This document shows, piece by piece, positions 1-64,000 of a stretch of DNA of 64,000 bases. Source of the stretch: Fragilariopsis cylindrus CCMP1102 (Eukaryota > Bacillariophyta > Bacillariophyceae > Bacillariales > Bacillariaceae); the NCBI GenBank assembly GCA_900095095.1, contig FMBT01000358.1:1-64000 (forward strand). Direction: 5' to 3'. Both the position numbers and the translations under genes were made by a program. Numbering within the stretch: the first letter of the stretch is position 1; each line of letters starts with the position of its first letter. The notes below the pieces were generated by a model, which worked only from the letters and a program-made list of their open reading frames with translations, searched no databases and had not been told where the DNA came from.

Positions 1-1
1 A

Positions 2-2542
2 TTTAGAAACACGAGCCTAGGAAATTACTTCCAAGGTCTAGTGAGCGTCTTAGCGACGGATGGGATTGATACACCTGTTCAAGCTCGTCAGTTAGCGGGT
101 TTACTTATTAAAAATGCTCTCAAACCTATGCATGGTTCGGAACATGCATTACAGACACAGCTTCACGATCAATGGAAGAATTTGGATGCTGCCGTTCGTA
201 ATAATGTAAAGGGACCACTCCTAACTGCCATGCGCAATGCACAACAAGTTATTAGTCACCCCGCAGCACAGGCCGCCGCAGAAGTTGCAGCCGTAGAGCT
301 TCCCTTTAATGAATGGCCAGAATTCTTGCCGACATTGTTAGATAATATTCGCGGTGCAAACTACGACGAACCTATCAAGGTCGCGACGTTGGATTGTCTC
401 GGATATTGTTGTGAACGTATTAGTTTCTTGGGAGGAGAGGTCGATCAAGCCTCGACGGATTCAATGCTAAGTGCAATTGTTGATGGGATCGGCTCTACTC
501 GTCCAAATAGGATGAGACATGCCGCAGCTGGAGCGTTAAAAAATTCGTTATTATTTGCAGAAACGAACATGGAGAAACAGGAAGAACGCAGCGCCATCAT
601 GAATTCATTGATGGAAGCCACCCGCTGTGAAGATATGAATGTTAGAATTGTTGCGTACGAAGGTATAGTGCAGGTTGCTATCCTTTATTACGCGAAGCTA
701 CAGGAATACATGACAACTATTTATCAGCTTACTACGACTACAATCAAAGAGGACAATGAAGAAGTGGCAAAATCAGCTATTGAGTTCTGGACTTCACTTT
801 GTGAGGTCGAACAAGACCTTATTGACGAAGAAGAAGATTGCAGACAGCGTGGACTTCAGGTAGAACGTCCTTGCATGCGATATGTCGACGCCGCTATGCA
901 ACATCTAGCACCATATTTATTTGACACGCTTACGAAGCAAGACGAGGATCCCGATAACGACGACTATAATTTGCAAATGGCCGGTCAGCTTTGCCTTAGT
1001 AATGTTAGTCAAACAGTCGAAAATAATATCGTCCCAGTTGTTATGCCATTTGTTAACTCAAAGATTCAAGATGGAAACTGGCGCAACCGTGATGCCGCCA
1101 TCATGGCCTTCATTAGTATCCTAGATGGTCCATCATCCGATACCATCGGGCCGTTCGTATCACAATCTGTCCCAGTACTTCTGAAGATGTTAGATGACGA
1201 AAACATCATCGTCCGAGATTCTGCGGCACATTGTATCTCTCGAATTTGTCTTCTACATGTTCAATTTATTCCACCGGAGATCTTTCCTAGTCTTTTGGAG
1301 GCGCTCACGAATAAGTGTAAAGAAGGATCTGCTAAAGTAGCTAGTCAAGCTGCTACCGCAATCTTCAATTTAGCAAGCGCATTTTCAGATGAGTCTGGTG
1401 GAGAAGATCAAGCAACGAATGCCCTTTCACGTTATATGCAGGTCTTGCTACAGACGTTGTTGCAATTGGTCGACCGAGCCAATGCCGATTCGGATGATAG
1501 TAGCAACCTCCGTCTTGCTGGCATGGAAGCGATCTCTGAATTGATTTCCGTTTCTGCCCAAGACAATCTTCAACTACTCAGTGCATTACTTCCAGAATTC
1601 ATTACTCGATTCGAACAGACGTCAGCAATGCCAGTCTTGAACGAAGACGATAAAAATGCAAAAGAACAAATCCAAGGCTTGTTGTGTGCTGTCATTCAAA
1701 ATTTGTACCGAAAACTCGACAAAGCCACTGTTTTGCCCATGACGGACCAAGTTATGATGTTACTTTTGGGAGTTCTGCAAACCAAAAATTCAATTTGTCA
1801 CGAGGAATGTTTCACCGCTATTTCTTCTATTTCTGATGCGCTTGAAGGAGATTTTGTTAAATATATGGATCATTTCTCACCCTTATTAGTTGCCGGATTG
1901 AAAAATTGCTCGGCCTATCAAGTTTGTATTGTAGCAGTGGGTACGGTCGGTGATATAAGTCGAAATATTGAAGGAGCGATTCAGCCTTACTGTGATGGCA
2001 TTATGAATGCACTGGTTGAAGACTTGAAGGATAGTAGCATTCATAGATCTGTAAAACCACCGGTACTGTCGTGCTTCGGTGACATTGCCATGGCAATTGG
2101 CGGTGGCGCATACACTCCATACTTTGATGTCTCGATGATGATGCTCATGCAAGCGTCGTCCACCGAAGTTCCACAAGACGACGAAGATCTCATTGAATAC
2201 TTAAATTTATTGAGAGAATCTATTTTAGAAGCCTACGTCGGAATCATTCAAGGTCTGAGAGATGGGAACATGCTCGAAAAATTTGAACCGTTCGTACCAG
2301 GTATCATGTCATTTTTGCAAAAAATATCCGAAGACCCGAACCGAGATTCGTACGTTCTCAGCAAGGCTGTCGGAATGCTTGGAGATCTAGCACAAACGAT
2401 GGGGGCAAAAATCAAGAACGAAATCAACAAACAGTTCGCTGCTAAATTAATTTCTGATGCAATGAGTAGTGGGGATGCGTCTTTGGTCGAAGTCGCGCAA
2501 TGGGCTAGTCAAACTCTAACTGCACTTGTCGCTCAACCCTAA
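2..2542 (+). CDS. KPNB1: Importin subunit beta-1 (karyopherin-beta), 5' end outside the window
   Basis: This is the nuclear import receptor that binds cargo or importin-alpha, crosses the nuclear pore through FG contacts and releases cargo on RanGTP. The reading frame is open from base 2, and the first visible residues (before the GTG at 41) already align with the N-terminal HEAT repeats, so the true start lies upstream. About 847 residues are visible. They form a continuous HEAT-repeat solenoid with the importin-beta landmarks: an LLIKNAL-type first repeat, the acidic loop DEEEDCRQRG, DEDPDNDDYN, the NWRNRDAAIMAF repeat, and a C-terminus ending WASQTLTALVAQP. The length fits the family (about 860-880 residues), so only around 20-40 residues are missing. 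No intron is seen in the visible part. The next gene downstream is on the same strand about 0.9 kb away, with no sign of co-transcription. The family call is very secure. Confidence 0.95.
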   Translation, partial: FRNTSLGNYFQGLVSVLATDGIDTPVQARQLAGLLIKNALKPMHGSEHALQTQLHDQWKNLDAAVRNNVKGPLLTAMRNAQQVISHPAAQAAAEVAAVELPFNEWPEFLPTLLDNIRGANYDEPIKVATLDCLGYCCERISFLGGEVDQASTDSMLSAIVDGIGSTRPNRMRHAAAGALKNSLLFAETNMEKQEERSAIMNSLMEATRCEDMNVRIVAYEGIVQVAILYYAKLQEYMTTIYQLTTTTIKEDNEEVAKSAIEFWTSLCEVEQDLIDEEEDCRQRGLQVERPCMRYVDAAMQHLAPYLFDTLTKQDEDPDNDDYNLQMAGQLCLSNVSQTVENNIVPVVMPFVNSKIQDGNWRNRDAAIMAFISILDGPSSDTIGPFVSQSVPVLLKMLDDENIIVRDSAAHCISRICLLHVQFIPPEIFPSLLEALTNKCKEGSAKVASQAATAIFNLASAFSDESGGEDQATNALSRYMQVLLQTLLQLVDRANADSDDSSNLRLAGMEAISELISVSAQDNLQLLSALLPEFITRFEQTSAMPVLNEDDKNAKEQIQGLLCAVIQNLYRKLDKATVLPMTDQVMMLLLGVLQTKNSICHEECFTAISSISDALEGDFVKYMDHFSPLLVAGLKNCSAYQVCIVAVGTVGDISRNIEGAIQPYCDGIMNALVEDLKDSSIHRSVKPPVLSCFGDIAMAIGGGAYTPYFDVSMMMLMQASSTEVPQDDEDLIEYLNLLRESILEAYVGIIQGLRDGNMLEKFEPFVPGIMSFLQKISEDPNRDSYVLSKAVGMLGDLAQTMGAKIKNEINKQFAAKLISDAMSSGDASLVEVAQWASQTLTALVAQP

Positions 2543-3483
2543 AGAAAATAGAGATTTATTGATCACAATTCAGTGCCTCCACTGATAGTCAAGAAAGATA
2601 TCCAGAATAATGAAATAAGGTCCCCACCGCAACGAGCCTGCAATAACGTTATCTTTGTAGGTTCGTTGCGCTGTGCACCACGATATCAAATAATCAAGTT
2701 GTTTTCTTCGAAGAAGAAAAAGAGAAGAAAACCCTTACATTATTCCCTTTTATTCCTGGTCCTGTTTGAATCCTGAGTAGTATGAGAGAGAATTCTAGCA
2801 TTCCACTTGACCCAACGAGGAAATCTGTCTCGCCATTATCCAAAAAAAAAAAGAAGAAAAAGTCGATGATAGATAGATTCATATTGAGATATAGAGATAT
2901 TTGATGAATTACTTTAGCTACAAAAAGCTTCTACTTTGAGCTAATCAGCCTAGTTTCGTACAGTATAAAATACAATACAATACAATGTTTTATTAGTAGA
3001 AAATAGCGTGGTCGATGTCTACATGTATTCAAAAGTGGTTCTTTGTTGTGATACCAATTACTGTAATTCTTGTTATTTCATTAATTATTTGTTATTGTCC
3101 AAAAGTGGAATCTCATCATAACCCTCTAAAAATTCAGAGATGTAGATGAACATTGTAGACCCGACATCACAATGATAATATAATATCTAGTCGTTGTTGT
3201 GTCACATACGTAATACTATCTGACTATTTGACACGGTAAAAACATATGTTTAGTTTTTTTGGCGCGTCCAGCGCTCAAATTCGTCGCTATGTATCCGTTA
3301 TTTTCTACTACGTTACAGTACAGTATTATCAATCGAACATCAATCATCAAATCAAATCACATTATTCGATTTACATTTCTTCTTTGGTACAACGACCGCC
3401 TCAAGAATATCCTGTTACTACAACTGTACATTTGAATCCTTTTCTTTCAACAGCACCAAAAACCAACAACGACAAGGACGACG
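2543..3483. other. Intergenic stretch, importin-beta to I29 gene
   Basis: About 940 bases with no supported gene; the short open frames here are AT-rich and look like chance. It should hold the 3' UTR of importin-beta and the promoter of the I29 gene. The only notable sequence is a T-run followed by GGCGCG at 3254-3266, resembling an E2F/DP half-site (TTTGGCGC). Purine-rich A/G tracts occur at 2710-2730 and 2840-2860. Confidence 0.5.
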
Positions 3484-4613
3484 ATGATGAGGTCTTTTTT
3501 ATCTACTCTTATTGTAAGCATTTTTTGTAGCAAGTTAGGTTATGCTTACATCTCACAATCTTCTTCTGGGACGGGATGGAGAAGACATGATAATGCTAAT
3601 GCGGGTGCTGAAAAGTCCTTTAAACAGCCACCCGCAAACATCAAAATCGATGATATATTTCGAGAAGAGTACCACGAATGGTGCAAACGATACGGTAGAA
3701 GTGTTGGTGACGGAATCCGCTTTGAGAATTTCAAACTTAATTTTATGCTACAAATGCAACAGAACAAGAGGTCTGGAACCTTCAACCTGTTGAATGAATT
3801 TGGCGACAGTAAGTAGAACATAAGAGACAATCAATATTATTGCATGCACAGCATCATCTTTATATGAATATGCGAGCGAATACGATATGCGTAGTAAGTA
3901 ATGTTTAACAATGCCCAACTATTTTTGATCTCATCCGAATTAAATTGCCTCTCCGGGAATTTCTATTCATATGATGTGTGATGTTGTACATAATCATCAT
4001 CATTGAATTGTCATGACTGACTGATCTGACTGTATACTACAATTGCACATGTGTAATAGTAACTGCGCGAGAATTTAATGAAATCGTGAAGGGAAAGATA
4101 ACAAACAATGATGAAAAAGATACATCATCTGCTACTGCTACGAATACGTCGTCGTCGTCGTCGTCGCCACCCAGGAAGAAATCCAGTGGCGTTGCCGTAA
4201 TAGCAGAACTTATCATAGAACCCATCCCTAAAGTTTCTATTCTTGGACCGAGCAATTTATCCACATTGAAAGATAAAAGTCGTAACTACAACAACTTAAG
4301 CGGAAGAAATAATTCAGGGGAGAGTTATCAGCAACGAGCAGCACCACGATATTCTTCTGCTGCTGGTCCTGTCGTTCGTCCTACCCTCCAGAGATCTACA
4401 GTAGATCAAGCTACAAGTGATAATAATAATATTAATAGTAATAATAGTCGATCTCATAGAAAAGTTGGTCCAGATCAAGCTCCTAATAATAATAGAAATA
4501 ATAATGGATCTTCTCCAAGTATGTACGTTGGTGGTCTAGATCAAGATACAGGACCAAGTCCACGAAGAGAGCGACGAACAATAAGGTGGGTAGGACCAGA
4601 TAAAATTCTATAA
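3484..4613 (+). CDS. Secreted protein with stand-alone cathepsin propeptide (I29) inhibitor domain
   Basis: Two exons, 3484-3808 and 4060-4613, joined by a GTAAGT...TAATAG intron give a 292-residue protein. Residues 1-21 are a signal peptide (MMRSFLSTLIVSIFCSKLGYA). Residues about 60-115 form an Inhibitor_I29 domain: FREEYHEWCKRYGRS, the ERFNIN-like helix FENFKLNFMLQMQQNKRSG, then across the splice NEFGDITAREFNEIV, the family's N-x-F-x-D-x-T block. In cathepsin L-type zymogens this domain occupies and blocks the active-site cleft. No papain-fold peptidase follows: no Q-x-x-x-x-CW, catalytic His or NSW motif is found. The rest is a Ser/Asn-rich tail with repeated VGPDQAP / GGLDQDTGPSP / WVGPDKIL blocks. 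It may be a free protease inhibitor or a truncated protease gene; the in-frame tail and clean splice favour the first. An ATG at 3487 is an equally possible start. Confidence 0.7.
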
Positions 4614-4764
4614 TGATTATAATGGAAATTTAGACCACCAAACGAAAAATTCGCTCGTGAAATTTCATAATCGTGATGACGTTGGTGGAGACAATTTTGT
4701 AAATTGATATCCATCCCTCCGACAAAGTTTTGATGACAAAGCGAAAACGACTTCATTTAATGAT

Positions 4765-4799
<35 letters not shown>

Positions 4800-5666
4800 C
4801 ATATATATACATACATATATATATACATATATATATATTTATAATCATTATTCCATGAAACAAATCACATAAATAGTAGTTCCGTTCATTTAAACGAATC
4901 AAATACAAATCTAAAAGATGAAATAAACTTCTACTACAATGTTTGCTGATATCATTTGACTGCATGTTTGTTAACTTCATTTTCATTTTCATTTCTGTGT
5001 ACGATATAGTAGGCCAAATGCAATACAGTAATATTACATTCTATTGGCATCGGTTTTAATAAAAGTTCTCCTGTTCCAGCAGATTTTCATCGCTATGATT
5101 GATGACAAGCTTTTAGTGACTGGCAATAAGTTAGCTAGCTAGTAGAATATGAATCAACACCATCATACTTTTCTTCTCATTTGAAGAATAAAACCAAAAT
5201 GTTCAATCATTCGATTTGTCATGTCATGTCAGTTGTGTACGCGATTGTGGTCCTAGCAACGAACTGTGATTATAACCTGTGACTTCAGAAAAGAATCAAA
5301 CCCATAGTGTATATTTACATACAAACATACACACACATACACGCACAAATATATAGATATAGATATATAGTTATTCTTTTCTCATAGATAACGATATTAA
5401 TTAAGTATAAATGGAAACATTCAATTTCGGTGATTCTGCGATAATATGCCAACAAGCGCAGAAATGGAAATAAAATTCTTTTTTTAAGTTTACTTTGATT
5501 CATCTTTCAATTCATAATACCATGTCATCCATTTTTAACCTTCCGGTTTCTTTCTTCTATATCTTTTTTCAATTATCGATAAATTGTATTTCGCTCGCCG
5601 ATGTAAGGGTTTAAATTTTCATTATAAACAAGATCAACACCAATAAACAGTAATAATGTATTTCTT
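4614..5666. other. Convergent intergenic stretch rich in TA repeats
   Basis: About 1.05 kb between the convergent I29 and mitochondrial-protein genes, so it should contain both 3' UTRs. It is very AT-rich, with alternating TA/ATAC tracts from about 4768 to 4840 and a CA/TA tract near 5320-5370. I see no gene-like frame and no RNA gene. Confidence 0.5.
4768..4840. repeat. Imperfect (TA)n / (ATAC)n microsatellite
   Basis: Long alternating TA run from about 4768 to 4797, then interrupted ATAC/TATA units to about 4840. It lies in the 3' flank of the I29 gene. Confidence 0.85.
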
Positions 5667-6761
5667 TTACCACATTGCAATACGACGTTTCGTGCTGACA
5701 AGGTTGACGTTACCACCGATAGGAACTGGCAAACCACGGTCCTTGTACCATTTAAAAAGTTCTTCTTCATGTGCCTGCCAAGTTGGTGTAGGGAGCTGTT
5801 GTTTATTGATTTTTATTTTAAGTTAAAAAAGACAAAGAATGACATGAGATGATGTTAATATAACGACGATGATGATAACAGCAACTATTACCATTTAATT
5901 AGGACAGTGAATATATTATTATTGATACCCATGCATATGCAGTGATGCCTTTTTGTTATAGTTTGGTCATAATGCGTGCATACTACTACAATCCGTGTCA
6001 TTATTGCAGATAAATTATAGAATGAATATAAAACTTACATGGTCCGGCATGTGTTTGTCTAATGACTTGAATAGTTCTTCATTGTTCACTGCCATAACGG
6101 CACGTAATCCAGTCGGATCGAAGTCAGATGGGCCTGTTGCGAATTGACTTTTATTACCAGGAGAACTTGCAGGACCGATTGCCAATTGTTTCTTCGCTTC
6201 TTGTACTTCTGGATCATTCGGATCTTGCATATCCAATTTTAATTGTTCTACATCAGGATGTGGAAATTCCGGATCGATGTATCGGCGTCGAGTATCACGT
6301 TTGAAATAACCAGTATCGTACGGATCAGCATCTAGATCGTCAAGTGGAACATCTACGATTGGTTGTGATCCAGGTGAAATTTCACGATACGAGGCACTTT
6401 CTTTACCATCCTTACTAACTATGGTACGGGTATCAGGATATGGCACCTGATGTAAGTTATTCGGATCTTCCGGCCAAAAGTAAAAGTAACCCTTAGCAGC
6501 ATCAAATTTTTCAGGTGACATTTTATCCCTCAAAAGACGTTCGATCCATCCTCTCCATGGCATAAGAGATTCCTTACTAGTTTCTTTAGCAGGTTGAATA
6601 TAAGGTGCCTCTTCTTTACTAACAGCACGGGGGAATTCAAGTTCCTTCCTTTGTATTGAAGCGCCTACGGCGCCGCCAGTGGTTGTTGCAGCAGCCTTAC
6701 TCGCATTTTGTACGATCCTGGTGGCAGCGTAACTAGCCTTTCTAATTGCGGTGATTCTCAT
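5667..6761 (-). CDS. Predicted mitochondrial protein of unknown function
   Basis: Two exons on the minus strand, 6761-6039 and 5795-5667, joined in phase 0 (HMPDH | LPTPTWQAHEEE) give 283 residues. The first ~45 residues are rich in Arg/Ala/Ser/Thr with almost no acidic residues (MRITAIRKASYAATRIVQNA), typical of a mitochondrial presequence. The mature part is soluble and Pro/Asp-rich, with blocks such as MPWRGWIERLLRDKMSPEKF, GYFYFWPEDPNNLHQVPYP, FPHPDVEQLKLDMQDP and the C-terminal HEEELFKWYKDRGLPVPIGG. I do not recognise the family. The C-terminal half reads like a conserved structural subunit, for example a lineage-specific respiratory-chain or ATP-synthase accessory subunit, but that is only a guess. 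The gene diverges from the Sar1-like gene across 389 bp. Confidence 0.75.
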
Positions 6762-7150
6762 ATTTTATTAATGTAGTAAGTCTTTTATTTTAGACCATTA
6801 GCTCAATTGAAGTTCAAAGTAATGATTGCTTCTCGATGTTCATTCAATGAAGTGTACAGTATGTTATCGCCTTCTTCGCTCCTGAAATTCTTCATAACGC
6901 GCCACGTTCGTTCGATCGTGTGTTTACAGTGACTTCCCCCGAAATGTTGTCCCCCAAATTCGAATATATTGAGATGTATTAGTATCATCATGAATAAAGT
7001 TTCCGAAGAAATTAAAAATAGCAGAATGTTATTGTTGTGTCAAACAACAAAAACATAGACATTATTGTCTACAATACATACCTCATGCCGATAACGACGA
7101 CGACGACGACGACGACAAGAAGTTCTTAAATTTGCAACGTAAACATTAAA
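6762..7150. promoter_or_regulatory. Divergent promoter region, mitochondrial protein / Sar1-like gene
   Basis: 389 bases between two divergent start codons, so both core promoters must lie here. A short (ACG)n tract sits at about 7094-7117, just before the Sar1-like start. No other motif is convincing. Confidence 0.4.
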
Positions 7151-7731
7151 ATGATATTCCAATCAATATACGAAACATGGAGATCACTCTTGGATACATT
7201 GTGGAAGGCATTAGGCTTTGAAGGGAAGGAGGGTTCCTTAGTTGTTTTGGGTCTAGATAATGCTGGCAAAACAACGCTGTTACATCGATTACGGACGGGT
7301 GGTGATGTTAGGTCCTTTCCACCTACGGATCGACCACATCAAACAGAAAAATTTGAATCCAAAATATTAAATTCCAGGCCTGGGATATGGGTGGCCATGA
7401 GGCAGTTCGACATTTATGGGAAGATTATGTATGTGAATGTTCGCTGTGTTATTTTTAATTGATGCAGCTGATACAAAACGACTGGAGGAAGCATCGTTTG
7501 AACTAGATGCATTAATTGGTGAAAAGATCGTGAAAGGATTGCCTGTTGCGATACTGTTGAACAAATGTGATTTAGAAGAAGAGGCAATGTCAACGACAGA
7601 GATATGTAAACGATACAATACGACGATCTTCGAAGGATGCAGGGGAAGATAATATATCAATATTTCGGATATCGGTATTACGTGGAGAAGGGTACCAATC
7701 AGCATTTCGGTGGATAGCTGATTTTTTATAG
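7151..7731 (+). pseudogene. Sar1-type small GTPase with three frameshifts
   Basis: Read across three frames, this encodes a Sar1-family GTPase, the COPII coat initiator on the ER: an N-terminal amphipathic stretch (MIFQSIYETWRSLLDTLWKA), Walker A GLDNAGKTTLLH, switch II WDMGGHEAVRHLWEDY, the guanine motif NKCD, and the C-terminal GEGYQSAFRWIADFL ending at a stop at 7729-7731. The frame breaks near 7355 (one base short), near 7433-7440 (one short) and near 7631-7636 (one extra). The total length of 581 bp corresponds, after those single-base changes, to 193 codons plus stop, exactly Sar1 length, so all parts are present and the damage is recent or artefactual. The sequence is divergent (WDMGGHE for FDLGGH; an extra CKRYNTTIF segment), suggesting a second, specialised or relaxed paralogue. 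I call it a pseudogene because three breaks in under 600 bp exceeds the rate elsewhere in the window. Confidence 0.6.
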
Positions 7732-8139
7732 TATAATATTCTGCCAACAGGTCATGAAGAGAAGCTAGCTGTGTATGAGTACGTCATAAGGGATGCGTCT
7801 CTGACTAGCTTATCTAAATAGTACTAATCGTTCACTATTTGAACAATGAACTATGGACATTTAATAATTCACTCTCCTGATACATGCAACCAGTGAGATT
7901 TAGAAACCGATCGATATTATTCCATAATACACACTACTTAGAGCTAAGATATAGATACATGTAACAATTGATTTTTTTAATTTTCATAACTAGTCGACAC
8001 CCCTCAATCAACTGTCAGGTGTTCTGTTACATAAGAATGTTCTTCTCTGGTATTACTTGTGTCGGATTTTCGAGAGCAATATCATGTACTGCGGCTTCTA
8101 CAAGTTTTCATTTCATTGTCTGTTACGTCTATAGTTGCG
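7732..8139. other. Convergent intergenic stretch
   Basis: About 400 AT-rich bases between the end of the Sar1-like gene and the end of the membrane-protein gene. Nothing recognisable beyond the expected 3' UTRs. Confidence 0.45.
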
Positions 8140-9897
8140 TTACATCGTTTTCAAATAAAGGACGAGAACAAAGAAGATCTTAACAAGAACAAATAGATAA
8201 GTTTCAAACCCATACCACTCATCAGGTATTTCTTCGTGCGTCTCTGTGACAGTTTGAGAACCGTCTGCGTGTCGTATTGTTTCAACGACTTTGATTTCAT
8301 CTTCTGTCACCTCTGTAATAACTTCACAGTCATCTCCAGCTCCTAGGCCTGGGTGAGCAACAAAGTCATCATCGATTTTTATCTCTCCTTCCCGCTGATA
8401 TCCATCTTCGGCGATTTCTTCTGTTGTCTTTGTTACAGTTTTAGTACCATCAGCGTGTGTGATATCCTCGACGATTTTGACTTCGTCGTTTGTTACCTCG
8501 GTAACGACCTCACGGCTGTCACCAGCTTTTAGTCCAACCAATGTGTTGAAGTCGTCATTATTAATTTGTCGAACCCTATCAGCAACAAATGTTCCACCCG
8601 CGGCGACTAATCCTTCCTCGTGTTTGTCTTCCACCACTTCTTCTTCTATTTCTTCGAATGAATTGTTATTGAATTCATCAATACTCCTCGTGACATTTTC
8701 GTGGTTACCACTGCCAGAGCCGTCAGAACCATCATTCATGAAAGCACCGGTGGTGTAATAAGCAGGGGCCCCGGACGAAACATTATTTGATTCATTATTG
8801 GTTCTCAAACCGTCATCGGGATTGCCACCAAAATTTCTATACCCGACCTCCTCATTTTTACTTTCTTCTCCCATGGCGGTTGCAACTTTCGACTTTGTTG
8901 TCACTCCAGGAGCTAACACGGCTGTACTATCTGGGGCAATTTGTTGTTGTCTCGCTTTCAATGGTGACGATGATGGGAAAGAAGACGTTTTCTTCTTGTT
9001 CCAACGTGGGCCAGGATAATCCTGTGTACAGCAAAAACATAAGCCCGATAAAAAGAAGCAACCCATTGATACGACACTGAATCCCGCAGATCGAGAAAAT
9101 GTACATATATATTCTTCACAGAAATCATTATTAGAATCAAATGTATAGAAGGTAAGTCCCTGAAGTGTTGTCAACACCACGCATAGGAATACTGTATTGA
9201 AATATCGTACCCCACGAGTTTGTGACGAGCACGTGAACGATAGAAGGTAACAGAAGAAAAGAAACGACAAGGACGAGCTCAATCCACCACAGATCCTGGA
9301 TATTTCCCAATCTTTTCCTAAAGTATCGGTGAATGTTTGTATTTGTTCTTCCGGATTCGAGCCCCTCATTGTACCAATAGCATGATCTTGATAGCATTAT
9401 GGATTATGGGTCCGAAGAAATGATAATGATGATAATGATAATAATATTAAAAACGAAGATGTGAGCTTTATTTATCATCAACAATGCAGTAATTAGAGTA
9501 ATATTTAACAAGTAACCAAATAATGCAAATAGAAGAAAGAAAGAAAGAAAGAAATCGAAGATACAATACAATGCAATACTGCAATGTACTGTACTGTGCT
9601 TACCCGTCGAGTTTTTTCCATGTTAAAAATCCTATATATTGTGTTTGTGTAACATCAATTGGAAGATTAATACCACCTTCACCGTCGATATCATCCGGAA
9701 GAAATAAACGTTCATTTAATTCCATAAAGCTACAATCACCTAATGCTGCTATTGAAAAGAACATTCCAATCATAGCCAGGAGTTGTACTCCAACTATTGC
9801 AACCCATCCATTCAAATAACCGCAACCTTAATTTTTTGTTTTTAGAAAGATAGAAATCAACGAAGACGACGAAGATACAGATAAGATGACGTTGAAG

Positions 9898-9935
<38 letters not shown>

Positions 9936-10061
9936 GGTAGAGCATATAGTACAAAGTACAAAGGAAACTCCAAATATGTTTCACTCACCGCACATGCATG
10001 TGTCACCCGACATGTGTTTTTCATCCTCATCGTCGTGACAGCTGCAACATGTTTTCGGCAT
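8140..10061 (-). CDS. Multi-pass membrane protein with acidic tandem-repeat tail, function unknown
   Basis: Three minus-strand exons, 10061-9989, 9826-9604 and 9364-8140, give about 506 residues. The N-terminus is short and Cys/His-rich (MPKTCCSCHDDEDEKHMSGD, then CMCGCGYLNGW). Four likely membrane helices follow: VAIVGVQLLAMIGMFFSIAA; a segment around SSSLSFLFFCYLLSF; VFLCVVLTTLQGLTFYTF; and FSVVSMGCFFLSGLCFCC. The long C-terminal part is acidic, with two copies of a roughly 50-residue repeat with the core EV(V/I)TEVT(N/E)DE(V/I)K(I/V)VE followed by HADG(T/S)(K/Q)TVT. The last residues are again hydrophobic (YLFVLVKIFFVLVLYL). I do not recognise the family. The acceptor of exon 3 at 9364 is inferred from phase, and a GTATGG near 8215 could start a further 3' intron, so the last 20 residues are uncertain. 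Confidence 0.6.
9533..9555. repeat. (GAAA)n microsatellite in intron 2 of the membrane-protein gene
   Basis: Five to six GAAA units inside the second intron of the minus-strand membrane-protein gene. Confidence 0.7.
9900..9926. repeat. (TA)n microsatellite in intron 1 of the membrane-protein gene
   Basis: An uninterrupted TA run of about 13 units followed by CACACA, inside the first intron of the minus-strand membrane-protein gene. Confidence 0.85.
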
Positions 10062-10716
10062 ATTATATTTTAGATACTGTTAATATTATTCACTGTGCGA
10101 TGTAAAGGGATAGTATGTTGTGAGGAGACGGTGATGAGACAATAAACTGTATGTCCATCGTACAAGTTGAAGTACTGTAAACTGTAACACAGTATTATTA
10201 ACACTCATTCATCATCCATCGCCTTGATAGGCCTTAATACATATATACCAGGATTGTTTTGTGACAAAATTTACAATGTTTTTGGCGCGCCAACCAAACC
10301 AAACAGAAGAGTATGAAAGGTATCCATATCTAATACATTACGCGCGACACGTCACTAATCATAATATGTACAGTATCCTAGGAGTCATTTACGACAGTTG
10401 ATTGCCAAAGCAAAAAGCACCACACATATTTCAATATTTTACCATTCCTATTGAATTACGTACCATCGATAGAAAATTACAAAAAGAAGGAGAAAGTACC
10501 GTTCAGACATCACAAATCTTGCGTACTGTTTCTTCAGTTGGTAACTACCGGTAGATGAGCAATTGGAAGTGATTGAGATTGATTGATATAGATAACCGAA
10601 AGAAATTATACCGGTATTAGCATAATGGCGGGGCGGACAATAACGGAACGACGGTCTCGTTCTCCCATTATACGCCATCGTCGCGGAATACGAGTACAAG
10701 TAATGGTATTGATGAT
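10062..10716. promoter_or_regulatory. Divergent promoter region with a palindromic E2F-like site
   Basis: About 650 bases between the start of the minus-strand membrane protein and the first in-frame ATG of the plus-strand SLC35 transporter. It contains the perfect palindrome TTGGCGCGCCAA at 10282-10293, preceded by further T residues (TTT from 10279) and followed by CCAAACC. This fits the E2F/DP consensus TTTSSCGC on both strands. The distal part, 10620-10716, probably belongs to the transporter coding region (see that entry). Confidence 0.4.
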
Positions 10717-12322
10717 TTGGAATCAGAAATGGACAACACTGGTATCATCAGCATTAGTAACAACAACAACAACAACAACAATCAGCATCATAACACGACC
10801 GATCATTGGTTTGAAAAGTTAAGCTCTCCAATACAATTTTCGTTACTAGTTTGTGGAGTATTTTTCTTCTTTGGGATACACAATTATCTACAGGAGGCTA
10901 TTATGTCAATACCTGGCTTTCGATTTGGTGTCATGTTGGGTTATCTAGAGGTTCTCGGGTAAGAGATGAAAGGAAGATTCGTTGTTATGTCATTCATTTG
11001 TCAAAAATAATAATGTATATCTACCATGTAACAGCCAACATTCGACCTTTTCGTCGTTTGCTCACACACACTTCGACACGCAATCATTCATTTGTCTGCA
11101 CGTACTGTTATGTACGATTTTAATACGAATCTATTAATAAATCAGAGTGACAGTCTGTTCATTCCTAGAACGACGGTGTATTGCACAAGAAACACAACGG
11201 ATCGCACCATTATCGGCATATCCTTTGTTAACATTTTGTCTACTAAGTTCATCAAGTTTATCCAATCTAGCATTAAACTATATCAATTTTCCAACGAAGG
11301 TGGTTTTTCGATCGTGTAAATTAATACCAACAATGATTGTTGCATCAATTGTACATAAAAAGATATTTTCTTCAGTGGAATATTTCTGTGCATTTTGTAT
11401 ATGTTTTGGATTAGTTTTATTTGCTGCAGCCGATTGGACATTAACACCATCATTCCATCCTATCGGACTAGCCTTTGTTTCATTAAGTGTTTGCGCTGAT
11501 GCTGTTCTACCCAACGCACAAGAAAGATTATTCCGGTTGGGATCAAGTCGATTAGAAGTTACCTGTAAGTTTTGTTGAATCAAAGATAACGAGCTACGAT
11601 ATTAATTGCAGTCATTTGCAGATAAATTAATCAATCCATTCCATGCTTGGTTCTTTTTCTGTCACTAACTTCCTTTCTGCATTCTTATTCTAATGCGCAA
11701 CACAACAACATTCTACATATTACTATTACCAATTTACGTAATAGTCTATACCAATATCTTCACTTTGATCGTTATGACGTTCACAACGTATCTATCAGGA
11801 GATTTAATTGGAATGATTGAATTCGCAAGGACAAGTACCAAATTATGTAATTACATAGCAATTTATACTTTTGTGGCATATATTGCTATATCTGTTCATA
11901 TGAATGTTGTGAAACGATTCGGGGGAGTTTCGGCTGTTTTGGTAGCAACAGGACGAAAAGGTATGACGTTAGTATTATCATTCCTTTTATTTCCAAAATC
12001 ATTTAGTTGGTTTTATGTAATGGGCGCAATAATGGTACTGGGTAGTCTTTTATTATCAAGTCTTGTTAAAATTCGGGATAAAAAGAAAAAGAATCTTAAA
12101 CAACAGCAACAAGAACCAATACTTGCTGCCAAGGATGGTGACGATGAAACGATACTGATGTCCCCTCTTATCGTATCCGACGGATCGGTTAAGGATAATG
12201 ATGACAGTGGGGTTGTTGGAGTTCAAGATACTCTTGAGCTCACAGATCGTCGACGTGAAACTCAAACTAGTAACGGAGGTGGCCTATTTGGATGGACGAC
12301 CGGACATAAACACCAGAACTGA
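10625..12322 (+). CDS. Nucleotide-sugar/PAPS transporter of the SLC35B family
   Basis: Exons 10717(or ~10625)-10958, 11146-11564 and 11745-12322 join in phase (GYLEVLG|VTVCSF, LEVT|FYTNIF) to at least 412 residues. About nine to ten hydrophobic helices and the motifs NFPTKVVFRSCKLIPTM, VHKKIFSSVEYFCAF, GLAFVSLSVCADAVLPNAQE, VTGRKGMTLVLSF-like ATGRKGMTLVLSFLLFP and WFYVMGAIMVLGSLLL identify the SLC35B2/B3 branch, which moves 3'-phosphoadenosine 5'-phosphosulfate into the Golgi/ER in exchange for nucleotide. The C-terminus carries a Lys/Gln-rich cytosolic tail. The first ATG in the coding frame is 10717, but the frame reads well upstream (TVSFSHYTPSSRNTSTSN) back to an ATG at 10625 that is one base out of frame. 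Either an upstream exon or a single missing base in the ATGGCGGGG run explains this. Confidence 0.8.
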
Positions 12323-12945
12323 TAGCCTCTTTTTAGGAAAATGAATTTCAAGTTAACATCATTTCGCAACCACCTTTTAAATGAGAGAGAGAGAGATAGA
12401 CAGAGATATATACACACTTCTGGCAGGGCGAATAAACACTCGGATGATTCATTATTCATAAAATGAACTGCTAACTGAACTTTCTACTTCTCATTGTGTT
12501 TTAGTGACTGACACACCATGAGAAATAGAAACATGATAGTTATTATCAGTGGCTTCAATCTATTGAACAGCATCAAGTTCAGGTAATTTACCACGCATTT
12601 TGAAGAGAAAATAACTGGATAGCTACAGTATCATTATTACTTCCACACACTTCTCGCTTTCTCTTCTGGATCTAAAAAAAAGTTCTGAAAAACTTTTTAT
12701 CCTACAAACAAAGCAGACATACTGACCGCTTTTCGAATTTTTTTAAATAAGAAATATAGAATATAATGTTCTTTTCATAAAGTTAAATTATGATAGATAT
12801 ACACCCTTTTTTTTCTTTAGTACTATTGTATGATTAATTGCCATTGAATAAATATTAGATAATGGTTCAATAGTATAAGCAATCTTCGTATATTATTTGG
12901 ATTGATTCATTTCGATTTAACGTTGATTGAGTAAGTAATTAAAAA
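12323..12945. other. Convergent intergenic stretch
   Basis: About 620 AT-rich bases between the 3' ends of the transporter and SPC2 genes. A (GA)n tract is at 12381-12392. Nothing else recognisable. Confidence 0.45.
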
Positions 12946-13692
12946 TTAATCCTTTTTCTTTTCTGCGGCACTCTTGATATCGTAATCAGCATCTTCTAAA
13001 CGTCGATATAGTTTTTCTACTTCCATTTGAAGACCGATCTCATCGAACATACCTTCCGTATCGAAGAATTGTCCAACACTCCATTTTTGTTCAACACATG
13101 GCGTATCCTTCTTTTGTTCAAATTCAAGAATTACCGTATACCATTCCGAAAATCGTTCAAATTGTGACCGAACTCGGACACCGTATCCAAATAAATCCTT
13201 ATTTTTAATATCCTTTGGAGACTTTCTAAAGATCGTCCTTCCAATGATATCAATATCGTTTGGATCGTCCTTCTTCCCATCCTTCGGTAATGGCCGAGTT
13301 AACAGAATACAATCCTGATCAATAATCGTTGTGATTAATTGTAAAACAGTACTCAATACAAAGTACGATGCACAGCATACCCCAATAACGATTCGTGATT
13401 CCGGAAATGGTAACGGTGCGAATTGTGCAACCATAGCAAACGCACACGCAATAGCCATTAATAACAATTTAAAATTATCAAAATGATAGTCTTCATCAAT
13501 CTGCTCTAATACCGTAGCAGCAACTGTTTCATCTAAGATTTGTTTCACCTTAATCATATCACCAACATCGACTTGTAATAATTCCATTTCTTCCTCCTCT
13601 TCCTCCTCCTCGTCGTCTTCTTCTTCTGCCTCAGACTCCACAACGGGTTCATCTTCGACGACGGTCTTCTTGCTTTGCTTTTTCTTCGCCAT
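12946..13692 (-). CDS. SPCS2: Signal peptidase complex subunit 2 (SPC25)
   Basis: A single-exon 248-residue protein from the ATG at 13692 (MAKKKQSKKTVVEDE); an upstream in-frame codon would add 12 unsupported residues. The N-terminus is a Lys/Glu-rich cytosolic segment with a run of about 13 Glu/Asp. Then come the family core VDVGDMIKVKQILDETVAATV (here shortened by my naming), YHFDNFKLLLMAIACAFAMV, two membrane helices (about residues 80-100 and 105-128, VIGVCCASYFVLSTVLQLIT), and a C-terminal domain with VRSQFERFSEWYTVILEF and VGQFFDTEGMFDE. SPC2 is the non-catalytic ER-membrane subunit of the signal peptidase complex and contacts the Sec61 channel. Length and two-helix hairpin match the family. 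It diverges from the carrier gene. Confidence 0.9.
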   Translation of the reverse strand: MAKKKQSKKTVVEDEPVVESEAEEEDDEEEEEEEEMELLQVDVGDMIKVKQILDETVAATVLEQIDEDYHFDNFKLLLMAIACAFAMVAQFAPLPFPESRIVIGVCCASYFVLSTVLQLITTIIDQDCILLTRPLPKDGKKDDPNDIDIIGRTIFRKSPKDIKNKDLFGYGVRVRSQFERFSEWYTVILEFEQKKDTPCVEQKWSVGQFFDTEGMFDEIGLQMEVEKLYRRLEDADYDIKSAAEKKKD

Positions 13693-14206
13693 GATTATAT
13701 CTTGTATATCCTTTTGTCTTTTTAGCAAGTACGGTAGTGTTCTTAAACCGTTTGAATCTTGCTTTGGTTGCTTGTTGGATGTACTAACAGTACTCGTACT
13801 TCGTAGGTTTGAAGGTGTCTCCGTACTAACTCTTGACTGACTCTATTAACGAGTAACAAGAAACGACATGAGAAAATATGCTTATCGAGTAGTGAAATGC
13901 CAGCGTGATTTCTCCGCGTGGAACTGCGAGAGGCGGTCTTCTCTACTGTAATACCCCTGATAATAATATCATTTTTGATGGGATTCGATTTGATTCATGA
14001 AGTGTACTCTTGGGTACAAGTCGTACTTCTTGATGATACTACTGTCTACATGTACCCTAATCAATTTCGCGAAATGATTTTATTATGTTTTACTTTATTT
14101 ATTACATTAAGAACTAAGAACTTACATTATACTACATAACACATTCATTCACTAACTAGATTGGTCGTCCAAGATATATCTATTGTATAGCGGCAATTGA
14201 TAATTG
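13693..14206. promoter_or_regulatory. Divergent promoter region, SPC2 / carrier gene
   Basis: 514 bases between two divergent start codons. Several direct GTAC-containing motifs (GTACTAAC, GTACTCGTACTTCG) occur at 13775-13830, close to the SPC2 start. No named element can be assigned. Confidence 0.35.
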
Positions 14207-15494
14207 ATGGCACCAACAGAAAAGGCGAATGGAGAGGACGAATCGTCGTCGATTGACGGCGATCGCAACAATCAACAACACACGAGAAGAATAACTCATA
14301 CTTTCAGACGACGCAAAACGACTACAATACGAGGACGTCGGTTGACTGAATACGATGACAATGTCAAGAATATAACAATAGTGGGGGAAGAATGGGAACC
14401 AACACATCAGGAGGAGCAGCAGCACCGTCGAGAGGCCGTGAGTTCTATGTCCTTTTTTTGCGGAATAACAGCAGGAGTTTTTCAGGCTGGTATTTTCAAT
14501 CCCTTCGACAGAGCACTCTATCTATCTATAACAAATGAGGTACCCTTTTTACGGCATGAAAACTTTCGCAATCCTTATACTGGGTTCCTTCAATCTGTCG
14601 GTCACAGAGCTTTATCGTCTGGTCTTTACTATCCGTTGGAAAATTTCTTTTGTTCGTTCCTTGTTCCATCTCATTCTCATCCTAATGAATGTGAAGAAAT
14701 TATGAGACAAAATCCAGGGATGATTCATCTGCATCCCGCCTTGGCAAATTTCTTAGCGGGAACATTTGCCGGTACAACGAATGCATTGGTACGTAACTTG
14801 TAACCTGTACAAGTGAAATGAAAAGAAAAATCAATGTTCATCTCTGATCAATACCGGTGACAATCCCTCTTACCCTCTTCTCTTTATATATCAAATTATG
14901 TACTATAAAAAATAAAAATAAATGCAGATGGTCAATCCAGTAACCGCAATAAAATATAAAAGCTGGGGTCGAGATTTTAATCGGGGGATGGTAACAGAAG
15001 CGATGGAAATGTTTCGTAAGGGAGGCTTGCGACCTTTTACAAATGGTTTGTATCCCACAGTCTTGCGAGATTTATGTTTTGGTGGTACATACACATTTTT
15101 ACGATTAGAACTTCAGTATTTGTTCCAATTACGTCCCGATCAACAATGGGCGGCTAATATGACAGCTGCCGCGCTGGCGACTGTTGTTAGCGCACCATTC
15201 AATCTAGTAAGGAATGTTCAATACGCTACACGGTCAAGAGAAAAGGCAGATACAATTTCTGTGATATTACACGATTTCATGAGGGATGCTCGGGGTCAAC
15301 AAACTACTTGGCAACGTATGAGATATATCCAAAATCGACTACGGGTCGGTTGGGGAACAGTAAGAGTGGCAATCGGGATGGCATTTGGTCATTTGGTATA
15401 CGACAGTCTCATGGGAATGTATGAAGATTACGATGATGAGCGGGAGATAAAATTGAAGCAGCACAATCAGCACCATCAGCACCAGCACCAGTAA
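14207..15494 (+). CDS. Mitochondrial carrier family (SLC25) protein
   Basis: Two exons, 14207-14788 and 14928-15494, join in phase 0 (TTNAL|MVNPVTA) to 382 residues. After a hydrophilic ~80-residue N-terminus come three carrier repeats. Each has a divergent form of the Px[DE]xx[KR] signature at the end of its odd helix: NPFDRALYL, NPVTAIKYKSWG and APFNLVRNVQYATR. These residues normally close the matrix gate by salt bridges; here only the first keeps the acidic residue and the last two have T and N in its place, so substrate and even transport activity are open. Other carrier features: GITAGVFQAG, NFLAGTFAGTTNAL and GLRPFTNGLYPTVLRDLCFG. The C-terminal tail is His/Gln-rich. The substrate cannot be told from sequence. 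The start is the ATG at 14207. Confidence 0.8.
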
Positions 15495-16210
15495 CCGACT
15501 GCATTATTTCGAGTAGAATCGTCAGAAAGAAGAGAGAATCGGTAGCAGCAGCATGCAGCGAGTTTTCGTGGTCGGTCTCTCTTCTCCTCTACTACCTATT
15601 AGTACAATATATGCGGGGGGCATCTACTATTTACTTATGTAGATCAGCAGATTATACAGGCTGATGATTCGATTCCTCTATTTGTGTTTGGAACACTCAA
15701 TATTGATTGTCATTATCTTTCTCTGCTTCATGATATTGCAATATCCTAAATCAAACCCTTCTTGCTTGCTTGCTTGTTTGTTTGACATCTTCTAAATGCA
15801 TCGATTTTTAATTACCAATTGATCGAAGGTCCTTGAACATTGTTTCTTCGCCGACGACTACCGTACTACAAAAATAATACTAACGTTGAAGATGGAATGT
15901 TTGAGATTGAGAAAGAAGATAATTGTTATGGTGACATAAAAGACGAGTTCTTCTACACAGTCAAGTGAGTTGATTGCTAGTTAACTTTTAACTAGTAGAT
16001 TCATAGAGGTCACTTTTGTTACACGCACAAATCAATAGAGTTAGATCTACCCATTTCTCTCATGTGAAAAAAAATCATTGTAACAATCTAATACTTAATG
16101 ACATGCTATAAATGTATATCTGTATAGTGTTATTAAATTAATTTAAAGTTCGTTAATTCGTCCTCCTTCTTCTACTTCAAGTCAATGTCATAACATGTAT
16201 ATATTAATAT
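15495..16210. other. Convergent intergenic stretch
   Basis: About 715 bases between the 3' ends of the carrier and NSA2 genes. Short CTTG repeats occur at 15762-15784 (CTTGCTTGCTTGCTTG). No gene-like frame. Confidence 0.45.
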
Positions 16211-16993
16211 TTACACCAGTAGGACAGAATTGACACATCCATCCAATTCGGGATTGTTGGTAACTTGTGCCATCTTACCCCAAGCGACTTTACCTGATGT
16301 TGTTACCAAACCTAACTCGCTAACGTTAACTTCGATTATTGTACCTTTCGTCATGACACCAAGATTGGTATAAATTTGGGATGATGGATTCTTTCTAACA
16401 CCCAATATATCCAATTGGAATGTAGTTTTTAATTCAGGATGTGTCACATTGGCACGTTTCATTCGTAATCCAGATGGACGGATGAAACGTTCATACTTAG
16501 GATTTTTTCGTGTAAAACTTTCACCACAAAATGTAACCTTTGTGACAACTCGTTTCCAGGCTTTCTTTCCACGTTTACCACTTTTCATGACCTTAAACAT
16601 TTCATCGTCAGCAACTGGTTTGACCTTTGGGATAGGTACCTCCCATTTACCAGCCTTTTCTTTACGTTTTTGTTTCACGGTATTACTTAAAACTTTGGCA
16701 CGACTTACACCCTCCCGATCCAACAAGTACGCAGGAACAGCACCTTCCGCAACAGCCTCGTCGTTCGCATGAGTATTGGTGCGTTCGTTATGCATAGCAA
16801 TTGTCTTGCGCATAGTCGCCTTTTCCTTAAATCGTCGTTTTTGATAAATCTTTGCACGTATACCATGAACCTTTTGTGAAAATTCAGAACGTTTATGTAC
16901 TAACCGTGCTTCCTTTTTTCTAGTCCTTTCTTCGTGATCCATCCGTACTCCATGGAGTTTCCGGTGGCGTTCCATATGCTCATGTTGAGGCAT
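16211..16993 (-). CDS. NSA2: Ribosome biogenesis protein NSA2 (eS8-like fold)
   Basis: A single-exon protein of 260 residues, exactly the length of yeast and human NSA2. It starts [19 protein letters not shown], continues through a basic region with [20 protein letters not shown] and [19 protein letters not shown], and ends in the eS8/NSA2 beta-barrel ([77 protein letters not shown]). NSA2 is a nucleolar assembly factor of pre-60S particles needed for 27S pre-rRNA processing. All family landmarks are present and the frame is undamaged. Confidence 0.97.
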
Positions 16994-17760
16994 TTTGTTG
17001 TGAAATTAAAAAGAGTTGTTTCTCTATAATAAGGCAGTTCAAGAAATTGAAGATATTGTCAGGAAGATGAAAGAAATCTATCGATATTGTCCAGAGTCTG
17101 GCTTTTCTTGCACAATAATATATGAATAAACAAGAGCAGTATGAAGTAAGCAACGTTGTTATTTGTTCTGTAGTAGCAGGTGCAAGCTTCGTGTTAGAGA
17201 TTTTTAATCGTTCTACCACTAGAAGCAGTAGACAGCATGTAACGTTAGTCATCGCCTAATTCGTGCGTATAATGTTTATGCGTCTTATTGCGTGTACGTC
17301 GTTTTAGATTGAGTGGTTCAGAAAAAAGTGAAAAACAATTTTGAACGGTCGGCGCAAGACCTCATTATCAGCATAAAATTACCCCATTTTAAACTCCCCT
17401 TCGGAACAATGTGGGGTACGACGGTAAAGTACTCCTAGTATGTTTATGATGATAATATTTTGGAGTATCCAGGGGTTACCGTACAGTATAATATTTTATT
17501 TGGCACTCAACACAGAAGATATTAATAACTTGTTCTCAAACTAGTCAGACACACATTACATCTACTGATAGTAGACACTAGTAAAACGAACAGGATTATT
17601 GATAGTGATGTAGTTAAAACATCATGATGGTGTATCGCAGCATATCTATGTAATACAGCATTATTTATAAAACATGTGTTTGTATGAATAGTATGTACAT
17701 TCAATAGCTTGTTTACTACTATTTTCGAAAAATGGTTGGTGAAAAAACCCAGAACATATT
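16994..17760. other. Intergenic stretch, NSA2 promoter and GltD 3' flank
   Basis: About 770 bases. NSA2 starts at its left edge and GltD ends at its right edge, so the promoter of NSA2 is here. No gene or recognisable RNA was found. Confidence 0.45.
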
Positions 17761-20434
17761 TTAGATATTGGGAGAAAGACTGCTAAGGTTTGCAAAAGCA
17801 CCCGTGATCTGTGTGGAATCGACTTCGTCAAAACGCTTTTGTTGTAAATATTGATCACATGCATCGGCAGTACCACGCCCTTCGTTGATGGCCCAAACAA
17901 CTAAACTCTGTCCACGTCGACAATCACCACCTGCAAAAACACCCTCTACACTTGTGCGGAAGTCACCGTATACGGCTTGAATATTATTTCTTTGGTCTAC
18001 ATCTAAACCGAGCTCTTCTGTCACGTACGCTTCGGGAGATAAGAACCCATAGATAGAACAACCAAATCTGCAGGCCATTCACGTTCACTACCTTCAATCA
18101 CCTTTGGACCTGTGGAAGTCATTTCGACATCTTGAGTGATAAGGGCATGACGTTACCATCAGCGTCGCCAGTAAGTTCCTTCGTCATGACAGAATAAACA
18201 CGGGGATCCTTTCCTGTTGCCGCACGAACTTCAGCATGCCCGTAATCGATTCCAAACACACGAGGCCATTCTGGCCAGGGATTGTCACTCGCTCGTTCCA
18301 TGGGCGGTTGTGGCATGAGCTCAAAATTTGTCACCGAGTTACAGCGATGGCGCATAGACGTTCCGATACAATCTGTACCGGTATCTCCTCCACCGATAAC
18401 AATCACATCCTTTCCTTCTGCAGTAATCCAATTATCCTCTTCCCATTGAGATTCGAGTTTCCCTTCCTTCGTCATTAGTAACTTCTTTTGATTTGCGGTG
18501 AGAAATTCCTACGATCATTTTTTTTGAATTATAAGGATAGACGAGATAGAGATAAAAGCACGTTGAAAGTAGGTAGAAAAATTCAAGTTCAGAACACGAC
18601 CAATTATTTTTAAAGGAGAGGCAGAGCACTTGGAAAATAAAAGGATAAACCGTGTACACACAGCACTGCACCCCAAACCAGTCAAAATAATAAGCAAACG
18701 TACCATAGCGAAATGGACACCCTTCAAATCACGTCCCGGAACTGGCAAATCACGGGGCTTAGTGGAACCTAAGGTCAAGCAAAGTGCATCAAAATCAGCC
18801 TTAAGTTCGTTAACATCAACGTTTTTACCGATGTCAGCATTTGTAACAAATTCAATTCCTTCTTCACGGAGTAGATTGACACGACGATCTACGGTTTCCT
18901 TCTCTAATTTCATGTTGGGTATACCATACATGAGTAAACCACCCACACGATCGGCACGTTCGAATACTGTAACTTTGTGTCCCATTTGATTCAATTGATC
19001 AGCAGTGGCCAATCCAGCTGGTCCCGATCCGACTACAGCAACAGTCATCCCACTACGATCTTCGGGGATACGTGCAGTGATTTTTCCATCTCTGAATGCA
19101 CGATCTACGATCGAATATTCGATATTTTTGATAGTAACGGGATCATCAACAAGACCAGCCACACATGAACCCTCACACGGAGCGGGACAAACACGACCAG
19201 TAAATTCAGGAAAATTATTCGTACTGTGTAGATTTTCAATAGCTTCATCCCAATGATCTTGGTATACTAAATTATTCCATTCGGGAATTAAATTGTTTAC
19301 CGGACAACCTAAAAATAAGAAGAAAGAAAAGTGGAAGATATTGTTGGCACTCAATATTAAAAATAAAATAAATCATACTCACAAAATAAAGAGATGATGA
19401 GAAAGCGATATTTATTCGCTTTCTTCTGGTAGTTTTCCACACACACAACACACAACACACAACACACAACACACAACATAACATACACATATACATATAC
19501 ACATCTCTAACAGCAATAAAACGATCGTCGTCATCATCATCATCATCATCAATTCTATTACTGTATTGATTACTAACTAACCTGAATATGTTTGACAAAA
19601 TGGTGTACCACAATCCATACATCGTGCAGCTTGGACCTTAAGTTCCAATGCAGTATGTGCAACATCAACATCACGATCAGGTACAGGATTAATTTCTTCC
19701 CAATCCTGTAAACGTTCTAATGGTGGTCGGTATGGTTCTGGATTGCGTTGATAATTTAAAAATCCACGTAATTTTTCAACATTTTGCATTGATCCATCAC
19801 GACGTCGGACTCTTTTATATTACATCAAATTAAATTTGATTTGTTTTTTTGATATTTGAAAGGGGCGTAAAAGTAGAATAAATGTTAGAGACAATTCAAT
19901 TCGTCACCATTTCGTCGTCTTAGAAGGAAAAAACGAGAGAAAAGAACGAGACGATCAAAGTTTTCGAATCAGAATTCCTCAGATAATCTCGTTTGTTCTT
20001 GCATGGAAATGTATGAAAGGAGGCTGCAAGTACTACGTCGGTATCCTTTGTAAATAATCCATTTTATCTATTAAAGGCATGGCAATGCTGCAGTCGAATA
20101 CGCATCATTTAGGTTTGATTATTACGAGTTTTCGTCGAATAGAAGATATCGTAACAGTAGAGAATTGTTTTCTCTCGAATAACATACCGCAAACGTACGC
20201 GTAATAACGAGTAGAAGCGCGCGAAATTCTGAATTGGAATAGGATACTAATTACTCACTTGACGCTTTCACTGTCATGTTCGTAATCTACTGCATGGTCG
20301 ATTTCGTGACGGCCATCGGTAGCAATAGGACCCTTAACAGAAGATCTTTCTACTTGTGTGCTTTGGGTACGAACGGCTCTTGCTAAAATAGCTGTACGAC
20401 GGTTGCTACGACCAAGGATATTACGCAACATCAT
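17761..20434 (-). CDS. gltD: Glutamate synthase small subunit (GltD type), mitochondrial; two frameshifts in last exon
   Basis: Minus-strand exons 20434-20259, 19811-19582, 19308-18704 and 18508-17761. The N-terminus ([20 protein letters not shown]) is a mitochondrial presequence. The beta-subunit of NADPH-GOGAT follows: Fe-S cysteines CMDCGTPFC...GCPVNNL and [12 protein letters not shown] motif [19 protein letters not shown] motif [11 protein letters not shown] and the terminal [21 protein letters not shown]. It passes electrons from NADPH to the large subunit, which makes glutamate from glutamine and 2-oxoglutarate. The last exon needs two single-base corrections: one base missing near 18145-18153 ([14 protein letters not shown]) and one T missing opposite 18044-18045, where the conserved LSMGF becomes out of frame. 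Exon 4 is 748 nt, two short of a multiple of three, which fits exactly. Conservation on both sides argues for sequence error rather than a dead gene. Confidence 0.85.
19439..19480. repeat. (CACAACA)n-type microsatellite in GltD intron 2
   Basis: About six repeats of an ACACACA/ACAC unit, followed at 19531-19551 by an (ATC)n run. Both lie in the second intron of the GltD gene. Confidence 0.8.
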
Positions 20435-20981
20435 GCCAACACGGTACGTAATTTTAATTTTGTGCAAGTGAGGGGGATTTTGGAAGTTTATGAAGGCGAT
20501 GAGCAACGCGATGAAAGAAAGTTCAAAAGTAGTGATGCGCTGCGTCAAAGTTCCGACAATTTGTCTTTACTACGATGTAGATCAGCTGTCCACGAGATTC
20601 ACTAATTAAAAATGTACAAAATCAAATCATCTATAAAGGAGAAAACGCTAATCAGGTTTCTGTGGACAGTTGACTTGAACTTCGTTGTAATCGCAATTGC
20701 AGAATTTCCAGTAGAAAACAGGGGTAATAATGAGAAAAGGAGTTCCATCCTCCCCCGCCTTTACCTTCAATATACAACTCCCCCGAATCGAATGAAGAAA
20801 GATCTACTACAGGCAGTAATATGCTTCCTTTTATTTTACTGTCAAGAAAGATAAGAAGTTTGTTTAACGTTAGTTAGTTGTTTGTCGTAAGTCAGTTGTG
20901 CAGTTTTATTTGTGATCATTGATTGATAACAACATTCTGAAGGCACTTACAACAAATTATTGTAAACTTTAGGATACGAAG
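20435..20981. promoter_or_regulatory. Divergent promoter region, GltD / CZIB-like gene
   Basis: 547 bases between two divergent starts. An open frame at 20612-20854 lacks any family resemblance and I treat it as chance. No specific element recognised. Confidence 0.35.
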
Positions 20982-21524
20982 ATGGGTGTAATTTTTATAC
21001 TGTTTATGAAAGCCGAGACGGAAAATGTTGGTGAGATTGAGCTTCGTTCGGATATTAACCTTAGAATAAGTGTAAAAAATTCATTGTCCGAAGAAACGAG
21101 AGAAAATATTGTATTCAATCGGTCTGAGACCGTAGAACAGTACGAGGGAGATCGAGAAGCACCCTATCATTTTTCTCTCCGATGGGAGGGTTCCAAAAAG
21201 CCCTCCATTCTTCGAGCTCTTAATGATAAGGAGATAGCGACCGCATTAAAAAAGAAAAAGAAGTATAAAGGTGGTTTACCCCGAAAGTTTACGGGAGATG
21301 ATGGTGACTGTTTATCATGGGTCCCACTTTGTGCATTCGAATGCAGAGGACTGGAACCATATGCATTCCATCCTATGACAGATGAATTTGTTATCACAAG
21401 TGAAAACGGGTTTCGTTTCGATGAAGATATCGAATTAGAAGATAATGAATGGGCGGACTATGACGCAGAAAACGATGTCCCTGTATCTATACAAGACGTA
21501 GAATTCAAATTTGAAGCAGTGTGA
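20982..21524 (+). CDS. CZIB/DUF866 (UPF0587) family protein lacking the zinc cysteines
   Basis: A single-exon protein of 180 residues. The C-terminal half clearly matches the DUF866/CZIB (C1orf123) family: WVPLCAFECRGLEPYAFHPM, then GFRFDEDIELEDNEWADYDA and VPVSIQDVEFKFEAV, and the N-terminus has the family's first strand (MGVIFILFMKAETENV). CZIB proteins normally bind one zinc through two CxxC pairs, one after the first beta-sheet strands and one before the second half. Here the corresponding places read VKNSLSEET and SLRWEGSKKPSIL, with no cysteine; the only cysteines are C110, C117 and C121 or thereabouts, inside or next to FECRGLEP. A Lys-rich insertion (KKKKKYKGGLPRK) lies in the middle. 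Family biochemistry is little known. This looks like a metal-free paralogue with an intact fold. Confidence 0.8.
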   Translation: MGVIFILFMKAETENVGEIELRSDINLRISVKNSLSEETRENIVFNRSETVEQYEGDREAPYHFSLRWEGSKKPSILRALNDKEIATALKKKKKYKGGLPRKFTGDDGDCLSWVPLCAFECRGLEPYAFHPMTDEFVITSENGFRFDEDIELEDNEWADYDAENDVPVSIQDVEFKFEAV

Positions 21525-21984
21525 CAATCATAATACTTTATTATTCCTGGAAGTTCACTAACAAAAACTCTGACACGTCAAAATAACATCATGAGAAAGA
21601 AAATTCACAGTCAATTATAATACGTAATATAATGTTTTTCATGCTAAATAAATCAAAATAAAATACTTACACCTCTTTCATCAATCAACAAATAATAAAG
21701 ATTACGTAAAATATTACTAAGGCCGATGCGAGCTTCTAATATTTTATGTAAACATACTCTTCATGCAAATGAAAATGACGTATTTTTTAGTTTTTGAAAA
21801 CTTTTAAATTAAATATGTGTAGTAGTTTCGCTCGAGATCTGCAACAGTTTTTTAACTACTGCTTGCTCAAAACTATAATCTAGTAGAATCATACGGTAAG
21901 CATGTATCTCAAAGCGAAATTGTATTCTTTGCCAATATCATCCCGTGCAAAGTGGGACTTTCGTGCAAAGTGGGAGTTTAGTGC
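21525..21984. other. Convergent intergenic stretch with an 18-bp direct repeat
   Basis: 460 bases between the 3' ends of the CZIB-like and PDE genes. At 21944-21961 and 21962-21979 an 18-bp unit (CGTGCAAAGTGGGACTTT, second copy with one C-to-G change) is repeated head to tail, directly behind the corrected PDE stop codon. Confidence 0.5.
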
Positions 21985-23630
21985 TTACTGCATCAATGTT
22001 ACGTCATACACTATCATCCTCTTTTTCCCGGCAAGATTAAGTTTTTGTTTTTCCTTCCACCATTCTAGGTTTTTTTCGATCTGTGGTACGATCTCTTTTT
22101 CTACTCGTGGTATCAGTTTTCCAAGCATTTTAAAAGATGGTAAACAATGAAGTTGATAAAACCAATCTGCGATTCTTCTCGAGTCTGTGCATTACGATCA
22201 CAGCCTAGCGAAAAAGGTAAACCTAATTCTTCTTCCTTATCTCCTTGACGATACCATTCTTCAAGTAATCTATCGGTCCATTTCAACGCAGTTTTAATGT
22301 CTTTACTTGGGTTTGAAATATCTGCCAAGTGAGCAAGGAACGTCAAAACTCCGTGCCTCAAACAAAGATCTTCCGGGACGGAACAGCAAGGCGCAATGTT
22401 CCCATCTTCGGTATTCAATAGTATGCCTTGGATGAAGCTCTTTTTTGCGAAGTGCTTTGTCATGTCAGTCGATAATATTGCCTTAACGATAAATTTTCTG
22501 GCTTTAGAACGTTCTTTTTCGGGGAAGTTATCAAATATGTCTAATTTTCTCTGTCGATTTTCTCCCATGATCATTTTAAACGCTGTAGCGGCATGCATAT
22601 TTTCAAGCACCGAAACATCATTATACAGCAAGGCCAATTCCGATCTTGAATTGATATGAAAACTATTATTTAAACCCCCATGTCCGACATCGTGAACCAC
22701 TGCCGCTATTAATATCGAAAACAATTCCCATTTCTCGTCTGCGAATTTTTTTCCGCCCATTTGAAGCAATGCATGTAAACTTTGAGTTACATCCGCCGCA
22801 TGTACATCATTATGATAACACACATCCTTAATGTACCTATCTTCGATGGCATATAAGTATTCTACTAATGTCTCTTCTTTGATATTAAGATTCGGTAGGA
22901 AATTGTAACCTTCCCTATCGTTAAAATCCGTAATTGTTGATTCGGAATCGATATGAGAATCAGGATTGATTCCAGAATCGGAATCGGAATCGGAATCTAA
23001 ATCATTATCATCTTCCGAAGAAAATTGTAAACAAGCCAAATCCATGGAATGCTGTGCCTGAGGAGCCGCTAAGATTGCCCATGCAACGAATACCAGTGTA
23101 TGCTTCCCTTTTAAAACTTCGTCAACGTCGAAGATGTTGAAATCCCATTGAGAAATACTATCCCATGAGAGTAGATCTCTTAGTTTTAATTTTGATTCCT
23201 CATTGAGAGTTGTCCAATACGCTGGAATGTTCGTTACCTCATTTCCAACATCAATTGTTTTTAGGCGCAACGATGCACGGGCAAATTTAGCAATTTTCCT
23301 AGCACACCTATGTGCTGATAGGATAACGTCGATGCTTTTAGTTTGTGTAGGACGAGTGTATCCGGCATACTCCGATAACAAAATGTCGCTGCTACGGTTT
23401 TCATCCGCATCAAGAAGTGCCCGAGGAACGTGATTGACAACACGGTTCACCCCCAAAAGCATCATATCCTTTAAGTTTTTTAAACCACTACGTTGACGAT
23501 CCGTCATAACAGCTGACGTTGCACTTCCTGCTGAAAGTAAGGAATTGATACATTCTAAACCATCCTCCCAAGGACTCATTGTAGTAACATCACTAGGATC
23601 TGCTGGCTTCTTTTTGTTGTCATCACTCAT
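21985..23630 (-). CDS. 3',5'-cyclic-nucleotide phosphodiesterase (class I), frameshift near the C-terminus
   Basis: Class I PDE that hydrolyses cAMP and/or cGMP. An N-terminal ~170 residues without a known regulatory domain (no GAF, PAS or membrane helix seen) leads to the catalytic domain: FNIFDVDEVLKGKHTLVFV, YHNDVHAADVTQSLHALL (metal His), VVHDVGHGGLNNSFHIN (HDxxH signature), STDMTKHF, LAHLADISNP (metal Asp) and SQIGFINFI (nucleotide-clamp Gln). The metal-binding set is complete. The uninterrupted frame stops at 22113 just after FINFIVYHLLK, but reading the AAAA run opposite 22128-22131 as one base longer restores the normal family ending (LGKLIPRVEKEIVPQIEKNL, WWKEKQK) to a stop at 21985-21987, about 548 residues in all. 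An acidic Asp/Ser insert lies at about residues 207-235. Confidence 0.88.
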
Positions 23631-24556
23631 TGTCTACCTACTGTACTTCCTAGTTGAATGATATCAAATAGTACTACGTGTAAATAGTATCCGTCAGGAA
23701 TGAATAACTGAAAATCCAAGATGTATTCTGCTTGTATTCGAAGCAATACGATAGAGTAACGTTAGTAGATTGAAGGTGCACCTTTGCTTTGGATTTGTTC
23801 GAGACTACGCACACGTAATTATAGTAATTATGAAGCGTATTATCGGAGCGTACAATTAATGACACCCCTTTACCGGCAGGAGCCACTTTTCCTTCTCCCA
23901 GTCTATTTACCGTGCAACAGTTCTTCGTGGCAGTAGCCTACTTCCTCCGTGCAACGTTTAATTCACCCGCGCTATCGTTAGAACATTTAGCGCTTGTAAA
24001 AGGAAGCTAAAACCTTAAAATATTTAGATCTACTCACAAAATAGAGGGTTAAAGACACAAGTTTCCCTCATCCTCCTTGCAAATTTCGTCGTTGAAAGTG
24101 TCAATTAAGCGCAAAATTTTCGGGCGATAGCGCGGGTGAATTAAGCGTTGCACGGAGGAAGTAAATCACAGCGAACAATGCAAAATCACAACGGAAGAAT
24201 TACTTAAGTACGGAATTTTTATTTATAAACGACCTGGGCAGTATTGTGCTAGCTTTTTATCATTTATTTTTAAGGCAGGCCTTTCTTTGATTTATCATCT
24301 TTCGTCTATTCGATCCTTTTTTATAATAAAATCCATCCACTTCGCTTCTCGACAAAACGCCCAGCTCTTGCATCATTGGATCCTGGATCAAAGGGCTAGC
24401 AGATGTCACGGTCGTTGACGGCAAATCCATCAAATTTGTCCTCAAATAATTAAATCAACCGCAAATGACCTTCCAATCACTCTAATTTCTAATTTCAAGT
24501 GACGTCTATGTATTATCATCTATATCATTTGCGAAAGGCATTCCAACAATACTGGT
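23631..24556. other. Divergent intergenic region, PDE / SDR, containing a MITE
   Basis: 926 bases between two divergent start codons. A 221-bp inverted-repeat element (separate entry) occupies 23941-24161. The remaining bases hold the two promoters, with nothing else recognisable. A partial echo of the repeat tip (CCGTGCAAC) precedes the element at 23910-23918. Confidence 0.6.
23941..24161. mobile_element. Stowaway-like MITE (Tc1/mariner type) with TA target duplication
   Basis: The left end CTTCCTCCGTGCAACGTTTA and the following ATTCACCCGCGCTATCG recur in inverted orientation at the right end (CGATAGCGCGGGTGAATTAA, then GCGTTGCACGGAGGAAG), with one mismatch in 37 bases; weaker symmetry (AACATTTAGCGCTT / AAAATTTTGCGCTT) continues inward to about 55 bases. 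A TA dinucleotide flanks both ends (23939-23940 and 24162-24163). The tip CTTCCTCCGT resembles the plant Stowaway tip CTCCCTCCGT, and the TA duplication is the Tc1/mariner hallmark. At 221 bp it has no coding capacity, so it is a non-autonomous copy. It sits in the shared promoter region of the PDE and SDR genes. Confidence 0.85.
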
Positions 24557-26095
24557 ATGATCACTACTTTTTCGACGACAATGGCAAAAATATCAGTAAC
24601 TCGATGCGATCGAACGCGTAACTTCATTATTATTTTCTTATTACTGTCATCCATTAATATAATACGAGGAGTCAACTCATTGACATCAGCAACAGCTACA
24701 GCAACAGCAACATCATTACCACACGGTCTTCCATATGATAAAATAGTTGAACTTGCCCAAAAGCGGTACTGTACTAATTCACCAAAAAGTAACGACAATG
24801 AACCTATGAAAGGAAGAGTGGCAGTGATTACAGGTGCTGCTGGTGGTATAGGTGGTGAAATTTCAACTCTTATCTATCGTTTGGGTGGCACTGTTATTGC
24901 ACTCGATAGAAATACAAATGGATTAGAACAGTTACGTAGCAAATTATTATCACAAGTAATGATACCAGTACAACAGCAAGAAGTAGTTGTACGCGTAGTC
25001 GATTCCAATTCCAATTCTGATGATTCGTCCAATTCTGATGCCGATTATAATAACATTAACAGAAGTAACACAAGTAACAGTGACGATGACGATAACGATG
25101 AAAGTAGGATATGGACAATACAAACAAATCATGAAGATTTATCATCCGTTGCTTCAACTGCTGAATTGATCAAATCTCGGTATAATCATATTGATTTATT
25201 AATCAATAATGCTGGTATGACTTATCCAACAGATATGCATCAACAACTCACGATGGAAGACGAAGAAAATGATATCAGAAAAAACGTCCTTTCTGCTCAT
25301 GGAAAAGATCTTGTATTTACTGTAAATTATCTTTCACATTTTTTACTGACAGAAAAATTACTACCGAGTCTATACTCCTCAAACAATGACGACGACAACA
25401 ACAGCAAAGAAAATGGAAGAATAGTTCATATTACATCAACCTATCATTGGAAAGTCGATGGAAGTGAACTAATGATACCCGATGTATCACTTGATAATGA
25501 CGATGGTCCGATTGCTTATCAATCCGATCCAAAAAAACAAAGTTCAAAACATTTTGAAAGATCGTATGCGAACACAAAGCTAGCACAACTGTGGCATTCA
25601 CGTGCAATCGGATCACGACTAAAAAAACGGCAACAAATCTCGTCGTCGAATACAATTTGTAGTGTTTGTGCATGTCCAACTTGGGCTTCAACTTATATTG
25701 CGGGTAATGACGGATCGGAAGGGAAAGAATTTTTAGACAAGTATGCATATTCCATATTAAATTGTGGACCTGGAATAACGAGTTCAATTAATGCTATTTT
25801 TCGGCAAGATGATGAACTTGATGATGCAATAAATGATGGATCATCGTTTGTTGCTAATTCAAGAATAGTTGAATATCTATATCCTGCGAATATATTGTCA
25901 TCCGATTTGGTAACAAATAAATTGAAATGGAGAGATGTGTTGACGGATTTTGCTTCTGTTTTACTTCTACTTTTACAAAAATTTACACATAAGGAATTGA
26001 TTATACAGCAAACATCACCAGAAAGTTTTCAAGATAAACAAAAGATCGATCAATTTTATGAATGGAGTTTAAAGGAAGTACAGCAATGGTTGTAA
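24557..26095 (+). CDS. Short-chain dehydrogenase/reductase, secretory or membrane-anchored
   Basis: A single-exon protein of 512 residues (a second ATG nine codons in is also possible). An N-terminal hydrophobic stretch at about residues 23-42 (NFIIIFLLLSSINIIRGVNS) is a signal peptide or anchor. The classical SDR core follows: nucleotide motif TGAAGGIG at about residue 92, LLINNAGMTYPTDM (NNAG), FTVNYLSHFLLTEKLLPSL, HITSTYHW carrying the catalytic Ser, and SYANTKLAQLWHSRAIG with the YxxxK pair. The order and the FxVNyLSHFLLT block place it near retinol-dehydrogenase/WWOX-like SDRs that reduce or oxidise lipophilic substrates with NAD(P). It is about 200 residues longer than usual because of an Asp/Asn/Ser-rich insert at about 150-185 between Rossmann strands and a long C-terminal extension. 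The substrate is unknown. Confidence 0.85.
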   Translation: MITTFSTTMAKISVTRCDRTRNFIIIFLLLSSINIIRGVNSLTSATATATATSLPHGLPYDKIVELAQKRYCTNSPKSNDNEPMKGRVAVITGAAGGIGGEISTLIYRLGGTVIALDRNTNGLEQLRSKLLSQVMIPVQQQEVVVRVVDSNSNSDDSSNSDADYNNINRSNTSNSDDDDNDESRIWTIQTNHEDLSSVASTAELIKSRYNHIDLLINNAGMTYPTDMHQQLTMEDEENDIRKNVLSAHGKDLVFTVNYLSHFLLTEKLLPSLYSSNNDDDNNSKENGRIVHITSTYHWKVDGSELMIPDVSLDNDDGPIAYQSDPKKQSSKHFERSYANTKLAQLWHSRAIGSRLKKRQQISSSNTICSVCACPTWASTYIAGNDGSEGKEFLDKYAYSILNCGPGITSSINAIFRQDDELDDAINDGSSFVANSRIVEYLYPANILSSDLVTNKLKWRDVLTDFASVLLLLLQKFTHKELIIQQTSPESFQDKQKIDQFYEWSLKEVQQWL

Positions 26096-27215
26096 TAGTA
26101 GTGAATTAAATTAACAATGAAGAACTCAAACGAACACACAGAATGTCGGCTTCTTTTTCATCATCATCATCATCGTCGTTAATCACTTCAAAAAGTACCC
26201 TCAGCAACAATGTGTATAAAATATGCTCGAGCTTGTTTTTTGTTGATACGCCTATTGACGTCGACGAGGCGATTATGCTTTGCATGTACAGGACTTAGAT
26301 CATAATCTATTTCTTTAGATAAAGATTCAGTGTTGGATTCGCAATTCCTTTAACTGAGGATTCAAGCAAATTATGTTCATTATAGTGAAAACTGATCATT
26401 GAGCAAAAATATTAAACATTTACGTTCCTGGCATTGTTTCCTAACATTCATGCTGGTATCGTACTTTTGTATTTGGTTTCTTATGCTTGAATATGACCCT
26501 TCTCATAAAAATAAACTTGTACATCGACATGCTCATCGATGTTGTTTGACACTACCAGAGAGAATTCTAGGTGTTGAAATCAGATGCTTCCCGTTGGACT
26601 TTACGAAGTATTTCAGACTATTCACGGCTTCCATCATACCAATAATCTGTCGAATCCATCATATCTTTATATTGGACGTTAAGATCCTTTTCCGACGGTA
26701 ACAATACCTGTGATATGATGATAGTAAATTAAGACCTTGTAAGCAACTTGTGGTAAGCGTCAGATAGATCTATCACTTAACGGATACGAATCTAGAGACG
26801 TAATATTCTGCCATACAAATCTTCATAGAAATTTTAAATTAGCTAGATAATAAATATATATATTCATATTATATTATATTATATATCAATGAGTTAAAGT
26901 TTAAGTTGAAAGTCAGTCCACGCGTGCTAGGTATTCACATTTCACTAGTGACTCGTGTATTACTCTAAGACCAACAACGCCACTTTTCACGAAACATCAA
27001 GTACCAGTTAAAGTTTTGTAGAATAATAAATGCTTGTGCAACAGATGCAACATACTGGGCCCTTTTTGTACGAGTAGTAGCGAAAGAGGAAAGAATAAGA
27101 GAGCGAAGGTAAAAGGAGGAAGATAAGAGAGTAGGTGCCGCATTAGCTATAAGACCAGCACCATATAAGTTAGTTTTTGACAGGGGTAGAGCATCTTACT
27201 TTTTTTTTCTAAATC
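26096..27215. other. Intergenic stretch upstream of the DHX33-like gene
   Basis: About 1.1 kb between two plus-strand genes. A (CAT)n run lies at 26159-26178 and an AT-rich patch at 26850-26890. A 100-residue open frame at 26399-26701 starts with a non-ATG codon and has no family resemblance. A purine-rich strip (27075-27135) precedes the helicase start. Confidence 0.45.
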
Positions 27216-30200
27216 ATGTCCAACGAATTCATGCACGGTGGGAAGAATCAGAAGAAAAGAAAGAATGATTCCAATAACACGAACGGAACTGATAATCACC
27301 AACAACAACAACATCAAAAACAACAACATAGTAATAATACGAATCGGCGCCGTTCTTCGTTCTTGTCTGCATCGTCGGCGTCAACATCAACATCGAAGAC
27401 GACGGCATCTTCCTCCTCTGTAGTCTCGTCTTTATTAGTATCATTGCTAGAAGAAAAAGCACGCCTATCTAAGATCCGAAAAGAACTTCCAGTATATGCC
27501 TTCAAACAAGATATCCTTCGAAGAATACGTGAAAATGACGTCTTATTGGTCATGGCGGAAACTGGAAGTGGAAAATCCACACAAATACCAGCCTATCTCG
27601 AAGAAGGTGGGATTCTTCACTCTACTATTAACGATGATCACGATTACCACAACAATAAACATGATAGAAAAGGCAAAGGCAACAAAAAAATAAGATCCTC
27701 GTCCTCCTCTACTATCAATTCTTCAACATTATCATCTTATGCTCGATCTATTTGTGTTACGCAACCTCGTCGTGTTGCTGCGATAACGGTAGCAACTCGT
27801 GTGGCTCAAGAACGAGGTTGTGTCTTAGGAACAACTGTAGGATATCGCGTCCGGTTCGATGATTGTAGTCATCCACGCAAGACGAAAATTTTGTATGCAA
27901 CGGATGGTATGCTTTTAAGAGAAGCGATGGGTGATCCCTTACTGAGCAGGTATGGTGTGGTCGTTTTAGATGAATCCCACGAACGATCGCTTCAAACGGA
28001 TATACTAGTAAGTAGTAGCAGTATATTGATCTATATTCTAGTAAAGCGAATGCCATTTCTATATAAATGATACATCTATGTTGAACGATTTGGGAACCAG
28101 AAAAAAGACAATTACTTACTTTCTGTCCTCTTTTTTCCTTTGTTTCGCAGTTTGGAGTCGTCAAGAGAGCTATGAGAGCGAGGGGGCACCATACCGATGA
28201 CAACGATGACGAGAAAAATAATATGGAAGTGACGAAAGACAAGAAAATGGAACTTTTGTTGCGAGGTAAAGCCGAAGAGTGGAAGTTACCTAGATTAAAA
28301 GTGGTGGTTATGTCGGCAACACTACAAATATCTACATTCCAATCCTTTTTCCCGGAATCATGCTCGACTATACAAATACCCGGTAGGTTATTTCCCGTAC
28401 AATCTGTATATACTACAGATTATCAAGACGATTACATCGATTCGGCGTTGTCAACTGCACTACAAATTCATTACGAAACGAATATCGAAGACGGTGGTGA
28501 CATCCTGGTGTTTCTACCCGGTCAGGAAGAAATCGAAGATTTAAATCAATTGTTGAAAAGACATCTCGAAGAAGACCAAAAAGGTGGTAAAGTACAGAAG
28601 CATATTTCCGATATCGTGCAAAATGTCAGTGGGATCGGAACTACTATATCGAGTCAAAAGGGAGTGGCCAATATCGTCAACGGAGTTATGATTTGTGTTC
28701 TTTATGCCGCTCTTCCGCCGGAAGTCCAAATGCTGGCATTTGCTCCCAAACCTAAGGGATGTTCTCGAAAAATCATCCTCGCTACTAACATCGCAGAGAC
28801 CTCCGTGACGTTAGACGGGATTCGTTACGTAGTTGATTGTGGCAAACATAAAATACGTGATTTCTCCAACTCGACAGGGATGGAATCTTTGACGGTACAA
28901 GATATCAGTAAAGCTCAAGCGGCGCAAAGGATGGGCCGTGCCGGACGTGTAAGCGCTGGAATATGCTTCCGTCTTTACACCGAGGATGCATTTGATAGTA
29001 TGGCAGAAACTGCTGTTCCTGAAATCTCCCGCGTAAACCTAGCTCAAGTAATTTTAATGCTGAAGGGAATGGGCGTCTTCGATCCGCTTCAATTTGACTA
29101 TTTAACTAAGCCCAGCGCTGCATCGATTAGGCGTGCCTGCCAAAACTTGTTCGCGTTAGGAGCCTTGACGGAAAATATGGAGTTGAGTAATCACGGTAAG
29201 AAGATGGCTCGATTGCCAGTGGATCCTATTTATGCCCACTTGTTGCTACAAAGTCCTAAATATGGATGTACTCATGAGATGCTGACGGCGGTAGCTATGC
29301 TATCCGCTGAAAATGTTTTGTTTCGTCCTGGTGGAGGAGGAGGAGATCAAGGAAGTGGAAGTTTAGCGCATAAGGCTGCTCAAGCTCACCGACGATTTGC
29401 GAGTTGGGAGGGTGACCTACCGACACTATTAAATATATATGAATCCTGGCGAAAGGAAGCAATATATGCACCGACAAAACGAGGTGGATCGAAATCGGTA
29501 TTGTCGTCCTCTGGCTTTAAGGGAACAGGGGGAAAGGTTCTTCATGGCCAGGTAAGATCTTTTTACTTTGATGCCTAATAGTAGATGCGTATTCGTCTTC
29601 TTTTTCTTCTACTCCTCTATTCTTATTGTCTCATTGTGTCTCGATTTCTGCTCTTATACCCAAAGTGGTGTGCACGTAATTTTGTAAGTGGTCGGTCTTT
29701 AGCACGAGCATACAGCGTTCGGCAACAGCTTAGCACCATATGCAATAATAGTCTTGATAAAAGTGGGCTTGGTATGGATGTCTCAGTATCTTGTGGAGAA
29801 GATACCGTCTCCTTCTTGAAATGTGCCTGTGCGGGTCTCTTTCTCCAGGCAGCTGCTCGGATGCCGTCTACCAACGAGGCAAGTGATGGTGGTAAACGGG
29901 GCAATTCTGGTCGACTTTATTCATCAAGAGGACGTTATAAGACCAAGGTTGGCGGTGAAATAGCATCCATCCATCCAACGTGAGTACCATGATAATGCTG
30001 TTTTTCTCTTTGATCAATCGCTTATTACAATCATTTCTAACCTATTTAATTTCCCATTTTGTTCGACTAATTTAAATTAACTTCGTATTCTCGTGATTCA
30101 CGACCCTCACGCAGTTCCACTCTTTTCGGTCGCAACCCGGCTCCTAAGACTTTGGTGTACACGGAGCTACTCGTGACGAAAAAGACTTATCTTCGGGGAG

Positions 30201-30256
30201 TGACGCAGATTCGAGAAGAGTGGTTAGTAGAAGTTGCACCAGATTTCTTCAAGTAG
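27216..30256 (+). CDS. DEAH-type RNA helicase, DHX33-like
   Basis: Four exons, 27216-28007, 28151-29551, 29666-29979 and 30115-30256, all joining in phase, give 882 residues. After a low-complexity N-terminus (Asn/Gln/Ser, about 80 residues) come the DExH helicase motifs: I ETGSGKSTQIP, Ia TQPRRVAA, II VVLDESHERS, III VMSATL, then FLPGQEEIE, IV/V LATNIAETSVT and VI QRMGRAGR. The winged-helix/ratchet HA2 region and OB-fold follow, ending HPTSTLFGRN..VYTELLVTKKTYLRGVTQI..WLVEVAPDFF. The FGVVKRA block after motif II and this ending match DHX33, a nucleolar helicase in rDNA transcription and ribosome assembly; DHX40/DHX8 relatives are less likely. Motif II is DESH rather than DEAH. There is a Lys/Ser-rich insert between motifs I and Ia. 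Confidence 0.88.
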
Positions 30257-30520
30257 TAAATATCCTAATGGAGTGCGCGTATTTATTTCTGCGAAGCACT
30301 TGTGGAGTACATTCTAGAAACGTTGCATGTCCCGAATACGAGGGGAAAAAAAAAACAAGTACTCGCAGTGTAGTAATGGAAGTAAATATTCAATACCGCA
30401 GAGTAATAATAACATCTGTATCTATAATCAATGCGTGATTTATTTATTCTTTAGATCTATATTTAATCTGAGTTTTGAACAGTTAAGTTCCGTTTCAGAA
30501 ACAAAAAAATGGAACGAGAC

Positions 30521-33500
30521 TCAGTTGTTCCACTCATAGAAACCTTTGTACTTGGTCTCACCTAGGATCGATGCCCAAAATACTTGGGAAAATGATTCAT
30601 AAGAATCAAAAGTAGGAAGGTAAAGTCTTCTAGAACATGTATTAGCGCGAGGCAGGCAGCACTCATTCATGGGCAAGCCAATAGGGACGATTTCTAATTT
30701 TCCAGGCGTCACAATTGGTAGACTGGTCACGAATGACAGGAAATGTCTTCGCTTCTTTGGACTCGCTTCTAGCAATGCCTTAACGACAAATTTGACAGTC
30801 GAAGAGGAGGGATCAAACCGCCGGTTTGCCAATGTTTCCGCATTCCCGCCGATTGCAGCAACTGCCACTAAGGCTTCTGTGTGTGTGGTGCCTTTGCCAC
30901 CTAGTTGAAATAGGTCTCTGATATCCTCTTCGGTCCACCCATCAACGTTGTCTCCCATTCCACAAACGTCATGTTGGAGTTCCTCAGAAGTAAATAAGCG
31001 AAGATAGTCAATAGGGAAAAAGTCATCGATTCCGCTTTTAAAAGCTGATGCTTGTTCAATTACTCCTTCATGCAACATAAAATATTTTGTTTTGGTAATC
31101 CATTCGCGAATATTATGAATGGTAACACTTCTGTCATACCCATTTGGACACAATGAGTGCGCTTCAATACCTTGTGTCGGGTCTAAAGGATCAACAAAGG
31201 TCCTATCCTGAAAGTAATCATCGAAAGAGCAATCATAATTCTTTCCAAGAGCTATTCGAGCAAAATTCTTATCCGTAGCTATTTGGCGATACTCGCGTTC
31301 TTTTTCTACTTCACTGAGCTGTGGATCCTCTTGAAAATCAATGCGGTCAAGTGCGCGACAAATGTGCATTTCCGTGGCATAAACCTCGCCACCAATAAAT
31401 CCTGGTCGAGGAAGATCCTCGCTGGAGAGGATACATCTTCCGCGTTTTGTGTCACCTACCTCGTCTACAAAGCCCATACCTGAGTCAAAGTGTGGCTCTC
31501 CTGAGTTTTGAACTAGCTTTAAGAAAGAAGCACTCAGCGGTAGAGGAAACATGAAACCATCTCTCATTGCCGCAGCAAATAATCGCCCCATGAATCTAAA
31601 GTACCTCAAGACAGGGGAAAGTTGAGAATGTAGCGGCGATATCGGTCGAGGATAAATACCAAAGATACTGGATGGTGCTGCCCGTGGAGTTGGAATGATG
31701 ACTTGACCACTTGCATCAATATCAGGTATCCAAAGCGGTAACTTAAGTGGTTCGTCGGAGTGCTTAAAAGTAATAGAGGGCGAATTTTTCTGTAGATTGT
31801 TTAGAGATGCACAACTTAAAGAACAACTCACACCTGCCACTAAATCGCAAGACAACAGACTTTCTGCGACATCAGCATAAAAACCACGTGTTACACCAGC
31901 TTCATCTCCAGTAGAGGCATCAAAACCAGATTCTCCATCAAATCGTATCTCTAACCTTCTTCGATTCAAACGTGGATCACTGCAAAATTGCTTCATGATG
32001 GACATAGCATCGGATAAAAGTGACTTTCTGTGGATAGCCGCTTTTGCTACTTGCAGGGTCATCTCTTCCCATCCTTCAGCACGGAAAGAAGCCCGCACGC
32101 GGGTAGCAAGTGCATCTTCCATCCCGTACAATTCATCTGCCTGTAATTGAAGGGCGGTCGGATCCTCTACGTCACCAGAAAAAGCATCTGCCATTAGTTC
32201 AACAGCTCTAGCTCGGAGCGAATTCATTCGTTGTCGTAAACGGCCGACATTCACCTTAGCATCTTGTTGACGAAGCGTGCTTCGAGAAACGCCAAAAGCG
32301 ACTCGATCGAGAAGCAGTTTCCGAGAAGCATAACTAAAGCTATAGGTGTAAATAAGGCGGAAATACATAATAATGTGAGGGAATTTGATACAAAAAAAGA
32401 TTCAATAGGGATATAGGATTCAATCGGGAAACAGGATTTCTACTTACATATTTGGAGCAAAAGCAGGAACAGCTAAGCACCATTCCGGCGCGATCCCTCC
32501 CACAACGAAAAGGGGATCTTCGGATTGTTTGGTAAGTTTCTGCGAGAGAGTTTGGTTCACAAAGATTGATCCACTGGTAGACGTATCATACTGTTTGTCC
32601 TTCGGCAATCTAGAGTTTACTCTAGCCAACAATTCAATTACTTCAATGCATTGAATACAAATTTCATCAAGGCCATCACATCTAGATCCAAGTTCATCGC
32701 AATCGGAGTAATTTGTAGTATGTGACAACTTACGGGATCGACTGCACGTAGCATTCGACCACAAATATTGTTTTTGTGTTGGGTCGTCTTTTACTTTCAG
32801 TGCCATATTCATACCATCGTTAACTATCATTGGAATGTTCGAATTAGTTCCTTCAGTTTTTTTTGGAGTAGGTACTTGATTAAACCATTTTTCTTCGCCC
32901 TTTGATGGTTGAAGGATGACGGAATAGAATATTTGGTGAGCTTCGTCGTCCCGGAAAAAATCACATTCTTCATCTTGGTAGAGTTGGAAAAGCAATGAAA
33001 TTAAAGTGGTATCTGATGCAGAAACGTTGACTGGAGAAAGTATCTGAGGAGAACTGAATCGTACTTCTAAAGATGGAGGAAACTCAAGTGAATTGTCTTC
33101 GACATAAATATCAATATTGCGACCATCCAAAGAAATCTTGAACTTGATACTATCAAAACTCGGTGGACCTTGATTATCCGATGTTGCACTTACACCGACA
33201 GGACACATGGATTCAATAGATGCCAATGCAGACCATGTGCGTTTAAGTACTCGTTTCCCTGCCTTTCTTTGTCCTCTTCCGCTAGAATCAGGGCGTTCTC
33301 CTTCTATGGTAGCATGTCGACGAGAAATGAAGGGAAATGTCCTACTAAGTTGCTCCCGGGCTTCAATACTTCGCCTCACAGCAGGATTCGATCGAGTAGA
33401 TCTGGCTTCCTTATCATCATTCCTTTTTCCATCGCACACATTATTTTCTGACACCCCAGTGTTGACCACACCTTCGTCGTTTACCAGATCGTAGGTTTTA

Positions 33501-36500
33501 TTTTTATCTGAGGTGTCTACAGCCACCACGGTGTAAGTAGTCCATGAAGATGATTTGATATCACTTTCCACAATTGTCCCAATCACATTCGACAAATCGT
33601 CTCTCGACGAATTATTCAACAATCCTTCGTTGTTGTGCCCTACCATACCTTCTGCAAGCAATTGTTCCATGTCAAACGCTGACTTTTTTTCCGAATTTTT
33701 TTCCCGAAAGATAATCACGTATTTCTTGACAGAAAGAATTTCCTTTGTAGAATCGGCCTCGAATTCCAAAAGAGGAGCTTTCTCGTATTTGAAGTTTATG
33801 CAGTCTTCGCAGTTTGATTTCTCAACGAAACCAGAACTATATCTAACCATGTGCCATCCAGCTTTCTCATCGAATGACACAATCTTTGCGATACGCCATA
33901 AATGTTGATCGCCTTCAGCATATGACAGGGTGCGCACTAAAATAATCGCTGAGTCCTCAACTAACTTCCTGCAGAAATTGACGTATTCGCTGAGGGTAGT
34001 CGAAGCAGTTTTGAGAATCTGACGCGAGAGATCGTCAACGGAAACCAGTGGCTCCACAAGAATGGTCACGTCTCGATCCCTTTGTTGTTGTGTGAGTCGT
34101 ATCTTAATTGGTTTCTTCAGCGATCGCAGAGAAGATACACCACCCTCTTTTTGAGCAACTTTGATTGTACTCAGGTCTTCGTGGAGTGAAAGAACCTTTT
34201 GCAAACGTCGAAGAAGCTCAGGGAGTTGTTTGGCTCGGACCTTCTCGTCTTTCTGTCCTATCTTTATTTCGTCGTGTTCTTCGTATCCATCGTCACTTCC
34301 ATCGTAGTCACCATCACCATCTTGCATGTCCTCGTTGTCATGATCCTCATCTTGTGAGCACATTGGGCTATTATTATTATGGTCAGGAGATTTATCATCA
34401 TCGAGAGATTTCAATATTTCTTTGGCAAATTCAAATCGTTCCTCTTCATTTGTTTCCATTCTTTCTTCGAAGTCGCCAGATACCATGCCTGCAACACGAG
34501 GTTTTTTGGTCCGACGACCAATGTTCGTGCGTTCACTACTGATTTTTTTGCCCATCAACGTCGAGTGAAGAGCCGGCAAGATTATATTTAAGAATTGATG
34601 CATTGTGACTCTTCCTTTATTTTTAAGCATAAACGCTAATCCTTGAATTGAATCCAGGTCTCGTTGCAATAGTCTGATGGACAAGGTATTAACATCTGAA
34701 GCATTGTCCATACTCTTCAGACCCTCTACCATTCGGGTCCCCCAAATCTTGTCTTCCTCTTTCGTATCATCATCTGCTGGGATCGTACTTTTGCCCAAGA
34801 GTTCTTGGCACTGCGATGCCAATTCTCTAACAAACTTCCATTTCACAATTCCTCCCTCTACCTTGTTACAGCAATGTTCACATTTATCCCAATCACATGA
34901 GCGACAACCGAACATTATAGCGCCGCATTCTACACCTTTACCACATAGATCACAACGGAAAGAAGAATGTTTCGTAACATGAAGAGTCGCCTTATGTTTC
35001 TTGGGGCAGAGAATAACTTCTGACGCTGAAAAGATGTCTTCTTCGTTTATACTCTCGGCGAGGCGAATTTTCGATACTCGAGAGGATATTTCGGTTAGTT
35101 GATTTAATGCTAGTGCATCATGAGAACACACAAAATCAGCGAATCCGTATCTTTCCATTTCTAGGCTTTGATTCAATAACGGAAATCTCCGCAGTAATGT
35201 CAAAAGGAGGGTTAGACCCACACAGCCATCAGTTATTCCTTTACTGCTGAGACAATCTTCTATAACAAGGAGCAGATTTGTAAGTTCAGAATCTTCGGCT
35301 AGGGATCGACCCAGAATAAATACCGGAAGAGCTTGCATAAGACCGCATGGCTCTGAGGTGCCTCTTTCTGATATCGTAGAGTATATGCTTTCTTCGTTCA
35401 CATCTGAAGAAGTCGATGTAGAAGAAACAATCTTATGTCTCTTGCGTAAAGCGCAAAGTTCAACATTCCCTACGAGAGCGCATGCAATGGCGCGTCCGCA
35501 TGTGTCATTTCCCTGCTGTTGCTGTCGACGTTTTAGACATATCTGCACCAATTTCCTAGAAAACGAAACTAGGAATGACTCAGCTTCTTTTCGCAGTCTT
35601 TTATGTTGACTATCCTGGCGTTTCCTTGCGTCGTGAACTATTGCAGCTATAGATGAAGAGCAATTCTCCAAGTCAATCATGCCATCGGAATAAACTTGAT
35701 GCATCAGAAGTGTTGATAAGATATCTGGTAGATCGAGATCCGCAGCAAGTTGGATTTCAATTTCCTTGACAGGCGCTCCACAACGGATAAGTTCTTTGAT
35801 GACTGACAAAGAACATCCAAGTGTTATAGCTAGCTGTAGTAGAGGCATCCCGTCATCATCTGTGGCAGACTTTAGAATCGAAGATTCTCTCGTATTTTGC
35901 TTCCGAGGAACTTTCTTCGCAAAATAATCAAGCATAGACTTTAGCCATGGCAATGAATTCCCAAGAACACCCATAGATGCAATGTTTTTTATCGAAGAAA
36001 GAGGAATTGTGCATCTTTCGTTGGTACCATTAGGGGGGTAATAATTATTCCTACCTCTCAAGAGCGTATCCAGTACCGTTTCCTCTAGTGAACTTTTCAC
36101 AGATGATGGGCGCTCCGATGAAGTAGCAGATTCAATAGGACGAGAATTCTCAAGACGACCATCATCTTGACGTTCACCAGGTCCGAAAACGTTAACATCA
36201 CCATCACTGGGTGGGGCAAAGAAGAGAGCTGCGGCTGCATCAGCGCTCATTTCAAGTGACGGCATCGCGTGCATCTCCCTACCTAAGATATCTCCCAAAG
36301 AATCACCCTCGGATCGACGAGCTCGAGACATCAGGGATAGAAGCATCCTGCGTCGTTGCATTAAAGACGATGAACGTCCACTGGACTCCTCAATAGATGA
36401 ATCGGCGTTCCCCCCAGATCTTACAGTATCTTGCTGATCATCGCTTGCGTTAGAAGGAATATTTATCGAGTGCAAGTCTTGGTATTTACTTGATTGTTGT

Positions 36501-39500
36501 TGGTCCTCATCTTCGCACTCATAGATCAGACTGCTAGCAAGACATTCGTTGGGAAAGGATCTCTCGGCAATTATTAACGCAAGTTTTCCCAACGCGGAGA
36601 TAGCGAGGGCAAAACTTTCGTCAATCTCAGATAGCTGGATATTTTGCATCACACAATTTAAAGCTTCTAATACAAAATTGGGTAATCCAGCTTCAAAAAG
36701 CGTTATGAGTGAAGTCGGCGTTTTATCGCATTCTTTGATCACCCTTTCAATGGCAGATGCATCCAAGTACTTCATCATTTGAAAGTCCGACATCACACAA
36801 TCACTAATAGGATTATCGGAACTTGAATTTTGCGTATCATCGACGTCCATTTCGTTGCTGTCATCTTCCCCGTCTTGTACTGTTGACCTCGAAGAACCTG
36901 TTCCTCTACGTGGTTTTTGAGAAGCGCTAAGACCATGAAATGCGGAAGTATGGACTAGACGTGAGGCAGAAACTTTTCGGCATTCTAATGCAAAAGGCTG
37001 TTCCTTGAACGACGAGCCTGTTTGGACAGACGTACTTTCTGCGAACGTTTTACTAACAAATTCAACTGCCACTGAACCGGATACACGCACTCGTGCGGAC
37101 AGAGGACCAGAAATCGAACTCTCTGGTACGATTTTTCCGACAGCTTCATCCACTCTATACGTGGATGATTTTTCATGATTGTCTGCATTTTTGAGTTTCT
37201 TCGGAGCAACCAAATCTCCTATTTTCCACGATGACGCTGATACTTGCTTTCCAACGAGAAGTGTTAGCGTTTTTTCATCGTATCCGTGTAACCGCAGTAT
37301 CCCTTTCATAAACCAAATTCCAGGTGAATCCGTCAGGCCAGAATTTTCCCGGACAAGCGCTTGCGGCTGATACCACCATCGGCGTGAATTGTATACTACA
37401 CGAATTGAATGCCTTGTGTAATGGTTGAGATCATCGTAGTAGAATGAAGAAAATGTTAGAGATTATATGGCAAACTAGATAACGAAGTAAACTTGCGCGA
37501 CACGTAACATACCTTAATCCTTGCGCACCCTGTAATTCGATAATAGTCCCTCGATTGCCAGGAAGAAGCGGACCGCTGACGGCATCTCCAAACCTCTCAT
37601 AACTTAAAACAAGCTCAACTTTTTCTCCAATCTGAAGGAAAGAAAAATGGAAAAATGCGTTAGCAGATCTTAAAAATATAATTGAAAACATTTTGTAGAT
37701 TTTTTTTGTACATTTTAGACCTTACCTGAAAGTCTGAACGAGCATCAACGTTGTGACATGATTGTAATGGGTAGACTCTCTTTTCGTCGTCGGTATTAAT
37801 GCGCTCAAGCAATTGATAGAAGTCTTCAAACTTAATCGTCTTGATGTCACCCGCAACTGTAAATTCACGAAATAAATCCTTCAGGCTTGAAAGTTTGATA
37901 CCGCATCGATACCACAATCTTGACGCTTCAGTCTGAGTTAAGCAAGTATGACCTGCTGTTAAATATCGAGAGAATATTTCCTGCAAAACAGATGTTAGCT
38001 TCGGTGTGAAAGATCCATTTTGAACCAACACAGAGTAGTCAATTTTCAGTTGCTTCCGTCGCATAGCCTCCTTTTCGAGCTGAACTTGTTTCCAGCTAGT
38101 TGCAAATGAAGTTAGCAATGGCAATGGTTCTCCGGACATTCCAGTGATTGAAACAGTGGAGCCAGCATTGTACGGAACAACTATGGGGTATAACTGTCCA
38201 CTTCTCGGTATATTTGTCACCAAAGTTCCAAGTAACTTCGGTTCCCCCTTTTCATCTCTCCAAAATGTTAATGTGCGACTCTCTAAGTCAACAACACAAG
38301 TGATAACGTCTCTAGAACCGAAAAGAACACCATCATCGTTCCTAGAAGCTTCATCTTCTCTCAATTCTACAGCATATGTAGATCTTCTACGACTACGGAT
38401 ACCTTCCCTGGCGGTACTACTTTGACTTCTCGTTCCTTCGTATTTATTCCCACCATCCTCGATTCCAAAGAAGAAGGGAGACTGCTGAAGAGCATTTTTT
38501 TCGCTGAAAGAAGAGAAGGACGTGTTCGTGACTCCAATGAGGTAGCATCCACCCATATTCTCTCCGTTTTCTTTGGAAGGATGAGCAAATGCGACTTTGA
38601 ATCCAAAAACACGTCTTGGTTTACGCTCCTGACCGGATGCTCCCGATAGAACACTATTATTTGATGTCGATGACGATGACATCGATGATGACAGTGAAAA
38701 CGATGCAAACGGCGCACTTCTCGGAAAGGCTTCCAGTGCTCTCAGCGCACGTCCCTCTCCAGATCCAAGTGGTAAGTAGGCGACATTTTGATTCGCTCCA
38801 TCCCCAACTTCTATCCCATTACCTGTTCTCATTCGACCACCAATTTGAGATGGATTCATCCATTTTGGCTGGTACACAGAATCATTATCCCGCGCAGCTC
38901 GCAATAGCTCATCGGGCTCGAGTCTCTGAACCGGTTCTCTAGCAGCTACGGCAAAAGATCTAGCCGCATCGACAATCGATGGAGGACCTCCTCCTGCTCC
39001 TCGAATTGCAGCAACAGCTGCCCTACTACGAGCACTTACGCTATTACTACTACTACTTCCGACACCGGCAACTTCCATAGCCATAGCGGCAATCTCGTCG
39101 TCTTCATCGGCTGCTGCTGCTGCAGCAGCAGCGGCATTCATATCCACATCACCATCCATGACGCTTTCAAAAAATTCGTGGTAATATCCATCCATCATCA
39201 TACCGCTGCCAAAGGGAAGATGATGTTCATTGTCATTATTACTATTGTTGCTGTTGTTGTTATTGTTGCTATTCAAAATATTTCGTCGGGCTGCCACAGA
39301 ACTCCTTGCAAACAAACCCGAAGCTCCCGAAGCCCTGGCGGCATATCCAGCTCTCCTCAATATTGATGATCCTGATAATTATTTTTGATGATGAGCAATA
39401 GTTGACGAGAAAGATTGGTAGAAGCAAAATATTGTGTTAGAGATACGATACTTCTCAAACATTGGGAATTAGGATGACAAGGATGATTTATTCTACAAGA

Positions 39501-39622
39501 TCGACAAAACAACTGACACCACAGATAGATGATAGAACAATTTTGGTTGGTTGGGCTGGAACGACAGCAGACCGGATAACCTGCCCTAACATACACATCG
39601 GGGAATCAAATCAATATTATCT

Positions 39623-39657
<35 letters not shown>

Positions 39658-39843
39658 AGAACGAACGAACGCACCGTTATCTTGACTCGTGCCACAGATA
39701 GTGCAACTTCTATCACTTTCCGAATTTGTATTGCATCCACAAGCCTCGCATGTCCATCGCCGTCCAGCTGAGCCTGGGGACGACGATCCGCCTGCTGCGG
39801 AAGGCGGCGACTCTTCTTCGTTGTTGCTAGACGATCCTTCCAT
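30521..39843 (-). CDS. Giant HECT E3 ubiquitin ligase with RanBP2-ZnF, SPRY, MIB-like, ankyrin and ZZ-like modules
   Basis: Five minus-strand exons, 39843-39675, 39371-37726, 37631-37513, 37412-32448 and 32339-30521, all in phase, give 2905 residues with no break. In order: a RanBP2-type zinc finger at about 29-50 (WTCEACGCNTNSESDRSCTI), low complexity, a SPRY domain at about 305-490 (GCYLIGVTNT, VITCVVDLESRTLTFWRDEK), a helical EF-hand-like segment (about 505-580), MIB/HERC2-like beta segments spanning exons 3-4 (VKGNRG-type PGNRGTIIELQ, YNSRRWWYQPQALV, WKIGDLVAP), an ankyrin-like stretch (DGMPLLQLAITLGCSLSVIK), a ZZ/C1-like cysteine cluster (FRCDLCGKGVECGAIMFGC), an acidic region, and the C-terminal HECT domain. 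The catalytic Cys lies in PRANTCSRRLYLPTF, about residue 2868. HECT enzymes form a ubiquitin thioester at this Cys before substrate transfer. The closest named architecture is HECTD1-like, but the module set differs. Confidence 0.9.
39629..39656. repeat. (CA)n microsatellite in intron 1 of the HECT gene
   Basis: About thirteen uninterrupted CA units, located shortly after the donor site of the first intron of the minus-strand HECT gene. Confidence 0.9.
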
Positions 39844-42800
39844 CAGTCTCTAATCGAGAGATGTGCTTTAATAATGGCTTTACTAGAAAAAATATGTTTT
39901 CTGTATTACGATCGAAGATTCGAAGGAATTGAAAATCGAAACATCGCCGTGTTTTGTGCTTTTGTACAGTATGTACAGTAACGTTACGGTAAACATTAAC
40001 TTTTTTGTGCATAAAATCTACAGTCGTATTATTACTGCCTAGGCTTTTTGTTTCTCTTTATTTGAGTCAAATGAATCAATCAATCATCGGCGCGGTTTAA
40101 AATGTGGTTTCGTGCCGTCTCCGACAGGAAATTCTTTGTGTGCGTCTGCAGTGTGTATGCTGAAATACAATAATTACACCCTCTACTATCCGAGGTCACT
40201 GCTGTACGCTACAGTATAATTATGAAATGCTTAAAGATGCTATGTACAATATATTTATATATATACTATATACTATATACTACACTGTTAGCTAGTTAAC
40301 TTGTCTATTATTATCTACCTTTTTGCATAGATTGTATAATGAATAATGACATGATGATACGACGAGAGAGGTATGCTATTCATCCATCTCTCATTCTGAT
40401 CACATCATGTTAACAGGATTCGGGTTATAGTTTTTTTTGTAGGTATTTTTCGTGTGTACTAAAGTATTTACACGCGTTATTCTGCAGATAAAATTTTCGG
40501 AAAAAATGGAAGCGAATAAACATGAAGAACGTGACAAAATAAATTAAGTTTTGACACAGTTACAATTTGAACCCTGGGGTGTAACCAACTGGGCTACAAG
40601 TGGATTTACATTGATTCATATAAGGATCCAAATATTTTGAGTTCTTATAGTAAAAATTATTGCGCAGGCTTACATCTTGCACCATTTCTTGCGTTAACTA
40701 ATAGAGCGTTACAAGCAGTAAGGAGTCAAATATGTTTATAGACTAGAGTAGAAATTATGAGTACTAGCTAGGAGTGAACTTGAGAGACAGAGATATTGAG
40801 TTCAGTGATATCACATGATAGTGTAGTAGTAGTTGGAGTGGTTGTAAGCCAACGCTGTGGAAACCAGTGGAGTGTAAACCAGTCCAAGTGACTTTCACTT
40901 GTACTGGGATTTCACTTGTACCAGAACTCAATCATCCATGACTGAATGCGCGATATAAGAACTTATATGAGATAATCACAAGTCAAACTTATATGAAATA
41001 ATCACAGGCCGGTACACCTACTGTCTGTTGTTAAACCGCAAATATTCCCAGGGTGCTCTTCCATAATTGAGTAAGTACGGGCTTACAGCAGCGTAGGTGC
41101 GGCCCATACAAAACAACCTTCACTTATCTTTACTTAGTAAATAGACACTGCCTGCCCTTTCAACGGGGGTGTACTGTGTCTCAAGATGGGGTGCTAAGTC
41201 CAATTTTTGAGGGAATTACACCCCCCCAAGAAATGAACCCCATAAAGTGGCGCCGTTAACTGCACCATAACCGGAATCCTGTTAACATCACTTAATTCTT
41301 TGATTGATGTGAGGAACGACGTACGTCAGCATGCCAATTCTGCCCATGACACAATATGGCGGCTAATACAAAAACATTACATACAGGAACCAATATAATT
41401 TGAATCCCCAACAGTCTACAGCAGGTGTAGCAGGTAGTGACTTGTGTAGTATTGTCTCTTATTTTATTCAGTGAGACCCACAAACAAAGGCATACTCCTT
41501 CCCATTATTATTGGATGAATCAAACTTATCTTCCTATGCCTCCTCCCCATGATGAATTGAATTTCTCACATATATAATACTTAGTTGTTGTTTGCCACAT
41601 TCTGGACCATCAGCTCAGTGAAGAGAGTACACGGCTTGTTCCGCGCGGACATGGATCCTCTTTTTGCCCTGTGTGACAATCTGCGGACAGACGATTTTAC
41701 TACAACACGCGCTATGCAGTAAAGTACCATCAATCGGGGGAATTTTTAGCCTCTACAGAAGGTGTTCTTTCCTATAATTGACCAATCATTGGACATGCTA
41801 CAAATCAAGGTGCATCGCCAGGTGTAGGTTGTGTAGGCAATGCCCTGGTACTTATCTAAGGAGAATTTTCACCAATTGGCATTCAGATCTAAATCTGAAA
41901 ATAATGATTTATCTGGCACCTATGCAGTGAAAGTAGGAATTTTCCTTATTAACACATTGACAATGGGAATTTATTGGATCAAACCTCCATGAATATCGAT
42001 CTATTTAACATACTCTTATGAGACGAAATATAGATATCTGTACTCTTAACAAGGACAAAAAATTTTGGTTGAAATTGGTGGAGTCTTAACTACTTATACT
42101 CTCTCTTAGCGAAAGAGACAAATAATTGGATTTTGCCTGGAATCATTGTTCTTTTCTTTACTACTGCTCTTCCCAGAGCAAAGTTCCTATTCCGTATCAA
42201 ACTGAGAATTGATTCCACCCTTTTTTTGTTTTTCTTCAATTGGATTATGCAATGTGTTTTCCTTCTTATTGCGGATGCCATCATCTCTTTTGCTTGAATT
42301 GCACCAACACATTTTGTGTTTTGTATCAACAAAGGAGATTCTCCTGGCCTTCCACCTCCGCTCCTCCACAACATTTTCAATCCCTTCAACCCACATGTGC
42401 TTCAGTTTATTCTTTGTCTTTTCTAAGACCTGGTACAATGGAGAGCCCTAGATGATATGTAACAATAATGTCATGCCAACAGCCATAGATAGAGATCAAA
42501 AAGTGACATTACATCAAGTACCTTCAAAAAGAGGATTAAAAAAACACATAATGTGATTTTAATTAAAATACGTTGTATACTATACAGTATGCTATACAGA
42601 TACCATCAACAATATGACCATTTTCATAGGCCAATAACAGAAATAACTACCATGGACCATGAAATGTCTTATTGCTCTCATCATCATCATCATCATCATA
42701 AGATACAATAGTTTAGAATTTGATGTTTCTTGACCACGTACGAAGGACAGTCGAGCTTGATGTCGACAGCGCTCGCAGACGTTATCGTTGAGGAAGAAAC

Positions 42801-43078
42801 GTAACGGTCGAATTTTGAGTTTAAATTCAGTTGTTTTGATTTTCACGGAATTGTCTCGATGGAATGAGCAGGTGTGAACAATCGAACAAATATATAATAC
42901 TATTCGATCATTGTACGTTTGCAGTCGAGTGATAACAAAATCCTCTCTCTTTCTATCTTCACTAGCTAGGTTAAGTCAAAAATTCATTACCTTGATAGTC
43001 GATCTTGAAGTTGAATTGTAATTATTATTAATATCGACAATAAATATTTCGATACCGGTACATCATTATTATTGTAGG
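39844..43078. other. Largest gene-free interval (3.2 kb) between HECT and MPS1 genes
   Basis: The interval separates two divergent genes and must hold both promoters at its ends. The middle (about 40550-42450) has different character: less AT-rich, with a near-perfect hairpin at about 40881-40910 (CCAGTCCAAGTGA / TCACTTGTACTGG), a direct repeat ACTTATATGA(G/A)ATAATCACA at about 40960-41007, a C-run at 41220-41228, and a minus-strand tRNA A-box-like string (TAGCCCAGTTGG) near 40590. Short overlapping open frames at 42090-42440 and 41640-41725 are not recognisable. A decayed transposable element or non-coding transcript is possible but not shown. A (CAT)n run is at 42676-42700. Confidence 0.5.
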
Positions 43079-46000
43079 ATGCCTCTTCCTAGCAACGACA
43101 ATCTTTTTGTGATACCTTCCCTTATCCCTCCTTTGACCTCGTCATCTGCATTGGGAAGCAAACATCTGGGTGGTAAGGAGAATGATCGGAAATATACGAC
43201 AAATATTATCAATAATAGAACGAAAAATGGGAATGGGACAACGATGCAGTCTTCGTCATTACTACATCACCCATCAAAACAACATAGGCAGGACGTGATA
43301 TCGAAGACTGGCAAGGCCTTGATGTCATCATCTCCCAATGTGAATAACAATATCAACAAAAAACAGTCACATCACCTTCGAAGAAGTAATCCCAAGCAAA
43401 CGAAAAGGAAAGCGCTGTCACCAATCGAAATTATCTCTTCGTCATCGTCATCGTCGTCGACCAAGAAGATAAACAAAGGTAAAAATTCTCCCTTCTCTTC
43501 ATCTCCATCATATGCTTCACCCGCACCCGCTATACCAATCTCTTCATCTTCGTCCGCTTCTATGCCTAATAGAAGCGGGAAGAAGAGAGTTTTATTGTTC
43601 GGCGAAACAATAGAATCACTCTTTTGTCTAAACAAAATTAGCAACACAAATGATGAACACTACCAACTTTGCAGAGGCATCGTTGATGGACCTTGTACCG
43701 ATGATCCAGGTGCATGGCGTCGTGTCTTAGAAATGGCATGGAATAGCTCCAATAATGGTGCGGGTGCTGCTGCTATTGGTAGCTCCAGAAAAGAGAACCT
43801 GATACGACTACATCGACGAGCAACACTTCGATTTTCTTTGAGCGATCAGCAAAAGCTCCAAGAGGAACCGCAGTCATCATCATCGTCATCATCCAATACA
43901 AATCGTCGAAGGAATATTTTTGAAATTTGGCTTAGCTTTGCAAAGACTCATGCAACTGTTGGAAATCTAGAAGAAGCGCGTCGGACTTTTCGATTCATGG
44001 AAAATAATGAAAAGGCGTTATTGGATTTTTCTTCATCAACGGAACTGGAAGAAGGAATCGGAAGCGCCGCGAAATTTTATATGTCTTATGCAAATTTCGA
44101 ATCAAATTACTGCCACGAGAATGCTCTTGCCCGACAAATTCTTCTCCGAGGAATAAAGCGAAAGGCGGAGCCGATCCAAAAGTTAGAGAAAGCTTTGAAA
44201 GTACTGCGTGTCAGCAGCAATAATGATCACGAGGAGGACGTTACACGGCAATTTCGGACTAATAATGGGATTAGGGCCGTAGAGAAACATAAACAGTCCC
44301 CGTCCTTGTCTGTTAAGGCTGACGCTAGTCAAATGATTAGAATGGACCATCGTCGTTCTCCACGGGCTAAGCCTCTTATTATGGATAATGTTGTTCAGAA
44401 ATCGTCACAAAAAGAGTTGTCATCACCCAGCAAACACCAGCAAAAGAACCAACTAGTTGAAAAAGGGAATAATAATAGTAACAATAACAATGATAATGAT
44501 AATGATGTGGATGGTAATCGTATGAAGATCACGATAGAAACATCGTCAAAGATAATGAATAAAGCTGGTGGTCACCATTACACAAACGGTTCACCTACAC
44601 CAATGAGCACATTAAATCGCTCCACAAGTAAGGGAAAGCCTCCTGTTAGTAAGAAAAGACCTTCGTTGACCTCAAGATTGGCTAGGAATCGTTTAAGTGG
44701 AAAAGCCAAACGAGTCGACTGCTCTATCAATATTGACGACGACGACGACGACTCTTCCAGTGATGACGAAACCAATAACGAAAGAGCAGGCACTACGCAA
44801 GATACAGACGATCTATCTTTATTCAACAAACCTGAAGCGTCGTCAAAACCTGGTGAGTCTAAATCTGATAAACCCTCGAAAGTGCCAAGCTTCAAGAAGG
44901 TTGATCTTAGCTACATGTGGGCATGGGATCCAAGCGCCAAAGGAAAGGATCAAAACAACCCTACAGAAAAGTCATCAGACGCATCGAATTCGACTGGAAG
45001 TGGACAGTCAACGTTTGCGACACATGTCACCGCATCAGGTACTCAGGGATCGGGGGGTTCGTCTAGTGGAGAATTATCTACTACATCTGCAGCAAAGAAA
45101 ACACCAACACATTCACAAATACCCAGTCGTGCACAGGAAGGCGACCGAAGTGATGCTCCTGGTATTACTGTTGGGATCATTGAAGAAGAAACCGCGGACG
45201 TCGACCGTAAGGAAGTTGAATACGACGATAAGAAAAGGTTACAATCAGATCCCAGTATGTCAAGGCGACAAGAATTAATCGCGAAAGCTAACCTAGAATT
45301 TCTTCCATTGGTTCATGAAGACAATATTTTAAGAGTTCGCGACTCCACCTATGCAAAACTTGGAGTTATAGGAAAGGGGGGATCTTGTAAAGTTTACCGA
45401 GCTCTTTCTAAGAAATGCTCTGTTGTCGCAATCAAGAAGGTAAAGCTTGCAGGGATGGATGCAAAAGCTATTGAAGGTTACGCAAACGAAATTTCCTTAT
45501 TGAAACGACTACGAGGCAATCCTGCAATCATTCAAATGTACGACAGTGAGGTTGATCTTCACCGAAAATCTATTTTTGTTGTTATGGAATTAGGTGAGGT
45601 AGATCTCAACCATGTTCTTCAACAACGAGCCTTGAATGACACATCACGTTCACTCAACATGAACTTCATTCGACTGACTTGGCAGCAAATGCTTAGTGCT
45701 GTGCATTGCATCCATGAAGAAAGAATCATCCATAGTGATCTCAAACCAGCAAATTTCCTCTTCGTTCGTGGTGCTCTGAAGCTGATTGATTTTGGTATCG
45801 CGAAGGCTATTGCCAATGACGACACAACAAATATCTACCGAGAAAACCACATCGGTACGCTCAATTACATGTCTCCTGAATCTATCCTTGATACTGGTTC
45901 TGGGGAGGATGGAGCTCGAATGAGAATAGGACGCCCTTCCGACGTTTGGTCATTGGGATGTATACTGTATGAGATGGTATACGGGAAGACACCATTTGCG

Positions 46001-46207
46001 AAGTTGCATTTTATTCAGAAGTTACAAGCTATAGTCAATACTAGTCACGCCATACATTTTCCTGAAGACGAAGAAGCAGAGGCCGCGATTGATGCCATGA
46101 AGCAATGCCTCTGCAGAAACCCGGAGGAGAGACCACCAATTATTGGAAAACACGGGTTATTGAATGAGCATTGGTTTTTACATTCAAAACGGCGTGCCAG
46201 CCTATAA
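43079..46207 (+). CDS. TTK: MPS1/TTK-type spindle checkpoint kinase
   Basis: A single-exon protein of 1042 residues. The C-terminal kinase domain (about 755-1036) is of the MPS1 subfamily: glycine loop VIGKGGSCKVYRA, VAIKKVKLAGMD, catalytic loop IHSDLKPANFL (HSD instead of HRD, typical of MPS1), LKLIDFGIAKAI, the activation segment IGTLNYMSPESI, and SDVWSLGCILYEMVYGKTPF. The N-terminal half has a TPR/BUB-like helical block at about 275-370 (NIFEIWLSFAKTHATVGNLE, ARRTFRFMENNEKAL, FYMSYANFESNYCHENALAR), the module that docks MPS1 and BUB1 kinases at kinetochores. The linker is long and Ser/Asn-rich. The start is the ATG at 43079; upstream is an AT-rich promoter. Confidence 0.93.
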   Translation: MPLPSNDNLFVIPSLIPPLTSSSALGSKHLGGKENDRKYTTNIINNRTKNGNGTTMQSSSLLHHPSKQHRQDVISKTGKALMSSSPNVNNNINKKQSHHLRRSNPKQTKRKALSPIEIISSSSSSSSTKKINKGKNSPFSSSPSYASPAPAIPISSSSSASMPNRSGKKRVLLFGETIESLFCLNKISNTNDEHYQLCRGIVDGPCTDDPGAWRRVLEMAWNSSNNGAGAAAIGSSRKENLIRLHRRATLRFSLSDQQKLQEEPQSSSSSSSNTNRRRNIFEIWLSFAKTHATVGNLEEARRTFRFMENNEKALLDFSSSTELEEGIGSAAKFYMSYANFESNYCHENALARQILLRGIKRKAEPIQKLEKALKVLRVSSNNDHEEDVTRQFRTNNGIRAVEKHKQSPSLSVKADASQMIRMDHRRSPRAKPLIMDNVVQKSSQKELSSPSKHQQKNQLVEKGNNNSNNNNDNDNDVDGNRMKITIETSSKIMNKAGGHHYTNGSPTPMSTLNRSTSKGKPPVSKKRPSLTSRLARNRLSGKAKRVDCSINIDDDDDDSSSDDETNNERAGTTQDTDDLSLFNKPEASSKPGESKSDKPSKVPSFKKVDLSYMWAWDPSAKGKDQNNPTEKSSDASNSTGSGQSTFATHVTASGTQGSGGSSSGELSTTSAAKKTPTHSQIPSRAQEGDRSDAPGITVGIIEEETADVDRKEVEYDDKKRLQSDPSMSRRQELIAKANLEFLPLVHEDNILRVRDSTYAKLGVIGKGGSCKVYRALSKKCSVVAIKKVKLAGMDAKAIEGYANEISLLKRLRGNPAIIQMYDSEVDLHRKSIFVVMELGEVDLNHVLQQRALNDTSRSLNMNFIRLTWQQMLSAVHCIHEERIIHSDLKPANFLFVRGALKLIDFGIAKAIANDDTTNIYRENHIGTLNYMSPESILDTGSGEDGARMRIGRPSDVWSLGCILYEMVYGKTPFAKLHFIQKLQAIVNTSHAIHFPEDEEAEAAIDAMKQCLCRNPEERPPIIGKHGLLNEHWFLHSKRRASL

Positions 46208-46419
46208 TTGATGAATAATTTCGTTGTGTATCAAAAATAGAGCAAGGCTGATTTATGCCTCAGATCATACGATAATTAACGACAAGTTTCTTGCACATTG
46301 TACCCTAATGAATTTATTATTCTTATACTCTGTGAAAAATGCATCTTACTGTAGCTCTGATTGTTATTATTCTTGCTAGTATCTTTTATTAGATTAGAGA
46401 TGCGAATACTAGATTTAGA

Positions 46420-47761
46420 TTAGAGTTCGTCGTCAGAGCTATTATTGTCCTCATCATCAATACCTTGAGGGATGTATGTTGTCCTTTCAATACTGTCGGA
46501 TGAATTATTTTCATTGTTGTTGTTATTAGTAGAAGTTTCTACTATTACCAAAACATTTGGACTCGAAATTCCTTTTCTCAACCACTGAAAGTCTTTAACT
46601 ATAACTTGATGCCAATAAGTCTTTGTCGAACTTGTTCTTGATAATAGTTGGTCTTGCTGTTGTTGTTGTGTTACGATATTAATTTCACTATCAGTATTAG
46701 TACTAGCATTATTTTCTAACACTAATGGTAATGGTGGTACAAAAAATATGATATCTTTTGAAGTTTCTAGTATGATCGTTCCCGGTTTCCAAGCTGTTGA
46801 TGCTGTTTTCGTTTTCACCATCGGATTCTGATTCTGATTTATCATCGTTTTAATGTGAAGACCCGTCGATTGATGGATACGCAACTGTTGGACAGGTATT
46901 TGAAGCCGTAACGATGATTGTCCCCTACAATCGGTCATATGAATCGTAGTGTTGGCAATATTATCTGTTGTTGTACTACCAGCCACTGCTACCTTAGAGG
47001 ATGTGTCATCGTCATCATCAACAAAAGTGTTGTTGGTGTTTTCACTACTATTGTAATAGTCAATTGTTGTGTTTTCGATTCCTACAAAGTGAATTGCCGG
47101 AAGAGATAGCTCGCTACAATTGAACAATATCATATTTGTAGACCCAAAGCATAATGAAAACGATAATAAAGATGATGAATTGTAGAGTAGAACCACAGCA
47201 ATAGCAGCAGCAGCAGCAGTAGCAACAATGAAGGCATAGAGTAAGATTACGACTGGTAATAAACAATACAATATCGATTTTTTTATTGTAAATGAACACC
47301 TGATAACCTGCACGTCAATCGAACTTCTGTTCTGTACTATACTATACTTACATGGTAACTATACAATTTCGTAAGTTCCGAATTAGTAACGTCGTTCCAG
47401 TTGGGATATGTATGGGTTGTTGTTGTTGTACTTGTTGCTGTTGTTGTTTTCTATTATTGATAATAACAACCTTACCGTACGTATCTATAATAATCGTAGA
47501 ATCGGATAGATTTTGTAACACAGAGCCACCAATGTCATTACCATCATCGTCATCATCATCATCATCAACGTCATTATCGTATTTGTGTATTCCGTTTGTT
47601 GATTCTATCGTCTTCGTCGTCGTTGTTGCTGACTGTCCTATTATGGAAGAAACATCGGCGGTATTTTGCTGGACCTGGCTACGAATTAATGCTTCTTCTT
47701 GATATCGACGAAATCGAAAAGTACCGTTACATTCACTTCCACTTCTGCTTGTTGTTGTCAT
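46420..47761 (-). CDS. TBCC: Tubulin-binding cofactor C (TBCC)-like protein
   Basis: Two minus-strand exons, 47761-47352 and 47113-46420, join in phase (NCIVT|IELSLPAIHF) to 367 residues. The acceptor at 47113 is the first AG after a long pyrimidine-rich stretch, so a hydrophobic reading upstream of it is intronic. The C-terminal C-CAP/cofactor C beta-helix is recognisable from LLIRNLRNCIV, LPAIHFVGIENTTI, IHMTDCRGQSS, VQQLRIHQSTGLHI, IILETSKDIIFFVPP and the final VKDFQWLRKGISSPN (family: DF-WL-SPNW). In the QQLRIH block this reads R-I-H, keeping the arginine position needed for GTPase activation of beta-tubulin. TBCC releases folded alpha/beta-tubulin from the cofactor D-E complex. An acidic Asp run and poly-Gln loops interrupt the repeat strands. 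The N-terminal spectrin-like domain is short or diverged. Confidence 0.75.
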
Positions 47762-48201
47762 TGTACTTATTTCTGGATCACTTGTACTCGTTGTCTTCCA
47801 AATCTCAATTATTACCAGAGTCCATAGATAAGCTCTACATAGTAAGAATGTGTTTTAGTCCGTACGGAACACTATGTTCAGATTTTATGTACTACTATGT
47901 GGTAGTAGAATTTTTTCATTTTTTCGTAAACCAATCCGTGATTAAATCCAGTCTTGTGGAGTAAAGTTTTTATTTCATTTAGATCTTTCGCTCTTTCACT
48001 CTCGCTCCCAAAAAGTTCAATCTTGCTATCGTATGGTACGGTACTGAATTCAGTACAGTACACATCATGATAGAACATTACATTACAGTAACACAGTGTA
48101 ACGATCAACAACTAGCTCTACAGTACAAGTGCAATAAACAAACAGCAACCATAACAGACCCAACCAAAAGAAAGTGCCCATACAAGTAAAAAATTATCAT
48201 C
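47762..48201. promoter_or_regulatory. Divergent promoter region, TBCC / RING gene
   Basis: 440 bases between the divergent start codons. A TACGGTACTGAATTCAGTACAGTA region (near 48036-48060) has internal dyad symmetry (ACTGAATTCAGT, 12-bp palindrome at about 48043-48054). No gene-like frame is supported. Confidence 0.35.
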
Positions 48202-49263
48202 ATGTCCGACCCATCTGATAAAAATGATGACGACGGTGGACGTGATGCGTATGAATTTGTTGCTTTCGTGTTATGGTATGTGGCGATGGTAAGCAATTCT
48301 AAGAAAGAAATGTTCGTGCAACGTATTTATTTGTCTACATTTCATCTCATCTTTTACTGTTACGATCTTAGCTGACTGATATAGAATCTGACACTTACCT
48401 TCATACACTTTTTCACACGATACTTTTACAATGTATACGATACGCTAGGTTCTTTGCTGTATCGTACCAACAACTTGTTCGTATTATCGTCGACGACGGA
48501 TAGAGGCTCATTATTATCATCATCATCAACAAAGTGCAATGGAAATGTATTTACGTGGAGAAGAGGCGAACGAGAGCGCTGAAAATAATGGAGATCCATC
48601 AACGACGACGACGATGATAATGAGCGGTAGTAATAGTAATATCATTTTTTTGTCATCACCCTCCGGTAATGTATACTATGGTGGAGCTTCGATGAGGACA
48701 ACGAATCAGGTATTGACACTGCAAAGCTTAGAGGGTGATATTGCAAAAGCAGAACGCAAGAGACGACTTGAGGTTGCAGTAGAAGATACAAGCTTCATAG
48801 TAAAATCTGGGGACATTATTCTTCACCACGATATTGATATTGATATTGACGACGACGACGACAATCAACACGATGATGATAGTAATGATGTCAAAGATGT
48901 CAAAGATGTTGGCGACGATAAGGGTGGATCAGAATATGAGGAAGACATCGACATCGAACATGGAATAGAATCGAGCATCACAGTTGACGTAGACGACAAC
49001 GACAACAATGCAGAACTACGATTGCCATCTTCTTTTGTCATTACAAACAGCCAACAAAAACAAACTGAACATACTAAGATAATAAGGAGGAACGTTCCTG
49101 CCGTTTGTGCTATCTGTCTTGGAAATTACGAGGTCGGAGACCGTGTTACTTGTAGTCCATTCCCGACAGTTGTACCAGTATTAGTACAAAATATGGAGGA
49201 GGAAGAAACGCAACAAACATCAGCATCAACAACAGCAACAGCAACGATAACAACATCCGAGGA

Positions 49264-49329
<66 letters not shown>

Positions 49330-49739
49330 ATTGTCATTGTCATTGTCATGCTGTTCACATGCATTCCATCGAGATTGCATTATACAATGGTGTGCGAAAA
49401 AGAATAATGCGCAACCCGATTGTCCCGTTTGTCGGCGGACATTCTGCACTGTTATACCTCTTACAACAGCGGACCTAATAACGTTAAATAATAATAATAA
49501 TAATAATAATAATGCTGCTGGAACAACATCATCATCAACAACAGCAACAACGACAACGACAGAAAGTCTGTATACTCAGAACACGATATCGTCGTCGATA
49601 AACTTCGGTCGTCAGATTCCGATGATAGCCTTACCAGTAAATAATACGTCAGATAGGATGGTGATGATCCTGCCAACTCCTGATATGACTGTCTTTCACG
49701 GACATCATCATCATAATTATCACAATCATCGTCAAACGC

Positions 49740-49770
<31 letters not shown>

Positions 49771-49849
49771 CCGACAAAGCGCAAACACCACCACCACCAC
49801 GACAACGACGGAGGATTCGAATACTTCTACTGCTCGTGATCACAGATAA
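48202..49849 (+). CDS. Membrane-anchored RING-H2 E3 ligase with poly-Ser insertion in the RING
   Basis: Two exons, 48202-48288 and 48449-49849, join in phase 0 (WYVAM|VLCCIVPTTC) to 495 residues. The short first exon is easy to miss: it gives an acidic N-terminus (MSDPSDKNDDDGGRD) and half of a membrane helix, and the second exon completes it (YEFVAFVLWYVAM plus VLCCIVP) followed by the stop-transfer YYRRRR. The cytosolic part has a RING-H2 finger: CAIC at about 249, then CSHAFHRDC and CPVCRRTF, giving C-C-C-H-H-C-C-C ligands. Between the second and third zinc ligands lie about 85 residues, with a run of some 25 Ser, far above the usual 9-39. The C-terminus is Thr/Asn/Gln/His low complexity. 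RING-H2 membrane proteins are E3 ligases for membrane or secretory clients; the target is unknown. Confidence 0.8.
49264..49346. repeat. (TCATCG)n / (TCATTG)n repeat coding poly-Ser
   Basis: About 11 TCATCG hexamers followed by TCATTG variants. The repeat is in frame and codes the Ser and Ser-Leu run inside the RING-H2 domain. Confidence 0.9.
49738..49769. repeat. (CAA)n repeat coding poly-Gln
   Basis: About ten CAA codons in the C-terminal tail of the RING-H2 gene. Confidence 0.85.
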
Positions 49850-50424
49850 CAATAAAAGACGTAATTTAAAAATCTAGTATGAACCAAAAAAGAAGAAGAA
49901 GTATTAGACAAAAGCGTCAATAATTCAAAAAAAGTCAAAGATAGCGAATTATAGAAATTTTCCCCTCATCCGGCCTTCATTTCTTAATAGTTTTATTGTT
50001 TACGGTACAATTGTACCATTAAGTTCTCTTTCATGCACAACGTAGTCATTTCAGCCTTATTATAAACTGTTTTTATCATATGATTTACCTAAGATATTTT
50101 TGCCTCTGCAGAATCAATCCATCGTGACGAAACTATTGCATTGCTTCAACTTACTCTACTCATACTAAGTGAAATATATGTCATAGTTTCCAGTTTTATT
50201 TAGCGAGGCAATCTGATGAGCTTGTTGTCTGATTAGATCTAAAGAAAATCTACGATAAACGTTTTAGGTTGCTTTTAAGTACTGTGAAAGTAAAATAATG
50301 ACGATGTGTAGCTGCAAGAATACCACATTTATTTATTTTCCCAACATAAAGCATTTATCTCTATTATTTATGGTACAATACTATTTACATTACTGATATA
50401 TTTAATTCATTTCGTCGTCATATT
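49850..50424. other. Convergent intergenic stretch
   Basis: 575 AT-rich bases between the 3' ends of the RING and HSA/SANT genes, presumably both 3' UTRs. Nothing recognisable. Confidence 0.45.
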
Positions 50425-53400
50425 TCATTCCTTCTTTGCGCTATCTTTGGTTGTTGACTTTGTCTGCTTTTCGTTATTCGAAGGAGGCTTGGTGACTGAA
50501 GTCGGCGGAGGAGGGATGTAGGCTTGTACTGTAGCAGCTGCCACAGGTGGGGGTGGGTTTCGATGCCGCTGCTGCTGCTGCTGCTGCTGCTGATGGTGTG
50601 GAGGTACAGTAGTATTCACAGGTCTTGGTGCCACAGGTCGGACAACGTTAGGTGGCACAGGTGAAAATACAACAGGTGCTCCTCGAACAGAAGATGTTGG
50701 TTGAGAAGAAGGGGGTGGATATCGATGCTGATATGCAGTGTTATCTGTTCCATGCCGTCGTGAAGAATTATTACTAGTCGTTGAGATATCTCCCCGTTGC
50801 AAACTACCGGTTCTCACGACGGTGGCGGCAGCGGCGGCACCACTTCTTTGCTTGTCAGCTAAATCCAGGATTTGAAGAGGCCACATTTCAGTTCTTCCAC
50901 TCGCCCATAGGGCTGTAACCGATGATTGAACAGACTGCATGTGAGACGGATGGGATGGAACAGGATGTCCAGCTTGATTCTCACCTGCAACAACTCCGGG
51001 TATAGACATAGGAATGACCTGTCGCCTTGATCTGGAAATGGACATAGCAGAGAATGACCGCCTCTTGGGTTTGGGTCGATCTTGAGGTGGAAGCCTATCG
51101 GTCATATCTACGTCTGGAGTAGCTCCTGCCGACTTGTTTTTACTGTCACAAACAACATTACTTGATTTATGGTCGCCTGTTGCATCATCTTGCTTCTTGT
51201 CAACAGTATTACTAATTGAAGATGCGATTCCATTTGGTACGTCATTTACAATATCCATATCATTTCTCGTTCCATCTTCTTCATTCTGATTATCTGTATA
51301 TGTTTCTCTCGTCTGGGTAGGATTGATGAAGTTGGAAGATTTAGATAGAATGGACACTCTAGCAGCCAAGCGGACTTCGACTTTTCCCTCCTTGTTCGAT
51401 TCTTTGTTGGTTTCGATTTTGTCGCACCTCAACGATGCGTTTTCACGAAACAGTCTCTCTGACTTTCGAACTTCGTTTGCAAGAGAGGGTTCATTTTGAG
51501 CGAGAGCTTGCCATCGATCACGACATTGACGAGCAGACTTTGGAATGGAGGGAACTAAGCGCTCTATACCTGTAAGACTTTCATTGGTAACTACGTGTTC
51601 GAAACCGCTCATTGCGCTTGCAACAAGTAGCCAATTCATACCAAACTTTTTCGCAGAGTCTTGGAGAATTTTGTCATCTCTTAAATTCCACGAGGATAGA
51701 ATTTTCTGTTCTCTAGTCGGTTGCATGACCTTAACACCCATAGGCAATGAAACACCTACACGAAAACGTGGAGTGGATATACCAGTCATTCCAGATGGTG
51801 ATGCCAGGTATCCGACTTCAAAAGCGCCAAAGTCAACACAGCGTGGTGAGACCAACGACCTTCGCAGTTCTTGTCTTTGCATATTTGACTGAAATATTGC
51901 AGTATCGCCTGACATTGAACCATCCTTCAATTCTTCTATGATACTGGCCCAACCTTGACAAGGACTATTCCGGTCTTTATCAATCGAATATGATTCTTCT
52001 ACCAGTTGTATCGGTAAACCAGGACCAGAGTCGTGCGTTAGTGTAGATTTCCACATCAATCTCTCAAGCCGTTCTGCCACCCTCCTTTCTACACGCATCG
52101 CTGCTACTCTATATGGAATTGAATCAAAGAGTGTCAAACCAGTAATTCTCTGTCTTGCATAGTATGAAGCAAGTAATTTGTGCCGATGATCGCCCTTCAT
52201 CTGTCTTGAGTTTGCCGGAAGAGGCGACCGAGGTACAATTTGATTGAGCTGGGCACCCACACTACCAGGAAGTCTCGTAAAGGCAGTATGTGGCATTTGG
52301 GAACTCAGTTGACTTCCTCTCTTTCTCGTTTTCTTGCCAGATTCGTCAGCACTCGGATCCTTGGAAGACTTATTTCCAATCGACAAAGGAACGATGCCGG
52401 ATGCGCCTTGAGCAAATCTGTAGGATGTTTGTGATTCCAAGTAACTCATAGGTCGCTTCTTGACAAACAGAAGTACGGACTGCATTCCTTCGTCCATATT
52501 TTCCAAGGCTGAAGTACCAGTTTCTTCTGCATCGCAAGGGAAATTGAAAGACGTAAAATCGTATCTGTTGTCACAAAATATGGCTGAATTAGTCGCTTTT
52601 GTATCATGGACCGAAAAAGAAATTGCATCAATGGGTTTAGGAATGGCCCCAGCTCCTAACAAACCAAAATCTTCTTCGATCATTATGAAGCCATTCGATT
52701 CGTTTTCGTCAACTTTGCTTTCAATTTCAGAATTGGGTCCAACTGCAACAGTCTTCGTTATTGCATTGTCTATCACCACCTTTTCCTTAGAGACGACTGG
52801 AGTAGATCCATTGGTTTGTGCCGACGACTCAGGTGCAATTGCACCTACAGAAGATAGAGCATTAACATGTCCGTTCATCTCTGATGGAGGGGATTGTGTC
52901 TTCAGTCGTTTGAGATCAGGTTTGACATCGGCATGAACCTCAGTTAATCCTCGATCCTTTCTCTTCAGAAGTTGATCATTTTCTACGTTATCATTTACTT
53001 TAGCGGCTTCCTGAGGATTTGAATCCACTTTGGATGACGAGGTAGCTTGGTGACCAATTCTTGCCCTCTTGGAGCATTCCTCGAGCAGCGGGAATAGTGG
53101 AGGAAAGAATACGAGTGGTTCACAACCTTGATTCCCATCTCTCACATTAATTCCATCCCAACTGCTACTAAATATCTTTGCGTAAGCGTTGTATCGTCGT
53201 TTACTATTGATTTGGAAAAGTTCCTGACAAGGCTCATAAAAAAGCAAAGAAGAAGGATTTCCATCAATAGCTGGATCAAGAGGTACTTCGTCTACATCAG
53301 CAGAATCATTCGTGAACGACCCCATCGGTTGCAATGACTGGCTCGAGGAATTCACTCCAAAGTTGTTGGAAACTGAATGAGATTCCATGAGCTTCTCCAA

Positions 53401-56400
53401 GAAGAGTCGGGATGCAATCACGGGCAAATCTTGACGACTCATGGATCCTGCTGGCAATGTACTTCCGTACGAAAGTAACGTCGGAGTCATCGAAACTTTT
53501 TCCAGTGCTGATAACTGAATTGAAACCAATGAAGATGTTTGTTCTTTCTGCAAGAAATTACGCAAAAATTGAAGTTCTGTTGTAATTTCTTCTTCGTTGA
53601 TAGCAGGTTTAATTGTATAGCTATTGCGTCTTGGTAAAAATGTTGCTGCTTCACCTGATCCGAAAAATGAAGGCATGTTCCTCGATGACGCGAGAACATC
53701 TGATAGTAAATCTCCTCGCTTTTTCAAGATATCTACTGCAGGAAAAGAAAAGTAAGACGGTGCATCTCTTTCGATCAAAAGCCTGTAAATTTTCAAGGCT
53801 TCGTCTTGTGAACTAGGTATAGTCAAGAATCCTTCACTATCCAATGGCCAAGCAAAGGCTCCTTTGTGATTGTTACAATCACTGAATAATTTTGATTCCA
53901 CCGAATCAGCACAGACAAGTCTGATTAATTTATCTTCCTTGCCAACAAGTTCGTTTTTCGCACGCCACCGTCTAATCAGAGAATCGACGATGTACCCGTC
54001 TCTCCCAGACCAATCACTATCCAATGTAATGATCATATCGGCGCCTTCAACCCCAAGACCACAATTCCGCCCAAAAAACACCGCAGGGGCCGCAACAATG
54101 ATATTTGTCTTTCTAGAATTCTTTTTATCACAAAATCTTGACAAGGCACTTTGCGATTCTGCCCATGCAGTAACTTCGTGTCGTTTTTGATGATGATCGA
54201 GATTTGAGCACAGTGATACATCAAGTTTGGCATTCTTTCCGCTTATCGCATATGACGAGTCTCTACGAAACAATTCATTTTGTATCCCCAGCGAATTTAA
54301 AAGCGTAGAGACAAGGTGCTGTATATCAGGAAGAGCTGCGAAAATTGCTACCTTCTTGGCAGATTTTTTTGTTTTGTTGTCTGTTTTGACGTCTCCATTT
54401 AGCCCTAACAACTTTCGGGTGCTTTCATCGCAATTAATACTATATCCACCCTTTTCGACGAGGATCAAAACAAGCTCCTTAAGTTTTGCAGAGCTCCTAA
54501 GAATAGAATATACACTATCAAAGTCAGGCTGAGACGGATTATTTCCTGCATTCAGACAGGATGAGTGTCCGTTGTGCGATGCAGAGGTTGAATGGATTTC
54601 AAGTCCCTTCGCATGGAAACAATGCTGCCTCAATCTAAAAAGAGCGTTGGACGCAACAGAAATAGAACGACGATGGCTCGAACTGGATTTTTTGGGATCA
54701 TCCAACAAGGTCAAAGATAATGCCCCTCTTACTGCATAACAGCACTTTTCGTATTCTTCACGTTGAGCACTGCTCATGGTACATGGTCGCAAATCCCACT
54801 TGAAATCCGAAGATGAAACAATTTGGTTTTCAACACGAAAACACATTGGATCAATGACATCACTAAGCACGTTTCTTATGCGTGTTGCCTTATCGGTAGT
54901 ACCGTTCTTTCCTCTTTTTCGAGCCCATGAAATGACTTGTCGTTGAATTGAATGAGATCCTGAATCGAAAATTTCTGGACCAATTATGCATGCTGCTCTC
55001 TTCGCAAGGATCCTAATTTGTTCTTTCTGTCCTAGACCACATTTCGACAAAGAAAGGGGGTCTGCATCGCAATAGTCGACGAAAAGGCAGCGGGTGTCTC
55101 TTTTTTTACTGACAGCTATGATGTCGCCCCACCAATTATTCGACAGTAATTCCGGTGGAAAATGTGGGTCAACTCCAGATGAAGACGAAGAAGTACCAAG
55201 TGATTCTAGAAGACCGTGGAAGTGGCGAAGATCTATAATAACTGAATAAAGGGAAACACTCATTGCATTCAGAATACTTTTCATTCGATTGACTGTGGAA
55301 TATTCGCAAACAATCACATCCGCAGGTTTTATTTCTCCGACATCGTTGCTGCCATTAGGATTACTAATACCGCCAACCAAACCAAACGTAAGAACGCGGA
55401 TATTTGAAAATAGATTCAGCTCGTGTTTCCAGCGAATCTAAAAGACAGATGTGAGAAGTTATCTTATTACAAGGAGAAACAATAGGAAAATTAAAGATAG
55501 AAAGAAACGAAATTTTATCATTGAATACTTACCATGCTCCTTGGCGGACAGATCAATAATTGAGGTCCTTTCGTTCGTTGTTTCCAAATTATAGTAGCTG
55601 TAGCAAAGGTTTTTCCAGATATTGTCGGACCTAAAATCATAGCACTTGTGCACGGTTTCCCCGACCACACTTTGTCAACGAAGTCAATCATTTCTTTCTG
55701 TTTGGGGGCAAGTTTAATATTACCAGACTTAAGTGATTTTGTCGTTGACTCTCTCGTCGACGACTTGTATCTTGATCTGCATACGTTGTGAATATTATCT
55801 ATGTAATCGTTAATACTATCAAAGTTTGAGTCCTTCAATCTGCTATCATCTTTATTGTTGTTATCCACGTCTATCATATCAACGGTATTTGCCGTGCTTG
55901 TCGTATCTTCGTCGTTTTGTTTGATCGGCGACAATTTGTCGTTTGGATGATTCTGCGTTGCCAAATATTTGGATGTTGATATTGCTGTCAATTTTTCAAG
56001 GATATCTGATCGAGTCGAGACAAATTGTTTCAATGCTGCTTGGTGATATTTATCAGAAACTTCAAAAGATCCACCTTGCTTTATTGCAACATCCAATTCT
56101 GAAATCATACATGATAATATTTGACTATTCGACTTGGCAATATTCTCATCCTCAGTTGCTGGAGGCGTATATCGACGACGGGTATCTTTTTTATTCAAAT
56201 GTTTTGTTTCTCTACTACTATTTGGATTGTCCAAAGAACTGGCAGAGAGCGCTATATTATCGATATGGAGATCTCGAGAAGCATCGTGGCTGATAACTTC
56301 GGCGGACCTTTTTCGACGGTCTGATGATATTCCCTGCGCAGGAATCTTTGATGATATAAGACGCGCAGTAGATAACTTCCATTTCCTTTCTTCCATAAAG

Positions 56401-58079
56401 TCAGACGCTAACCATGACATTTCTTGCAGTAACGTGTCCCAATGAGTCTTCCGTCTTTGCGGTAGTTGTGCCGGGGATGGAATTTCAAGTTCAGTAGTGA
56501 CATTTATTTTCTTCTTCATTAACGGTTTACTTGTAACGCCACCAGCAGTAGTGACTGCACGCCGAGCATGAGCTTCATCATCAAAATTCGACTTCATCCC
56601 ACCTCCAGACATTGTCATTATCGATGGATCATTACTGTGTTGTTGTCTTTCCATTAGATTCCGCAATTTCATTTGGACCTGATCTCGTTTCTCACGAAGC
56701 AATATTGCCTCAGGAAAATGTACTTTTGATGATGCTGATGCTTGTGCCAAGGATGAACGAGGGTTGAAATTATTTGTCGTCATCATCGTGGGCCCTGCAC
56801 TCTTATTTGTATTTTGATCGGTTCTAGCGATTATACTTGATGTAGGGGCGAGTTGTTGGGATCCACCTGATTGTCCTGACAATTTGTTGGACGTTTTATT
56901 ATTTTTACTATTCGGGGGACGTCCTCGTGGTTGCGGTCGCGGTACTTCAGACTGCTTCGTAGATTGTATTGGATATGGAGTTACTTTATTCGATTTTGGA
57001 TTGCTATTATTCGCTTGTACGACTGTTTTTGTATTTGTTGTTGTTGTGGTAGAGGTACCAATCGGATTGACTGGAAGACGTGTAGCTTTTTGTGATATAT
57101 TCGATTTAGAGGAAGGGGAAACCTTTATAGCTGATTTCGTACTACTCGTACATTTATCACTTACAGATACAGAAGTTTGTGCTGCTACATCATTACTATC
57201 TACTGCATTAGCATTAGCATTAGTTGTTAGGTTTGATCCCGGTACAAGTGACGAAAGCGCGGCATTCATCCGTTTTCCAATATTTGATCCTCGTCTTAAT
57301 GATAGAGACGTTCTCTTTTCATTTGTACCACCTTTACCGTCTCCATCACCTCTATTATTTTTCCTAGCCGCTTGATTCGCCCGTTTCGTCATGTTCCGAA
57401 ATGCAGCAATTTCTTCGTCGTCTGTAAGCTCATTATTACTATTATTCCCCTGGCTTTTCGACGAGAATTCCCCAATACGTTTTTCTGCTGATGATCTACA
57501 AGATTTAACTCTTTCCAATAACATAGATCTATGCAAGATCATATCTTGCATTCTTTTCTCACGACGATGATGGTTGTCGTCGTCGTCATCGTCGTAGCTC
57601 GCAGTATGTAGCGCATGCCTTCTCGTTGTCGACGTTCCATCTTCACTCGAACTGCAACTTGATGAAGCATCTAAAGAATTCGTATTAGATTTTTTATCTG
57701 TCATATTTTCATTAGATGAAGAAGATGAGGAGTTGTCGACCTTCTCCTTCTCATTATTTTTGTCGTTGTTGATTGGTTCCTGCACCTTTTTCACTCCAAC
57801 CTGTTCGTTCGTATTTTTCGTCCCTCCTTTCTCTCTCGCTACCGTTGGGAGCTGAGACGATGACGAGGCTTCTGTTTCATCTGATGCTGATGGTTCTATT
57901 GCGATGTTATTAGTAATTGGTGTTGATCGAGAGACGTTGTCAGCTGTACTTGTACTACTTGTAATGGCACTATCTTGCGCGGAATCGGGTGCCACTGCGC
58001 GCTGCTGCCGGTTCGAAGCAGTCGAATTAATACCAGCCTTGGAACCTCTCTTCCGCTTATTATTTTTCGTGGACGACAT
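50425..58079 (-). CDS. HSA - degenerate SNF2 ATPase - SANT protein (EP400/Swr1/Eaf1-like)
   Basis: Two minus-strand exons, 58079-55533 and 55437-50425, join in phase 0 (CPPRSM|IRWKHEL) to 2519 residues. A long disordered N-terminus precedes an HSA domain at about 540-590 (HWDTLLQEMSWLASDFMEER, KWKLSTARL), the actin/Arp-binding module of chromatin remodelers. An SNF2 ATPase homology region starts at about 790: KQKEMIDFV, a perfect Walker A GPTISGKT, QLLICPPRSM, IRWKHEL, ADVIVCEYSTV, and a Walker B position reading SVIIDLRHFHG (DLRH, no catalytic Glu). The second lobe is only traceable (MSSAQREEYEKCCYA, ALFRLRQHCFHA, ITLDSDWSG) and lacks the QxxGRxxRxGQ arginine-finger motif. A Myb/SANT domain lies at about 2095-2180 (WNLRDDKILQDSAKKFGMNW, ARQCRDRWQAL). 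Gln/Pro-rich C-terminus. Domain order matches EP400/Domino, and Eaf1 minus ATPase; the likely role is a NuA4/SWR-type scaffold. Confidence 0.85.
50568..50592. repeat. (CTG)n repeat coding poly-Gln on the minus strand
   Basis: About seven to eight CTG/CAG triplets that code the HHQQQQQQQQ run near the C-terminus of the HSA/SANT protein. Confidence 0.85.
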
Positions 58080-58747
58080 CGTCGTGAGTTATTCCGAAGC
58101 CAGCAGCAACCATATGTTGTTCTATTTGCAATGAAATGAAAAATGGGTAGGTCTTGTCAAGTTTGCTCAGAAGTGTAGCTACTCTGTTCCTATTAGTAGC
58201 GTACGAGGTGCTTGTTAATGTGTCGCGGTGGCTACAACACATACACTCTGTTCGAAATCGTGCGCTGTGTAGATTACTATTTTTTAAGCCGACGAACGGG
58301 GTCCAGACAAAAAATAGCTATTAATGCCCTTTCAAATTCGTTAATTAATATACGTACTAGTGTATAATAATAATAATAATACCTCACCTCCAGTAAGTTA
58401 CAAGTACAGCTACTCTATTTTAGCATCGAACCCAATGACAACATTATGATAATATCATAATATTGTATCATAGTACATTATATGCATTATATCCTAAACT
58501 AAACTATACTATCCAGCATGTATTTCTAGTACAAAAAAGGAAATTATCTCTTAGTTTTGTTCGCAAGTGAGATAGTTTAAATAAAGCTGAACACCGAAGA
58601 AATCTCTAAACCCAAACAATCAAACTTAAAAAACATGATGGCACCAAATAGTAGAATAAAAAGATCCAGCACCAAATTGGTCATTCTTCGCCCCTCTGAT
58701 ATTTGAATTTACAAATCAGATACATTTTCTTTGAACGGTACCATTGT
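58080..58747. other. Intergenic stretch, HSA/SANT promoter and monooxygenase 3' flank
   Basis: About 670 bases. The left end is the promoter side of the HSA/SANT gene, the right end the 3' flank of the monooxygenase gene. An (AAT)n run lies at 58364-58381 and a small palindrome TATGATAATATCATA at 58446-58460. No gene. Confidence 0.45.
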
Positions 58748-61285
58748 TTATTTATTTTTTGTGACGGAGGAGGATGAGAATGCTGCGCCCCGTGTAACAT
58801 CTCCCTTCTGAATTGCAATTTCAGTGTGTAAAAATTTAGCGGCTTCCGAAGACGCACGGACTTTCGTAGAACTTCGATCCATCATTTCTTTCTCGTATAA
58901 TTCTAATGCATCTCCCAAAGATCGACCTTCACGACAATGAACTCGATATAGAATACGGGCCAGTGACAGGGCATCTATCAGTGCTTGATTAGCACCCTGT
59001 CCCTTAAAGGGCGACATTGGATGTGCAGCATCACCCAGAAGAGTTGTCGGCAGAAAAGAAAAGGAAGAAGAAGTCGAGGCAGAATCAGTCCCGGTAGTAG
59101 TAGTGAGTAGTCGCGGTATTATTTCTCTTCTTCGTGATGTCGAAAGAATCTCTGCTGTGAGAAGATCACGATCATAAACAGGATATCCCGAAACCAATTC
59201 GATGGGTGTTGCGTTTAGGATTTCTGGGATGGGGACATGCCATGATTGACACCTCCTCAAAGCTTCGTCTTTAAGAGCCTTCGGTCCACGTCGAGACAAG
59301 TCAAGGGCGATTTCTTCATCGGGAATAGGAAAACTAAGTTGCCACATATATTCGTTATTTTTCTTTGAGTAAGGCATAAGATAAATTCGAGTTGTTCCAT
59401 CTGCAGTCTGAAAGACAGTTTCTCCATCTAAAAGTGCAGATAACTGTATCTGTTTCTGCTTTTGCTGTTGTCGCGTCAAATTTGTCGATTCTTGCTTGAA
59501 TAGATCTCCAAGGGAACATATACCAAGAATAACAATGCAGTGCAAGTAACGAAGAGGTGTGATTTGTTTCACGATTCCTTTTGCTTTTGTTGCAATGGGT
59601 TCAGTAAATAATGGAACGCCATCGTTATCGTTATCACTATCAGTATCATCATAATTGCTATCATCTTTTCCGTTATGATTGTCCTCATCACCTACTCGTA
59701 AAAATTTCTCTCGCACGGATGAAAATATCCCATCACATCCTACAACTAGATCAGCTTGTGAGGTCACGACGCCTTGATCGTTTCCATTCTCATCTATGAC
59801 TTGAAAAGATAATCCCACTTTTGGCTGTAGAAGATAGGGCGCCGAGGTTGATGATTGTTGTTTCGTTTCAGATTCTATCTTACTAAGGTTGGTATTGTCT
59901 GTCGTACACATGTTATTCGAACTATCTCCAAATACCGGTTGGATATCCACTAGTTTGTGACCCCACGAAATATCAGGACTATCGTCATTATTATCTGCAC
60001 TCGCCTCCTTCAACGCCTCATATAATACATAACGTAGAGTCTGTCTTGGTACATGCAAATTTTGTCGTCGCTTTTTGTTCTTACCGCGACTAGATTGCGG
60101 TTTGATCCTGTTCTTCGTTTCGTTCTTCTCGTTTTTCGAAATGTATGTCTCGTTGTTGTTCTTATTATTGGCTTCACCGGTCCATTTTCGAAGACCCCAT
60201 TCCCCACAGATCGAACCGTCTGGTGTATGCACTACGTGCTTGGTTGATGTGACCGCATGCTGTTGCAGTATTTTACCGCTGCCGCTGCTTCTGCTATTGT
60301 TATTGCCATCATTGTCGTCGACGCTGTCGCTATCCTCATCATTTTCGACGATGCCAAGGGCTCGTAATGCCCTTCTGGCTTGTTGGAGTGTTAACCCGTA
60401 CTTTTGAATTTTACGATAGATGAAGGGAGAAAAGAGAATTCGTTAGTTCTGGTCACTTGCATGTAAAAGATCTAAACGAAAATATCTAAACGTTTCGTTT
60501 GTACCAAAAAATAAATAAAAAAACTTACACCTTGCGACCGTTGATCGAAACGAGAGTCTTTCTCAAAAATATGAAAGGGAATCTGCCGATGTCGTAAGGC
60601 TACTGCTAAGGCCATGCCACCAATACCACCACCTATGATAGCAACGAATGGAGGATGATTTCGAATTGGATGAGTGATGCGTCGGTGTTTGTTACGGAAG
60701 ATATTGTTCCGTTTTTGCTCGATGGTATCAAGAGACCAGTTTGATCACAAATTTACACGAGTCCCATCGTCTTGGTAGCATTGAAAAGGGTCGTGTTTTC
60801 ACTTCATTGTCTTTGTTTAATAAATTATTTGTTGTTCTCGTTGTTGTCGTCGTCGTCGTCGTCGATGGTAATCCCGATGGTGATCGTTTGACGCGCTTGT
60901 GATCGTTATCATTCTGCTGTTGTTGTTCCTCCTCCTCCTTTTGTAGTTCAATAAGTCGTTGGTGTCGAAGCCTTGATTTTTTCGATGGAGCCTTAGAAAT
61001 TACACCCTCACCATAGCACTTGGGGCACAAGATCGGGACAGCGGAGGACAGCATTTGAGTGGGAGAAATTTCAGCAGTGGCGGAACCGGTATCGAGATTT
61101 ACATCGGCATCGGTCCCAAATTCGTCGTTGTTGACGCCATCCTTCTGTATGGGAATTATAGAAGTAGTAGGGATTCCGACGTGTGGATACCCGATGAATC
61201 TGATGACGAACGTTGAGCGCAGTACATAAATCTTGATTGATATGTAAAAGCACAAGTAAAGATGCAGTTCGAAACATGACATGTG
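58748..61285 (-). CDS. FAD-dependent monooxygenase with N-terminal CxxCxGxG zinc-binding segment; two frameshifts
   Basis: Minus-strand exons about 61285-60529 and 60400-58748 join in phase 0 (RSQG|YGLTLQQARRAL). Exon 2 is clean. Domains: CPKCYGEGVIS and CKFCDQTGLL, a split DnaJ-like CxxCxGxG pair; then the Rossmann FAD motif VAIIGGGIGGMALAVALRHR, FEKDSRFDQRSQGYGLTLQQ, DLVVGCDGIFSSVRE (DG motif) and LLGDAAHPMSPFKGQGANQA (GD motif). This is the class A aromatic/isoprenoid hydroxylase fold (kynurenine 3-monooxygenase, zeaxanthin-epoxidase-like); substrate unknown. To connect the three parts of exon 1, one A must be added to the run at 60749-60751 and one to the T-run at 60712-60716 (plus-strand view). 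Without these the FAD motif has no start codon. The N-terminal ~45 residues are hydrophobic (CFELHLYLCFYISIKIY), possibly a targeting signal; the start at 61285 is provisional. Confidence 0.7.
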
Positions 61286-62334
61286 ATTACAATAATTGCG
61301 CAAGAAAAATATTCTCAAAATGATGTTTCTTTTCTTGGAGATACGATGGATTTCTTAAATAGATGACACTCGAAGAATTCACAGTACTTGTATGGTGATA
61401 GAGCAAGTACAACAGTTCGGTTTCATCATTGCGAGAAATTGAAAAGCTCTATTGATTCCAATACTTATTATCTATGATTTGAATGTTTGTCGTATTTATA
61501 TATTCATACAGTGTATTTTGATATGATAATAAACGATAAAAAGATCAACAGAAAAGATGATTGATTGATTCGATTGATTCGATCAATGATCCATTCTAAT
61601 TTCAATATTCTGTGGCGATGCATAAATCTCATGCTTTCATAAAAAGGGGCGGGAATAGAAATGGGGGCATGGAATCTCACAATGGCAACCACTTGAGATG
61701 AAATAATGTCAAAACAAAAAGAACTATTATTACGGTCATCTGTCACCTTCCTGAGTTCTTCTTGAAATGGGGGCGGGGATCATTCTGAAGCTGTATGGAA
61801 CCAGCTCCATATGATATGACCTGCCACACTTCCCTAGTGTTACTGTCACTAAGTTCAGCCCCTGCTAGTGCACCAGTAGTAGGTAGCAGCTTGGCATTTG
61901 TAAAGGAAGCTTTCTGACATTGAATGAGGCGGTGTTCAGTATGATTGATAGCACCAGGTAGTTTATGTAGTGCATTCCGCTGGTCTACAATTCTCAAGGT
62001 TCCATCCGAGATCCAGCTACTGCGTGGACCCAATGGCTTTTCACTGCTTGTTGGCTTTGCTACCATCTTATTATCTCAACATATACTGTCCATCTTCAAT
62101 AAATGGCCCATCTAAGGGGTCTAGGTGGGAAATTTTTTTCTACTGTGGAAGTAAGTAACGCTTGTTCTCCCTGAGGTTGCTAGAGATAAGGACGCCACAG
62201 ATTGGCAATCCGTGCAAAGAAAGTAATCTGGCCTAGGGCAAAGTGTTTCTTCTTTGCGTTTCTGATGCCAAATCAAGCACTGCTGGAAGCCCTTCTTGAA
62301 GTGGTGGTGCATATTGCGTAGTTGGGACCCATTG
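61286..62334. other. Gene-free stretch with unrecognised open frames
   Basis: About 1.05 kb between two same-strand genes: the 5' flank of the monooxygenase and 3' flank of the glycosyltransferase. From about 61740 to 62330 the base composition is less AT-rich than in flanking intergenic DNA, and minus-strand frames of 107 and 74 residues (61743-62066, 62121-62345) contain a Cys pair (FLCTDCQSV) and blocks such as WISDGTLRIVDQRNALHKLP. I do not recognise them. A decayed transposon fragment is possible. Confidence 0.4.
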
Positions 62335-64000
62335 TTACCCCTCATTTGCTACTTTTCTCCCTATAGGCATTATTGTATTTATAAAATAATCAACGGAACG
62401 GTGATCTATGTCTTCTAAGTTGACGGATCTTCTTATCAATCCCGGATTGATAAAAAGAACTGCTTCCGACATGGCACTTAGCCCATGCAGGAAGAACGTA
62501 CATTTCGAAAGTGACAACACGTCTGTTAGAGCCTCAACATTAGTACGATGACGAGAAATACCAATATCGAAGGCGGCCGTTTCATTCTGAGTTAGACCTA
62601 ATACCAATGGTTGCAGAACTATATGATCAGCGACATGCTTGGGCCATTTATTTAGAATCGTTTCTACCACCTTTGCCGAGTCTGTAGCGAGATAAATTGA
62701 CCCTCCACCGTTATTAACAAATGCTTCGGCATAGACCAGGAACTTTTTAGGTTTTATAATGTCTCGTTCAAGGTATTTGTCTCCATGTCGTATATGCATG
62801 CCAATGGAAAACTTAGGATTTGGTAAAGAACAACGAGCGCGACGTTCCATCATAGGATTGAACAGGATGTACCGACGGGTTGTTTCTGCGGCATGGCGTC
62901 GTTGAGGTTCGAACCATTCATTCCAAGAAAGATCCTTTCGTATTATGTAAGGGGCTTCTCCGTAACGCCATGCTCGCGGCGCCCACGGTGCATTTGCATG
63001 GATACCGGGAACTATGTGGTCATCGTTGAATTTGACCAGTGGTTTATTTCGACACGATGTATCACCGGGAACGAAATCATTTGGCGGAAGGAAGTAATGT
63101 TCCCATACACCTGTACCATGGACGAAAAATTCCTGTAAATGGAGTTTTTTTTCTTTTAGGAAGGGCCTTCCTGGGAAAATATGGTTCTTACTATCTCTTT
63201 TGTCTCTCGCCCACCCAATGTCCATCCCAGTTTTCATTGTAAAAGTGCGATTATCATAACTGATACTTCTTGAATTATTGTGTACTAAATTATCCCAAAT
63301 GGGCTTAGTGTAGCCATCCTCGATATGGATCCATGGAAGGTAGTTATGTTGATCAGCCCAGTTCAGCATCCCGATTGTAAATAGGAAGAATACCGTTCCA
63401 CTGGCACCACCTTGATCAAAATGATGAATGTGTAGGACTCCATTATAACCCTCGCACGCATTGTTAGATGGATTTCGTAGCGTAGGAGGTGAAGTCTCGA
63501 CGTCTTTCATGAACCGGTCGCACTTAATTTTCTTATCATTCAAAGACAATACAACATTAGTACTGGAAGTATTCAGGCGGCTTTTCTGGTGGGCTTTCGG
63601 AAAATACTCCCAATCCGCAACTTCTGCGTTTGGATCTTTGAAGTACGTGTCGTTATCGTCACTCTCTTCTTCCGTTGATGCTGATGTTTCCTCTCCCTCT
63701 GATCTGTCATTTTCTGGTAATTCGTCACCATCATTGTCGTCATCTTTATCGATACTTTGACTTTCTTTATTCATAGTATCGCCATACCGAGACTTTGAAT
63801 ATCTTATTTGACGCTCCCCCTCTTCGTCCCTGTCATCGTCCTCATTACTTCTTGGTGGTCGCAATATTGCTGTGGTTTGTTCACGTTGATGATGTTCCGT
63901 AGAAGATCTTATATCGCCGTATGTTGACAATTGATATTGGGACTCATTCGGATCGCCCGCAGAAGATTCGAATCTGAGGAAGGACACAACTTGGGTCAAT
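62335..64000 (-). CDS. FUT8-like (GT23-fold) glycosyltransferase, 5' end outside the window
   Basis: About 555 residues are visible on the minus strand and the frame is open to the window edge, so the N-terminus (probably a type II membrane anchor) is missing. The first ~165 visible residues are acidic and disordered. The catalytic part has landmarks of GDP-fucose-dependent fucosyltransferases: FSIGMHIRHGDKYLERD (H-x-R-x-G-D-K, the nucleotide-sugar-binding block, FUT8 has HVRRTDK), SIYLATDSAKVVETIL (FUT8 VYLATDD), and RTNVEALTDVLSLSKCTFFL followed by HGLSAMSEAVLFINP, matching the D-x-x-x-L-S-x-a-d-x-x-V block. An upstream segment (HHFDQGGASGTVFFLFTIGM, WADQHNYLPWIHIEDGY) resembles the first lobe of the same fold. 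The acceptor and whether it is strictly a fucosyltransferase are uncertain. Golgi location is inferred. Confidence 0.65.
   Translation of the reverse strand, partial: LTQVVSFLRFESSAGDPNESQYQLSTYGDIRSSTEHHQREQTTAILRPPRSNEDDDRDEEGERQIRYSKSRYGDTMNKESQSIDKDDDNDGDELPENDRSEGEETSASTEEESDDNDTYFKDPNAEVADWEYFPKAHQKSRLNTSSTNVVLSLNDKKIKCDRFMKDVETSPPTLRNPSNNACEGYNGVLHIHHFDQGGASGTVFFLFTIGMLNWADQHNYLPWIHIEDGYTKPIWDNLVHNNSRSISYDNRTFTMKTGMDIGWARDKRDSKNHIFPGRPFLKEKKLHLQEFFVHGTGVWEHYFLPPNDFVPGDTSCRNKPLVKFNDDHIVPGIHANAPWAPRAWRYGEAPYIIRKDLSWNEWFEPQRRHAAETTRRYILFNPMMERRARCSLPNPKFSIGMHIRHGDKYLERDIIKPKKFLVYAEAFVNNGGGSIYLATDSAKVVETILNKWPKHVADHIVLQPLVLGLTQNETAAFDIGISRHRTNVEALTDVLSLSKCTFFLHGLSAMSEAVLFINPGLIRRSVNLEDIDHRSVDYFINTIMPIGRKVANEG

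Follow-up and report, generated by a model that had tools for sequence, protein, structure and literature searches.

Does a protein that carries an SNF2 motor between an HSA and a SANT domain still work as a remodeller, or has its motor decayed within a platform of the EP400/Eaf1 type? The question is raised by a gene in the window, the whole 64,000-nucleotide stretch of Fragilariopsis cylindrus DNA analysed here. Its coordinates in the first-pass annotation were borne out, with start and stop codons at the ends and two coding stretches joined by an intron.

50425..58079, minus strand: whole gene, encoding a 2519-aa protein; ATG at 58079, stop at 50425-50427
55533-58079, minus strand: exon 1, 849 codons
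55438-55532, minus strand: intron, GTAAGT..TTTTAG, 95 nt, consensus
50425-55437, minus strand: exon 2, 1670 codons plus stop

The domains of the encoded protein follow one another in the order HSA, SNF2, SANT, as in EP400/Domino, an arrangement proposed earlier and confirmed here by Pfam and PDB comparison. At the level of sequence, this supports an EP400/Eaf1-type architecture.

56343..56462 (contig C760), minus strand: HSA domain, aa 540-579 (Pfam PF07529, 3.1e-10; genome-wide HSA search)
53860..55712, minus strand: degenerate SNF2 motor, both lobes, about aa 790-1375, intron inside (profile matches and controls)
51502..51690, minus strand: SANT/Myb domain, aa 2099-2161, with an insertion of ~20 residues (Pfam Myb_DNA-bind_6, PF13921)

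The HSA domain was found directly, above the Pfam cut-off, in a match that spans profile positions 4-44 of 71 only, and an EP400-like stretch lies upstream of it, from about aa 526. Compared alone with solved chains in the PDB, the domain matched EP400 first (2.9e-9), followed by SRCAP (9.2e-7) and Eaf1 (best 5.6e-6); on this domain alone, the distinction between EP400 and the other two is one of rank. The SANT domain scored 1.2e-5 as a cut-out piece (25.8 bits, cut-off 22.9) and 8e-4, below the Pfam cut-off, in whole exon 2; the 14 PDB matches of the piece are Myb proteins, with neither EP400 nor Eaf1 among them. Searches of aa 1380-2095, the stretch that follows the motor, against solved chains at E up to 10 gave no match to EP400 or any other, and NCBIfam profiles did not match any of three stretches of the protein. 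Two further Pfam matches of exon 2, to ICA69 (0.0043) and to an emaravirus protein (1), fell below their cut-offs and were taken as chance.

The SNF2 motor is interrupted by the intron, which affected its detection. No Pfam SNF2 match was seen in unspliced exon 2, and a 571-aa piece gave 0.026, below the cut-off, while spliced lobe 1 matched SNF2-rel_dom at 4e-7 (29.8 bits, cut-off 24.9), so that SNF2 exceeds the Pfam cut-off only once the exons are joined around lobe 1. The best stretch of this match, aa 822-918, starts at the G of GKT and ends at the Walker B Asp in DLRH. Lobe 1 also has weak sub-cut-off matches to ResIII and DEAD, and the genome-wide SNF2 search, run exon by exon, did not include the present gene among its 85 matches. 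Lobe 2 had no Pfam match and was detected only with a profile built from SNF2 genes of the same genome. With hhalign, aa 1065-1373 (the inter-lobe segment and lobe 2) aligned to that profile with a probability of 95%, against 1% for the reversed control. The lobe 2 score of 16.8 bits was equalled by none of 2000 residue shuffles and by 1 of 2000 15-mer block shuffles, and the SNF2 region as a whole scored 26.4 bits against the own-genome SNF2 HMM, where the shuffle maximum was 12.1. Pairwise similarity of the motor region to SNF2 sequences is very weak; the profile matches, together with the shuffled and reversed controls, nevertheless argue for the SNF2 homology that had been proposed between HSA and SANT.

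The genome-wide HSA search returned 5 places, read as three genes: two places belong to the present gene (the second copy being identical), one to Swr1 and two to a Brm-like gene. Pfam scans of two Swr1 exons and one Brm-like exon gave no SANT/Myb match, which leaves the present gene as the sole HSA+SANT gene found in the genome and, consequently, as the best candidate for the NuA4 platform (the Eaf1/EP400 role). The first-pass annotation had asked whether a second, active Swr1 exists elsewhere, and a separate Swr1 gene, intact by sequence, is present on contig C91. Its exon 2 matches SRCAP at 6.9e-212 and SWR1 at 3.5e-192, and its SNF2 domain is 751 aa long compared to 530 aa in the Brm-like gene (221 aa longer). 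Further NuA4/SWR1 matches in the genome comprise Swc4/DMAP1, Eaf6, YL1, MYST and Tra1, as well as Epl1 (34 bits, with one stop within the match). A FAT search gave six matches; the three that were checked are one Tra1-like, one TOR-like and one TOR/ATR-like. Silicon transporters point to a diatom as the most likely source of the genome.

We therefore favour, with a probability of about 0.65, a NuA4-type platform in the Eaf1/EP400 role whose retained SNF2 motor became a pseudo-ATPase. By analogy with Eaf1 and EP400, actin/Arp4 and Swc4 would sit on the HSA helix, and Tra1 would be bound through the SANT domain; these platform functions of HSA and SANT are described in excerpts of PMC9643008, PMC7047200 and PMC11995519. 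The SNF2 fold could then act as a structural spacer, or as an element that binds ATP without hydrolysis or DNA translocation, and H2A.Z exchange would be left to the separate intact Swr1.

Both known types of NuA4/TIP60 platform resemble the present protein in part. EP400/p400/Domino, the TIP60 platform, shares the HSA-SNF2-SANT order and a long C-terminal part that places SANT well beyond the motor, and EP400 gave the best HSA match among solved chains, extending upstream of the domain. However, EP400 keeps DEMQ where the catalytic Glu is lost here, its RuvBL-binding insertion between the lobes is large, aa 1380-2095 has no detectable counterpart in it, and the SNF2 regions are 18.9% identical. 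Eaf1/Vid21/AtEAF1, the NuA4 platform, likewise combines HSA and SANT in one protein with no working motor by sequence, and it coexists with a separate Swr1 in fungi, according to excerpts of PMC4358907 and PMC6089883. Unlike Eaf1, which reportedly lacks an ATPase domain, the present protein has a two-lobe SNF2 remnant between HSA and SANT.

The strongest alternative, which we regard as rather unlikely, is a paralogue derived from Swr1 whose motor was lost and which now serves a chromatin complex other than NuA4, its HSA still binding actin/Arp4. It agrees with the HSA match to SRCAP, and among eight SNF2 sequences the own Swr1 is the nearest by identity to the SNF2 region (25.4%) and EP400 the lowest (18.9%), although all eight fall within this narrow range. 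Swr1/SRCAP/PIE1 share with the present protein an HSA followed by SNF2; in plants, PIE1 also has a SANT domain, as stated in an excerpt of PMC4358907. In contrast to these proteins, the motor motifs here are degenerate and the long inter-lobe insertion of the RuvBL type is absent, with ~40 aa from LRQHCFH to SSAKL of lobe 2. Intact Swr1 is encoded elsewhere in this genome, by a gene whose two scanned exons have no SANT/Myb match where the present protein has one. No other HSA-SANT gene was found that could then serve NuA4, yet Epl1, Eaf6, MYST and Tra1 matches exist.

The reading of a pseudo-ATPase within a NuA4-type platform depends on the motor motifs. The exon 2 part of the motor was aligned with ten own-genome rows.

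55698..55712, minus strand: Q motif LAPKQ, aa 790-794, Gln kept
55608..55631, minus strand: motif I / Walker A GPTISGKT, aa 817-824, intact P-loop
55222..55233, minus strand: motif II / Walker B DLRH, aa 918-921, aligned with DEAQ/DEGH/DEAH of own-genome paralogues
55069..55086, minus strand: motif III position, probably LFVDYC, aa 967-972, replacing LTGTP (by eye and tree alignment)
54835..54855, minus strand: SNF2-specific inter-lobe helix IDPMCFR, aa 1044-1050, equivalent to LRPFVLRR
54613..54633, minus strand: LRQHCFH, aa 1118-1124, equivalent to LRKVCNHP
54010..54060, minus strand: motif V region GLGVEGADMIITLDSDW, aa 1309-1325, partial (alignment)
53968..53985, minus strand: motif VI remnant DSLIRR, aa 1334-1339 (alignment)

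The Q-motif Gln precedes GKT by 28 residues; the spacing is 26 in five rows from the same genome, including a pair that is 99% alike. Walker A had been called perfect; this stands for GPTISGKT as a generic P-loop, which differs from the SNF2-type DEMGLGKT. Alignment with the own-genome paralogues confirmed that Walker B reads DLRH without the catalytic Glu, with Asp and His kept and Glu replaced by Leu. The possibility that the true Walker B lies in another segment was also evaluated. Between the P-loop and aa 1420, DE dipeptides occur at aa 1186 and aa 1394 only, both outside lobe 1, and a DEAH at aa 501-504 was rejected as N-terminal to the HSA domain, so there is no alternative Walker B candidate. 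Two other alignments place other stretches at motif III, and TGTP is kept in none of the three placements. Using hmmalign on spliced lobe 1, motifs Ia, Ib and II agreed, Walker A was shifted, and motif III and the inter-lobe helices were left unaligned.

The arginines of motif VI, reported earlier as not found, are partly there. DSLIRRW, starting at aa 1334, aligns with QDRAHRI, one alignment being shifted by one residue. Leu1336 or, in the shifted alignment, Ser1335 takes the place of the first arginine, while the second is present as Arg1339 or Arg1338. This reading is unaffected by the shift, since both alignments lose the first and keep the second. The motif set of an active remodeller is thus incomplete: I is kept as a P-loop, II is without Glu, III is lost, V is partial, and VI has one of two arginines. 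The losses in Walker B, motif III and motif VI are in agreement with the degenerate ATPase initially suspected, and the decayed motor may hold ATP and probably cannot hydrolyse it.

A divergent ATPase that remains active through other hydrolysis residues appears improbable. In its favour are the retained P-loop, Q residue and Walker B Asp, the one remaining Arg of motif VI, and the EP400 sequence in the PDB, which, with LLLIDSPLHN as motif III and AQEWCDRIGR as motif VI, is itself off-consensus at both motifs. The contrast once drawn with an active EP400 is therefore less clear-cut than proposed, although EP400 does keep the Walker B Glu in DEMQ. Nonetheless, the exchange of the catalytic Glu for the non-polar Leu, the loss of motif III, the absence of the first Arg of motif VI, and a branch 3.6 times that of EP400 all speak against activity.

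A decaying pseudogene, or an error in the gene model or assembly, is very improbable. The 2519 codons are uninterrupted by stop, with a chance of ~7e-20 and 2e-38 for open frames of 849 and 1670 codons, respectively; the intron is consensus; and of the six frames the annotated one scores highest for codon use, over the SNF2 part as well. A search for paralogues in the genome using 1446 aa of exon 2 returned two matches, the gene itself and a second copy on contig C711. That copy is 100% identical over 8651 bp, so it offers no substitutions to count for allelic selection, and as the two assembly copies are identical the second may not be independent, which leaves this explanation some room. Least credible of all is an unrelated P-loop protein in the HSA-SANT interval with a chance likeness to SNF2, for although GPTISGKT is generic, the sequences are very weakly similar in pairs, lobe 2 escapes Pfam and lobe 1 has sub-cut-off ResIII and DEAD matches, it is opposed by the SNF2-rel_dom match of lobe 1, the colinear inter-lobe helices and motif V, and the controls.

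How the platform arose is a separate matter. In the tree, the SNF2 region sits on a branch of 2.66 substitutions, 3.6 times the length of EP400's; in the best tree it falls among Brm-, CHD- and Mot1-like rows, apart from Swr1/EP400, with a support of 63/69, so that by sequence the branch cannot be placed and the tree appears uninformative on subfamily. INO80 was searched by the DBINO profile, with no match, though DBINO matched nowhere at all. Searches of virus and prokaryote contig collections with exon 2 and the HSA piece returned no orthologues, a result with no bearing on diatoms. The proposal of an evolutionary intermediate was not sustained, because no orthologue was found and the placement in the SNF2 tree is unsupported.

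In the accepted view (Auger et al. 2008, as quoted in excerpts of PMC4358907, PMC6089883 and PMC9643008), EP400 is a merger of Swr1 and Eaf1. We tentatively raise another possibility, doubtful at present, in which an Eaf1-type platform descended from an HSA-SNF2-SANT ancestor (EP400/PIE1-like) by keeping its ends while the motor died, the retained P-loop making it a nucleotide-holding pseudo-remodeller in a histone acetyltransferase. ATPase loss would then be the origin of at least some Eaf1 proteins, the reverse of the Swr1-Eaf1 fusion model. The portions of the literature on NuA4 and SNF2 platforms available to us hold no description of a gene type with HSA, degenerate SNF2 and SANT. Should the P-loop still bind ATP, NuA4 would gain a nucleotide-responsive part, which the cited papers, in the excerpts used, do not mention. 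With a candidate platform that has a dead SNF2 beside a working-looking Swr1, in a lineage remote from both animals and fungi, the direction of motor loss becomes testable with stramenopile orthologues.

An older remark, found in an excerpt of a Tetrahymena review (PMC7339932), holds that NuA4 is poorly conserved outside opisthokonts. Evidence against this limit has come from plants (PMC4358907) and Plasmodium (PMC11036802), as far as the excerpts of these papers go, and the Epl1, Eaf6, MYST, Tra1 and Swc4 matches, together with the platform candidate, add to the evidence for NuA4 beyond opisthokonts.

The open frames of the window gene are not of a length expected by chance (probabilities of about 7e-20 and 2e-38), and they form one gene with the following features:

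50425..58079, minus strand: window gene, two exons, product of 2519 aa
58079, minus strand: start ATG of exon 1
55532..55438, minus strand: intron of 95 nt (GTAAGT...TTTTAG) joining both exons
50425-50427, minus strand: stop codon of exon 2

A codon usage model built from four other SNF2 genes in this genome favored the annotated frame over the 5 other frames, degenerate motor included. The first-pass annotation had assigned HSA, SNF2 homology and SANT to this gene, and Pfam, a SNF2 profile from the same genome and hhalign confirmed all three. The HSA was a clear Pfam match (3.1e-10); compared alone with PDB chains, it matched EP400 first (2.9e-9), SRCAP second (9.2e-7) and Eaf1 third (best 5.6e-6). 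The SANT is a Myb-like domain with an insertion of ~20 residues, scoring 25.8 bits when cut out, above the Pfam cut-off of 22.9, and 20 bits, under it, within the whole exon. Its 14 PDB matches (E up to 10) were headed by Myb proteins and included neither EP400 nor Eaf1, so the SANT is no help in naming the family.

Pairwise similarity of the motor to SNF2 sequences was very weak, and the gene was missing from the 85 matches of a genome-wide SNF2 search. Profile comparisons of the sequence show its SNF2 homology. With the exons joined, Pfam SNF2-rel_dom matched lobe 1 (4e-7, 29.8 bits, cut-off 24.9), the best stretch extending from the GKT glycine to the DLRH aspartate. Speaking against the homology, the Pfam search of lobe 2 gave no Helicase_C match. 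The own-genome profile, built from six SNF2 domains (two of them 99% identical), gave 26.4 bits on aa 770-1420 and 21.2 on the whole protein; for aa 770-1420 the maximum was 4.3 bits in 2000 residue shuffles (849 gave a score) and 12.1 in 2000 15-mer block shuffles (1788 gave a score), and the reversed sequence scored -2.9. Lobe 1 alone reached 20.4 bits, against at most 1.8 and 8.7 in the two kinds of shuffle, and lobe 2 alone 16.8, against at most 6.6 and 17.9; 1 of 2000 block shuffles equalled or passed the lobe 2 score. In hhalign, aa 1065-1373 reached 95% and the reversed sequence 1%. SNF2-specific pieces can also be made out between the lobes, IDPMCFR resembling LRPFVLRR and LRQHCFH resembling LRKVCNHP.

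The motor retains the Q residue (LAPKQ), the GKT of motif I and parts of motif V (GLG...GAD...DSDW). Motif II reads DLRH, with Asp and His kept and the catalytic Glu gone, as originally described; no further DE occurs between the P-loop and aa 1185 that could serve as an alternative Walker B. The LTGTP of motif III is gone, probably replaced by LFVDYC; three alignments placed this motif on different stretches, none containing TGTP. Both arginine fingers of motif VI had been reported as not found, the single point on which the otherwise confirmed description needs correcting. The first is indeed replaced, by Leu1336 or Ser1335 depending on the alignment, while the second is present as Arg1339 (three alignments) or Arg1338 (one). 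This pattern fits a protein that could hold ATP without hydrolyzing it.

In the EP400 PDB chain, motif III also departs from LTGTP (LLLIDSPLHN) and motif VI reads AQEWCDRIGR, but the Glu of motif II is present (DEMQ). Only about 40 aa separate LRQHCFH from lobe 2 in the window protein, and a few tens of further residues form a second additional segment directly ahead of KVAIF. The genome's own Swr1 has a long insertion at the inter-lobe site, its SNF2 domain measuring 751 aa versus 530 aa in the Brm-like gene. Since passages of an earlier report position the EP400 insertion domain and motor with an AAA-ATPase hexamer (PMC11995519), the short connection indicates that the window protein probably lacks a ring of the EP400 type. 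Having no motor domain is one of the features that define Eaf1, and the window protein departs from it; relative to EP400, it lacks two defining features, the catalytic Glu and the large insertion. We therefore file the protein as a new form within the Eaf1/EP400 platform kind, belonging to neither. Of the proposed EP400/Eaf1 assignment, a NuA4-platform-like protein with a pseudo-ATPase is supported in part.

An HSA search of the genome found 5 places, taken as three genes: the window gene, in two identical copies; Swr1, a single place on contig C91; and, on C182/C339, a Brm-like gene carrying SnAC and a bromodomain. The separate Swr1 that the first-pass annotation had asked about is intact by its motifs (GLGKT, DEAQ, LTGTP, DRAHRIGQ) and matches SRCAP (6.9e-212) and SWR1 (3.5e-192). 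Further matches were Epl1 (34 bits; the match contains one stop, as over an intron), Swc4/DMAP1 (90 bits), Eaf6 (37 bits), YL1 (39 bits), MYST acetyltransferases and a FAT segment best matching Tra1 (8.1e-16). Given these NuA4/SWR1 matches, and as the only HSA gene found that also carries SANT, the window gene is the natural platform candidate. In yeast and human complexes, as described in parts of three reports, HSA carries Arp4/actin and SANT contacts Tra1/TRRAP (PMC9643008, PMC7047200, PMC11995519).

Portions of earlier reports describe an HSA-SANT protein, AtEAF1, beside an HSA-ATPase-SANT protein, PIE1, in plants (PMC4358907); in a BLAST survey, homologues of both Eaf1 and Swr1 from green and brown algae, a p400-like protein from Acanthamoeba and, for 'molds', a p400 orthologue together with a Swr1-like protein (PMC6089883); and a Plasmodium EAF1 that lacks SANT and is 4.7 times as large as the yeast protein (PMC11036802). 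For alveolates, a passage of a Tetrahymena review lists neither a clear Eaf1 nor a clear Epl1 (PMC7339932). Against this background, the presence of HSA, a dead SNF2 and SANT in one protein of a genome that also has an intact Swr1 suggests an HSA-SNF2-SANT ancestor whose motor was lost. Searches of viral and prokaryotic contig collections returned no orthologue. The SNF2 tree and identities lean away from such a loss: the window protein grouped with Brm-, CHD- and Mot1-like rows (support 63/69), and EP400 was the least identical of eight sequences (18.9%; own Swr1, 25.4%). The tree cannot decide the matter, the window branch measuring 2.66 substitutions per site and the next longest, EP400, 0.74. 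That the protein is an 'intermediate', as proposed earlier, is a hypothesis.

The Swr1 frame (5618-8851, plus strand, of locus L037, G000:C91:715500-725400) also encodes an F-box-like domain after the helicase (2.5e-6, above cut-off) and a WW (3.6e-4, below it). By eye, the next open frame (8892-9647, plus strand) resembles right-handed beta-helix repeats, so the Swr1 gene may be a larger fusion. A DBINO (INO80) profile had no match in the genome, with an uninformative positive control. Equal-score matches fell on the paired contigs C711/C760, C182/C339 and C384/C409; the window gene copies are 100% identical across 8651 bp, which suggests assembly redundancy. Silicon transporters, a family that marks silicifying algae, gave 27 matches of up to 757 bits, which makes a diatom the most likely source of the genome. 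In the window, the neighboring frames resemble, by eye, a RING-type zinc-finger protein that contains long runs of Ser, Asn, Gln and Thr (48539-49849, plus strand) and, next upstream, an FAD-dependent monooxygenase (58748-60442, minus strand).
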